DNA of 64,000 nt from Siphonodentalium dalli (taxonomy: Eukaryota > Mollusca > Scaphopoda > Gadilida > Siphonodentaliidae): contig CP136061.1 in the NCBI GenBank assembly GCA_032622095.1, positions 42,415,797-42,479,796 on the forward strand. Direction: 5' to 3'. The position numbers and the translations under genes are program-made. The notes beneath the pieces were generated by a model. It saw only the letters and a program-made list of their open reading frames with translations. It had not been told where the DNA came from and did no database searches. This document shows, in pieces, positions 1-64,000 of the stretch. Position 1 is the stretch's first letter, and each line of letters begins with the position of its first letter.

Positions 1-681
1 TTCTGGATAGTGAACCTTCGGAATAGAGACATGCCCCCAATATTCGTATTATATGCCCAGAGTTCAAAGGTATGGGCCCATAAAATCCTAAATTTGGCCC
101 TTAAAATATTGAACTCCAAATTGGAGCCCACACAGAACATCACTTAAGTCAACTGTACCTGTGTCATGTCCCAATGCGGGAGGGTCCACAATATACCACA
201 ACATTCATATTATATGCCAAGAATTCAAAAGTATGGGCCCACGTAATGACATTAAATCTCAAGAAAACCCGCGAAAACAAAACAAAATCACATTTAATGT
301 TCTAAGTTAAGTTATTTCCTCCTGTATCTGTATCGGTATGCGCGCAGGATCAGTTCGGATGTGAGCGCACACTCCGTAAAAAGAATCTTTGTGATAATGA
401 ACCCTCTCAAATTAGTCTCAATACTTTAGAATATAGAATTAACCTAAAAATAACAAAAACCTTCGGAATAGAGAAACTTCGGAATAGCGGACCTTCGGGA
501 TAGCGAACCTTCATAATAGAAACATGCCCCCACAAGTACACCGGTGACGTAAACACATGTGCTAATCTTTGTTGTACTATCGTGACTCTATCGGTACGAT
601 TTATACTCAGTACGAAATAACCATAATAATACAGTCGCCCAGTGGATTATCGATTCAGGGCTCGGCAGTAGATAGACATTA
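1..681. repeat. Diverged short tandem repeats, no gene
   Basis: The phrase 'ccttcggaatag' recurs near 15, 460-480 and, altered, near 495. A longer unit containing 'attatatgcc' and 'gtatgggccca' occurs near 45-90 and again near 205-243. Positions 538-600 resemble the tandem unit found inside the adjacent Z repeat ('caccggtgacgt', 'tcggtacgattt'). The short reading frame at 569-787 runs across the Z boundary and is not a credible gene. Confidence 0.5.
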
Positions 682-1658
682 CAAGAAAACCATAGTCAGA
701 AATGGTAACGCCACCAAGATTATAGTATTACATATAAATAGAAATTATAAAAAATACATAAAATATTTTGATAACAATTGCGTTTAAACAAGTAATCCTT
801 CAAATTATTACTAACAAAGCAAGTAAATGACTGTGGGGTCACTCAACAGATTATAAAGACTTGGACTTAGTATACTGTAAATACTGGGACTGTATATTTT
901 TAAATTTTAGTCTAAAATTTAAATGAAATAATTAAAAGATAAAATTTAGCAAGTAGTAAAAGTTAATTTTATCATTTAATTTATTTTTTTGGTTAAATAA
1001 AGGAATTATTTAAATGTAAAATTTGGTTTAAAAAAAAATGATTGACCGTGGCTCTTCCAATAATTGCGCGACTGACCTGGTCAATTGTTCTTAAGAAGTT
1101 GTTTTGAGAATTACTATGGAGGGACATAGTTATGGCTGTGGCTTCGCGAGTAATTGACTTGGTGACGTGATGTTAACAATCTGAACTCCAGTAAACCAAG
1201 GACGCTCCATACCAAATATAAGGTAAATAAATAATTCTTTATAAGTTGTTTTAATATTTACTATGGAGGGAAAGAATTGTGGTGCTGGCTTCGTAACTAT
1301 TTGACCCCATTGTAACAAATATAAATATTAGTCACTCAGGCAATAGATATGTATCTATTCTGTATATTAAGTTATTGGGTCTTACGTGTCTTGAGATGTC
1401 TAAATATGTTTTGATGGACAGATCGCGCAAGCGCAAGGGACCCCGCCAATCTTATTTGTTGTGCTTCCAATTGTTGACTTATTAAATATGCACATATACT
1501 TAAGAAACAGTCGCGTGCGAAGCGCGCTCCCGTAGGTCGGTTTTTGGATGCCAGTTAATGAAAATATCATTGAAATAATCGGTTTACCCCCAATAAACAT
1601 CCATATATTCAATATACATGTTTTTGGAGCAGAATTAGGTAGACCATATTGAACGCCA

Positions 1659-2053
1659 TAATTCTGCTGTGGTTAAGTGGTCAATTACTTTGGACATTAC
1701 TGTATGTAGATGGAGTTATCATTAGACCTCACATCCTTATATGGGATACAGTAATGCCCAAAGTAATTGACCACTTAACCACAGCAGAATTATGGGTAAT
1801 TTTTCAGGATTTAAAATCCGGAAAAATTACCCACAATCTGCTGTGCTTAAGTGGTCAATTACTTTGGACATTACTGTATGTGGATGGAGTTATCATTAGA
1901 CCTCACATCCTTATATGGGCTACAGTAATGCCTAAAGTAATTGACCAATTAACCACAGCAGAATTAAGGGTAATTTTTCAGGATTTAAAATCTTGAAAAA
2001 TTACCCATAATTCTGCTGTGGTTAAGTGATCAATTACTTTGGACATTACTGTA
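1659..2053. repeat. Tandem array of TA-MITE hairpins inside Z copy 1
   Basis: One half and two full palindromic units begin with CAGTAATGCC and end with its inverse GGCATTACTG. They are separated by a conserved spacer containing 'gatggagttatcattagacc'. Each unit contains 'ccacagcagaatta' and its reverse complement, so a single strand can fold into a long hairpin. A matching array lies at the equivalent place in Z copy 2 (13280-13758), so the array predates the separation of the two Z copies. Confidence 0.75.
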
Positions 2054-3879
2054 TGTAGATGGAGTTAAACCTCACATCAGTTTGTTGGGGATTTGGACCT
2101 TGACTTGGGACCTTTTTTTTTTAACGCAACAAATGCGAGTACACCTTATACACAAATTTCTGATGTAGCCAGAGTTTTTATTGGATAATATTAGTTTGAA
2201 GCCTGCTTACATTTCAATATGTTGTCAGTTTTGTATTCTCTGCAGCAGCTAGAACTCGGCGCGTTGAAGCAAAAGTTATAAAAGAAAAATGTGTACGTAA
2301 CGAGACTATAATACAAATGAAAAAATAAATTGAGGGAGGGGTGGGCATTACAGGGAACTAAGGGTTGAACCGATATAAATCTGTAGAGCGATAACGACCA
2401 ATGTTGACATATTATGCATCTCAACTCTACTGTTGCAACAAGGTTATAAAATAGGGGGGGGGGGGGGTGTCAGAATTTTAGTCATCTCTATATAGTGCCA
2501 GAATAGTAATTTATGGACTTCTATAGTGGTACAATACAAATTAGAATCAAATGATAAAAAATATGTATGTAACACAACTATACCGATGAAAATAAAAATA
2601 ATAATTTAGGCCGCGATAAGATGTTGGTTTGGTTATATGGACTCGGAGAAAAAGGGGTTCGTACCGATGAACTGACATAAATTAGTGGAGCGATGTTGCC
2701 ATGTAATGCATCGCGACTGTACTAAAGCAGCAATGATATAAAATTGGGGGGGCCCGGGGGGGTCGGAAATTATCTCTATCTCTATAGATGGCACCAGAAT
2801 TATATAGAAAGGAATAGCAATTGATATACGTATACGGTATACTATAGTAATACCATAGACATATAAGTACAAGTATCACGCAATAAAATATTTCGTAACG
2901 TGACTATAGCGATGAAAAAAAAAAATAAATTGGACTGGGATTAGAGATTGGGTTGGTTATATGTGGATAATTGGATATGGAATTCATACCGATGAAATGA
3001 TACAAATTAGTGGAGCGATAAAGACCAATGTTGACACTTAGTCAGGCCACGCGGGGGAAATAGGGGTTGATACGATAGACCGAAATAAATTTGTCGAGTG
3101 ATAATGACCAATGTTGACGTATAAAGTAACGCGACTGTACTGTTGCACAATTATCATGTAGAACCAGTCAAATATGGACTCTGGTGCCAATATGGAACAG
3201 CTCAGAAAACATTTGAAGGGCCCTAAAATTTATTTAACATGGGATCTGCCATACAAATCGATTTATGTTGATAAATCTCTTATTTTTCAAAATTTTAAGC
3301 TGAGACTTGGTGTGTCTGAGTGGGATACGTATATATTCCTAAAATGATAGGATACAGCACATAATTATGTTTTAGGTGGAAGAAATGAATTTTTTTCGAT
3401 GATAAAATTTAACAATAAGTTAATAACATGGGTGGGATTTGCAAATAAAATCGATTTATGTTGACAAAACTGTCATTTTTCTAAATTTTGAGTTGAAAAT
3501 TCGTGTGTCTGTGTGTAATACTTATATATTCTTAAAATGACAGAGTCCAGCGCGTAATTATGTTTTAGATGGAAGAAATTGAATTTGTTTTCGATAACCA
3601 TCTACGGCCGTACGACGGGTTTATCGAGTACGCTATTTTATAAACAAACTTTTGTCAATAGCCGTTTTGGTCAAACTAAACCTTTTTCGACCGGGAAAGC
3701 AGATCCGAATAGTAGCTAAGATGTATTTAGATAGAATTATCAAAAGAATTTGACCGATTAGGGTGCATTTTAAAAGAATCGAGTGGAGAAATCTTGGTGA
3801 CATTTTCATAAAACACGCCGATAATTCCAAAGATAAAAGATGGCGGTTATCACAATAGAACAGGCATAATATTACCCAT

Positions 3880-4969
3880 AATTCACCTCACAACACCAGG
3901 GGGCTTACCCATAATTCACCTCACTATACCAGGAGGCTCCCAATGGGTTATATATTATTTTCAGGCTATCAGATTATTTATATTTTCAACAACATATTAT
4001 TACACCGGTGACTTTAAGATTACAATTTCAGCCTGTCCTGACTATCGATACGATTGAGTCATATTTTCAAAAACATAGTATACACCGGTGGCGTTAACTT
4101 TACAATTTAAGCATCTATGTGATTCTATCGGTACGATTTGAGTAAGGTACAAAAAAAAAATCTTCGCCCACTCGACCACAGAATTGGAGACTACCACTGA
4201 ATATGAAAAACAGCCACACTAGAAACACCACACATTATCGGGTTAACATAAAACCATTCAAAAATTGAAACAAACTTAAATAATAAATAAATTAAACCAT
4301 AAACTCTTACCATAATTACAGAAAATAAAAGATGGCCGTTACTACAAAAAAAACAGACATGCGCACTCAATTAAAATTACCCATAATTCAGTTCACTACA
4401 CCAGGGGCTCCCAACAGGTTATACAATATTTTCAGGCTATCAGATTATTTATATTTTCGACTTTAAGTTTACAATTTGAGCCTGTCCTCACTCTATCGAT
4501 ACGATTTATCATAAACATATTATACACCAGTGGCGTTAACTTTACAACTTCGGCATCTACGTGATTATATCGGTACGATTCAGTAAGGTACAAACAATTT
4601 CCATAAAATACCCACAATTCAGTTCAGTACATGCAGGGGCTCCCAATAGGTTATTCCCATTTATTATGGGCTCCCAATAGGTTATACAATATTTTCAGGC
4701 TATCAGATTATTTATATTTTCAACAACATATTATTACACCGGTGACTTTAAGTTTACAATTTGAGCCTGTCCTGACTCTATCGATAGGATTTATCATATT
4801 TTCATAAACGTATTATACACCGCTGACGTTAACTTTACAATTTCGGCATCTACGTGATTATATCGGTACGATTGAGTAAGGTACAAACAATCTCCAAGAA
4901 TACATTCGCCCTGTACTCCATGCGATATAAAAAAACCAAATGCTAGAAACACCACACTAGGTGGCGTAA
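3880..4969. repeat. Satellite-like tandem units of about 240-290 bp at the inner end of Z
   Basis: Three imperfect units start near 3880, 4370 and 4618. Each contains 'ggctcccaa', 'attttcaggctatcagatta', 'caccggtgac' or a near variant, and 'tcggtacgatt'. The same units occur inverted at 11043-11600, so the tandem block belongs to Z. No gene is visible. Confidence 0.65.
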
Positions 4970-5019
4970 TAAATCGGTTTGATTCTTGTACTCTGAGTAA
5001 GAAGGTATGATTTACAGAG

Positions 5020-5221
<202 letters not shown>

Positions 5222-5273
5222 AATTCTTCAAAAATTGTTTGATTCGTGTTCACACTTAGGGCGTCGTCACCAT

Positions 5274-7700
5274 CTATAGGAAGATACTGACCGAGGGGAT
5301 AACAGTAGTTGGAAGATTATCAAGGAGTGAAAAGCGCTGACATTGGAATATAAAGTGGTAGTTATCTTCTATTTGGCCGCACAGACATCGGTCAGTGGTA
5401 GAGATATAATTTTGGAATTTATGTGAGTTCAAATCACTGCAGAAGTTTCTAAGGCGTGCGTGAATTACTTGGGATTTTCTTGTGTAACAGTATATATATT
5501 TGAAACGTGGGTTTTTCTTTACATAATATTTGTTTATGGTCGCTCTAAACTCATCATGATCCACTATGTCCCGTGTGGTCGCCGGCAGGGAATTCCAGAG
5601 GGCTGCTGTGTTCAATATGAAAGATTTGTCATGGGAATTTGCGTGAAATTGCGGAAGTCTGAAGTTTTTGGCGTTTCGGGTGTTAATTCTTGATACGTCT
5701 GATACGACTGGAGGAACCAGGTCTTGGAGATACACGGGGGTCAGATTATGAATAATTTTGTGGAATAAGTATAGTTTAGAATTTTTGAGTAGTTCCCAGC
5801 CAACCTCTGATAAAAGTTTTCTGTCACTAACAGACCTAGTACACACAGAGACAATTCGGGCTGCCTCGAGTTGTATTTTTTCCAAATTTCCAGATTCTAA
5901 TGCAGTGCAGTTATCCCAAATAGCGTTTGCATATTCTAAAGTTGGTCGTATGTATGTGAAATAGCATTTCTCTAGTGTTTCTCTGTTTAGGACATACTTG
6001 AGTTTTTGTAACACATAAATTCGTTGCCATGCATTTTTAGAAATATATTCGATATGAGCTTTCCAGCTGCAATTGTCTTCAAAAATAATGCCCAGATGTT
6101 TGTGGTTTGATACTGTTCGTAATGGTACGTTATCAATATGCAGGTCCGGGTGATTCATGGGAGTTTGTTTGCGTGATATGCACATAGCTTCTGATTTTCT
6201 AGCATTAAAGTTTACTAACCATTTCTTTGACCATGATTCCAATGTGTTTATATCACTTTGTAACATTTTGGCGTCTTCTATAGGGTCTTTAATGGGAAGA
6301 AAAATTTACGTATCATCGGCAAATAGTCGTATATTGCATGTAATTCCTTTGACAATGTCGTTGATGTATATTAAAAATAGAATCGGTCCAATAACTGAGC
6401 CTTGGGGCACACCAGCTTTAACTCTGCCCCACGAGGAGGATTCGGAGCCAATAACGACTCTTTGTTCGCGGTTATTTAGATAGGATTGAATCCATTCGAG
6501 GAGGTTTCCTTCAATTCCGATACTTTTTAATTTATAGAGTAAGCCACGATGCCAAACGTTGTCAAACGCTTTGCTTATGTCAAAGAATAAGACTCTAATG
6601 TCCTGACCTTCATCGAGACACTTGCTAATTTGATGGTAAATTTCACATAATTGATATGAAGTAGATTGCCCAGGAAGAAATCCAGCTTGGTTCTTGCATA
6701 GGAAATTGTTCGTTATAAGATATTTAAGTAGACATTTAGCTATACATTTCTCATATACGTTACCAATACAGCTAAGCAGAGATATGGGTCTATAGTTTCC
6801 ATGGTTTGTTCGATCACCATTTTTGAATATAGGGACGACATTTGCGCGTTTCCATTCGTGTGGAAAGAAAGAATTAGCCATAAACTATTTAAACATTATC
6901 TTGAGAGGATGTCGCAGACTGGGGCAATGTTTAAGGATGCTTGGACTTATCTCATCATAACAAGTAGACTTATCAGCCACAAGATTTTTCAGTGTTTCAG
7001 ATATGTCGGTTTCAGATATATTTATTTCGTTTAGCACTGTAGATGATAACGAAGGTGTGATATTAGGTATGGTGGCAGATGAGTCGTCGACGGTGGAAAT
7101 ACTGCAAAAGTAGTTATTTAAAGCTTCGGCCTTTTCGATGTTTGATGAGTGTGAGCAGTTATTCCACACCAAAGATGGTATTTCTTTATTTACGGATCTG
7201 TCTGACAGTTTATTGAAAGTTTTCCACCAGACGGAAGAAGGTGTATCGGGGTTGTTCAAGATATAGTACATGTGTGCATTGTGGTCAGATTTGGATTTTC
7301 GTATGAGAAAAATTACTTCGTTTCATTTCTTTTTGTAAGCTGTCCATGAGTTATCGGTTTTGCGAGCTTTTGCTTTACCGAACAAGCGTTTTCGTTGTTT
7401 GATCTGTGATTTAATATCAGATGTCAGCCATGGAGGATCGTACTTCCTACATCTGACTATTTTACTTGGGATGAATGTATTAATCTGGTCATGTAAGAAT
7501 TTTTAAAAGTATTTTAGTCATTTCGCCAACATTTGTGGAGGCAAAAATTTCTTCCCAATTTTGTTCTGCAATTGCCTTGTCTAGTTCTGCAAAATCAGCT
7601 TTTTCGTAATTAAATACACGACGTGAAAAGTGCTTTGAATGGGTTTGCTTTTCTGATATTAAAATATTTACATAAATAGGTACGTGGTCTATTTAGGGAT
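5274..7700 (-). pseudogene. 5'-truncated non-LTR retrotransposon, ORF2 endonuclease tail and reverse transcriptase, inactivated
   Basis: Reading down the minus strand from about 7700, the end of an APE endonuclease ('DHVPIYVNI') is followed by a linker, then reverse transcriptase motifs: 'YRPISLLSC', 'FFDISKAFDNVW', 'AGVPQGSVIGP' and 'LFADDT'. A C-terminal region containing 'CLCGQIEDNYHFIFQCQRF' ends at 5274. From 7271 to 5274 one frame is used, broken by stops at 6885-6887 and 6306-6308; the second directly follows the catalytic Asp-Asp motif. Further frame changes occur upstream of 7271. Motifs are of the Jockey/CR1 kind; I do not assign a clade. The 5' end stops inside the endonuclease, as in dead-on-arrival LINE copies. 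It lies between the two Z arms. Confidence 0.9.
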
Positions 7701-8530
7701 TTCTTTGTTTGGAGAACGAAAAAACAACGTTGAAAAGTATTAGATTGAAAGAAAAAACTATTGAGAAAACTATTGACAATAAGAGATTGAACTACTAATT
7801 CAAAGTGACAACGTTGAACAATATTGAGCGAACAAGTATTATGAGAAAGAAAAATATTATTGTTCGATCGGTCCAGAAACATGCATATATGAGCGTATAT
7901 GAGCGAGGTCAAGGTCTAGGTTAAGGACACGGTCGCACGTAAAATTGGACCCGCCTATATTCCCGGGATCAAAGTAGGCCTACGTACCAAATATGTGTCG
8001 GATCGGTCGAGCAGTTTTCGAGTGTATAACACATACATACACAAATACAGACAGACAGACATACAGGCAGGCAGACAGTCAGACAGACAGGCATGCAGGC
8101 ATGCAGTCAGGCAGGCAGGCAGGCAGGCAGGCAGACAGACATACAGACAGACAAAATATATAATAGATTTCTCATGCCGTGCGAAGGTAACTGTTTTCGA
8201 GAAAAGCACATCCGTCGTTACCAATTTTCGATTCCTTGAATTTACGACTTACGAATTTGGCATTAATTGGAGCAACTACCTCAGAAATACAGCATTTTCC
8301 GATACCAAAAGCCATTTTGGACGCCATCTTAGTTTCCCATGAGCGGAACGTTGTGGACTTTGGATATGTTGTTTCTGGGCGTTTTTTCGCGTCGAATGAC
8401 ACCAAAATCAGCGTGTATCCATTTTTTCTCGGGCCCAATTTTAGGCTCCCACGACCACACTATTCCTGAAATCCGGCGTATAAGGGCAAGTTATCTCATG
8501 ATTGCCAATAAAGAAACTTCGAATGGGAAC
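7701..8530. other. No gene; repeat-derived DNA with a CAGACAGG-type tract
   Basis: At 8044-8153 there is an imperfect tetranucleotide tract of CAGA, GGCA and CATA units. Just upstream lies 'gagcagttttcgagtgtata', a common sort of tail preceding such tracts in invertebrate short repeats. The overlapping frames on both strands (7955-8342) come from this low-complexity tract. I see no coding signal in the rest. Confidence 0.6.
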
Positions 8531-8534
8531 GTGT

Positions 8535-9075
8535 AAAAAGCATAAAATAGTTTATTGTCTAATAAATCGACAGTGATGTGCATCAAGGTGAGATAATAAT
8601 TACACAGATAATATAACTACACAAGATAATTATTACACAGGAGAGCAATTAGCTCTTTCATTGATGTGGCAAATAAATTTACAAAAGTTTCGAATTATAT
8701 TTGGTTTGCTATTTGAAAGAAGAATGGTAAGATTTCTCTGATTATGGAAGTTCCAATAAGATTTCTTGATGTACTTTTTTCTGTTATGGGCTAGTTCTGG
8801 ACATTCAAGTAATACGTGGTATTCATCACGAATAACATTCATTTCACAAAACGTGCATTTGCGCTCAGACTGTGGAGTTTTGTTCCATCGCTCGGTCTCT
8901 ATTGGCAAATAATGGTTTGCCGTTCTAAATCGGATTAGAGTTCTTATATCTTTGTTAGTGGCATGCGAAACAAATGATTCCATTCGAAACGTTGACTTCA
9001 GAATCCTATATGATTTGCCTTTCCCTGAGTTACTCATAGCGGAATGCCAATCTTGGACAAATTGATCTCTTGAAA
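8535..9075 (-). pseudogene. 3' tail of a second non-LTR retrotransposon
   Basis: A 134-residue frame (9037-8633, minus) contains 'RTANHYLPIETERW' and a Cys-Cys-His-Cys arrangement ('CTFCEMNVIRDEYHVLLEC'). This is the usual C-terminal end of CR1/Jockey-type ORF2 proteins, after the reverse transcriptase. It is followed on the minus strand by an AATAAA near 8557. The reverse transcriptase itself is absent, so this is a severely 5'-truncated copy. It belongs to a different family from the element at 5274-7700. Confidence 0.8.
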
Positions 9076-9813
9076 TCGCGACTGCTCATATTCGCTTGTC
9101 AACCGACACTTATACATAGATTACGTTAGATTGTGTTAAAGGGACATAAGGCCTTTACAGTGGACAATGTAAAATACAAATTATAGAAGTTTGTAAAATA
9201 TGAAGAACATGGGGATGTTGCCAGCAATGTTATCAACACACAGTTGAGCAAATTATGATCAAGTCATGAATGTTTATATTACGAAAGGTCAGAGCAATGA
9301 AAAATATTCCAGAAAACAGAGATTTGATTTGCAAATGCAATGTAATTGGTGACGTTTGTTGATAAACTGGCTGGTACTGTAATAGTAATGTCTACATAAC
9401 AATATATTCAACATGGGAAGTCTCGTCATTGGGAGAGTTATCAATATTAAAGTGATGTGAAACACTCCGGCAGGGTGATCAAATGTAAATGAAGAATACT
9501 CTTGCTCAAAGTAGCTATTTGTTTTACAAATATGATATCCAAATTTTGACAACACATACCGTCATTCTCATATATTAATTAACCGCAGTAACTCTCGATT
9601 GCGAAATCGTTTTCGTTAGTTTATCGCCGATAGTTGCGTCCCGAATCGAGAAGTAAACATTTAGAAATTGAGCGTAGTTCAGACGGTATTTTCTATGGAG
9701 GGGTACGTTCGATTTGCTTCAGATTTTCGGCGATGCTACACTCCTCCAGTTGGCATATCCCCTGAATACTAACTTATCAGTTCCACGCAACCGAACAAGT
9801 CCATAATATGTCA
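9076..9813. other. No gene recognised
   Basis: AT-rich sequence with scattered short frames. Positions 9280-9680 have a diverged inverted counterpart at 45405-45545 (for example 'ctcgattgcgaaatcgtttt' against 'atgatttcgccatcgagag'), so it is a dispersed repeat. Confidence 0.5.
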
Positions 9814-10264
9814 TTAAAGGTACTCAATCGGATCAGACGCTCCTAAATTACTATTTCTTTGGCTTCGGGGGTAAAACATATTTGATTCGAGTCGAGGAAC
9901 CCATCCATCAAAGCTCAGAGTGATCAGATGTTGATTTTTGAAGTTTGTTATTTCTCGATATGTGTAATAATATGTGGCCCATAAACACGTGGTAAAACGG
10001 AGGTTCTACGATGAAGATGGATAAATCTAAAATCAAGTGGTAATACGGTCAAATTTCGTGATACTTTAGTGACAATACCGCCATATTTTGTTGAACAACA
10101 TGTTGATAAATAACATGTTTTGTGAAATTTGATACCATAGTTGACAGTGGTTAGCTTTATTTTGTTGCAATAAATCGATTCTGATAACTATAAAGCGTAT
10201 GTCGAAGAAATGTTGTTGTATCTTGATGGTATAGGGACCGTCTGATCGGATTGAGTACATTTAA
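9814..10264. repeat. C element (TTAA-flanked inverted-repeat element)
   Basis: Starts TTAAAGGTACTCAATC and ends with the inverse, GATTGAGTACATTTAA. The interior carries 'tttggcttcgggggtaaa' and 'attcgagtcgaggaaccc'. Similar copies lie at 21206-21682, 32210-32548, 33136-33470, 34778-35265, 46223-46621 and 47395-48989 (interrupted). Short length, inverted ends and a TTAA at each edge fit a non-autonomous DNA transposon of piggyBac-like insertion habit. Confidence 0.75.
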
Positions 10265-10799
10265 ATATAGTAAACCAGTCAATGTATTTGTCCATGTTCT
10301 TCTTGTTGGTGCTCTTACAAACATTTTCGATTTTTTACATTTACCCACTGCGAGTGTCTTGTATATCCCTTTAAATTTGAACATCCAGCATTAAGGTGCA
10401 TTAAAAAAAACACTTCGTTGAGCGTGTTGCCAACTGTATAACGAAACTGTATAATTGCACAGTATCATTAACGAAAACATATGTGATAAATAGAATGGTT
10501 ATGTGAGTCGAGTAGATATTTGTCACACATCTTCGAACATTGTCTCTAAAATTACACCGGAACAAATATTTTAAAACAAAATGGGGGTGGTGGGTGCCAA
10601 GATAGGTCAAAATGAAAAAGCGCCTACGTATCCGGAACTTTTTTCTACCACCCCACCTGATTAAGTACGAACACTATACTAGCGATGATATTTTTTTTTA
10701 CGAATCAGCATTTACATGTGCATGTATATAGTGTGAATTATGTGGTTTTTGCCTAAAAGTCGTATGCATATTCTCTTACTTCCGGCCAGTGTTATGGGC
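10265..10799. other. No gene recognised
   Basis: AT-rich. Positions 10570-10660 ('ggggtggtgggtgcc', 'ccggaactttttt') resemble 35375-35460, so part of it is another dispersed repeat. Confidence 0.45.
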
Positions 10800-11042
10800 T
10801 TAAATATGTGGGCGGCGTTGGTGGTGGGAATGCTGTTCAAATATTCAGCTCCGTCAAAAACCGCCATAACAGAACCAGTATTAAAATATAGATAGACTTT
10901 GTTCTTATACCAATCAGAAACATGGCATAAACAGTATGTTATTGTCAAATGTTTTTCCTTTGTTATGTAAACAAAAGTAAAAAAAACGTTACAGAACCTG
11001 GCTTTTGTTTAGTTCCGGGTATGGCAAACATAAAGAGCGTTA
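10800..11042. repeat. D element, left part, interrupted by Z copy 2
   Basis: Begins at a TTAA followed by 'gtgggcggcgttggtgg' and runs to 'aaacataaagagcgtta', matching the first half of the complete D elements at 29551-30074, 31296-31799 and 39403-39905. The sequence then switches abruptly to Z and resumes as D at 14769. This shows that Z copy 2 is inserted in D. Confidence 0.75.
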
Positions 11043-14000
11043 TTACGCCACCTGTGGTGTTTCTAGCTTCTGTGAGTTTGATATTGTGTGGTGGACAGGG
11101 CGAATGTATTCTTGGAGATTTTGTGTACCTTACTCAATCGTACCGATAGAATCACGTAGATGCCGAAATTGTAAAGTTAACGTCACCGGTGTATAATATG
11201 TTTATGAAAATATGATAAATCGTATCGATAGAGTCAGGACAGGCTGAAATTGTAAACTTAAAGTCACCGGTGTAATAATATGTTGTTGAAAATATAAATA
11301 ATTTGATAGACTGAAAATAATATATAACCCATTGGGAGCCCCTAATGTATTCTTGAACATATTGTTTTGTACCATTACTCAATTGTACCGATAGAATCAC
11401 GTAGATGCCGAAATTGTAAAGTTAACGCCACCGGTGTATAATATGTTTATGGAAATATGATAAATCGTATCGATAGAGTCAGGATAGGCTGAAATTGTAA
11501 ACGTAAAGTCACTTGTTGTTGAAAATATAAATAATTTGATAGACTGAAAATAATGTGTAACCCATTGCGAACCCCCCCTGGTGTAGTGAAGTGAATTGTG
11601 GGTAGTTTCATTGTGAATATTCTCCGCCATCTTTATTTTCTGGAATTATCACCAAGATTTCTCCACTCTATTCTCTTAAACTACACCCGAATCGGTCAAA
11701 TTCTTTTGATAATTCTATCTAAATACACCTTAGCTACTATTCGGAGCTGCTGTCCCGGTCTAAAAAGGGATAGTTTGACCAAAACGACTATTGACCAAAA
11801 CTTTGTTTACAAATTGAGCGCACTCGATGACCGGGTTGACCGGAATGACCCGTCCACGCTGCAAATTTATTATCGAAAACAAATTCAATTTCTTCCATCT
11901 AAAACATAATTACGCGCTGGACTGGTCATTTTAGGAATATATATGTATCCCACGCACATACACCAAGTTTCAGCTTAAAATTTTGAAAAATGACAGTTTT
12001 ATTGACATAAATCGATTTTAATGGCAAATGCCATGTTAAATTTTATCATTGAAAACAATTCATTTCTTCCATCTAAAACATAATTACGTGCTGTACTCTG
12101 TAGTTTTAGGAATACATAACTATCCATCGCACAAACACCAAGTCTCAGCTTAAAATTTTGAAAATAAATTTGACATAAATCGATTTTAATGGCAAATGCC
12201 ATGTTAAATAAATTTTTGGGCCCTGCAAATATTTTCTGAGCTGTTCCATATTGGCACTAGAGTCCATATTTGACCGGTTACACCTGATAATTGTGCAACA
12301 GTATAGTCGCGTTACTTTATACATCAACATTGGTCATTATCACCCGACAATTTTATTTTGGTCTATCGTATCAACCCGTATTTTCTCCCGCATAGCCTGA
12401 CTAAGTGTCAACATTGGTCTTTATCGCTCCACTAATTTGTATCGTTTCATCGGTATGAATTCCATATCCAATTATCCACATATAACCAACCCAACCTCTA
12501 ATCCCGGTCCAATTTATTTATTTCTTTCATCGGTATAGTCACGTTACGTAATCTTGTATCGCGTGATACTTGTACTTATATGTCTATGGTATTACTATAG
12601 TATACCGTATACGTATATCAATTGCTATTCCTTTCTATATAATCCTGGTGCCATCTATAGACATAGTGATAATTTCAGACCCCCCCCAATTTTATATCAT
12701 TGCTGCTTTAGTACAGTCGCGATATATTACATGGCAACATCGCTCCACTAATTTATGTCAGTTCATCGGTACAAACCCCTTTTTCTCCGAGTCCATATAA
12801 CCAACCCAACATCTTATAGAAGTCCATAAATGACTATTATGGCACTATATAGAGATGACTAAAATTCTGACACCCCCTATTTTACAGCCTTGTTGCAATG
12901 TTCAGTAGAGTTGAGATGCATAATATGTCAACATTGGTCATTATCGCTCTATAATTTTATATCGGTTCAACCCTTAGTTCCCTGTATCGCCCACCCCTCC
13001 CTGAATTTATTTTTTCATTTGTATTATAGTCTCGTTGCGTACACATTTTATCTCTTGTAACTTTTGCTTCAATGCGTCGAGTTCCGCTGCAGGGAATACA
13101 AAACTGACAACATTTTGAAATGTTAGCAGGCTTCAAACTCATCTTATCCAAGAAAAACTCTGGTTACATAAGAAATTTGTGTATATGGTGTACGCGCATT
13201 TATGAGTTAAAAACCAAAGGTCCCAAGTCAAGGTCCAAATCCCCAACACACTGTTGTGAGGTTTAACTCCATCTACAAACAGTAATGTCCAAAGTAATTG
13301 ATCACTTAACCACAGCAAAATTATGGGTATTTTTTCATGATTTTAAATCCTGAAAAATTACCCATAATTATGCTGTGGTTAAGTGGTCAATTACTTTGGG
13401 CATTACTGTAACCAATATAAGGATTTGAGGTTTAATGATAACTCAATCCTCATACAGTAATGTTCAAAGTAATTGACCACTTAATCACAGTAGAATAATG
13501 AGTAATTTATCAGGATTTTAAATCCTGAAAAAATACCCATAATTCTGCTGTGGTTAAGTGGTCAATTACTTTGGGCATTACTGTAACCAATATAAGGATT
13601 TGAGGTTTAATGATAACTCAATCCTCATACAGTAATGTTCAAAGTAATTGACCACTTAACCAGAGCAGAATTATTTGTAATTTTTCAGGATTTTAAATCC
13701 TGAAAAATTACCAATAAGTCTGATCTGGTTAAGTGGTCAATTACTTTGGGCATTACTGTAACCAATATAAGGATGTGAGGTTTAATGAGAACTCCATCCA
13801 CATAACTAATAAATATGTGTGAAAATTAAAACAAAACAAAATAAATTCCATGATGGCGTCCAATATGGACTGCCTAATTCTGCTCCAAAACATGTATATT
13901 GAATATATGGATGTTTATTGGGGGAAACCGATTATTTCAATGATATTTTCATTAACTGGGATCCAAAACCTGACTTACGGGAGCGTGCTTCGCGCGCGAC

Positions 14001-14768
14001 TGTATCTTAACCATATGTGCATATTTAATAAGCCAACAATTGGAATCCCAACAGAAGATTGGCGTGGGTCCCTTGTGCGATCTGTCCATCGAAAATTATT
14101 TAGACATCTCAAGACACGTAAGACCCAATAACTTAATATACAGAATAGATACATCTATTGCCTGAGTGACTAATATTTATATTTGTTACAATGAGGTCAA
14201 ATAGTTGCGAAGCCAGCACCACAATTCTTTCCCTCCATAGTAAATCTTAAAACAACTTCTAAAGAATTATTAATTTACCTTATATTTGATATGGAGCGTC
14301 CTTGGTTTACTGGAGTTCAGATTTGTTAACACCACGTCACCAAGTTAATTACTTGCGAAGCCACAGCCATAACTATTTCCATCCATAGTAATTCTCAAAA
14401 TAACTTCTTAAGAACAATTGACCAGGTCAGTCGCGCAATTATTGGAAGAGCCACGGTCAATCATTTTTTAAAAACCAAATGCTACATTTAAATTATTGCT
14501 TTATTTAACCAAAAAAAAAAATGAGAAAATTAACTTTTACTACTTGCTAAATTTTATCTTTTAATTATTTCATTTAAATTTTAGTATTTACAGCATACTA
14601 AGTCCAAGTCTTTATAATCTGTTGAGTGACCCCACAGTCGTTTACTTGCTTTGTTAGTAATAATTTGAAGGATTACTTGTTTAAACGCAATTGTATTTTT
14701 TATAATTTCTATTTATATGTAATACCATAATCTTGGTGGCGTTACCATTTCTGACTATGGTTTTCTTG
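11043..14768 (+). repeat. Z repeat, copy 2, inserted in a D element
   Basis: A 3726-bp block that is the inverted counterpart of 682-4969. Because it splits a D element ('agcgtta' on the left, 'tttgttactg' on the right, which together restore the D sequence), its ends can be placed within a few bases: TTACGCCACC and GGTTTTCTTG. Both match the ends of copy 1. No reading frame of note, no transposase and no clear target duplication are seen. A tandem block near 11043-11600 and a MITE array at 13280-13758 are internal. Confidence 0.75.
13280..13758. repeat. Tandem array of TA-MITE hairpins inside Z copy 2
   Basis: Three palindromic units, each opening with CAGTAATG and closing with CATTACTG, are separated by about 60-base spacers ('accaatataaggatttgagg'). 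Each unit carries the inverted pair around 'ttaaccacagcag'. It corresponds to the array at 1659-2053 in the other Z copy, with one unit more. Confidence 0.75.
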
Positions 14769-15732
14769 TTTGTTACTGTTGTCCTGATATGGAAATAACC
14801 AAAAGCGTTTATATCATTTGTGTGCGATTAACCAATATAATTGCGCTGTGTTTTGTAAACAGCAGCAAAATGTCTGTAACACGAGCAGGTTCTTGTTTGC
14901 GTACACCATCGTACGTCTTGACGACAATATACTATTTACTCGCTGATTATGTTTGGCATATGAACAAAACTATATATATTTTAATATTCCTTCTGTTTAT
15001 GGCGATTTGAACAGATATGAAACTGAGATGCCAGAGCAAAGCGGCAGCATATCATTTATCCCACGGATGGCTACATTGTATATATATTGGAAGGGAAAAC
15101 CCGCGATGGCTATAAATAGATATGACAGTACTAATTATATTCAATCACGTATACTACAGTACATGCGGAGGGATATGTAAATCAGGCACTCAATTGGCCA
15201 GCTTCTATTCCTCACTTCACTAATTGTCAACTGAGATAATGACTTTGTTTGTCCTAAAGGGACGAGTAAATGCTAAGGCATTGGAACAATGCCAATCGAG
15301 ATTGAGGGAGGAGCTATTTCGTCTGGCGTCAGGTCACATGGGTAATCACACGGACAGCAAACAGCCTTTTTGTGATAGCATTCGCCACAGCCCGGTCGAC
15401 AATTATTTAGCGTCCCACCCTCCCACCCAGTATTCCTCCTTCCGTTTTGGGAGGAGGCATCCCTTTTTGCTAACAGCTATGCTTAGTGTCTTTCAGGACT
15501 AGATAGGTGATCGTTGCCAGGATCCCATGGTTGGCGCTATGGTTGGCGCTTGGGTGGTTACCAAAAAGGTACTTCACTAATGACAAGAAAGCTGGAGGTC
15601 CATAAACACGTTTCCGACTACCAGTTGCTTTAGTGATTAATAAATGGTAGTTATTAAGGCAAACCTGTCTTTTTATTAATACCAACCATGTGGGATAAAT
15701 ATTTCTGCAACGAACGCCGCCCGTGCCCTTAA
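14769..15732. repeat. D element, right part, carrying a second insertion
   Basis: After Z copy 2, D resumes ('cctgatatgg') and continues to about 15021 ('ggcgatttgaacagatatga'). It then breaks off and finishes at about 15690-15732 with 'atttctgcaacgaacgccgc' and a terminal TTAA. The complete copy at 29551-30074 has those two pieces adjacent. About 670 bp (15022-15690) is therefore a further insertion of unknown type. The frame at 15224-15502 inside it is not recognisable as a protein. Confidence 0.6.
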
Positions 15733-16154
15733 TGGCAATCAGTTCTAAAATTTCAACTATATAGGTTGAAGTTGAACATTTCTGACAGTTATTTTGAATC
15801 TATCTCGCAAGTGCACTGAATATATGCATGCGCCTTATATTCCTTGCAACAAGACCCTGTTTATATATGTATATTCACTCTATATGATGATCGATAATAT
15901 AAATTATAGATGAACTGATAGACATATGAATTGAAATCCCTGACATTATTATCACAATTACTCCATCATTCAATGACAACAACCAATGTCATGACAACGA
16001 GAACTGCAATCCACCCGCGTGATAGAGTCCCACAACCTGAAACAAGAGACATATATATAGTATAGGGCCGGGGACCGACGTCATAATCTGCTCGAAAATG
16101 ACGACAAAATGTCTTGTCTCACGTCGCATTGAGTCTTAGTGAGTATTCGTCGTT
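15733..16154. other. No gene recognised
   Basis: Unremarkable AT-rich sequence between a D element and a PB-A MITE. Confidence 0.5.
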
Positions 16155-16158
16155 TTAA

Positions 16159-16549
16159 CCCTTTACCCAACAGAACGGCCCTGTGCCAATGCATTCTCTT
16201 ATATATGCGAGTCGACCATAGGTCGCCTCGCATATATAAGAGAATGCATTGGCTTAACACATTAAAAATTATAAAATGGTTAAAGAATGTAAGAAAAAAT
16301 GGTAAAAAGTGTTAAAAAAAGATTTTGTTAGGCCAATGCATTCTCTTATATATGCGAGGCGACCTATGGTCGACTCGCATATATAAGAGAATGCATTGGC
16401 ACAGGGCATAACTGTAACTATCACAATGTGGTCAAGGAGCCGGTTCCAATGATATCCATATTTGTATGGTTCTATTGAGACAGACCGAAGATATTTTAGG
16501 CTGTTGAAGCTTTATTTGGCCGGTTTTGGCCGGTTTGTTGGGTAAAGGG
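16159..16549 (+). mobile_element. PB-A MITE with two inverted palindromes, copy 1
   Basis: 391 bp between two TTAA sites (16155-16158 and 16550-16553). The ends are CCCTTTACCCAACA and its inverse TGTTGGGTAAAGGG. Inside are two palindromes of about 68 bp (about 16187-16254 and 16334-16401), each built on CCAATGCATTCTCTTATATA, and oriented opposite to one another. TTAA targets and CCC-starting ends are those of piggyBac transposons, so this is probably a non-autonomous piggyBac relative. Copy 2 (54799-55189) has the same length. Confidence 0.85.
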
Positions 16550-16553
16550 TTAA

Positions 16554-17039
16554 CCGATATAGATAAAGACCTTTCGCAAAATAACGATTACGGATATGGA
16601 CAATATCCTGCCAGTATACGGACAAAAAACTATATTTACGTTCGGGGGTTCTTGTGTGAGACGATCGATATATGCCCCACGCAGTTTATGCAGATGTGTC
16701 AAGGATGTACACCGTTCACGCTCTAACATTATTTTTGTGGTATAACACACGGCTAAGAACAAGGGATACACATTACCCCCCCCCCCCATATATGTGTAAC
16801 AGAATATAGTGGGGCATATGCCGTCTCACCAATTAACCATCGATGTAAGTTGTTATGGTGTCCACTTTACTATGTAGGACAATATATCATATCAGTAATC
16901 GTAATAGTGATTTTGCGAAATGTCTCTACTAACTCTACCAAAGGGATAGCGAATTAGCTATATGTGTCAATTTTGCTAGGTCGCTATGAATCTCTCCTCA
17001 TGCATTAGTCCGTGGGCAAATTATCAGAAAGCCTCTAGT
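16554..17039. other. No gene recognised
   Basis: AT-rich sequence with a run of Cs near 16778-16788. 'ataacgattacggatatgga' near 16580 and 'agtaatcgtaatagtgattttgcgaaa' downstream give a weak inverted pair. No coding signal. Confidence 0.4.
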
Positions 17040-17850
17040 TTAGAAGTTGGCTGCACCCCCTCCAACAAATGTGTTTATACCCCCCTCCAACAAAGGTTTT
17101 TATATATCAAATTAAAGGTCATTATATGACGCATCCGATTTTACTTGTTCAAAAAGTTGCCCGCTTCAGAATGTGTCCCAAAATAGATTTTTTTTCAAGG
17201 AAGACAACTCCTACCCCTTAATGAAATAAAGAATTCATCGAGTACACGTGTCAGCGTATAAAATATGACTGTGGTTATAAAGTGAACAAGACATCGTTTA
17301 TATTAATTACAGATCACAATAGAACAACATGAGATACAACACTGGACCAATGTATAAGCTAGTTCGAAAAAATTGCGATAAATATTTTTAAATTGCGAAC
17401 AATTACTTGAATTTTGAAAAATAGTGTCACATATAATTGGCTGTAACTTGTGAAACACATGCGCTATTGACGCGCAACATATCTCAATACTTGCACCAAA
17501 GACGTAGCACAACAATTTGGATGATGGACTGATAATTATATTTCTGTGAAAATGCGCTGTGGGCATAAACTTAACCACACCCCCTAAAATATAATTTTCT
17601 CAGAAAAATGAATTGCATAGTTTACACTTAGAATGCCACATGCAAAGAAGGCTTTAGGGGCATACAATGAAACAGTGTACAGATTGATGAAGGGGAATTA
17701 TAAACAACCTTGTCCGAACATGTTCTAAGATGAAAATTTGGGGGAAAATGGTATTATTTTTTTTTACTAATTTCTCAAAATTTTACAACATTATGATTAA
17801 ATTTTGATAGGGGCATGGAAACGTCACGAGGATACTGGTCCAGAACATGT

Positions 17851-17854
<4 letters not shown>

Positions 17855-17894
<40 letters not shown>
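17855..17894. repeat. (AT)n microsatellite
   Basis: About 40 bases of uninterrupted alternating A and T inside the R repeat. Confidence 0.95.
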
Positions 17895-17895
<1 letters not shown>

Positions 17896-18018
17896 AATAG
17901 TAGAAAGTTCAAACGTACAGTGGTATATATAGATAACATGTGATTAAAAACACAAACACATCATTTGGCTTTAAAACTAGGCCTTTCACGGCTTCAGGGC
18001 CGATCTTCAGGTTCCGCC

Positions 18019-18020
<2 letters not shown>

Positions 18021-18052
<32 letters not shown>
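18021..18052. repeat. (AT)n microsatellite
   Basis: About 30 bases of alternating A and T, again in the R repeat. Confidence 0.95.
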
Positions 18053-18054
<2 letters not shown>

Positions 18055-18290
18055 CAACTGGTCACACATATGGTTAGCAAAGGCTGATGAGTGAGACTTA
18101 CGTTTTACTGGGAGGTATTTTCTTATTTTGTGGCGAATTTTGTGATACTAGACACAATTGACGATAAATACAACATCGAACACTTCATGTTTGATAATTA
18201 TTTTAAGATGGCATCCAAAGCGGCACCAACATCGAAGATTTTCAAACATACCGACACAAATTAAACTGGGTTCGTCATATGGGGATAATG

Positions 18291-20489
18291 GAATTGTTCA
18301 TTAAGAATGCATTTACTGGTGCTCCTCAACAAACTAAAGAACTCTAATATCTTGTACCAACTCATTTATTGTGATGAATAATTGATTGACGAAAATGCCC
18401 AATAACTCTGCTCATCCTCAGGGTAGCCAGTTAAGTCAAAATTGGCACCACTTCGGTTATTCCATGCAGATATCCTCACATTTCATATACCAGTACATCC
18501 TGACATGTCGGCTGCCAAATAACAATTCACATGAATCACTGTAGCCAATTGCAAATCTCAGTAGTTCTATAACTGCATTTGATAGGGATGAAGTGCCATC
18601 AATGCGTTGTTGACATGTAGGGTTTCCGGTCCCTCACGCAGCGACCATGCGATGGCCGTCAAGAAAAACCAAACCCATATAATCCCATGCACCCATATAT
18701 CTCATTCACGGTGACTATGCTTTCTATACCGGTACTTCTGTTGCGGGGTCATTTTAGCCAGACCTATTTTCAACCTTGAGGGAGACCAGCAGAACTCACA
18801 TGGCTTGATTATATATTAGCGCTGGGGACGGACCGGGCCACCCGGGGCGATCCGATACACTGCATGACAAAAGGTTCAGTACTTCAGGATTTTAGGAATA
18901 ATATTTGACTCTGTTTGGCTGTTATGTTTCTGCCCAGCTTGTGGGTATATATTCTGGGTCAACTGAAATCATTTGGGTTTGTTAATAATCCGAAGATTAT
19001 AATAGTAGCATCGTGTTGATCTTTGCTATGAACCCGACGGGCATGAAAGAGACAATGAGAGTGGACTGGCCGATCATGATTACGCCTGAATCTTGATTTA
19101 TCATTGATTCATTAGAGATTGGTTTTTATGCATGTGCATCTGGGTGCTGACTATTCCCGCTCTGCGTCCAGGGGATAACATTATTTACATGACACTCAAA
19201 CGGGCATATAGGTAAAAGGGACATACTTTAGAGATACATCATGTTACATTGCCTAGCGTTGTTATCATATAACCATAAAGAAATATATATAAGGTTATAA
19301 GGACATGGCATTCCAGAATGGGTTGAGTTATTGTGCCAAGTAATTGCCTGATAGTTTGCAAGAAAAAAGTGTTGCTTAAGAAGTCTGCAGTTTTGTTATT
19401 GTTCTCGTTTAACAACAGGAGAAAAATTAGCGCAATTCGTCGACTTAAATACTGTCATGTCGGCTTGTCACATAAAGCACATACAAATTCTTGACAGGAT
19501 GTAAGTAGGTCATCATCGATATTAGTAGATTGTTGAAGTTGATGCATAATATGATACATTGCAATTCTTTTTCAGAATAAGTCATTATTCTACCTTTTTC
19601 CTTCAACCCGAGAATACAATCATGGCATTCAAGCAAGGCTTCACACATACTGTGTCCATGACACAGTTCCAGACAATGCCAAATATTTATCAGGTGATGA
19701 TAACAAAGACTCCTTGACAGGCTTTCTATTTTTTTTTCGCGAATGGTCGAGTGCAGAATCTACATGTGTTTCAAAAACACTGAATTATATGTTTGCCATG
19801 GGGTCGAATGTCACGTGATATGGTCCCTGAATGGCGACGTTCGCTTATAGTTAGTTCCTGATCTCGTGCTAGTATGTTACCACGAGGAAGCGGACACAGG
19901 TATACTGTTACATGCAGGCAATGCAGCACGCCTCGTTCGGAAGCTATTTATTATTTTTATTCCACTGACGCGTACATGTCGAAATACTAGACTGTTATGT
20001 TTCTCAATGAATATGAGCTAGGATAATTCTTCATACTGAATCCAAAAATAGGTCATGCGTCATTTCCGTGAACGACATAGCGGACAGTATTGTCCAATGA
20101 GGTGTGTGAAACCTTGCCTCTAATTCACGCGTTGACAGGCTACGACATTCACAAATAACTATACAATGAATCCATTTGACGTAATAGTCAAAAGCAGTAA
20201 AATGTGATGCGACTTTAAATTTGCATCAATTTGTGTAATTTATTAATGTTGACGATGACACTATATATCCTACCAAGAGTTTGCATGTGGGCTATTTTAT
20301 GGTGGGCCATAATGTCGTCTATTCGACAAATGAATACACACGTACTTATGTTGTATAACCGAACACTGGAACACATCTTCTACACCCAGCAGCCACATAC
20401 ACCTTAAGAAACCACACCAACACCTTCGTGCGAACTATATCAGTGATTGGCACATCATACTAACTCCCAAGCCTGGTGTACCATGTCAT
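18291..20489. other. No gene recognised
   Basis: About 2.2 kb without a convincing exon, repeat end or RNA gene. A 67-residue minus-strand frame at 19445-19648 has no recognisable motif. A 64-codon open stretch from 20334 runs into the P repeat at 20490 without an initiating ATG near its start, so I leave it uncalled. Confidence 0.4.
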
Positions 20490-20946
20490 GGAATCACTGA
20501 ACTAAATGGTTTCCCATAGGCGACAGTGCTAACGTTTCGGCCAAATTCACTGAATTGAAGCCTGCAGGCCATACCAGTGATGTTACCCAGCTAGATTGAC
20601 ACCAGTTGATCACGAAAATGCAAGAAAAATCATAGGTCATGTGTTTACTTTTTAAAATAAATCCCCAAGTCTACGACATGGCTATCTCACAGCCAAATTT
20701 GATCTGGAAAAACCCAGGACTACAGCAGCTAGTTAAATAAATTTCCCGCTCACAAAAATCCATTCCCCCATTCATTCACCAGTTTAAATTATTTAGATAT
20801 TATGTACAAATCAAATAAACGCGATGTCATCCTTTAATAACGTGTCGCATGTATCAGGTGAAGGTCATTCTTCAGTTACCTTCACCTTTAGCATTCCACG
20901 GTGTACTCGCTCCCCGACTCCAGAACACATTTAGCTCCCTGATTCC
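20490..20946 (+). repeat. P direct repeat, copy 1
   Basis: About 457 bp that recur at 22318-22776 with roughly ten differences. Two single-base losses ('ttcccatagg' for 'ttccccatagg', and 'gatgttaccc' for 'gatgtttaccc') break the frame that is open in the other copy. The pair brackets 1.37 kb that contains a C element. Confidence 0.85.
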
Positions 20947-21205
20947 TATATATATGTATATGTGTGAAACACAGCGTTTCTTATAGTATTTTACCAAAAT
21001 ATAGATCTTACTGAAATCAAAAATGGATTATACCGAGCAGTAGTGGTTTATTTTTCCAATATGAGGCATCCTGAAAATTAATGTCAATCCTCAAAATAAA
21101 GCCAAAAAATTAAGATTTTGTTTTTCAATTTTACTAGCTGATGCATCTCGTATAACTGAAGTATGCCCTTATATACCATAATATTACTAAATTGAAGAGG
21201 AAATG

Positions 21206-21682
21206 TTAAAGGTACCCAACCCGTAAAGAGGGTCCCCATCTCAACAGATTCCAACAACAACAATCCGATCAGAGGGTCCTATATTACTATTTCTTTGGCT
21301 TTGGGGGTAAAAAATATTTGATTCGAGTCGAGGAACCCATCAAACAAAGCTCAGAGTTATTAGATATTGATTTTTCAAATTTGTTATGTTCTCGAGATGA
21401 GTACCAATAACTGCCGTAATCTGCTCTGGATGTGTACTCCAAATCTATTCAAACAGACAAGGATGAATAACTCTAAAATCAAGTGGTAATTTTAACGCAA
21501 TTTTGACTGAGTTCTGGGCCAGATAGTATTCCCGGTAATTAAAAATAATAAATTTCTAAAATCGATATCTAACAAATCTGAGCTTTGATGGGTGACTTTC
21601 TTGACTCGAATCAAATATTTTTGACCCCCGAAGCCATTGAAATAGTAATTGAGAGGAGTTTTATCGGGTTGAGTACCTTTAA
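21206..21682. repeat. C element
   Basis: Opens TTAAAGGTACCCAACCCG and closes with 'gggttgagtacctttaa'. The two halves are near-inverses of one another ('gcttcgggggtc' type motif on each side), so the whole can fold back. It lies between the two P repeats. Confidence 0.75.
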
Positions 21683-22239
21683 TATACATTTTGAGAGGGA
21701 TATCTTGTCCAATTTTAAACACATTTCATGCAGAATTTGGCAATTTATAATAAACATTTACCAAAATTAACAGAAAATAAAAATAAAAATACTTTAATAG
21801 CAATATAAAGCAACCATAAGTCAATTTAAATATCTAAACATAATGATACAACATCAGACACAGCATCAGACATGAAATTTTACCAGATGGCAGGGCATAC
21901 TGTCTGTTTAACAAACCTGCCATGGCAATTTTGCACGACAGTAACTCTAGTGGTGATGCCATCACCCCCCCCCCCCCCCCCCGACTTGGGGTGGGGCTAC
22001 GGTCCCCGTTAAGACTACTGGGTGCCGGAAAAGCTTAATTGGGTCAACTGTCACCTTTTCCCAATGGGGGGGGGGGGGGTAACACTCCTCAAAATTGTGG
22101 GGAGAGGGGCTTAGGCCCCTGGCCCCCTAATGGTACCTGATGTCCATGCAAAATTCCCAGATTTATCACTTTCTTTACTATCTACAGGCGAATCCATGGG
22201 TTTCTTCTTTAAATATGTCCAAAATGTGGTCATTATCAT
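21683..22239. other. No gene; C-rich and G-rich homopolymer runs
   Basis: A run of about 18 C at 21965-21982 and a run of about 13 G near 22066-22078 lie within a short GC-rich patch that contrasts with the AT-rich surroundings. No reading frame of note. Confidence 0.5.
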
Positions 22240-22485
22240 TTGAAAATAAGAAAATATGGAATTAACAACTTATCATGGCGAGACGTGAATTTTCGTAAAA
22301 TTCAAATTTTCCTTATAGGAATCACTGAACTAAATGGTTTCCCCATAGGCGACAGTGTTAACGTTTCGGCCAAATTCACTGAATTGAAGCCTGCAGGCCA
22401 TACCAGTGATGTTTACCCAGCTAGATTGACTCCAGTTGATCACGAAAATTTAAGAAAAATCATAGGTCATGTGTTTACTTTTTAA
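22240..22485 (+). CDS. Hypothetical 81-residue frame ending in the P repeat
   Basis: The frame reads 'GITELNGFPIGDSVNVSAKF' from 22318 onward and ends with 'NLRKIIGHVFTF' and a TAA, so it has a balanced, protein-like composition. Before 22318 the sequence is AT-rich and includes 'ttttccttatag', which could be a splice acceptor, so the upstream part may be non-coding. The other P copy is frame-broken at two sites. I do not recognise the protein. It may be a real last exon, a decayed gene piece, or chance. Confidence 0.2.
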   Translation: MKIRKYGINNLSWRDVNFRKIQIFLIGITELNGFPIGDSVNVSAKFTELKPAGHTSDVYPARLTPVDHENLRKIIGHVFTF

Positions 22486-22776
22486 AATAAATCCCCAAGT
22501 CTACGACAGGGCCATCTCACAGCCAAATTTGATCTGGAAAAACCCAGGACTACAGCAGCTAGTTAAATAAATTTCCCGCTCACAAAATTCCATTCCCCCA
22601 TTCATTCACCAGTTTAAATTATTTAGATATTATGTACAAATCAAATAAACGCGATGTCATCCTTTAATAACGTGTCGCATGTATCAGGTGAAGGTCATTA
22701 TTCAGTTACCTTCACCTTTAGCATTCCACGGTGTACTCGCTCCCCGACTCTAGAACACATTTAGCTCCCTGATTCC
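22318..22776 (+). repeat. P direct repeat, copy 2
   Basis: Counterpart of 20490-20946, about 98% identical by eye, with the reading frame intact. Its left edge follows 'ccttata' and its right edge 'gattcc' is where the two copies stop matching. Confidence 0.85.
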
Positions 22777-23185
22777 CCATGACAGCCATGACTGGTCGCT
22801 CTTTGATTGAGTCCTACAAACCAGACGGATTATAATTCCTCCCGATCGACTGTGACAACTGGGCTTTGGCCGCAAAGATTCATGTGAATCTGACATATGA
22901 TCTTTTTTCAGCGCAGACTAACCATGTAACGATGTACGTGAGAATGTCTACAATAACCGAAATAGTGTAAATTTTGACGAATCATTGGATGAGTAGAGTG
23001 AGAGAACATTTAAGGACTATAGATACTCAAATTATAGAACAGGAAGTAGTAGCATGTCTTGAAAACTGTTTGGCAACACAATATTATATACAGCAAAAGT
23101 CATTTCTTTATTGACAAAAAATCCTCTGTATAACAACTAATTTCTTTAATATAAAATATTTCACCTGAACACATCAGAGATATGC
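22777..23185. other. No gene recognised
   Basis: AT-rich sequence leading into the 938-bp direct repeat. Nothing further seen. Confidence 0.45.
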
Positions 23186-24123
23186 AACTTGAAATTGGAG
23201 GCTGGTAATTTGGGCATACAATTTCAATTTTCTTCAGAAACATTATATAAATTGATATTACTTATCTAAACTGATCCAAAAGGCACATATTGGTGATGAT
23301 TGTTTTAATCTTTCTATACACTGACTTGTATCAAGTATTCCCCCAATAAATGAGTATCTATAGTCCTTAAGACAACCAATTACTCATTAGCTTAAATTAA
23401 TTGAAACAATAGTAGGGTTCTAAGGCCTGTTTATGGTTACCAGTGAACTCATGATTAACAATTTTCTTGTCCCCAGATAACGAACTCAGTCACGTTTGTG
23501 AAGGAAAATGTGAGAAGCTTCGATTTTGTTGGCCGATTTGGATGCCATCCTAAACTTATTGTCAAATATGGAGCGCATGTAATGACGTATCTATTGTCAG
23601 TTGTGATCACTGTCCCAACATGCGCGGCACAAATAAGAAAATTCCGTTCTGTATAACGTAAGTCTCACTCATAAGCCTGTGTAGCCATATGTGTTCAGTT
23701 GAAATATTTATGTATATAATCTTTCCATAAAAATTCAAGTAAAAGTTGAAAAATATACGAAATAGTTGTCAGAAAAGTGATCGTATGAGGTTTTATGAAC
23801 TTACTAATTCTAGACCAGTGTTCTCGTGAGATTATACCATTAATAAAAATGTTGTAAATTTTACAGAAATTAGTAAAAATTCTCATTTTTCACATTTTGT
23901 TCTTCAAATTTTAATCTTAGATCGCGTTCAGACACCGTTATTTATCATTCCCTTCATCACTCTGTACACTGCTTCAGTTTATGCTTCTAATACCAACTTG
24001 ACATGCAGAATTCTAAGTGTAAACTACATAATTCGTTTTTCTGCAAAAGTTATATTTTAGGGGGTGGGGATAAGTTTATGCTCATATAACATTTTCACAG
24101 CAATATTCTGGGCATTCCATTAT
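23186..24123 (+). repeat. 938-bp direct repeat, left copy (flanks a LINE)
   Basis: Identical to 27753-28690 apart from about two base differences (near 23899/28466 and 24069/28636). The shared block starts 'aacttgaaattggagg' and ends 'attccattat'. It contains part of the R repeat. A 63-residue frame on the minus strand (23695-23886) is repeated unchanged in the other copy only because the DNA is duplicated. Confidence 0.95.
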
Positions 24124-24245
24124 ATTATTATATTTTCCAGGTTTATCTGCCATCGACAAATTATACGGGCGAGTACTTTGAAGAATGTCTAACCACGCTG
24201 TCCATATTATGCAACAGTTATCGAATCCTTGGACGAATTATCGTT

Positions 24246-27200
24246 ATGGGCGACTTTAATGCAACCCTATACAAAAATGATCATAGATGTAACAAGTTAC
24301 ACACTTTCTTCAAAGACCTTGAACTTATCCCATTAACCACTTCAGAAATATGTCGCAACCTAGAAAACACATTTGTATCTGCTTCTGGTGTGCATGGTTC
24401 CATCATAGATCACATTTTCATTCCGGAGTTTGACAGTCCAGAAATAGATTTTGTTTCAGTTTTGGACGACAACGCTCTAAATGTATCTAATCATCGTCCT
24501 ATTTATGCGCGCCTTAACATATCCTTACTACCACTTGACGTTCGAGGAAATCAATTTAAAGACAGAACAAAATTTAACTGGAAACGATTTTCTGCTAACC
24601 CGACTCTTGTGACAACCTATCAAGCTGAACTTTCCAGAACATTGCCAGAGACATCTATTCACGACGTAAGCAGTCTAGATATGTTTTACGATAAAATGAT
24701 TGAATCAATTTCCAATTGTGCGCACACGTATGTACCCAAAGTTCGACACCGACCGTTTCTGAAGTCTTTTTGGAACAAGCACCTGAACGAGTCACACAAC
24801 GTCATGACTGAATGCAGAAAGCTTTGGATTTCGGTGGGCCGTCCTGCAGATCCCACGAATACACAATATCGAAATTATAAGGATGCAAAATGCATATTTC
24901 GTAAAGAATATAGAAGCTACGCAAAACAATATATGTCATCTTTTAACGATGAAATTGATAGGTCAGCCGAAGTGGACCAAGACAGATTTTTCAAATTATT
25001 CAATGCGAAGCGCAAATCCAATGGTTCTAATGCCTGTTCCACTTTCATATACGAAAATCGCACTCTCCGGAATCCTCATGACATAGTCGACGGCTGGGCG
25101 TCGTACTACAAATCTATTTTTTCCACTCCACTAGGAGACGATAATTTTGACTCCAACCACTATTGTTCAACCAACTCCTTTATGAATTCTGAGTTGGACA
25201 AAGATAACGTATCGAGTATAGATGCTCTGATCACATACACGGTTACGGGTTCTGAATTAATCAGTATAATAAACACTCTTCCTCTTAACAAGGCCAGTGG
25301 TTGGGACGGTGTGAATTATGAACACATTGTATTTGGTGGTGACTCCCTTGCTAATTGTATTGCTGGCCTCTTTACGCATATGATCGAACTGGAACACATT
25401 CCAAACAATGCCAAGCGAGGGATAATATTTTCGCTCTATAAAGGTAATGGTAAGAGACGTAACTCGTTTGATAGTTATAGGGCCATTACGCTTTTGCCTA
25501 ATATATACAAACTTTTCGAAAAAGTCCTATTGTCGCGACTTCAAACAAATTCTCCCAAATCTCTCAAAGTTCATTCCTTGCAGAATGGCTTTCAAAAAAA
25601 TGTCAGTTGCATGATGTCGTCGTATTTGGTGTCAGAATGTATTTCCTATACATCCGAGAGGCAAAGCAGATTATATGCCTGCTTCTTGGATGTATGGAAA
25701 GCGTTCGATACCGTCTGGATAAATGGTCTACTCATGAAATTGTACGAGCGCCATATTAGAGGTAGAACATTGCGACTATTCAACATGTTATTAACAGGTA
25801 TATCATGTAGTGTACTGTATCAGAATACAGCTTCTGTGTGGTTCGAAGTATGTCACGGTACCCGGCAGGGAGGTACTGTCTCACCGTTCCTTTACAATAT
25901 ATTCGTTGACGATTTACTTCAGCAACTTGTCGAGTCTAAATGTGGCCTGCGCGTTTACAACATAGATTGTGCCTGCTTGGCGCATGCCGACGATATGATG
26001 CTGCTTTCTCTCACTAGGTGTGGGCTTCAATCATTAATTGATATATGTTATCGTTACAGTACAAAATGGAGATATAGATTCAATGTAATGAAAACAAATG
26101 TTGTTGTGTTCAATGAGACTTTACACGCAGCTCGCAACGCGACCAGAACATGGAAACTTGGTAACGAATCGATTTCCGAAACAGATAGAGTTACCCATCT
26201 TGGTATACCATTGAGCTCCCAAAATTTCAGTAATCACTTTGTTGACATCATAATAGAAAAAATCCGATCGACGTACTTTATGCTCAGTAATGCTGGCCTC
26301 TACGCAGGAGGGATATCACCTATTAGTTCGGTCAAAATTTATGAATGCATTGTCCTTCCCCGTGGTTTGTACGGTGCAGAATTATTGTTCAATATTAGCT
26401 CTCACAATGTTGTTCGCCTTGAGCGTGTTCATAGAATGTGCATAAAAAATATTCAAGGACTTCCAACCAGGACCAAAACCGATATGGCACTTTCTTTAGT
26501 TGGTATCCCACCTCTTATGGCGTACATCGAAAAGAGAAAACTTTCAATGTTTCGATCGTTATGCAGTCTCACCTTGCAAAAAACAGTCCGGGAAATTTTC
26601 GTGATGCGTTTGTTAGATGCTACTTTCGGTGGCTCGAACGCAACTTCATTTTCTTCTGAATTAATTCAAATTATTAGCGATCGACAGCTCTCTCATTACA
26701 CCGAAACCTTTATTCACACTTCTCATTTTCCAGAGAAACTAGCATGGAAGCAAGCCTGCAAACAAGCCTCCATCTTTCATTACAAAAATGAGTGGACTTC
26801 TCGTGTTACTTCAAATTCCGAGTTAAGCAGATTCATGCTGGTTCATGATAGATATTCTATGTCCGACCTATGGAAAACTTGTGCGAAATATCCTGCTGAG
26901 AAAAGATCATTTATCTTAGTAGCTCAGATTATCTGTACTCTGCCCAGTTTGTCTAAAGGTGTGTGCACTCTATGTAAAACAAGATGCCATGATTTGATAG
27001 CTCACATTATTATCGAGTTCCCAGAGCTGGCCACTGTACGAAATAGAATATGGTACACATTTATTGATTGTTTCGGTATCGATTGCTTTGTACACATTGA
27101 TAATCTTCAACCTGACCAACAGCTACTATTATTTCTAGGGAAAAAGCCAGATTTCCTTCCACCTGGCTTACATTCTCATCAATGGATTAGATTCTTTGCA

Positions 27201-27269
27201 AAATCAACAAATTCCTTGTGGAATATGTATCTTTCACGGTCATCCCAAGATCTTATCACTTATACCTAA
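24246..27269 (+). CDS. LINE ORF2 protein: APE endonuclease (partial) and reverse transcriptase, intact frame
   Basis: A 1007-residue uninterrupted frame from the first ATG. The same frame stays open upstream to 24090; from 24141 it reads 'VYLPSTNYTGEYFEECL', which continues the endonuclease, so the true protein began further 5' in a full-length element. Visible motifs: GDFN (2-5), DHIF (55-58) and SNHRP (81-85) of the endonuclease; SGWDG (351-355), YRAITLLP (411-418), FLDVWKAFD (480-488), RQGGTVSP (540-547) and the catalytic AHADDM (579-584) of the reverse transcriptase; and a CTLCKTRC...H cluster from 907. The enzyme would copy its own RNA into a nicked target. The missing N-terminal endonuclease half should make this copy non-autonomous, yet no stop has accumulated, so it is young. 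Confidence 0.93.
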   Translation: MGDFNATLYKNDHRCNKLHTFFKDLELIPLTTSEICRNLENTFVSASGVHGSIIDHIFIPEFDSPEIDFVSVLDDNALNVSNHRPIYARLNISLLPLDVRGNQFKDRTKFNWKRFSANPTLVTTYQAELSRTLPETSIHDVSSLDMFYDKMIESISNCAHTYVPKVRHRPFLKSFWNKHLNESHNVMTECRKLWISVGRPADPTNTQYRNYKDAKCIFRKEYRSYAKQYMSSFNDEIDRSAEVDQDRFFKLFNAKRKSNGSNACSTFIYENRTLRNPHDIVDGWASYYKSIFSTPLGDDNFDSNHYCSTNSFMNSELDKDNVSSIDALITYTVTGSELISIINTLPLNKASGWDGVNYEHIVFGGDSLANCIAGLFTHMIELEHIPNNAKRGIIFSLYKGNGKRRNSFDSYRAITLLPNIYKLFEKVLLSRLQTNSPKSLKVHSLQNGFQKNVSCMMSSYLVSECISYTSERQSRLYACFLDVWKAFDTVWINGLLMKLYERHIRGRTLRLFNMLLTGISCSVLYQNTASVWFEVCHGTRQGGTVSPFLYNIFVDDLLQQLVESKCGLRVYNIDCACLAHADDMMLLSLTRCGLQSLIDICYRYSTKWRYRFNVMKTNVVVFNETLHAARNATRTWKLGNESISETDRVTHLGIPLSSQNFSNHFVDIIIEKIRSTYFMLSNAGLYAGGISPISSVKIYECIVLPRGLYGAELLFNISSHNVVRLERVHRMCIKNIQGLPTRTKTDMALSLVGIPPLMAYIEKRKLSMFRSLCSLTLQKTVREIFVMRLLDATFGGSNATSFSSELIQIISDRQLSHYTETFIHTSHFPEKLAWKQACKQASIFHYKNEWTSRVTSNSELSRFMLVHDRYSMSDLWKTCAKYPAEKRSFILVAQIICTLPSLSKGVCTLCKTRCHDLIAHIIIEFPELATVRNRIWYTFIDCFGIDCFVHIDNLQPDQQLLLFLGKKPDFLPPGLHSHQWIRFFAKSTNSLWNMYLSRSSQDLITYT

Positions 27270-27752
27270 TAAATTTCAGCTGTACAATATCTATGAAAAT
27301 GCCTAATTTGAATTCTCAATAAATCATAACCAGACAGCCCTGATTGTCGTATACAGGGTTCAAACTTGCGCCACAGTTTGCGGTTTCGTGCTGTGGATCT
27401 TCTGAGGGACTCTTGGTCTGTGTGGGCGTCTGTCCCGGAGGACAGCTAATTGCTTTGTCGCCTGGGTCGCTGCTCGCACAGCCAGAGTCAATGAGTGGAT
27501 TCACAGCATGGACCCTCAAACTCTGATCTCTATTGCATACTTGTAGATCAAGGCATGTCAATGTCTAAGTGACATTTTATCTATGGTGCATGTTTTGTAG
27601 GTCTAGGCTGGGGAAGTGGGGCCATCTCGGTGGTCGCGTGACAAATGTGTAAATATGTTCTTTTCTACTGAATTGTGCTTTGTTCTATATGTATTTTATG
27701 TATTTGTGTAACTCTTCATATGATGGAGGATAGAAATAAATATATAATATAT
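27270..27752 (+). other. 3' untranslated region of the LINE
   Basis: Follows the ORF2 stop. It has a moderately GC-rich patch at 27340-27500, then an AT-rich tail with 'gaaataaatata' just before the right direct repeat. Short frames on both strands here (27316-27561) are not genes. Confidence 0.7.
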
Positions 27753-28690
27753 AACTTGAAATTGGAGGCTGGTAATTTGGGCATACAATTTCAATTTTCT
27801 TCAGAAACATTATATAAATTGATATTACTTATCTAAACTGATCCAAAAGGCACATATTGGTGATGATTGTTTTAATCTTTCTATACACTGACTTGTATCA
27901 AGTATTCCCCCAATAAATGAGTATCTATAGTCCTTAAGACAACCAATTACTCATTAGCTTAAATTAATTGAAACAATAGTAGGGTTCTAAGGCCTGTTTA
28001 TGGTTACCAGTGAACTCATGATTAACAATTTTCTTGTCCCCAGATAACGAACTCAGTCACGTTTGTGAAGGAAAATGTGAGAAGCTTCGATTTTGTTGGC
28101 CGATTTGGATGCCATCCTAAACTTATTGTCAAATATGGAGCGCATGTAATGACGTATCTATTGTCAGTTGTGATCACTGTCCCAACATGCGCGGCACAAA
28201 TAAGAAAATTCCGTTCTGTATAACGTAAGTCTCACTCATAAGCCTGTGTAGCCATATGTGTTCAGTTGAAATATTTATGTATATAATCTTTCCATAAAAA
28301 TTCAAGTAAAAGTTGAAAAATATACGAAATAGTTGTCAGAAAAGTGATCGTATGAGGTTTTATGAACTTACTAATTCTAGACCAGTGTTCTCGTGAGATT
28401 ATACCATTAATAAAAATGTTGTAAATTTTACAGAAATTAGTAAAAATTCTCATTTTTCACATTTTTTTCTTCAAATTTTAATCTTAGATCGCGTTCAGAC
28501 ACCGTTATTTATCATTCCCTTCATCACTCTGTACACTGCTTCAGTTTATGCTTCTAATACCAACTTGACATGCAGAATTCTAAGTGTAAACTACATAATT
28601 CGTTTTTCTGCAAAAGTTATATTTTAGGGGGTGGGGTTAAGTTTATGCTCATATAACATTTTCACAGCAATATTCTGGGCATTCCATTAT
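27753..28690 (+). repeat. 938-bp direct repeat, right copy
   Basis: Near-identical to 23186-24123. It continues without a break into the rest of R (28691-29150), which the left copy does not. Confidence 0.95.
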
Positions 28691-29150
28691 TAAAATTATT
28701 AAAAATTTTGATATGTCATCGGGGCAATCTTTGAGCCATGTTGCGGATCAATAGCCCATGTGGTTCACAAGTTATAGCCATTTATATGTGACAATTTTTT
28801 TCAAAATCCAAGTAATTTTTCGCAATATTTATCGCAATTTTTTCTAACTAGCTCATAAATTGGTCTAGTTTTGTATCTCGTGTCATTTTATGATCATTTC
28901 TTATTAATATAAACTATATATTGTGCAGTTTATAACCGCAGTATTTTGTTTATGCTCTGACACTTGTACTCAAGAAATTTTAATTTTATTTTAGGGATAA
29001 GAGTTGTCTTCCCTGAAAAATCTATTTTGGGACACTTTCTGAAACGGACAACAAAGCAAAATCTGATGCGCCATATGATGACCTTTAATTTGATATGTAG
29101 AAACCTTTGTTGGAGGGGGGTGCAGCCAATTCGAAAAATATCTTGTTTGG
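28691..29150 (+). repeat. R repeat, distal part
   Basis: Matches the reverse complement of about 17040-17530 ('gagttgtcttccctgaaaaa', 'tttgttggaggggggtgcag'). No coding signal. Confidence 0.7.
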
Positions 29151-29550
29151 CCCACGGACTACATGCACATACACATGACAGTCATGACTGTTGAGGAGAT
29201 ATAAGTATTCATGTGACTTTGGTCACCGTTAATCGAGGTATAGATGTTTGAACGCCAAATCTCATTAAAGGCCCACTTAATTTTCGGGTCACGGATTATT
29301 TTATTTGTATAGTGCCTTGATATACGGTTTTAATAACAATATATGACATAAAATATGTTTAAAATACTATAATTCATCATCATTTGGAGCGTATGTAAAC
29401 AGAAGGTGCCCATAGAGTAATAGCAAATAGCTGAAAACATAGAAAGATCCCCCTCCCAGTTCCCAGAATGCAACCGAATTCAAACTAAGATATAGAGTTA
29501 TCCCATTCCAAATGAAAATTATCTACTTTGCAGTTTTAACCAATTGAAAC
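29151..29550. other. No gene recognised
   Basis: The start ('catgactgttgaggagatat', 'catgtgactttggtcacc') is related in inverted form to 35560-35625 and 39285-39345, another dispersed repeat. The rest shows nothing. Confidence 0.45.
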
Positions 29551-30074
29551 TTAAAGTCATGGGCGGCGTTCGTTGCAGAAATGTTCATGTTTGTTCAAAT
29601 CGCCATAAACAGAAGGAATATTAAACTATATATAGTTTTGTTCATATGCCAAACATAATCAGAGCGTAAATAGTATATCGTTGCCAAGACGTACGATGGT
29701 GTACGTAAACAAGAACCTGCTCGTGTTACAGAAGTTTTGCTTCTGTTTACATAACACAGCGCAATTCTGTTGGTTCATTACACACACATGATATCAACGC
29801 TCTTTATTATTTCAATATCAGGAAAACATTATCAAATAACGCTCTTTATGTTTACCATATCGGGATATAACAAAAGCCAGGTTCTGTAACGTTTTTTGCT
29901 TTTGTTTACATAACAAAGGAAAAACATTTGACAATAACATACTGTTTATGCCATATTTCTTATTGGTATAAGAACAAGGCCTGTCTATATTTTACTATTT
30001 CTGTTTATGGTGGTTTTTGACGGAACTGAATATTTTAACAGCATACCCACCACCAACACCGCCCGTATCTTTAA
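29551..30074 (-). repeat. D element
   Basis: 524 bp bounded by TTAA. Starts TTAAAGTCATGGGCGGCG and ends 'caccgcccgtatctttaa', an inverted pair. The interior contains 'ctctttatgtttaccatatc' and 'acataacaaaggaaaaacat', the inverse of the motifs in the other D copies. No coding capacity; probably a non-autonomous DNA element. Confidence 0.75.
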
Positions 30075-31295
30075 GCACACAGACATATGACATTTTAAAC
30101 TCTCGAATTGTTTTACAAAGTCTCCCACCAACGCAACCCCCTTCCTGTTGCCACGTCCCTGTGTAACATGAGTGAGGTTCTATATGTATAACTTATGATT
30201 TACATAGTGTGTAACTTACCATTTAGATAGTGTGCAACTTACCACTTGCGAACTTACAGACCGACGCATGCGGCACATCGATGCATAACATGTGCAGAAC
30301 CTGGCTGGAATTGATATTATGCATGTATGTTAATAATGGTCTCGATGGCGATATAAACAGCGGTACTTCCAAATAATTTCTTTGATTTTTGTCACATATT
30401 GTGACTCACAATCCATCTTTATCAGAATACACAGTTGTATTATATATATTGAATAATTTTCAAATGCATAACTTATTTTTTAATGACACTCGTTTCATCT
30501 TTATACAAGATCTTGAATTAAGGTTAAGATGCATTAAACCAGACAATTCGAAATAAAAATCAATATCAATTTATAAACGCGTTTCCGGGCAGTTGTCTCC
30601 AATTCATATTTAATCTTTTAGACACAGGAAGATATATAATACTTGTTATAGGAAGAGATAGACCACCTTTAAGCACAAATCGAGCATCTCATAAAATCCA
30701 TATTAGGTGGGAAATGAAATGACTACTGATAACTTAATAATCACCTTGGATTGTCATAACATGACACACTAATTGTTTGTTTTTTTACCAACTCAATCAT
30801 ATCCGGCACTGTACCTGAAATGCAGGTCTCCCTGGAAAGAAACAAATACATGTACTCTACGATTGTATCTAAACATTCATGCAACACTCCCCTGAACAAG
30901 ATTGAAATTTGCACAAGGCTCTGTGATTGGCTGTTTATAGGCCTATGTGCCATTCCAGTCAATCAACAGGCAATCACTGCAATCCGCATTATTGCCTTGG
31001 AACGACCTTAATTTTAATTCAAGTTATAAAAATTGTCTCTGAAACACGCATTTTGATTGGTCGAGAGTTGCTAACTTTAGTTTTCGATTCATTAGCATCG
31101 ACCGCTCTCCATTTTACAAGCTGATTATGTTTGGCATATGAACAAAACTATATATATTCTGCAACGATTCAGAGTTATATTTATAAACTTGGAAAGTTTC
31201 ACAAACTGTTGATGCTCGAATCGCCGAATGTCCAACTGAACAGAGTACGTTTATCTTTTACTTGAACTTAGTCATTGTTTTAGTGCGATTAGACC
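30075..31295. other. No gene; contains a fragment of the F foldback family
   Basis: Positions 30545-30675 ('aaatcaatatcaat', 'cgcgtttccgggcag', 'ataggaagagatagacca') match the F arms at 55261-55902. Positions 31118-31160 ('gattatgtttggcatatgaa') match a piece of D (14943-14985). The overlapping short frames at 30741-31124 have no recognisable motifs. Confidence 0.5.
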
Positions 31296-31799
31296 TTAAA
31301 GGTACTGTTGGCCTTGGTGGTGTGTATCCTGTGAGAATATCTCCACCCGTCAAAAACCGCCACAAACAGAAAGAACATAAAAATGTAGATAGACTTTGTC
31401 CGTATACAAATAAGAAATATCGCATAAACAGTATATGTTATGGTCATATGTTTGACCATTGTTATGTAAACAAAAGCGTAAAAAGTTACTTTTCTGGTGT
31501 TTGTTTATATTATGATGGTAAACATAAAGAGCGTTCTTTGTTGGTGAATACCTGATATGGAACTAATAAAGAGCGTTTATGCCATTTGTGTGTGATTAGG
31601 CAGTAGCATTGTGCTGTCTTCTGTAACACATTCAGGCTCTTGATTAGGTAAAATGTAGTAGGTCTTTATGATAACATGCTGTTTACGCGATGGTCATGGT
31701 ATATATGAACGGAACTGTGTGCGTTTTACTGTTTTTCTGTTTACGGTGTTTGGAACAAATATAAATATTTTCGACAATTAAGGCCGCACGTGCCTTTAA
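31296..31799 (+). repeat. D element
   Basis: 504 bp between TTAA sites, starting TTAAAGGTACTGTTGGCC and ending 'gcacgtgcctttaa'. It matches 39403-39905 over its whole length with only scattered differences. Confidence 0.85.
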
Positions 31800-32209
31800 A
31801 CATCGCGGCGACTTGCTGAGCACTGCGGACGACAGATGACACTTCGTCGGCTGGATCAATCGATACCATATAATTATAGCAGAACGACTCAACCAGGGTT
31901 GATTATAGATGTACCAGTTAGTTATATATAATGAACACTTACCTTCTTGGCTTGGCGATATCATGCAGGACAAATATTTTGATTTCATGAACAGCGGACG
32001 GATTCAGGTTCGGAAGCTCAATAGTCGCGAATATGCTGTAAGAAAACGGTAGAAAGAAAGTTCAAACGTCCATACATAACAAGTTGTTAGCCGGAATATA
32101 TTCAGAATTCATACCCCCATATTAAATGATATTCGAAATTCAAATAAACGGTTGGTACGCGACTATGGTGGCGACAAATTGTGGTATTTGGCGGCTGTAG
32201 AATAGGGAT
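31800..32209. other. No gene recognised
   Basis: Non-repetitive looking sequence; a short minus-strand frame at 31683-31988 straddles the D boundary and is not credible. Confidence 0.4.
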
Positions 32210-32548
32210 TTAAAGGTACTCAATCCGATTAAACACCCCTAAATTACTATTTCTTTGGCTTCGGGGGTAAAAAATATTTAATTCAATTGCGGATGAAGAT
32301 GGGTAACTCTAAAAACAAGTGGTAATACGGCCAAATTTCGTGAATACTTAAGTGATAATACGGCGATATTTCGTTGAACAAAATGTTGATAAATAAAACG
32401 TTTTGAGAAATTTGACACCATAGTTGACAGTGGTTAGCATTATTTTGTTGCAATTAATCGATTCTGATAACTAAAGCGTATTTTGAAGAAATGTTGTTGT
32501 TGTATCTTGATGATATGGGGAGCCTCTGGTCGGATTGAGTACATTTAA
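32210..32548. repeat. C element, short form
   Basis: Opens TTAAAGGTACTCAATCCGAT and ends 'cggattgagtacatttaa'. It carries the same right half as 9814-10264, with part of the left half missing. Confidence 0.75.
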
Positions 32549-33099
32549 GCCCTTTTTACCCCATTGCGGGTCTCCTTTCGCTAGTCAGGCGCTAGCTTGC
32601 CTGTGACATGAATTCACAGATCAACGCGTCGCACCCGGTCTTCACTGTGCGCCATGGAACATAGAGTAATATGTAGCTATCGTGAATTTGTTTCTTCATG
32701 TGATACAGTTTGACTGATAGCTATTGAGAACAGTGATGAAAATAGATGGTATTGAAGTGTGAAATCTATGTATTTCATCACATATTTTCTCAAAAGCATA
32801 GTCCCCCCTTTTAAAGTGATAATCATTGCTGTGAACCATCGTCAATTTAATTAAGAGGGTCAAATTCCATAGGTGCACCATAAATGTCCCACAATGTATA
32901 CCTTATCTGCGATTGAGCTGAATTTTTCTGCCATTGATTATTTCTATATAACCAGGCCGTCATCCATATTTATATAGTATACGTTCTTGCTTCGATTGCT
33001 GAAACCAGTATTTAAAAAACACTTTGAAAGTCACTATAATTGAAAGTGACTTTATAACATGTGGTAAAGTTTATGCCACTTAAAATTAGCTGGAATATG
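32549..33099. other. No gene recognised
   Basis: A mildly GC-richer patch at 32560-32650 contains 'ttttaccccattgcgggtct'. Nothing coding is evident. Confidence 0.4.
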
Positions 33100-34190
33100 C
33101 ATGCCTTTAACAGGCATTCAGTATTCACCCCACGGTTAAAGGTACTCAATCCGATTCGATTATCCCCATATAATCAGATTCAAACAACAATAACATTTTT
33201 AGAAATGCCGCTTCATTTATCAGAATCGATCAATTGCCCAAAAATAATGGTAACTACTGTCATCTATAGTATAAAATTTCCCGAAACGTGTTATGGATCA
33301 ACATGTTGTTCGACGAAATTTTGGCCTTATTAAATCAACAGGAAGCCTCTCGATTTTAGAGTTATCCATCTTCATCCACAATTTGGCCCAAGACTGTCTG
33401 CTCGTCGACTGTTTACTTGGCTACTAATAATTTTCGATGGTGAAAAATAATATATTTCAAAACCGGTTATCTGATATCCAGTATTCATCCCCTGTATTGA
33501 CTGGTATTTAGTATTCACCCCGGTTAACAGGCATTCAGTATTCACCCCCGCGGTTTACTGGCATTCTGTATTCACCCCCCTGTATTAACTGGTATTTAGT
33601 ATTCACCCCACGGTTAATTGGCATTCAGTATTCACCCCCACCCCCGCGGTTAACTGACATTAAGCATTCACCCGCTCTGTTAACTGGCATTAAGCATTCA
33701 CCCGCTCTGTTAACTGGCATTCATGATTCATCACCGGTTAACTGGTATCCAGTATTCACTCCCTGTATTGACTGGCATTCCGTATTCACCCTGGTTTACT
33801 GGCATTCAGTATTCACACCCTGTATTAACTGGCAATCAGTATTCACCCTATGTATTAAATGGCACCCAGTATTCACCCCGGTTAACAGGCATGTAGTATT
33901 CGCCCCCTGTATTAACTGGCATCAAGTATTCACACCGGTTAACCGGCATTCAGTATTCACACCGGTTAACTGGCATTTAGTATTCGCTCCCTCTATTAAC
34001 TGGCACTCACTATTCGGCACGCCGGTTAACTAGTATTCAGTATTCAGTATTCACCCCCTGTATTCACCCCCTGTATTAACTGACACCCAGTATTCACCCT
34101 GGTTAACTGGCATTTAGTATTCCCTCCCTCTATTAACTGGCATTCACTATTCACCCCGCGGTTAACTGGTATTCGGGATTCAGGGAGAGG
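33100..34190. repeat. 28-33 bp minisatellite interrupted by a C element
   Basis: Units of the form 'ggttaactggcattcagtat' plus 'tcacccc' alternate with units carrying 'tgtattaactggcat'. The array begins near 33100, is interrupted at a TTAA by the C element at 33136-33470, and continues from about 33470 to 34175. Roughly two dozen imperfect units. No gene. Confidence 0.85.
33136..33470. repeat. C element, right end lost
   Basis: Starts at the TTAA of a minisatellite unit with TTAAAGGTACTCAATCCGAT and contains the 'agaatcgatcaattgccc' motif of C. The right terminal repeat is missing where minisatellite units resume ('ggttatctgatatccag'). Confidence 0.65.
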
Positions 34191-34777
34191 GTGATGGCAC
34201 CCTTATATCTTACTAACCTGTCTTTTCGATATGCGGGAGCATCTCTGGATCCGTTCACCATAACAGTGACAACCCCTTTTGCTTCAGACGCGAACTGTAA
34301 TTTAAAGACATTGTGAATTTGATTACTATTAAACTAAGCTGGTATATTTAAGTTTGATATTTTCCAACTAATATTAGGGCCGGGAACCTACCGCACAATT
34401 TTTTCGCAAAATGGCGACAATATATCACATTATATATTTGTTTATTTCTATCTATTTCAGGGGGGGGGGGTGGAAAAAAAATCCCGGGCACGTATGCCGG
34501 GGTTGGTAGGTGGTCGATAGGACCAACGAACGTTTTTTCCGCAACTCAAAAATATTTTTCCTGCAAGTCTTTTTGTCTGTTTTTGCAATGAGTTTGGCTT
34601 AAGACACATCTATATGTCAATATTAACATAAATGACTCATTTCATGATGATCAGACAAACAGTATAGCATGTAGCCCATGCTAATGGATTGAGTTTTGAA
34701 ATTAAAGTTGGCTGCTGGCAGCCATTTTTTTTTACCGAATGACCACAAAATGACTTTTTCCTATTTACATATCAATG
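34191..34777. other. No gene; G-run and AT-rich sequence
   Basis: A short G run lies near 34461-34470. A GC-richer patch with 'cccgggcacgtatgccgggg' lies near 34483-34502. No coding signal. Confidence 0.4.
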
Positions 34778-35265
34778 TTAAAGGTACTCAATCCGATAAA
34801 ACTCCTCTCAATTACTATTTCAATGGCTTCGGGGGTCAAAAATATTTGATTCGAGTCGAGGAAGTCACCCATCAAAGCTCAGATTTGTTAGATATCGATT
34901 TTAGAAATCTATTATTTTGCATTATCGGGAATACTTTCTGGCCCAGAACTCAGTCAAAATTGCGTTATTATTACCACTTGATTTTAGAGTTATCCATCCT
35001 TGTATGTTTGAATATTGTTTTGGTGTACACATCTCGAGCAGGATACGAAATTGACGGCAATTATTAGTACTCATCTCGAGAACATAACAAATTTCAAAAA
35101 TCAATATCTAATAACTCTGAGCTTTGTTTGATGGGTTCCTCGACTCGAATCAAATATTTTTTACCCCCAAAGCCAAAGAAATAGTAATATAGGACCCTCT
35201 GATCGGATTGTTGTTGTTGGAATCTGTTGAGATGGGGACCCTCTGTTCGGATTGAGTACCTTTAA
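34778..35265. repeat. C element, full length
   Basis: 488 bp between TTAA edges, opening TTAAAGGTACTCAATCCGAT and closing 'ttcggattgagtacctttaa'. It carries 'gcttcgggggtcaaaaatat' on the left and its inverse near 35150-35170 on the right, so the whole element is a foldback. The 123-residue frame through the left half also appears in the copy at 21206-21682; this follows from repeat similarity. Confidence 0.8.
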
Positions 35266-35738
35266 CATCCATGACTAATAATATGCACATAAATTAATAT
35301 ACAGCTGTTTACAGTGAATTTCCCCCCGCAAATCTCTGTTTCCAAAAATGGTCGGAAACGGAAATAAATTTGGACGCGGGGGTGGGTGGGTCCCAACAAG
35401 GGTCAAAAGTAAAAAATCAGCATACGTGCCTGCAACTTTTTTTCCGACTGCCACCTGTCTATTTTCCAAATATACCAGTAAGTTATTAGACTAATGAGCT
35501 ATCCCAACAACTCATCTCGGTTATCGAAAGATTTGCTTTAATGCGATTTTGGGTGTTCAAATTTCATGCCTCGAAAAACGTGACTGAAGTCACTTGAGTA
35601 CTTATATCATCTCGACAGTCATATATATGGGAACAGGAATCATAGTGATCTAGCAAAAAATGATGCAAAGCTTATTCGATATATTTTTGGCTCAGTGATT
35701 TATGCAAGTGAAAAATAAAACGATGAATACTAACTGCG
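35266..35738. other. No gene recognised
   Basis: A GC-rich patch near 35360-35400 ('gacgcgggggtgggtggg') matches 10570-10600. Positions 35560-35640 ('tgactgaagtcacttgagta') match 39290-39345. Dispersed repeats only. Confidence 0.45.
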
Positions 35739-37222
35739 ATGCGAGACAATGACAATTGTCGAGCAGATTATGATGTACATGTAGGTTCCGTGTTTTACAA
35801 ACTTCAACGCTACGGTGTGGAGGGTCAGACATTACAATCGATCGAAGTCTATTTATTAAACAGAAAACAAAGAGTCCTGATAAATAATACCTTTTCCAGC
35901 TACGAGGTTATCTCCACAGGAGTCCCCCAAGGATATATTCTGGGCCCTTTTTTATTCCTCGTCTATATAAGCGATTTAGCAGATAATATTGACTCCATCA
36001 CGAGAATGTACGCAGATGATACTTGTATTATGTGCAGCCACTGGGATCTGGATGAACTTTCTAAAATTATGAATAACGATTTGACGAAATAACGACCTGG
36101 TCAAAAAACTGGCTCGTGAGCTTTAACCCAACCAAAACCGTAGGTATGTCTTTCTCGTTGACCCCACCCTCTCCAAAAATACCAAACCTTAAATTTATAA
36201 ACGACCCTATCAGCTTTGTGGAATCTCATAAACACCTTGGTCTTGAACTACAACAAAATCTAAACTGGAACACTCATATAGAAAGTACAGTGAAGAGGAT
36301 CGCCTCTCGCCTGGCTCAGTTGAGGCAATTTAAATATCAACTCGATAGAAAAACGCTCGAAAAGATATACAAAACTTATATATTACCACTATTCGATTAT
36401 TCTGATGTTGTATGGGACTGCGCACCGCGTTACCTATTAGACAAGCTCGACCGCCGCCATGCAGATGCTGGCCGTATAGTCTCTGGACTGACACGCTCGG
36501 TTTTTAATTGTGTTGTCCTGCAGGAGGTAGGTTGGCTTTCTTTGGAAACGCGGCGCCAATACCACAAGCTTGAAGTGATTTACAAAATAGTAAAAAATTA
36601 ATCGCCAAATTACTTATCTACCATCCTCCCACCCAGAGCTAGCCAGGTCTCAAGTTATAATTTCAGACGCCGGGAAACTTCTATTCTTACCGATGCCACA
36701 CTGAGCACTACAAAAAGTCCTTTTTGCCCTCGGCGATAGCTGATTGGAACAAAATCCCAACTGAAATGACCGACGTTGTCCCTTTCTCTGACTTCAAATT
36801 AAATTTACGACTCGTATACCAGCCCCCAAACCCCGCGAGCCCTCACTTCTATTCAGGTCTCAGACGATATAATATGATACATTCCCGAATTCGAAACGGG
36901 TGCAGTGATCTTCGTGCTGATATGTATCAAAACTACATAGCGAAAGTCCTGCTTGCAGTTGTGGGAACCCTTTGGAAGATGCATACCATTTTTTTTATGT
37001 GGCCTTTTTTATCAAAATGAACGGTTGGAACTTGACGATAAGTTAAGCCGCGAACGCTTCATTATAACCGACATCGATCAGTTTCTTTTCGGGATATCGT
37101 ATATCTCAATTCCGGAGAATATAAGCTTTTTTCAAAATAGTGCAACAGTATATTGCTGCGACAAAACGAAAATCAAGGGCGTCATCTGGCGAATCGCCAA
37201 ATTCACTACTATACAAATTTAG
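35739..37222 (+). pseudogene. Decayed non-LTR retrotransposon, reverse transcriptase and C-terminal region
   Basis: Motifs follow one another in three frames: 'VFYKLQRYGVEGQTLQSIEV', 'STGVPQGYILGPFLFLVY' and 'RMYADDTCIM' (35780-36090), then 'ESHKHLGLELQQNLNW' and 'RHADAGRIVSGLTRSV' (36116-36601), then 'ALADWNKIP'-like 'AIADWNKIPTEM' and 'IHSRIRNGCSDLRADMYQNY' (36724-36950). Frame changes occur near 36090 and 36700, so it is inactive. The first reverse transcriptase blocks and the endonuclease are missing. It is of the same broad Jockey/CR1 kind as 5274-7700 but not the same family. Confidence 0.88.
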
Positions 37223-37854
37223 CTTAACCTTACAGTCAAATGTTTGATACATACATAGCCTTGAGATCTATATTTACATCTTCCTTAACTATCACACTAG
37301 ATATAGATATGCACATATTTATGCTCGTTCTAATTGGTAATCCATAAACATACGCTGAAAGATGTTATTCGACATAATGCAAATTCAAATTGTTTTCTCA
37401 CCATGGACAAACGTTTCTGTTATCGCCTTCTTGTCATCTTATAACAATGTATTGTCAATTTTGTACGGGAGAGGGACTACCTAACTTGAAATAACTTGTG
37501 CCCCGATCCCTTTTGTATATTTATATACGAATAAAATATGTTTAAAGTATGTAGGTTCCCGGCCCTGAATGTCATAGCCTGGAATTGATGTCTCTACTTG
37601 GACAAAGGTGGAGTCGGATTCTGCACAAGAAACCCTGGTATTCAAAGGGTCCATTAACAGAAGAATAAAAACACTTTTCCGCATAGCGAGACAATTCTTC
37701 AAAAACTGTTTATCTATATCTATATTTGCGAATGTCTGTCTGTCTGTCTGTCTGTGTTCTATATAAATTCACAGGGGACCAACTAGATGATGCCAAAGGG
37801 GTCTACTAGGAGTAGCTTTTTACGATAATGGTCGGGGTTAGAATTTTCTAAAGT
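37223..37854. other. No gene; short GTCT microsatellite
   Basis: AT-rich sequence with a (GTCT)n tract at about 37735-37754. Nothing else seen. Confidence 0.5.
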
Positions 37855-39230
37855 GACGCCGTTGTTGTCAGGGGCAGAAAAGGGGGAGGGGCAGAAAAAA
37901 AATTGTCGCCGATTGCCACCAAACTTATATATAATAATCCCCATAATATGAGGAATCTAATGGCGTGGTTTAAATATGGCAAAAGTCGCACCGTTCGCGT
38001 CAGGGGTGCCGGAAGGGGGGGGGGGGGCATATATTTTTTTCTGTCGCCGATTGCCACGAAACTTACATATAATCATCCCCATGATATGAAGAATCCAACG
38101 GTGTGGTTTAAATATGTCAAAAGTGGCGTCGTTTGAGTCAGGGATGAGGGGGCACCAAAATTGATAAAACTAATTTTAGCGCCGATTTCCACCAAATTGA
38201 TATATATTCTTCTTCATGATACAAGGAATCTAATTGTGCGATTTAACAACGCCAAATTGTTGTTTTTGGATGAGAGATTGCGGATGGGGTGGGCACTAAA
38301 TTTGATAATAAGTCGCCGATTGCCACCACACTTATACAACATCATCCCCATGGTATGAGGAGTCTAATGGTGTGGCTTTTATCTGTCAAATGTGGCCTCA
38401 TTCGAGTCAGGGTTGCATTGAAAGGGACAGGGGCACCAAAATTGATGCATAATTTTTTTAGGGCCAATTTCCACCAAATTGATACACGTTCTTATCCATG
38501 ATACGAGGAATCTAATCGTGATTTAAAGACGCCATGGTGGTGCTGTTTGGGTGAGAGATGGAGAGGGGAGGGATTGGCACCAAATTTGATATAAAAATTG
38601 TTTAGTCGCCGATTATCACCAAACTTATAAACAATCATCTCCATGATATCAGGAGTGTAATCGTGTGGCTTAAGGATGTCACAAGTGGGGCCATTCGAGT
38701 CAGTGGTGTATAGAGATGAGAGGGACATAAAAAATTATATCTATATGTTTAGTGCCGATTTCCACCAGATTGATACATATACTTCTCCGTGATACGAGGA
38801 ATCTTATCGTGTGGTTTAGATACACCAAATTGGTGCCCTATGGGTGAGAGATATGGGGACCTTAATTTGATACGAATTTGTATACTCGCCAATTTTCACC
38901 AATTTCATATATATGCATCTCTAATCTCTAATGAGTCTTAGTATGTGCAGCTTGAGTTCGAAATAGGGACGGGAGGGTCACCAAAACTAATACAAAATAT
39001 TTTTAGTACCAATTACCATCAAATTCAGACACGTTCTTCTCAAATGATACAAGAAATAAATTTAATAAACCAAATTCCACCAAATTCATACACGTTTTCT
39101 CTAATGATATACCATGAATTAAATCACATTTGGTGTCGTTTGCGTCACGGATGGGGAGTGGATATGCACTATCATTGATAAGATCGCTATTCGCCGATAT
39201 CCACATATAAGTTATATACAGTCACCAGGC
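37855..39230. repeat. About 140-bp tandem repeat with alternating subtypes
   Basis: Around ten diverged units begin near 37905, 38041, 38180, 38313, 38460, 38607, 38752, 38887, 39005 and 39190. One subtype reads 'cgccgattgccaccaaactt', the other 'gccgatttccaccaaattga', and the two mostly alternate. Each unit also has a 'catgatatgaggaatctaa'-like segment and a G-rich segment. Short frames on both strands come from the repeat. Confidence 0.8.
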
Positions 39231-39402
39231 CATCTCCATATCATTTTAAGTAGTTGGGCGTTCACATTTCACAATCCCGACATATGGTGACCCACATAAG
39301 TCACTTGAACAATTATATCTTCTTAACAGTCATATTTATATGGGAATGGCAATCAATGCATTCACACAATGAGCTAGCAAAAAGATATAACTAGAAGAAG
39401 CA
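39231..39402. other. Dispersed repeat fragment
   Basis: Shares 'cacataagtcacttgaac' and 'agtcatatttatatgggaa' with 35580-35635. No gene. Confidence 0.45.
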
Positions 39403-39905
39403 TTAAAGGTACGGTTGGCCTTGGCGGTGGGGTATCCTGTGAAAATATTCCCAGCCGTCAAAAACCGCTACAAACAGAAAGAACATCAAAATGTAGACAG
39501 ACTTTGTCCGTATACAAATAAGAAATATCGCATAAACAGTATGTTATTGTCAAATGTTTGACCATTGTTATGTAAACAAAAGCTTAAAAAGTTACTTTTC
39601 TGGTGTTTGTTTATATTATGATAGTAAACATAAAGAGCGTTCTTTGTTGGTGAATTCCTTATATGGAACTAATAAAGAGCGTTTATGCCATTTGTGTGTG
39701 ATTAGCTAGTAGCACTGTGCTGTCTTCTGTAACACAATCAGGCTCTTGCTTAGGTAAAATATAGTGGACCTTTATGATAACATGCTGTTTACGTGATGGT
39801 CATGGTATATATGAACGAAACTGTATGCGTTTTAATGTTTTTCTGTTTACGGTGATTAGAACAAATATGAATATTTTCGACAACTAAGGCCTCACGTGCC
39901 TTTAA
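39403..39905 (+). repeat. D element
   Basis: 503 bp, bounded by TTAA, near-identical to 31296-31799 along its length. Opens TTAAAGGTACGGTTGGCC and closes 'tcacgtgcctttaa'. Confidence 0.85.
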
Positions 39906-40071
39906 ACGTATATTTATCATTCTATTGAAGAGATACATATATTCGTGCAAATGAGATACCTCGAACCGTCAGAGGATTGCATATATATAATAACAAAATT
40001 TAGTCTGTTCCATTCAATACAGTTTCACAAAAAGTTACAATTTGTCAAGAGATATGGAAGGCCTGTTCAAA

Positions 40072-40171
40072 NNNNNNNNNNNNNNNNNNNNNNNNNNNNN
40101 NNNNNNNNNNNNNNNNNNNNNNNNNNNNNNNNNNNNNNNNNNNNNNNNNNNNNNNNNNNNNNNNNNNNNNN
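40072..40171. other. Assembly gap (100 N)
   Basis: Exactly 100 N, a conventional scaffold-gap placeholder, so the real distance is unknown. A tandem repeat starts immediately to the right. Any reading frame drawn across it is meaningless. Confidence 0.98.
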
Positions 40172-40790
40172 TTCAGCAACTCACTGTATAATCATACACG
40201 CCATCCATGATCATACAGCTAATCCCCATACACCCACCAATGATAATACATCCACGAAATATATAAACATATACCACAAGGACACTTCCTATATATCCAC
40301 ACGCTCGATAATGTCCACCCAGCTTACTCCAGGTATGCATATACACTTCAATCATGACCGTACAGTCATTCCATGTATACCTATACACATTACCCGTAAC
40401 CATAAAATAACTCCCTAGTTATCCACACACCCCATCCATGATCATACAGACAACATTTGTACATCCCACCCATGACCTTACAGTCACTCCATATATACAT
40501 AATCAACACATAGATGACCATGTAGCTATATCCATACACCACATCAATGTCCATACAGGCACATCGGGTGCACCCGTACTGGATAGACACAACCATACAC
40601 CATACATTCACTCCATTCACCTCACACATGACCATGACCTCTCCCTGTATACCAATACATCTTACCATGGACAACCAACACATAACCATATAGTCACTCC
40701 TTGTACCTATTCACATCATTCATGACATACAATAACTCCCTGTATACCTATTCACCTCACCTATGATCATAGAGTAACTCCCTGACTACC
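40172..40790. repeat. Imperfect minisatellite of about 45-50 bp, next to the gap
   Basis: Recurring 'catccatgatcatacag', 'catgaccttacagtcactcc' and 'tatacctattcacctcacc' define about a dozen degenerate units. Its location beside the gap suggests that the array caused the assembly break. Frames at 40173-40725 derive from the repeat. Confidence 0.75.
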
Positions 40791-41050
40791 ATCTTGGCAT
40801 CCACCCTGTATCCAGTTGATATTTTTTGTTATCATAATGGACAGAATAGCAACAGATTATGGTTCATCTCGGTTCCGTCTCAAAGTTCTGCCTGCTTCCT
40901 TCCAATAAAATGGCCAGAATCACAAAACAAGTTCTCGGCAAAATTCCATACTTTAAAATGAATTTGTCATGCCCCATACGGAACTGGGACAACCAGAATA
41001 GAACATATAGTTGTCAGTTAATTAACTAACACGTATAATAACCAGTTAAC
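40791..41050. other. No gene recognised
   Basis: Short stretch between the minisatellite and a minus-strand exon-like frame. No repeat end or coding signal seen. Confidence 0.4.
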
Positions 41051-41246
41051 CAAGGCGATAGAACACACCATACTTCCACAACCGGGCTGCACTTTTGAAC
41101 GACTCAAGGCCGGTGGCAGTTAAAAGACTGAGTTTCTCATCAGAAGTTTTTTCGCAAATGATGCAGTGGTCAACGTTTTCACTCAAGCGTCTTCGTCTAG
41201 CTTTGGACGACTGGACTGAGGTCCATTCTAGCTCATCCTCATCCAT
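41051..41246 (-). CDS. Putative exon with a CxxC motif ('CIICEK'), minus strand
   Basis: From an ATG at 41246 the frame reads 'MDEDELEWTSVQSSKARRRR', then 'CIICEKTSDEKLSLLTATGL', then 'AARLWKYGVFYRLG'. It stops at a possible splice donor (GTTAAC at 41050). An acceptor-like 'attcatttcag' lies about 20 bases upstream of the ATG. The layout (acidic start, CIICxK, then a Leu/Ala-rich helix ending near AARLRKD) is one I associate from memory with large invertebrate gene families of unknown function that often occur next to mobile elements. Trp and Tyr stand where Arg and Asp are usual, which may mean decay. No partner exon was found. Confidence 0.4.
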
Positions 41247-41289
41247 ATTTATAGTCGGTTGGAATTTACCTGAAATGAATGTAAAATTC

Positions 41290-41590
41290 ACTTATAGTTG
41301 CTTGCCAGTATGGTTCCCCACCCACCAGAAAATTACAAAAATGGACAATCCCCTTACATGCACTGGCCACCACTAGTATGGTTGCCCACCCACCGGAAAA
41401 TTACAAAAATGGACAGTACTTCCCTTATAGGCGCTGGCCAGTACTTACTAGTATATGGTTGTCCCACCCACCGAACAAGTTAAAAACATGGACAGCACTT
41501 CCCTTATAGGCACTGACCAGTGCTAGTATGGTTGCCCCACCCACAGGAAAACTTACAAAATGGACATAATATAAGAATATAATCGTATAC
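41290..41590. repeat. About 80-bp tandem repeat, four units
   Basis: Units contain 'agtatggttgccccaccca', 'ggaaaattacaaaaatggac' and 'acttcccttataggc', starting near 41307, 41375, 41450 and 41525. No gene. Confidence 0.75.
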
Positions 41591-42870
41591 ATGTTTTGCT
41601 GAGTGTTCATTTTTCAACTGACACACCGTGACGCATCATATTAATGGGTATATATTCACTATAAGTCATATAAATAATGGTAATTACCTTCTAGTGTTCC
41701 TATGGAATGGAGGGTCCAACATTCTGTAGAAAAACTCAGCGTGAAAAAGTAGATCGTTGGCGGCCATTTTGCTTCCGGTTGAGAGACTACCAGTTGAATG
41801 TTCATGTGATGTCATGACGTAACGTCATGACATCATAACATCACATTGAGCCAGCTCGTGAGTGGGTCAGTCAAGTTTCCACGCATAGCCTACACCTTTC
41901 TTCAAATAATCACACATTTTTTCGCTAAAATCAACGTTTTGCTGGAAATCAAACATATTTAAGGTATAAACAGTTTCCATGGAAACCACACAATGTTCGG
42001 GTTCCAAAATAGGTTGAAACACAAAAGCCTAAATCCTCCCGATTAAAATGACATATAAGTTGTCCATGTGTCTGAAAAATACGCCATGTTATATACCGAT
42101 TCCAAAAATCACCCACTTTTCACTAAAATAGCTATATTTGCCCCAAAAACCAGCGGAAAACTAATAATAAAGGTATCTATGTTCGATAATTATGTGCGTG
42201 TGATCTTGTCGTGTTCTTAACATGACAAATTATGGGATATTGCTGTGACTAAAGTTACCTAAGATGCTTACCCAATACAGGTATGTTTCAAATGTATTCA
42301 GATGTGTTTTTTCCCAGGATTTTATATATATTTCACCGTACAAGCCGTTTCCATGGTAACCACAAACTTTTTGTTTCTAAATCAGATTGGAACACAAAGC
42401 TCACATCCTCCCGATTACATCGACATATGAATTGTCCCTGTGGTAGATATATATGGCACGTTATACTGCGATTCCAAAAATCACCCATTTTTGCATAAAA
42501 TCACATGATTTTACACAAAAACAGTAATATCTGCCTGTATATTAGGTCAGGAAGTCACGTGACCATGTCATGTGTTTAACATTACCATACTCGGTGATAA
42601 TACTTAGAATTTCACTTTCCCATATTATCAAGACTCAAAAAATATTCAGAATGGAGTAGTTCCTATTCATCCAAATGGTGTTTTATACAAGTTGCACACC
42701 CTTTTTCGGAGACCGTTTCCATGGCAACCGCACCACTTTCAGATTCCACAGCAGGCCTCATCGAATAGCATACATGCTCAGATTTCCAACGACACCAAAT
42801 CTATCCTTAAGTACCATAGGCCCATTTATCTCCTTAAATATGACCCTTTTTGGCTCTTGGCCGCTCACCT
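41591..42870. repeat. Imperfect repeats of about 375 bp, no gene
   Basis: Three diverged units near 41965, 42345 and 42708 share 'gtttccatgg', 'tcctcccgatta', and 'gattccaaaaatcaccca' in the first two. A small hairpin with 'gtcatgacgtaacgtcatgac' lies at 41812-41832. No SLC4 exon was found here, although this is just upstream of the first recognised one. Confidence 0.55.
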
Positions 42871-42874
42871 AATT

Positions 42875-42934
42875 TATTTTCTTATATATGCGATACGGAG
42901 ACTCGCAAATATAAGAGAATACATTGGCACAGGG
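42875..42934. repeat. Fragment of the palindromic MITE core
   Basis: 'ttcttatatatgcgata' and 'actcgcaaatataagagaat' followed by 'cattggcacaggg' match the core palindrome of the PB-A and PB-B elements, with losses in both arms. It ends 55 bp upstream of an SLC4 exon. Confidence 0.7.
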
Positions 42935-42989
42935 TTTTCCTTAAAAGCCCTTGTCATGAAAGTGTTAATGTCTATCAATATATTTTCAG

Positions 42990-43136
42990 GTATTCCATGA
43001 TGTTGCTTATCATGCCAAAAATAATCACGACCTGTTAGCAGGTATTGATGAGTTTATGGATCAAGTCACAGTTCTTCCCCCTGGCGAATGGGACCCTTCT
43101 ATACGAATCGAGCCTCCCAAGCAAATTCCATCACAG
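42990..43136 (+). CDS. SLC4A-like: SLC4 bicarbonate transporter, exon 1 of those seen (end of cytosolic domain)
   Basis: 49 codons, phase 0 at both ends, between 'tattttcag' and 'gtaagt'. It reads '[20 protein letters not shown]', then '[18 protein letters not shown]', the very conserved end of the SLC4 cytosolic N-terminal domain. The family moves bicarbonate or carbonate, with Na+ in the branch indicated here, across the plasma membrane. The preceding exon should encode the 'IGRSIATLM' part of the domain; I did not find it upstream, and it may lie in the gap or outside the window. Confidence 0.96.
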
Positions 43137-45058
43137 GTAAGTGTTTTATAGTAATTAGAAGGGAATTGGACGTCGTAAATGACGGGTCTATAGCGATTTG
43201 TTGGTTTACTGATGCAAGCGGCATAACTCTATTGTATATATATCATGCACTTGATACAGGATACTTGGTAGAGGTCTCTTAGTGGTCTCAGTGGCGCCCA
43301 TGCTTTCGTATTATAAAACCCTGTGGAAATTTTGTAATTACGACCCTTGGAAAATGTGCTACATCTCAGGCTGTCTTTAACCGATCGGCCTGAAATTTTG
43401 CGTGTCGTATTCTAAGATGTATCACATCGGATGTTCCATATTTGGGCTACATTGCATACATGCGAGGCTCCCTATATAAGAGAATGCACTGGCACAGGAT
43501 CTTTAATTCTGTACCAGTGCAACTTCCGTCATGAAAGGGTTAATCACATGCGCATTTGGCCATTCTTCAGGATTCCTGCGACACCTTGAAAACCGTGGAA
43601 TTTGACAATAAATAACTGTTCAAGGGCCCTTGAAAACCCTGGAATCCTTGTACACAATGTATCTACACATATAAGTTGCAATTATTACTTGCGCCAGTCC
43701 ATGCTGGACGCAAGTAATGTTTTCGGTGCGGATCTTTGTCTGTTGTCTGTCCTTCCGTGAATATGTTACGTCATACCGGAAGTACATACTGTAAAGAATG
43801 CACACGGAATAATATGAAATGGTTGCATCAATTGTAATTTAAATCAACATATATACTTAATTTGCATTGTTATCTGGTTTTATTTTGGTTATAAATCGTT
43901 CATAAATGAACAATATTGAATGATTTCTTTCTGGAAACCGATCAAGATGCGATGACGTCATGATGCACATCAGGACAGCACAAGCTACATGGGCACGCAA
44001 AACACCAGACATGATCGCGTCGATGTCCAGACAGCTGAGACCCGCATTGCACGGGCAGGCTAAACCATTCTAACTGCCAACAACTTCGTGTTCTATTATT
44101 ATAAATATATATATACTGCATGAAAAATAAAAGTGGGCAATAGTACTGCCCATTAGAAGCCTATTTTATGTAACTTGAAACACGGGAAATGTGTTTAGAT
44201 CATGTCTAAAAGATGCGCGCGGAATAGTTTTTTTTCGCAGAGAAGTGAGGTGCGAACATATTTCTGGAAAGTTTCTTTGAAGTTCAAAACATTTTCGAAA
44301 GATCATGGTACATATAAATCATCTCCGGCCAAACAGTCGAGCGCGTGGTTCAGTTGAGAAACAATTGCACTGAAAAATGTGAATGTTGAAACATACGGAT
44401 TATTAAATGCCTTATTAATTAACTGGGAAAACAACCTTTCTCATTTTCAACGCAATAGACATTTTGATGATATGTTCCCGAAGACTGTATAGATCAGTCG
44501 CTATAAGGGCATGCTCACATTGACACACTGTTCGCGTGGTCGCGTGTCTTTTATTTATTTGTGTCGGTTTTTGTAACTTACTTTGACGGTTTTTGCCGCT
44601 GAAGTGCTATGGCATACACGCTTGACATCATTCTAGTCAAACTAGTAATTTAACCCAATTGGTATATAATATATATTAGCATCATCGGCAATCAATCATC
44701 TTCACACCCTTCATGTAAACGATGTCTCTATTGTTCTATAAATATGTCAAACAACTCCTACGTATCATTAGTGTAATAGATCAACTTGAAATAGTCTGTC
44801 CTTGTACCCAAATATTTCAGCGATGAATGAACTGAGATTTGATATCTAGATTTGTTTTTATCGATCTCTCAAACGAGGAGCCAACACCCGTGGTTCAAAG
44901 TGGTGTTGGTAAGACAAAACATGTCAAATGTGTGATGGGCGCAAGTATAGGCAGCTCCAGTGAGTGCATTCTAGTTTATACATGTAATAGCTCAAATTTT
45001 GTGAGCCGGTTCTCATCTGATACTTTAAAATCTTGCATTCTTGACTTTCTGATTACAG
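43137..45058 (+). other. SLC4 intron, 1922 bp
   Basis: Contains a half copy of the palindromic MITE core (43451-43498, ending 'gaatgcactggcacagg') and a dispersed repeat around 43680-43780 ('ttgcgccagtccatgctgga'). No additional exon is evident. Confidence 0.7.
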
Positions 45059-45168
45059 GAAGGAAGGAAAACAGCTGGTGCTTCTCATCCTCTACCCAAT
45101 GGAAAGACTGTCGTCGATGGCGAGGAGGAAGGGGAGGGAAGCAAAGAAGGTCTCATCCGAACAGGAAG
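45059..45168 (+). CDS. SLC4A-like: SLC4 exon 2 of those seen (linker before the membrane domain)
   Basis: 110 bp, phase 0 to 2, between 'ctgattacag' and 'gtcagt'. It reads 'EGRKTAGASHPLPNGKTVVD', an acidic 'GEEEGEGSKEG' and 'LIRTGR'; the last Arg codon is split with the next exon. In sodium-coupled SLC4 proteins this variable hydrophilic stretch joins the cytosolic and membrane domains and ends in an R-T-G/K-R-type sequence before 'FGG'. The other two frames across this region are shadows. Confidence 0.92.
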
Positions 45169-45746
45169 GTCAGTATAACCCTGAGCTTCAATTGGTGGGA
45201 GTTGTTCAGATATTAAAGACATATTATGTAATTATTCGGGTGTGTGAAAAAAATAAGTTAGTATTTAGGCTGGTGGAATATAGCATTCTAGTAACATCGC
45301 CGAAAATTTCAAACAAATCGACCTTACAATTCCATAGAAAACATTGTCTGAACTACATGCAGTTGTAAATATATACATCTCGATTAGGGATGCTACTATC
45401 TGCGATAAGCTAACGAAAATGATTTCGCCATCGAGAGTCGCTGTATTTAATTAATATATAAAATGTTACGCCGTTTGTTGTCAATTTGGATATAATATTT
45501 GTAAAAAATACTACTTTGAGCAAGATTATTCTCCATTTCTATTTGATAGCCTACCGGAGTGTTTCACATTTCTTTAAGTTAAAAAAAACATATGGTCTTA
45601 TTATCCGAACATGTCCAACCGGAACTACTTGTAAATGATTACTTACATGAAACAGATTAACAGATTATCCCTTTCTATACTAAATGTATTCTCCCACTCA
45701 GTTAAAAACATATACATTGGAATGGTCTATTATTCATCTGAAGGGA

Positions 45747-46165
45747 TGTTAAAGGGGCACTGTACCTAAATCCAGCCATTTATGGGGCTATACTCAACAG
45801 AAAATATCCCATACAAAAATTAATATGAATCAAGAATGAGAGTTAACTAACATACACAAAGAACCACGGTCAACCACCTATAACAACCTGATAATTATAA
45901 TGAAAATGTGTAAAAGTCTGAAGCCATTTACTCAATTTCATTATAGTTACCATGTTATTTGCATCGTCCATAGAGCACATGAGTGTATTTTGCACTCATC
46001 CCTGTCTCAAATTCATTCATTTGTTGCATATTTTCTGTTGAATAGAGTAGGATATAATAGAGTAGGATATAATAGAGTAGGATATAATAGAGTAGGATAT
46101 AATAGAGTAGGATATAATAGAGTAGGAGATGGCACCATAAATGGCTGGATTTAGGTACAGTCTCC
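45747..46165. repeat. TTAA inverted-repeat element carrying a 15-bp minisatellite
   Basis: Left end 'ggggcactgtacctaaatcc' followed by 'agccatttatgg' is matched by the inverse 'ccataaatggctggattt' and 'aggtacagtctcc' near 46130-46165. A diverged second right end follows to 46220. Five perfect 15-bp units (AGAGTAGGATATAAT, 46044-46118) and a partial sixth sit just inside the right end. Confidence 0.7.
46044..46118. repeat. 15-bp minisatellite, five perfect units
   Basis: AGAGTAGGATATAAT repeated five times without change, then a partial unit. The multiple-of-three period keeps a frame open here, but it is not coding. Confidence 0.95.
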
Positions 46166-46222
46166 TTGTAATAGAGTAGGAGATGGCCCCATAATTAGCT
46201 GGATTTAGCTACAGTCTCCCTT

Positions 46223-46621
46223 TTAAAGGTACTCAATCTGATTGGACGGTCCTCATATCATCAGATTCCAACAACAATATTTTTTAAAATGCCGCTTCAG
46301 TTATCAGAATCGATTAATTGCCCAAAAATAATGCTAACCACAGTCAACTATAGTATAAAATTGTCGAAAACCTGTTATTTATCAACATTTTGTTCAAATT
46401 TTTTTGCCTGGTTGTCAAATATCAGACACAAAAAAGCCACTTGCAATTTGGTCCGAGACCGTCTTCTCATTGACTTTTTACTGGGCCACTCAAAAGTATC
46501 GGTGATGAAAAATAATAGATTTCAAAAAACGATATGTGATCACTCTGAGCTTTGATGGGTGGGTTCCTCGACTCAAATAAAATATTTTTTACCCCCGATG
46601 CCAAGAAAATAGTAATTTGCT
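46223..46621. repeat. C element, right end missing, next to a PB-B MITE
   Basis: Opens TTAAAGGTACTCAATCTGAT and runs to 'gccaagaaaatagtaatttg'. Instead of the usual right terminal repeat, a PB-B MITE begins at TTAA 46622. Confidence 0.7.
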
Positions 46622-46625
46622 TTAA

Positions 46626-46879
46626 CCCTTTGAGTGCCAGGTCCGATTTTTGTATCAACCCATATACCCTGTGCCAATGCATTCTCTTATATATGCGAGT
46701 CGACCATAGGTCGCCTCGCATATATAAGAGAATGCATTGGCTTAACAATTGTTTGTTTTTTTGTTTTTTTTTACAATTTTTTACAATTTTTTACAATTTT
46801 AATATATTTTATTATATTCTTTAACAGACTTATTGTGTAGGTTTAGGGCCGATAATATCGGCCCCTGGCACTCAAAGGG
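46626..46879 (+). mobile_element. PB-B MITE, copy 1
   Basis: 254 bp between TTAA 46622-46625 and 46880-46883. Ends are CCCTTTGAGTGCCAGG and the inverse CCTGGCACTCAAAGGG, typical of piggyBac-like elements. It contains one core palindrome (about 46673-46740) and a 'gggccgataatatcggcccc' hairpin near the right end. Confidence 0.85.
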
Positions 46880-47920
46880 TTAAGGAAATATAAGCAGACA
46901 ACAGACAACTCAAGTACAGAGGGATTTCTTATTCATTAGTGGGAAATGCTCAGATAATAAGTTTAACATTTCTTTCCTAAGGGAACTACTCGTCAGTGAG
47001 TATTTCGTAAAGAATGGTTTAAAGATGATCTATATCTTCCTAAATACACTTTATAATGTTTCCAGGGTATAAAACAATAAATATGAGTCGAAAACACCTG
47101 TCCGAAAATGGTTCTTTCAATTAATATTTTTTCATATGTATATTTTCTTATATATGCAATAATCAATTGGGACAATTTTTCATTACTATTTTTAGAATTT
47201 TAGCCAGAGTTATCCCGCATGCTATGCTCGGAACGAACAGGAGCTGTAAATGTACCAAAATCATTGTGTCAATATTATACCAAAAAATTTGAAATAAAAT
47301 AAATATAATTGATAGAAGCATTTCCAGACAGGGGTCTTCGGTTCATATTTATTATTTTATACTATACAACACTTGTTATAGGAAGAGATAGACCATCAAT
47401 CTGATCAGACGGTCCCCATACCATCAAGATACAACAACAACATTTCTTCAAAATACGCTTTTGTTATCAGAATTGATTTATTGCAACAAAATAATGCTAA
47501 CCACTGTCAACTATGGTATCAAATTTCCCAAACTTGTTATTTATCAACATTTTGTTCAACATACATGTACATATTATCACTAAAGTATCACAAAATTTGA
47601 CCGTATTACCTCTTGATTTTAGAGTTATCCATCTTCATCCGGTATTTTGTTCAAGACCCTCCAAATTTCCCAAACTTGTTATTTATCAATATTTTGTTCA
47701 ACAATATATGGCCATATTATCACTAAATTATCAAAAAAAATTACCGTATTACCACTTGATTTTAGAGTTATCCATCTTCATTCGCAATTTTGTCCGAGAC
47801 CCTCCATTTGACCACGCGTTTCTGGGTCACATATTATTACACATCTCGAGAAATAACAAACATCAAAAATCGATATCTGATCACTCTGAGCTTTGATGGG
47901 TTCCTGGACTCGAATCAATT

Positions 47921-48067
47921 AAGAAATAAATACACGGTGTATCGGTGTGTATGGTCAAGTTGTACCACAAAAAACTGATTGTAGGACGACGCGTAGCGGA
48001 GTCCTACAATTAGTTTTTTGTGGTACAACTTGACCATACACACCGATACACCGTGTATTTATTTCTT
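47921..48067. repeat. 147-bp palindrome (67-bp arms, 13-base loop)
   Basis: Arms 47921-47987 and 48001-48067 are exact inverses except one base (c at 47978 region against t at 48011). The loop is GACGCGTAGCGGA. Such symmetry in transcribed intronic DNA would give a stable hairpin RNA. Confidence 0.95.
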
Positions 48068-48916
48068 TTGTAATACGACTGAAAGTGTATGGTCACAATT
48101 CGACTGAATAGTCAACGAAATACTGCGCCTTTTTCGGTCTCAGGTGAGAAAACATTTCGTGGTGTAATTCGTATTGGGCGTACTCGATTTCTTTGCATGG
48201 AGTACTCTGGTAATGTCTTGTCTTGTTATGAAATTCCCCCTTTGACTTTTCGAGGCACCTCTTCTAGAAATAATCGTTGTGATTGGCTAAAAAACGATGT
48301 GTTTTCAGCGGCGCCCGTGCGTTTCATTTAAATTGTACAGGAAATACGATTGCCGTCATTTCTGTTTTGAACGTTGTTGGGACATGAATATGATCATCTA
48401 AGCGATCTAAGTGATCTAGTTTACTAAACTAATCTTATTCCCCTTCTGTACTGGTGAACACACTCTTTCATTTTCAACTTGATTCCGAAATATCGAATAT
48501 GATCGAGATTCGAATCGACGAATGCACAGCCCGGCCCCATGGATTTATTTTGTCATTTAATATACTTATTAAGTAACTTTCTTTGGTCGTAACATATATC
48601 AATATAACATAACATCATTTGGACCATATTCATTGGCAACCAAACTGGTTTCAAGCGACAAATCGCTAGAAAATTCGCAAGATTGTCAAGATGTAGCAAA
48701 ATTCAAAGGGTTACGGGTGCGGGTGTACTCCGTTGATGCCCCGTTTGCGCGGAGTTGGAAAAGTCGCGTGCGGCGATCTGAATAAACCGATTTTTTTTTG
48801 TGGTACAATTGGAAAAAGTAGAATTGTACCACAAAACTGGAACGAGATAGCCATGGTAACTCGGGCCACTGGCCAATCAGGACATGGCTTTTAAGCATAG
48901 TTAGGCAGGGTCGTAT
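47921..48916. mobile_element. 1-kb insertion with a 147-bp near-perfect palindrome
   Basis: Inserted in a C element. It starts with the palindrome at 47921-48067. Near its right edge is 'gtcgtattacaa' (48909-48920), the inverse of 'ttgtaatacgac' at 48068-48079. A smaller hairpin with 'tgtggtacaatt' and 'aattgtaccaca' lies at 48800-48835 and shares its motif with the large palindrome. An 80-residue frame at 48089-48331 has no recognisable motif. Type unknown. Confidence 0.6.
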
Positions 48917-49007
48917 TACAAATATTGTTAACCCCAAAGCCAAAGAAATAGTAATTTAGGAGCGTCTGGTCGGATTGAGTACCTTTAAGGTATAGAGATT
49001 AGGTTAA

Positions 49008-49214
49008 CCCTTTGAGTGCCAGGTCCATTTTTGTATCAACCCATATACCCTGTGCCAATACATTCTCTTATATATGCCTCGCATATATAAGAGAATGCAT
49101 TAGCCTAACAATTTTTTATTTTTTTTACAATTTTAATTATTTATTCTTATTTTCTTTAACAGACTTATTTTGTAGGTTTAGGGCCGATGAGATCGGCCCC
49201 TGGCACTCAAAGGG
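49008..49214 (+). mobile_element. PB-B MITE, copy 2, just upstream of an SLC4 exon
   Basis: 207 bp between TTAA 49004-49007 and 49215-49218, with CCCTTTGAGTGCCAGG ends. The core palindrome is shortened (the central part is lost). The right TTAA is only 28 bases from the acceptor AG at 49245-49246. Confidence 0.85.
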
Positions 49215-49246
49215 TTAATTTATGTTTATTTTTGTTTCATTTTCAG

Positions 49247-49421
49247 GCTCTTTGGTGGTCTCATTGAAGATATTAAACGTAAAGCACCATTTTACCTCAG
49301 TGATTTCAAGGATGCTGCTACAACACAATGTGTCGCATCGTTCGTCTTTCTTTATTTTGCTTGTTTGACGCCCATCATCACATTTGGTGGTCTTCTCGGC
49401 GAGGCCACAGGAAATAACATG
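49247..49421 (+). CDS. SLC4A-like: SLC4 exon 3 of those seen (start of membrane domain, TM1)
   Basis: 175 bp, phase 2 to 0, between 'cattttcag' and 'gtaaga'. It reads 'LFGGLIEDIKRKAPFYLSDF', then a hydrophobic stretch 'SFVFLYFACLTPIITFGG' and 'LLGEATGNNM'. The 'DIKRKAP..SDF' and 'TFGGLLGEAT' signatures belong to sodium-coupled SLC4 members; anion exchangers have a different sequence before TM1. TM1 lines the ion pathway in solved SLC4 structures. Confidence 0.96.
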
Positions 49422-49905
49422 GTAAGAATGTCTCCTTTATGAAATATACACCTAAAAAAAATGTAAGTCCCCCTGATATTTTCAAGGATATCTTCAAATG
49501 ATACTATGGGAAGATAATCTCTTATAATATGAATCATACGTGACATGTAGTGGAGCAACCACACATGATGTGCCTCAAATTTGCCTTTTTTTCGGCGACA
49601 TAACGCTAAGAATAATTTATGTAACATCATTCAGTGGTCACGCGATGCTTCATTTCCAATTCCTCGTTTTTTGCAATCTCCACACGGTTGCTAACCGGAA
49701 GTCACGTGACAATGTCTCCAAAATCTATACCCGCGATCTTGAAAAATCACTGATGGATATAGAAAAAATTAAATGAAGTCATTTACATGCCTTAGGTATA
49801 AGCACCCTTGTTGGTTGCTATTATCCATCCCTTAACTAACACTATTTCTGATTGAGCAAAAGCCGTCACATGATAATCCGGGAAAAAGTCATATTGGTCT
49901 CCCGA

Positions 49906-49941
49906 AAGTCATATTGGACTCAATTGAGTCCAATATGACTT
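49906..49941. repeat. Perfect 36-bp palindrome
   Basis: Two 18-base arms meet at CAATTG with no loop, built on 'aagtcatattggactc'. A partial extra copy ('aaagtcatattggtct') lies just upstream at 49885-49900. Confidence 0.9.
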
Positions 49942-50684
49942 ATTTTGTTGGGACTCTGTGACGTCACGAAGTAACCCTATTGCCAAATGAATCTTTGAAA
50001 TTGTGATGTGGGCGCAGTACTCTGGTGGATTTAGCAGACATTTCACTTCCGCATTGAGTTTTTTTTCACTTCCGTGTTTACTGTTCCAAATCATGCTTTC
50101 TGATGATCATTACAAGCTTTTATAGAGAATCAAGTGCCTTGATTGCATGCTTTGACAACATTGTCTCTTTGATTCCTTTGACCGCTTTGATTGCCTGCGA
50201 CTCACGCACATTACACACTGACTATGACAGGTTAAAAAAACACTGTTGTGTAACCTTTGATGCTATGACTTCATCGACGACCGTTGTTAACCCAATCCTT
50301 ATTGTGCTGCATTTTATTAGTTAATTATTGAGTAAACTTAACCAAGAACGTGAGGCGTGCAACTTTTTGCACACTACTTTTCAATTCCAGACGCAATTGT
50401 GCTCCTCAAAATCAAAGAACATCATTTGCATGGGAACAGTCGGCATTCCAAAATTTATTAAATTACTGGGTTCACTCAGAGTTCACATGGTCCTTGGATC
50501 ACGTTTAATTCTCAGTTAACGGCAGGTGGGCCTCTCCTTTGTGACCTGGCACCAAAGGGAGCGAGCTGTTTACAAAATAGTTGATAATGACACTAAACGA
50601 TATGACATTCCTCATCTACTGCAACAGGAATTGGCAGTCTCATCTGGGTTCATGGCAGTTTATAACCCAGTGTCTACTCATTAC

Positions 50685-50911
50685 CAAGCCTTGAAATAGT
50701 GTGTCTGTCATTTGCAGAATGAGGTTCCCAAAGGGTGAATTTAGATCACCAAATTCACCCTCTGGGAACCTCATTCTGCTGAGGTGTAAGCAGAGTGAGG
50801 TCCCCAGAGGGTGAATTTGGTGATGCTAGCCCGCTATGTGGGATAGCATCACTAAATTCACCCTCTGGGGACCTCATTCTGCAAATGACAGACACCCTAT
50901 TTCAAGGCTTG
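50685..50911. repeat. Double-hairpin element ('GGTGAATTT' family)
   Basis: Outer arms 'caagccttgaaatagtg' and 'ctatttcaaggcttg' enclose two inner inverted pairs built on 'cagaatgaggt(c/t)cccagagggtgaattt'-type sequence. The second loop includes 'gctagcccgctatgtgggatagc'-type sequence, itself a small hairpin. Related fragments: 52044-52164, 52262-52372 and the centre of the foldback at 55261-55902. Confidence 0.8.
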
Positions 50912-51064
50912 CTCATGAGGCCACGGTGCCAGATCGTTTACCTGCATATATTTTCTACCAAAGTTGTCAAGCTATCAAACCCTCTAATTTCAAAAGCAAT
51001 AGAAATTTTTTGTGATATTAAAAAAATTCAATGGAGTCTATAAATAAATAATCCACAGATGCTG

Positions 51065-51882
51065 AGAACCTCTATGTACCCAGAACCTCTATGTACCCAG
51101 AACCTCTATGTACCCAGAACCTCTATGTACCCAGAACCTCTATGTACCCAGAACCTCTATGTACCCAGAACCTCTATGTACCCAGAACCTCTATGTACCC
51201 AGAACCTCTATGTACCCATTCAAACGATCATAACTGATTTACGGATGCTGAACCTCTATGTACCCATTCAAACGATTGTAACTGATTTACGGATGCTGAG
51301 AACCTCTATGTACCCATTCAAACGATCATAACTGATTTACGGATGCTGAACCTCTATGTACCCATTCAAACGATCATAACTGATTTACGGATGCTGAACC
51401 TCTATGTACCCATTCAAACGATCATAACTGATTTACGGATGCTGAACCTCTATGTACCCATTCAAACGATCATAACTGATTTACGGATGCTGAACCTCTA
51501 TGTACCCATTCAAACGATCATAACTGATTTACAGATGCTGAACCTCTATGTACCCATTCAAACGATCATAACTGATTTACGGATGCTGAACCTCTATGTA
51601 CCCATTCAAACGATCATAACTGATTTACGGATGCTGAACCTCTATGTACCCCATTCAAACGATCATAACTGATTTACGGATGCTGAGAACCTCTATGTAC
51701 CCATTCAAACGATCATAACTGATTTACGGATGCTGAACCTCTATGTACCCATTCAAACGATCATAACTGATTTACGGATGCTGAACCTCTATGTACCCAT
51801 TCAAACGATCATAACTGATTTACGGATGCTGAGAACCTCTATGTACCCATTCAAACGATCATAACTGATTTACGGATGCTGA
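51065..51882. repeat. Composite minisatellite: 17-bp units followed by 48-bp units
   Basis: Nine tandem copies of AGAACCTCTATGTACCC (51065-51217) pass directly into about fourteen copies of a 48-bp unit. Each 48-bp unit begins with the same 'aacctctatgtaccc' and adds 'attcaaacgatcataactga' and 'tttacggatgctg'. Some units retain 'gag' before 'aacc'. Three 17-bp units, or one 48-bp unit, are multiples of three, so long frames arise (51059-51672) without coding meaning. Confidence 0.95.
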
Positions 51883-52043
51883 ACAACTGGAATTTTTGGA
51901 ATATACAGTTGCGAATACAGTGAATAATGCCTTAATTTTAACTCACCGGTAACCCACCCTAAGATCTGAATTAAACCTAAATTATAGTAGAACCTGTGCA
52001 AAAATATAAAGTGGAAAGTATTTTGCGACATAAAACATAGAGA

Positions 52044-52372
52044 TTCACCCTCTGGGGACCTCATTCTGCATGGCCTCATCTGCGATGGGAGACATAGACT
52101 CAGATTGAAGTTCCCAAATGGTGAATATTGTGATGTACACCCATTGAGAACCTCCATTATGCAATGTGTCGACTGCCAATTTGGGAGTATAGAGAAACTA
52201 AACTAAAAAAGACATAGAATCTATATGAAATTTGATAATAAAGAAAACTTTCCAGAGAAGATGAGGCCTGAGCAGAATGAGGTGCCCAGAGGGTGAATTT
52301 CGTGATGTTAGCCTGCTATGCAGGATAGCGTCACTAAATTAACTCTCTGCGGACCTCATTCTGTATATGACA
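52044..52372. repeat. Two fragments of the 'GGTGAATTT' hairpin family
   Basis: 52044-52164 holds 'ttcaccctctggggacctca' and a diverged inverse. 52262-52372 holds 'gcagaatgaggtgcccag' with the inverse 'gcggacctcattctg'. The exon begins about 95 bases further on. Confidence 0.7.
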
Positions 52373-52467
52373 GGCGCACTAAACTCAGGCTTGCTGACGA
52401 TGGGGAGCTTGAGCATGTCTATGTTTATAAACATTTTGATCTATTATTTTGTTTGATTTAATTTCAG

Positions 52468-52601
52468 GCAGCGATGGAAAGCCTCCTGGCGGGAGCTATA
52501 TGTGGGGTTGTTTATGCAATTTTTTCGGGTCAACCTCTCACTATTCTTGGGAGTACGGGTCCTGTTCTTGTATTTGAGTCAATTTTATATAAATTCTGCA
52601 C
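52468..52601 (+). CDS. SLC4A-like: SLC4 exon 4 of those seen (TM2-TM3)
   Basis: 134 bp, phase 0 to 2, between 'aatttcag' and 'gtaagt'. It reads 'AAMESLLAGAICGVVYAIF', 'SGQPLTILGSTGPVLVFES' and 'ILYKFC'. The 'GQPLTILGSTGPVLVFE' block is among the most conserved in SLC4 and forms TM2 and the half-helix TM3 at the ion site. The last two bases (AC) join C of the next exon to give Thr. Confidence 0.97.
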
Positions 52602-52694
52602 GTAAGTATACCTACTTAGACTGTTGTAAGGTGATTTATACCCTGATCTGCTATGTTTAAATAGAGGATTTACAACGAGTCCCCAGTCTATAGC

Positions 52695-52784
52695 GGAATT
52701 TCCAAACGAGTCCAGTAAATTAGGTCTGGACCGAGCCTTTGGTGAGGTCCAGACCTAATTTACTGGACGAGTTTTGTAAATTCC
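52695..52784. repeat. Hairpin, 22-bp perfect arms
   Basis: 'tccagtaaattaggtctgga' plus CC (52711-52732) pairs exactly with 52746-52767. Looser outer pairing includes 'ggaatttcc' and 'gtaaattcc'. Confidence 0.85.
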
Positions 52785-54171
52785 ACTCTAAATTTGGGAC
52801 GAGTTGTAGATTCTATTTATTACATGATCCAAAACCTCGACAAAACATACTTAAATCAACAAATGGGAGGCAAAACTAACATCAACTTCTATAAGGCATG
52901 CGATGAGTTTCACACAACTCTGCTTTGTTTGTCCACGCAAGAAATAGTCCAAGATAAATAAAGACTCTTTGGCATATTTAATGGCATATATTTAATGACA
53001 TAACTTTTCAAACTCTTCATTCATTATAGTTTGTTGAAATTATATTGGAAGCCATAGTATTTTGAGATGTAGCGTACGGAAAACCACAAACCGGAAGTCA
53101 AAGGTCACCTGACACTATTTCCTGTTATTAAACGAACGTTTAATATCACAATTTATAGAATGGGTTTATTGGTAGGTAGGATCATGTAATAAATAGTGTT
53201 GTTATCCTTCATCCCATTTCCCTCTCTTCTGATTGGCTGAGAGTGCGTCACATGGCGGGCGATAAATCACCATATTACCCTCAAGGGTAACATTGTCTCA
53301 GTTATTGACCGTCAGCTGTTACCAGTAAACATAGAACTACGAAGAACTCACCGCACAGAGATTCTCTGACAGCTCTCTGATAATTTCGAAAAAAAATGTT
53401 TTTATAAACCCCACTGTTTCATAACAACCGCGAACTGTGGTGTTTGCTAATTTGCATAATTGTGTGTTTTTTTATTTGCAATTAAAGCACGCTATGTATA
53501 ATGGTGTTATCATAGACACATATCTGTTATAAGGTGTAATATTCATATTGGACCTTTTTATATCAATAATAAAGACCGTGGGACAAATAGATAAAACTTA
53601 TTATGTAGTTGGTATGCTGCAGACAATTGCACATACGATGTACATACGTTACAACTACGTTTATGTACTATAGATCAAATGGCCACTCTTTGCTGTTTAT
53701 CAATTGATTATTTCTTTTCTTCAATACATTCATCAGACTTCAGAGAATACCCGTATGTTGCGTAACGATCTGTGACAGATGTCAATTTCTTTTTGCACTA
53801 CTACAACGTGTTAGTTCCACATTTTAACATTCTGGAAATTAACACGTCTGTCGGCGTCTTCACGCTCATTTGAAACGAAACCGAACATTTCGCTGCATGG
53901 CTACTCAACTTCGAAATTGCTTTACTCCTCTTTCCATGAACCGATTTCCACAATGCAACCAGCAAACTGACCGGAGAATATCTGTGCAAATGACGGGTCT
54001 GTTAATTAATCCAGATTATGAATGTTTTATTTTCTAAATAGCGATGATTCCAACATAGAATTAACTTTTCGAACTGGATTAAATAATATATGTGCGCATT
54101 TATGCCTGCTATTAAGGAGGTTCGTGTGTACTCCATTGTCAGATAACAAAACAGTTATCACCCTTGTTTTC

Positions 54172-54282
54172 GTGAGACACGGGGATTTGTCGCCGCTCTC
54201 GACCTGGAATGTCACCCTCGGGCCTGACGGCCCTCGGGTGACATTCCAGGTCTCGAGCGGGCGACAAATCCCCGTGTCTCAC
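54172..54282. repeat. GC-rich palindrome, about 46-bp arms
   Basis: 'gtgagacacggggatttgtc' at 54172 pairs with the inverse ending at 54282. The arms continue through 'gacctggaatgtcaccc', with a small mismatched patch. The loop is around 'tcgggcctgacggccctc'. Weaker pairing ('cagttatc' and 'gataactg') extends outward to about 54152-54303. Strikingly GC-rich for this region. Confidence 0.9.
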
Positions 54283-54464
54283 TCAATCGCGGGCGATAAC
54301 TGTATATTAATGCTAGCTAGTTAAATTTGTAGATTAATCGACACTGCATAATTGAACGATGCTATTCTATGATTAAATGCTGTCACTGTACGTTAAATTT
54401 CCATCCAAAGTATGTTCTATGTGATCTTGATTCGAAGGTAAACAAACCATTTCAGCTACTTTGG

Positions 54465-54592
54465 TATTACCACGCCGTCTACTCCCTATTTATTGGTATT
54501 ACTACGCCGTCTACCCCCTATTTATTGGTATTACTACGCCGTCTACTCCCTATTTATTGGTATTACTACGCCGTCTACCCCCTATTGATTTA
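54465..54592. repeat. 32-bp minisatellite, four units
   Basis: Four copies of 'tattactacgccgtctactc' plus 'cctatttattgg', with few differences. Confidence 0.9.
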
Positions 54593-54798
54593 TTGAACAG
54601 CCTTGAGGTTAAAAATGAGTGAAAACTGTTCTGTTGTTAAAATCATTCTGGTTTTATTGTTTGAAGTGGGGTAAAATATCTAACCAGAAGGGATCATGGT
54701 ATAAACTATATACACACATAGTGTTTCTGAATAACGAATATAAACCACTCATGAGACTTACCTTATAGAAGCCAATTTTTGGTTCTTGTCCCATTTAA

Positions 54799-55189
54799 CC
54801 CTTTACCCAACAGAAGGGCCCTGTGCCAATGCATTCTCTTATATATGCGAGTCGACCATAGGTCGCCTCGCATATATAAGAGAATGCATTGGCTTAACAC
54901 ATTAAAAATTATAAAATTGTTAAAGAAAGTAAGAAAAAATGGTAAAAAGTGTTAAAAAAAGATTTTTTTTAGGCCAATGCATTCTCTTATATATGCGAGG
55001 CGACCTATGGTCGACTCGCATATATAAGAGAATGCATTGGCACAGGGCTAACTGTAACTATCACAATGTGGTCAAGGAGCCGGTTCCAATGATATCCATA
55101 TTTGTATGGTTCTATTGAGACAAACCGAAGATATTTTAGGCTGTTGAAGCTTTATTTGGCCGGTTTTGGCCGGTTTGTTGGGTAAAGGG
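54799..55189 (+). mobile_element. PB-A MITE, copy 2
   Basis: 391 bp between TTAA 54795-54798 and 55190-55193, the same length and orientation as 16159-16549 and only slightly different in sequence. It carries both opposed core palindromes. Confidence 0.9.
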
Positions 55190-55260
55190 TTAAGTACCTT
55201 TATGGATCTTATGGATGTTTTGGAAGTCATTAAATACCTCAAACCGTGTTATTTATCTGG

Positions 55261-55902
55261 CAAATTGAATGTATGTATATTATTCAAGAATATTTAAAAT
55301 AAAATCAATATTAATTGATAGAAGCGTTTCCAGACTGGGGTCTCCGATTCTTGTTCTAGGAAGAGATAGACCATATTTAAATCAAATTTAGAGTGTTTGT
55401 AACCAGGAGAAGAACATCTTTAATGGAAAATTGTCTTGAAATAGTGTGTGTGACATTTGCATAATGAGGTCCCCAGAGGGTGAATATAGTGACACTATCC
55501 CCTAAATTGCAGAAGATAAAATGCATAATGTGACTAATGAGTGAACATCACTGACTTCAACTGGGGAACTTCAATCAGATCCTAGGTCTTCCATATTAAC
55601 AGTTGAGGCCTAAGCAGTACAAGGTTCCCAGAGTGTGAATTAGGTGACACTAGCCCACCGTGCGGGATAGTGTAACTATATTCACCCTCTGGGGACATCA
55701 TTATGCAAATGTCTCACACTATTTCAAGACAATTTTCCATTAAAGATGTTCTTCTCCTGGTTACAAACACTCTAAATGTAATTTAAATATGGTCCATCTC
55801 TTCCTATAACAAGAATTGAAGACCCCTGTCTGGAAACGCTTCTATCAATTAATATTGATTTTATTTAAAATATTCTTGAATAATATACATACATTCAATT
55901 TG
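55261..55902. repeat. F foldback element, 642 bp
   Basis: Arms of about 240 bp (55261-55500 and 55660-55902) are inverted copies: 'caaattgaatgtatgtatat', 'gatagaagcgtttccaga', 'ggaagagatagaccat' and 'aaccaggagaagaacatct' each recur as the inverse. The centre is a 'GGTGAATTT'-family hairpin. Single-arm relatives occur at 30545-30675, 47290-47397 and 56020-56160. Confidence 0.88.
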
Positions 55903-56323
55903 GGACATTTCATGGCTCACGTTCATTCTGAGCATACCATGCGGAATATCTTTATCTCAAAATTCTAAAAATAGTAACGAAAAATGTCCCACTTAATTAT
56001 CGCATTATATAAGAAAATGTCATATATAAAATCAATATTAACTGATAGAAGCATTTCTGGAGAGGTGTCTAACCGTGTCTTTGACACTTATCTATTATTT
56101 TATACACCGGTATCTATATAAAACATAATAAGGAAGAGACAATCCATCTTTAAGTAGATGAATACAGAATTAAATTTTTTCACATCATAATTCAAATTCT
56201 AAGTCAAGGATGTGATCTCTAATTACTAATAGTGTGGAATAAACACAGAACATGAACTCAATTTGATAATCAAATGTTTTGTTATGAGCAGTACTATTTT
56301 TGTTGAATAATAACATTCTATAA

Positions 56324-56411
56324 GCAAATTTGATTTTTGAGACAGTGGAATTGTTTTTTTTATTTGTTTTTTTTTTTATTAAATTTGCACTGTCTCAAAA
56401 ATCAAATTTGC
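56324..56411. repeat. Hairpin with 24-bp perfect arms around a T-rich loop
   Basis: 56324-56347 ('gcaaatttgatttttgagac' plus AGTG) is exactly inverted at 56388-56411. The 40-base loop is mostly T. It lies about 145 bases upstream of the next exon's acceptor. Confidence 0.92.
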
Positions 56412-56555
56412 TTCTAAAAATAGGCACCTGGTGTGTTGTATAGTCTCAAGCATGTTCTAAGAGCAATGCTCGGCATGTTTCGGAGGCATAAACATATAAA
56501 ATTGCTACTGTGCTATATCTCCTATATATATAACATTCTATGTTTTATTTTCCAG

Positions 56556-57021
56556 CCAGAGCGCGGGGTTAGACTACATGTCATTCAGATTATGGGTTGG
56601 CGTGTGGACTGGAGTAATTCTCATCATTATCGTGGCATTCGATTTGAGTGCACTTGTCCGCTACATCACGCGATTCACAGAAGAGAGTTTCGCAGCCCTA
56701 ATATCATTGATATTCATCAAAGAAGCCATTTCTAAACTTATCTCAGTGACACAAAAATATCCAATACATATTCATCCACCCGATGAAATCAGTTTAAACT
56801 GTACATGTCAGCCTATATCAGATAGTGTATCTTATCAGTGGTTTGATAACATGACATTGCAGACTTGTGAACAGAATAATGGTACCCTGGTTGGAGTTGG
56901 GTGCGTTCACTTCAGGTTTCATCCAGACGTGTTTTTCTTGTCGTGTATTTTATTTCTTGGAACCTTTGCTGTCTCCTTTGCTCTAAAGAACTTCAAAACA
57001 AGCAGATTTCTTCCTAACATG
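56556..57021 (+). CDS. SLC4A-like: SLC4 exon 5 of those seen (TM4-TM6 with extracellular loop)
   Basis: 466 bp, phase 2 to 0, between 'attttccag' and 'gtaaga'. It reads 'FRLWVGVWTGVILIIIVAFD', 'YITRFTEESFAALISLIFIK', then an extracellular loop with four Cys ('CTC', 'TCEQ', 'GCVHF') and three N-glycosylation sequons (NCT, NMT, NGT), then 'FLSCILFLGTFAVSFALKNF' and 'KTSRFLPNM'. The four-Cys, glycosylated loop is typical of sodium-coupled SLC4 proteins, but here it is shorter than I recall for vertebrate members. Parts of the exon recall NBCe1/NBCe2 and others NBCn/NDCBE, so I do not choose a paralogue. The last 50 bases and donor are repeated downstream. Confidence 0.96.
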
Positions 57022-57203
57022 GTAAGAATAATTCAATTCTGTTTTTTATGTGTAACCCTTATAAGTATCTCCTTTGCTCTAAAGAACTTCAAAACAAGCA
57101 GATTTCTTCCTAACATGGTAAGAATAATTTCTGTTTTTTATGTGTATATACGTATCTCTTTCGCTCTAAAGAACTTCAAAACAATCAGATTTCTTCCTAA
57201 CAT
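57022..57203 (+). repeat. Two tandem copies of the exon 3' end and splice donor
   Basis: The 50 exon bases 56972-57021 and the start of the intron recur at 57068-57117 (period 96) and 57155-57203 (period 87). The second copy is identical in its exon part and keeps the donor 'atg|gtaagaataatt' at 57117/57118. The reading frame stays open through it, so splicing there would insert 32 residues ending again in 'SFALKNFKTSRFLPNM'. The third copy has three or so changes and its donor is displaced by a MITE; the frame ends at a TAA at 57208. Confidence 0.93.
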
Positions 57204-57204
57204 A

Positions 57205-57355
57205 CAGTAATGCCCTAATTAATTGACTCCATAACCACAGCAGAATTATGGGCAACTTTTCAGGATTTAGTCGGAAATATGGCTTGTTGCCATTCATCGG
57301 AAAGTTCTCCATAATTCTGCTGTGGTTATGGAGTCGATTAATTAGGGCATTACTG
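57205..57355. mobile_element. TA-MITE inserted at the third exon-end copy
   Basis: Starts CAGTAATGCCCTAATTAATT and ends with the inverse, with a TA on each side (57203-57204 and 57356-57357). Removing it leaves 'cctaacatagtaag', which is the duplicated exon end and donor with one G-to-A change. TA target, inverted ends and small size fit a Tc1/mariner-type non-autonomous element. Confidence 0.9.
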
Positions 57356-57554
57356 TAGTAAGTACAATTAATTTCTTTACTAAATGGATTCTCCCATCAA
57401 TATATATTGGAATGGTCTATTATTCATCTGGAGGGATGTTCAAGCAATATAAGCAGATGACAGACAGTAAAACAGATAATACGAGTGCCGAATGATTCCT
57501 ATTCATTGATGGGAAATGGTCAGATAATAAGTTCAACAATGTTAACAAGGGTTA

Positions 57555-57697
57555 TAGTAATGCTCTAAATAATCGACTCCTTAACCACAGCAGAATTATG
57601 GGTACTTATTTAGGATTTAGTCGGAAATATGGCTTGTTGCCATTCATCGGAAAGCTCTCTGCTGTGGTTAAGGAGTCGATTATTTAGGGCATTACTG
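57555..57697. mobile_element. TA-MITE
   Basis: Same family: 'agtaatgctctaaataatcg' at the left, 'cgattatttagggcattact' at the right, flanked by TA. The centre holds 'ggaaatatggcttgttgcca'. Confidence 0.85.
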
Positions 57698-58616
57698 TAC
57701 ACCTTACTCTTATTTAAATTCACACATTATTATTTTTCACTCAGTTTTCACGCACTTTGAATTCACGCATGTGCGAATTCAAAACTGACATCAATTTTGC
57801 CATATAATTTATCAAAATCATGTATCCCATGGCATGCATTTACCATTCTAACCCAAAGGTGGATTAAATTACCTCCATGATATATATATATACAACACAA
57901 ACAGAGGATAAAATGTAACTGCTAATTATGTAGTTGTGAAGATAAGTAATTCGAGATCTACCACACTTGCGCTGGTCCAATAATAATTATTATATTTAAC
58001 CCTTTACCCAACAAACCGGCCAAAACCGGCCAAATAAAGCTTCAACAGCCTAAAATATCTTCGGTCTGTCTCAATAGAACCATACAAATATGGATATCAT
58101 TGGAATCGGCTCCTTGACCACATTGTGATAGTTACAGTTATGCCCTGTGCCAATGCATTCTCTTATATATGCGAGTCGACCATAGGTCGCCTCGCATATA
58201 TAAGAGAATGCATTGGCCTAAAAAAAATCTTTTTTTACCATTTTTTCTTACATTCTTTAACAATTTTATAATTTTTAATGTGCTAAGCCAATGCATTCTC
58301 TTATATATGCGAGGCGACCTATGGTCGACTCGCATATATAAGAGAATGCATTGGCACAGGGCCCTTCTGTTGGGTAAAGGGTTAAATAGTTATGGGCATC
58401 ACTGACAAGAATTTGAACTAATTTAATTCACATCAATGGAGATTGATATAATGTTGCTGACTTCAAAGTGTCACTTTGTAGTTTACATGTACCTTTAATT
58501 TTCCCGCTTATCTTACAATTTTTTTCGCTCAGTTTTAAATTCACGCATCGTCGGGTTCGTGAAAAATAGTTCTGTGTAAATTTAAATACAAATCAGGTAT
58601 ATATGTTTTATTCCAG
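57698..58616 (+). other. SLC4 intron, middle part
   Basis: Contains a short AT microsatellite near 57881-57890 and a PB-A MITE at 58000-58381. No exon seen between the exon-end copies on the left and the acceptor copies on the right. Confidence 0.7.
58000..58381 (-). mobile_element. PB-A MITE, copy 3 (inverted)
   Basis: 382 bp between TTAA 57996-57999 and 58382-58385, in the opposite orientation to the copies at 16159 and 54799. Both core palindromes are intact. Confidence 0.9.
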
Positions 58617-58827
58617 GCGCGTGTTTTGATCAGTGATTTTGCGGTATTTTTGCGATCATCCTTATGGTTGTGTATATATTTTTTATTCTAGGAGCGTGAT
58701 TTTGCAGTATTTTTGCGATCATTCTTATGGTTGTGTATATATTTTATTCCAGGCGCGTGTTTTGATCAGTGATTTTGCGGTATTTTTGCGATTATTCTTA
58801 TGGTTGTGTATATATTTTTTATTCTAG
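58617..58827 (+). repeat. Three upstream copies of the exon 5' part with splice acceptors
   Basis: 'ttccag|gcgcgtgttttgatcag' at 58616/58617, 'attctag|gagcgtgattttg' at 58691/58692 and 'attccag|gcgcgtgttttgatc' at 58752/58753 precede the true acceptor at 58827/58828. Each copy has about 55 exon bases followed by 'ttgtgtatatattt'-like intron. Copies 1-3 read 'gcggtatttttgcgatc' where the real exon has 'gcggtattggttgcgatc', one base shorter. Their frame therefore shifts, and copies 1 and 3 reach the TAG of the next acceptor. They look like decoy acceptors. Confidence 0.92.
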
Positions 58828-58941
58828 GCGCGTGTTTTGATCAGTGACTTTGCGGTATTGGTTGCGATCATTCTTATGGTTGGACTTGATGCGCTTCTTG
58901 GAATTCCGACTCCTAAACTTCTTGTGCCTGTAGATTTTGCT
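58828..58941 (+). CDS. SLC4A-like: SLC4 exon 6 of those seen (TM7)
   Basis: 114 bp, 38 codons, phase 0 at both ends, between 'attctag' and 'gtaagt'. It reads 'ARVLISDFAVLVAIILMVGL' and 'DALLGIPTPKLLVPVDFA'. The 'ISDFA' and 'D.L.G.PTPKL.VP' signatures are constant in sodium-coupled SLC4 proteins. This is the only one of the four tandem copies that is full length and in frame with the next exon. Confidence 0.96.
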
Positions 58942-59012
58942 GTAAGTAGTTGATTTTTATTATCCCCCCCCCAAAAGCAAAGAAAAATTAAACTTATTTG
59001 ATTGATGTTTAA

Positions 59013-59430
59013 CCCTTTCAGTGCCAGGGGCCGATCTCATCGGCCCTAATTTACGATCTGTAAAATCAGCCCTAAAAAAATTGTTTTGTTTTTTTTTGGG
59101 TTGAATTTTGTTTGGGTATGCTTAAGCATGCTATAGCGAATTTAAAAACAAACTAGATAAAACCTTAGGGGCATGTTATAACAAAACTATCACCAAGTAT
59201 TCATAGTAATTATTTTTATGCCCATGAAAAACGTAAGATTCCCTGGCACTAAACCTACAAAATAAGTCTGTTAAAGAATATAAAAAATAATAACAAATGA
59301 TGAAAAATTATTAGGCCAATGCATTCTCTTATATATGCGAGGCGACCTATGGTCGACTCGCATATATAAGAGAATGCATTGGCACAGGGTATATGGGTTG
59401 ATACAAAAATCGGACCTGGCACTGAAAGGG
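59013..59430 (-). mobile_element. PB-B MITE, copy 3 (inverted, long form)
   Basis: 418 bp between TTAA 59009-59012 and 59431-59434. Ends are CCCTTTCAGTGCCAGGGG and 'cctggcactgaaaggg'. It contains 'gccgatctcatcggcc' near the left end, one core palindrome at about 59314-59382, and about 200 bp of extra internal sequence compared with the other copies. Confidence 0.85.
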
Positions 59431-59477
59431 TTAATTGAACTTATCCTTCGTGGAGAGAATAAAGTTAGTTTAATGCA

Positions 59478-60050
59478 CAGGTCCCCAGAACAAAAATTGA
59501 CCCCACCCCAATAATACTTAATCCTATAGAAAGGTATCCAACTTGGCCAGGCCATTTGAAAATTTAAATTTGCTTCCAGGTTTATGAAACTGATTTTTTC
59601 AATAAACACGAGAGATATGAGGCCATCATGTGGCCTGATTGGTTTGAATTGATCAGTAAACAATTCCGCTTTTATGATGTATAATATATATGTTCCACTT
59701 ACTGTTGAGTGTGTTTTTGAAGTGCAAGTCAGTGTAAAAATCCGACTATTTGACCCAGTTTAACAGACGCTATCTCAAAGAGTGAAATTTTACAGCCGGT
59801 TTGTGTCAGACCTGTGCTCAAAACCAGAGTTTTTCTTAACCAATTTTTACATGTGATACATCAAATTGAAGAGTAATAAAATATCTTTCTACCTATATAT
59901 GAGGCATTTATAACAAAAACAGTTTTTGTGTATTTTGAACCTCATTGTGGACTTTGTAAAAACGATAACAAATTAGGCCCGGCCAAGTTGGATAACTTTC
60001 TATAGGATTAAGTACTATTGGGGGGGGTAAATTTTTGTTCTGGTGACCTG
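59478..60050. mobile_element. 573-bp element with about 70-bp terminal inverted repeats
   Basis: Starts CAGGTCCCCAGAACAAAAAT and ends with the inverse 'atttttgttctggtgacctg'. The inverted match continues through 'taatcctatagaaag' and 'ccaacttggcc'. The target duplication is unclear. No coding capacity; a MITE of unassigned superfamily. Confidence 0.85.
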
Positions 60051-60249
60051 TGGTTTAACAGACATGGCTCATTCGATTGCCAAAATTATACATATATAAT
60101 TTGGAAAATGGCATCCCAAAACATCATATATTTACGCTGAAAATTTCCAAAATATTGTCGATATAGCACTGAAAATGATAGTTTTGTTTCTTATATTTTT
60201 TATAAATTTGAGTTCATTTCATTTAAAATTTTTGAATCAGTGGCAGGGT

Positions 60250-60780
60250 CCGCGCTGGCCCGAATTTTTTTTTTGCCAAATGAAAATAATTTTTGCCAAA
60301 TATTGTTAGAAGTTGCCAAATTCTATCAGTTCTACAACATTGTGCCTTTTATTTTGACTATTTCCACAATCTCTGCTTGAGTGGCCATTGACATCGATAG
60401 TAAAGCAGTTAATTACTGATAATTCTCACCTCTATACTTGGGTTTATCATAGAATAATAAACCAACAACATAACAATGGAATTGTGGAAGGGTGTCTTCA
60501 TCAGAAACGCATGTCGAAACAAAGAGGATTAGCTATGTAAACACCACTACCAGATACTAATGATATCGGATTAATGGTATCTTGATAGAGGTGATAACTT
60601 TTCATAACCTTATAAATCACCACTAATATCAGTGATGAAAGATTTTCCTGTAATGAGTGGTATTAGTTGACAAATATTATTAAACTTTCTTTAGGAATAA
60701 AAAGTGACTTGCCAAATTTTTTGCCAAATGTGAATTATTTTTGCCATTGGCAAATTTGGCAAGTGGCAGCATGAACCCTG
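60250..60780. repeat. Repeat patch with recurring 'ttgccaaat'
   Basis: 'tttgccaaat' recurs at 60280, 60294, 60312 and from 60708 to 60758, the last forming a hairpin 'ttgccattggcaa'. The two clusters bracket about 390 bp, suggesting a small element with inverted, T-rich ends. No gene. Confidence 0.5.
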
Positions 60781-61015
60781 ATCAGCGGTGGCATAAAAAT
60801 TGCACATGTAGACCATGGGAAGAACATCTACAGCTGTCTTTGAAACGTTTATGTTACTACATAGTTTTGACAATTAAAACGAAGATAAAGTAATGCGTGC
60901 TTTTAATTTGTTTCATTGTTAAGATAATGCAATAAACCTTTTCCGGGAGTCACGTATTATTCCATTCCAGAATTGCAATGAATACAAATGTCACAATATC
61001 TGATTTCAAAATTCA

Positions 61016-61328
61016 GTGAGAGCTTTTTAATGAATGGCAGTAAGCCATATTTCCAACTAAATCTGAAAAGTTACCCATAATTCTGCTGTGGTTAAGGAGT
61101 CGATTATTTAGGGCATTACTGTAGTAAGTTTTCTTCAGATTGTGTTCTCCAAAGCAGTTCCAGTCTGGTTTTAATCCGACTGACATACAGTAATGCTCTA
61201 AGTAATCGACTCCTTAATGGCGAGAGCTTTCCAATGAATGGCAACAAGCCATATTTCCGACTAAATCCTGAAAAGTTACCCATAATTCTGCTGTGGTTAA
61301 GGAGTCGATTACTTAGAGCATTATACTG
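61016..61328. mobile_element. TA-MITE fragment and complete TA-MITE
   Basis: 61016-61126 is a right half ('gctgtggttaaggagtcgat' to CATTACTG). 61188-61328 is complete, with TA at 61186-61187 and 61329-61330. The complete copy ends 36 bases before the next SLC4 exon, so it overlaps the usual branch-site zone. Confidence 0.85.
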
Positions 61329-61364
61329 TATTCATAACTTTAATTTAGCAATTTTACTTTGCAG

Positions 61365-61523
61365 CCCACGATACCTGACAGAGGGTGGATTATTAGTCCA
61401 GTTAAAAATCCAATTTGGACAATAGCCGCTGCAATCATCCCCGCCCTCCTCGCAACTATTCTAATATTTATGGACCAGCAGATCACCGCAGTTATCGTGA
61501 ACAGACGAGAAAATAAACTAGTT
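61365..61523 (+). CDS. SLC4A-like: SLC4 exon 7 of those seen (TM8)
   Basis: 159 bp, 53 codons, phase 0, between 'tactttgcag' and 'gtaagt'. It reads '[19 protein letters not shown]', '[19 protein letters not shown]' and '[15 protein letters not shown]'. 'DRGW', '[19 protein letters not shown]' and 'NR.E.KL' are invariant family marks; TM8 forms part of the ion site. The next exon should begin with a 'GCGYHLDL'-type sequence. I did not find it before 64000. Confidence 0.97.
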
Positions 61524-61570
61524 GTAAGTATAATCCTATGATCCAAGTATGTTTTATCAATCTATATTAA

Positions 61571-61847
61571 CCCTTTACCCAACAGAAGGGCCCTGTGCCA
61601 ATGCATTCTCTTATATATGCAAGTCAACCATTTTTTTAGGCCAATGCATTCTCTTATATAAGCGAGGCGACCTATGGTCGACTCGCATATATAAGAGAAT
61701 GCATTGGCACAGGGCATAACTGTAACTATCACAATGTGGTCAATGAACCGGTTCCAATGATATCCATATTTGTATGGTGTTATTGAGACAGACCGAAGAT
61801 ATTTTAAGCTCTTGAAGCTTTATTTGGCCGTTTTGTTGTGTAAAGGG
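61571..61847 (+). mobile_element. PB-A MITE, copy 4 (internally deleted)
   Basis: Begins after TTAA 61567-61570 with CCCTTTACCCAACA. Most of the first palindrome and the spacer are missing, the second palindrome is nearly complete, and the right end is decayed ('tgtgtaaaggg' without TTAA). Confidence 0.8.
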
Positions 61848-61987
61848 AGTCATGTGACTGATGTAAATACTACCAGCTTTCTTATTGTCACCCGAAAACG
61901 TTTTGGGGGGGGGGACTATTGGTTAGAAAAGAGCAATACGGATATTTCCATCTACCCAAACCATTTGTTATCTGGGTGATAACATAT

Positions 61988-63705
61988 GGAAAGCCGAAGG
62001 GAACATGCTAGTTACGTGCGCTCGCGCAACAGTATGGCGATCAGACAGATTCGTAGGTTGGTGTCACCCTACTCCGTTTCACTCCATGACGTCACCAAAA
62101 ACGACGTAAAACCTCGTGGCATTCTGACATTTTTACCGTGTCGCGTTTTTGCTATGTTTATTTTATGTGTTGTTTTCGATTATTTGTTTGTCGCCGATAT
62201 CGCCATTTGTCGGGATTCCCTGTTTCTATATTTAAAACTGGCATGCTCGTAGTGAGCCTCGATTTCGATTTTTTTTCCCAGGTCAAAAAGAGTTATGACA
62301 AAAATAGATCGACCTACATTTTCTCCATCAGAACTCTACATCAATGAGTCTATAGACTCCTTCGGGACCTACATAGACTCCTTCATTTGGGTATTTTTTA
62401 CTTATAATTGGGAAGTTTTATAATTTTTGGTTCGTGCGAAGACCTATTTATATCGTGCGGGAAAAGAGAGACATTCAAAACTCGATTTCGTAATTCAACG
62501 CAATATGCTGAATAGCCAAACCTTCAGCCGAGTTCCGGGTCAAATATGACGTAACACAAAACAAAACGCATTTGTTGACACAAACACCGTTTGAAGAGTT
62601 TATTATTACATAACATGATCGTTATTGATTAATTATTGATTAATTATTGATATTTATTGTTGCATATTGGCTGCTATCAATATTTACACAAATAATATTA
62701 ATTATTTCTTATAATTGCTCCTTTGGTCAACTTTGACTATCGGAAAATGAAAATGAAAATATGCCGCTGAAAAAAATGTAATCGATATTAAAGTCTCATC
62801 CTTTCGGCAACATGGAATTGGTTTTAATTACTTAAATGATTAATATAGTAATTTGCCTTTTATCTGTGATGAAATGAGAAATGGTAATTGTCTTTTTTTT
62901 GCTAACTTTAAATTAAATAAATTAAGTAAAATACAGTAAAATTATTTTTTAAATTATTGTTTATTACATTTTTGCGCACGTTGGCATCTCTCTGAGTGCA
63001 TTCTAGTTGCTAGTTGTGATACTGACGAATGAAATATGGTGTCACAAACTGAATGTTAGTTTTAACCAATCAATCACAGTATTGCAATACAATTAAAGTT
63101 TAACAACAAGTACCGGTACGCCATTTTTAAATTCAAAGACACCATTTATAAATAATCCAACAATGCCCATCATGCAAAAGATCACAATATGCGCACAAGA
63201 ATGATAAAAAACAACAATTAGACACCCCTTCCCCCGCCCCAGAATCGTCAGCATTAGTAATTCATGTTGATGAAAGTCACCTTGGAATTTAATGGGAACT
63301 GGGGAGTTGCACTGTAGTTCACATGCCAAACACTAAGTGCTGAAACTAAAAATCCAACATTTCGCCACTGATCAGCAATGTTAAACCCAGTACTCTAAAC
63401 AACAGACTACATTCCGGGGAGAGGAGCTCCACCTAAGTTGTTATAACTTGTGCTCCAATCCCTATTCGCTCATCCTACATTAATGTGTTATAAATAAGTT
63501 TTGTTTGAAATGTTAATATGGGATGCTCAATAAAATATGAAACAACAGACTACATCAATTTCACTCGAACATTCGTTTGAAATGTAGACCTATAGGAGGC
63601 AATACATATGCCAAATCACGTTTTGTGAAGTTGAATTTCATTATTTAGTGTAGTCTGCAACTAGCAATTAGCAACTAGCAACAAGCATGTCCCCTTCGGC
63701 TTTCC
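61988..63705. mobile_element. 1.7-kb element with GGAAAGCCGAAGGG inverted ends
   Basis: Left end GGAAAGCCGAAGGGAACATG and right end 'catgtccccttcggctttcc' are inverses over about 20 bases, with further partial pairing ('ctagtt' and 'aactag'). No transposase frame is visible; short frames at 61986-62347 have no recognisable motif. It lies in the intron after the last SLC4 exon seen. It includes an AT-rich middle with 'attgattaattattgattaa' near 62625. Confidence 0.7.
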
Positions 63706-64000
63706 ATAATAACATGGTCTACATATGAGGTTTAATTCAAGTTCGAATTTGGGTATGGTCATACCATTTATGACTTAAAAATTGTATATTAATTTGGCAT
63801 CTGGATTATAATTTATTATGGTATTAGTGCAAACAATATTTATTTGAATGAAAGAACAGAACATCACATTGACAATTGTACATATAGAAAAACAAATGGT
63901 TCAAACGAGGATTGGATAGCAAGTCATAAGCCTATGGGTTTTATAGAAATCCTTTCCTCTAGAAATGTTACCCCGAGTGTCAATTCAGACAGCTACAGGG
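63706..64000. other. SLC4 intron continuing, no gene seen
   Basis: AT-rich to the end of the window. The next SLC4 exon is not present. Confidence 0.5.

Follow-up and report, generated by a model that had tools for sequence, protein, structure and literature searches.

Tandem repeats that span an exon–intron border are a known kind of variation, and the known case is the human CBS gene, in which a 31-bp variable-number tandem repeat (VNTR), written c.1444_1467+7(16_21), carries 24 exonic and 7 intronic bases in each unit and differs in copy number among chromosomes, as the part of the source that describes the variant has it (PMC2630376). A review that treats the same repeat locates it to non-coding sequence, at the border of exon 13, and links higher copy number to lower activity (PMC5188458); we read this as saying that CBS normally splices from the upstream donor of the repeat. 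A second human CBS variant, c.844_845ins68, duplicates an intron–exon border, and here the relevant passage states that splicing strongly prefers the more distal site and that the upstream copy is taken out (PMC2630376), the sites being called donors in that passage although the junction is that of intron 7 and exon 8. Tandem duplication that includes splice signals is also the basis of an intron gain described for the potato RdRp gene, in the portion of the account that concerns us (PMC4974935).

The locus presented here is an SLC4 gene in the window, by which we mean the whole stretch of 64,000 nucleotides that was analysed; it is part of contig C1 of a 2.2-Gb genome assembled in nine contigs, and a second copy of the gene is found on contig C4. 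Like the CBS repeat as described, the repeat unit at the end of exon e7 holds the exon end together with its donor,. CBS copy number varies among chromosomes (PMC2630376); here the two assembled copies, which are most likely alleles, carry three and six units. Unlike the CBS repeat, for which the variant description gives 31-bp units in 16–21 copies, the units here are 93–96 nt long with two or five intact donors, and they are open in frame and include a MITE in the last unit, features that do not belong to the CBS repeat as that source portrays it. An effect on activity is reported for CBS in the review passage. The c.844_845ins68 variant resembles an acceptor-side array on the same intron (58596-58882) in being a duplicated intron–exon border, but it is a single duplication in the account given of it, whereas four acceptor copies are present here in both gene copies. 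In contrast to the potato case, so far as its description extends, the borders of an existing intron have been multiplied and we propose no new intron. Our literature search on border-spanning repeats and SLC4 genes turned up no SLC4 case, no donor- and acceptor-side arrays on one intron, no open units in a transporter and no assembly in which two equal donors in one gene copy stand against five in another, which is not proof of absence.

The explanation that we favour, at a probability of about 0.62, is that the array is a border-spanning VNTR in an SLC4 gene, that the two gene copies are most likely alleles, and that splicing mainly uses the first donor, with later donors used at a low level and tolerated. 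A minisatellite across the e7 border, each unit of 93-96 nt joining the final 50 exonic nt to the donor and ~45 nt of intron, would have changed in unit number through unequal exchange or slippage, so that one allele has two intact donors and the other five, all identical. In both copies a MITE would have interrupted the donor of the terminal unit, harmlessly, we propose, as donors are still provided by the units upstream. The first donor (57021) would serve most transcripts, while the downstream donors would, at a low level, add 32 residues (C1) or 32, 64, 95 or 126 residues (C4) to the loop between TM6 and TM7. To all appearance the array is an ordinary, if informative, side product of a genome rich in repeats. 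If C1 and C4 carry alleles, they offer a set of identical donors, found in nature in almost the same context and differing only in position and number, on which the choice of the spliceosome between equal sites could be tested cleanly in vivo.

The e7 donor array on C1 and C4

The earlier note on this DNA had assigned the gene to the SLC4 family, and both profile and structure matches bear this out. The e7 stretch at 56557-57021 matches the Pfam HCO3_cotransp membrane domain (PF00955) with an E value of 1.8e-43, five of the seven stretches tested match PF00955 above the cut-off (the other two gave no match), and the closest solved chain is an electroneutral sodium bicarbonate exchanger. Exon e7 (56556..57021, plus strand, 466 nt) encodes a stretch of this membrane domain and ends at the first donor, ATG/GTAAGA, after 57021; the next exon, e8, occupies 58828..58941 (plus strand; PF00955, E 1.2e-7 for 58828-58953), its first base falling at 58828 as the note had placed it. 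In TM numbering, we take e7 to reach the end of TM6 and e8 to correspond to TM7. When the full e7 exon was used as a query, it was found at two places only, in the window on C1 and on C4 (three of three candidates scored). A further stretch of 110 nt at C4:185252267-185252376 has 74% identity to the e7 exon and perhaps belongs to a related gene.

A tandem array at 56972-57203, with a period of 96, 2.5 copies and 91% matches, is reported by TRF, and a direct-repeat finder gives copies of the exon's last 50 bases and the start of the intron at spacings of 96 and 87. Unit 1 (56972..57033, plus strand) takes in 50 nt of exon end and 12 nt of adjoining intron; unit 2 (57068..57129, plus strand) lies at a spacing of 96 and is identical to it at 62/62 nt; and a third copy (57155-57216) follows at a spacing of 87 from the second, with 77% identity over 62 nt. 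The claim that exon end and donor are both triplicated therefore stands for the exon end, which is present in three copies, but not for the donor, since that of the third copy is split by a MITE. Unit 3 proper (57155..57203, plus strand) is truncated at this point, ending at CCTAACATA, the insertion point of the MITE, and has no intact donor. The MITE itself (57203..57357) is palindromic, with 57-nt arms that are 95% complementary and TA flanks judged from the sequence, and it is repeated in the genome at 38 further places with 95-99% identity over ~100 nt, among 40 scored of 2621 candidates. A GTAAGT adjoining it (57358..57363, plus strand; the last base before it is 57357) was presumably the donor of unit 3 before the MITE displaced it; its U1 pairing energy is -7.0, compared with an equal -8.0 kcal/mol for all intact e7 donors, and its use would lead to a stop in the message. 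The dead unit 3, at its spacing of 87, is in frame, and it carries a change from Ser to Ile (AGC to ATC) at a conserved position, the Ser belonging to KTSR or KTSP in each of the three solved relatives with displayed alignments.

Donors of the form ATG/GTAAG directly follow both 57021 and 57117, at an offset of 96 nt, and the insert between them is free of stops in the frame of the exon, adding 32 residues, VRIIQFCFLCVTLISISFALKNFKTSRFLPNM; the earlier note was right on the identity of the two donors, on their offset and on this reading frame, and likewise in calling the added stretch hydrophobic. The 19-residue mean hydropathy of the insert is 2.06 in C1 and 1.63 and 2.15 in two C4 types, compared with 2.39 for TM6, which puts the insert roughly on a par with a weak membrane segment in hydrophobicity. 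It probably resembles such a segment because T-rich intron starts, read in this frame, encode mainly hydrophobic residues.

That the array might be unique to the window was ruled out by the finding of the exon and a six-unit array on C4, with spacings of 96, 96, 93, 93 and 94. This array has five identical intact donors at offsets 0, 96, 192, 285 and 378, all in frame and stop-free, and its last, dead unit is out of frame. The spacer sequences between array units differ between C1 and C4, and the 50 exon-derived bases are the same in units 1-2 of C1 and units 1-4 of C4, with later units differing there as well; read off the alignment, three of the four codon differences in unit 5 of C4 are silent, as are two of three in the last units.

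Open frames and the other border arrays of the gene

The note had left it open whether a transcript from the second donor would be a true isoform or a tolerated error. In-frame isoforms are possible, and the evidence leans to tolerated error. Functional isoforms would imply that the extra donors are used meaningfully, that selection keeps the inserts in frame and that a hydrophobic segment is added between TM6 and TM7, and we regard this as unlikely. For it, and against the explanation we favour, stands the observation that all extra intact donors are open and in frame (1/1 in C1 and 4/4 in C4), at a chance of ~14% per unit. That figure of ~0.14 is post hoc and is the product of 1/3 for length and 0.43 for openness, since 43% of random 45-nt intronic stretches are stop-free in any given frame. 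We rejected an open frame alone as proof of coding, given that one unit has this ~14% chance, and the open donors are not independent events, because the units copy each other. At seven other donors of the gene we found 0 open units, which also tells against the favoured explanation, but this is a small comparison in which the frame of one exon is uncertain, and random intronic windows were preferred to it as the null.

Other features of the units can be read in favour of isoforms, among them the predominance of silent codon differences in unit 5 of C4 and in the last units and the hydropathy of the inserts beside that of TM6. An alignment of the 93-nt and 96-nt units is moreover possible in which 4 bases are lost and 1 is gained; either step by itself would break the frame, and the two together may have kept it. 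As a hint at frame keeping this is weak and post hoc, and it is one of two possible alignments, the alternative printed alignment having one 3-base gap plus substitutions. Against a functional role, the tail units carry the change of the conserved Ser to Ile, and a single extra transmembrane segment would be expected to flip the rest of the transporter.

The remaining evidence against isoforms comes from two further arrays at borders of the same gene. The acceptor-side array, in the same intron as the e7 donor array (58596..58882, plus strand; TRF), consists of four copies of the acceptor and the start of e8, with first exon bases at 58617, 58692, 58753 and 58828 (spacings 75, 61 and 75) and the same layout in the C1 and C4 copies. 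In both copies each of the three upstream acceptors runs into a stop, including the one whose length keeps the frame, leaving only the last (58828) with an open frame. On C4, the donor of e1, the first recognised SLC4 exon, also lies in a tandem array (C4:33363810-33364070, reverse strand), with donors at 0, 69 and 144 nt, and its two extra donors are in frame by length and both stopped. As all five extra splice sites of these two arrays are stopped, the openness at e7 may be luck.

Three of the 26 junctions of the C4 gene (the e1 and e7 donors and the e8 acceptor) fall in tandem arrays, compared with a mean of 1.9 obtained by shifting, and arrays of period at least 20 cover 7.6% of the gene. 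An enrichment of arrays at its borders was rejected, 31% of 5000 shifts reaching 3 (P 0.31); the ends of e1-e3 and e11 are approximate by a few bases in this test, and an array of ~20-nt period that starts in the intron at the e3 donor, holding no exon, was left out of the count. Tandem arrays appear to reach the exon borders of this gene at about the chance rate, and they do so in a transporter with constrained exons. Elsewhere in the window, related 81-82 bp arrays lie in opposite orientation at 4714-4873 (plus strand) and 11136-11512 (minus strand), and some of their units carry an acceptor-like TTTACAATTTCAG.

Alleles or duplicates

The similarity between C1 and C4 spans window coordinates 40172 to 103917. 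On C1 it begins at the base directly after a run of exactly 100 N (40072..40171), and at its far end it enters an element of ~17.7 kb with terminal inverted repeats (TIR), whose frames look, by eye, like those of a Polinton. Polinton-type elements leave 6-bp target repeats, and the flanks of this one, TTGATG and ACTGCC, do not match as such. Counting its own position, a 1501-nt piece of the element has seven top-scoring matches, suggesting that this Polinton-like family was recently active. The sequence adjoining the element looks by eye like a tRNA-Glu gene. Past the element, 4.6 kb of C1 had no match in the 7.6 kb of C4 that follow the break, and C1 pieces taken 50, 200 and 600 kb further along, placed without allowing for the element, had none in the C4 stretches compared. 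Genome searches with the 50- and 200-kb pieces gave only C1 repeats among the candidates scored (1 of 1196 and 8 of 30), which does not establish that the pieces are absent from C4. Contiguous unique flanks were not seen on both copies, C1 being bounded by the 100 N and by a TIR element with mismatched flanks, and bounds of this kind are still compatible with a real duplication.

The exons of the two copies differ at only one of 1746 bases in nine exons, a silent change, with 0 differences in the 82 bases of e11, which was compared separately; outside the exons, 0.89% of bases differ in 14 aligned blocks of more than 900 bases. At that rate 15.6 exon differences would be expected and one was seen (P ~3e-6 by a rough Poisson estimate, the blocks being variable). 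Both copies therefore look constrained, and normal splicing presumably works in both despite the array. Our reading is that C1 carries the second allele, probably misplaced there by a join through the repeated element, in preference to a truncated duplicate, because a copy of that kind would not stay so conserved. The lack of a match beyond the element in the C4 sequence compared counts against this reading, and C1 and C4 might instead be true duplicates.

A dead, 5'-truncated segmental duplicate on C1, in which the repeat would be without consequence, is on these data rather improbable. A human NBCe1 sequence used as a probe located thirteen exons on C4 and ten on C1, and the three N-terminal ones of the C4 copy had no counterpart that it could find on C1 to the left of the N gap. 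This absence would fit a truncated duplicate, as would the ending of the C1 similarity at the gap and at the TIR element, with no match to the compared C4 sequence beyond. The truncation coincides with the 100-N gap, however, the array is present in the C4 gene too, and there with more units, and the single exon difference, set against 0.89% outside, is too few for a copy freed from selection.

If the copies are two alleles in one animal, with two and five identical in-frame competing donors, repeat number could in principle set a ladder of protein lengths in which zero to four hydrophobic segments are added between TM6 and TM7, even numbers keeping the topology, and the splice-site VNTR would make the membrane protein polymorphic in length; we hold this to be a long shot.

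Choice among identical donors

All e7 donors pair equally with U1, so position must decide among them. Between identical donors the intron-proximal one is often favoured, which counts against the first donor being the main one. The CBS precedent, to the extent that its sources describe it, would suggest the opposite, with the first donor normal and extra units costing some activity. Should the most intron-proximal intact donor be the main one, the normal product would carry the inserts, a reading for which the identity of the donors in sequence and in pairing energy speaks, together with the tendency of proximal sites to win when both are bound. We consider it very improbable: the exons are strongly conserved, yet under this reading the two copies would have main products 94 residues apart in length, and in CBS the upstream donor of a longer array seems, on the passages cited above, to be the normal one. 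We retain the first donor as the probable main site, with the later ones used at a low level.

An assembly artefact is scarcely credible: although the C1 region looks hard to assemble (the gap, the element that lacks matching target repeats, and local repeats), the worry is lessened because the array was assembled twice, with differing copy number and different spacer sequences.

A palindromic element of ~400 nt lies at 57996-58387 and elsewhere, with matches of at least 360 nt at eight places in 144 kb of C1 and 11 in 130 kb of C4; the copy at 57996-58387 is missing from the corresponding place on C4. A 32-bp VNTR (54461-54590) near the e7 array also varies between the two gene copies, with 4.1 units in the window and 35.1 on C4.
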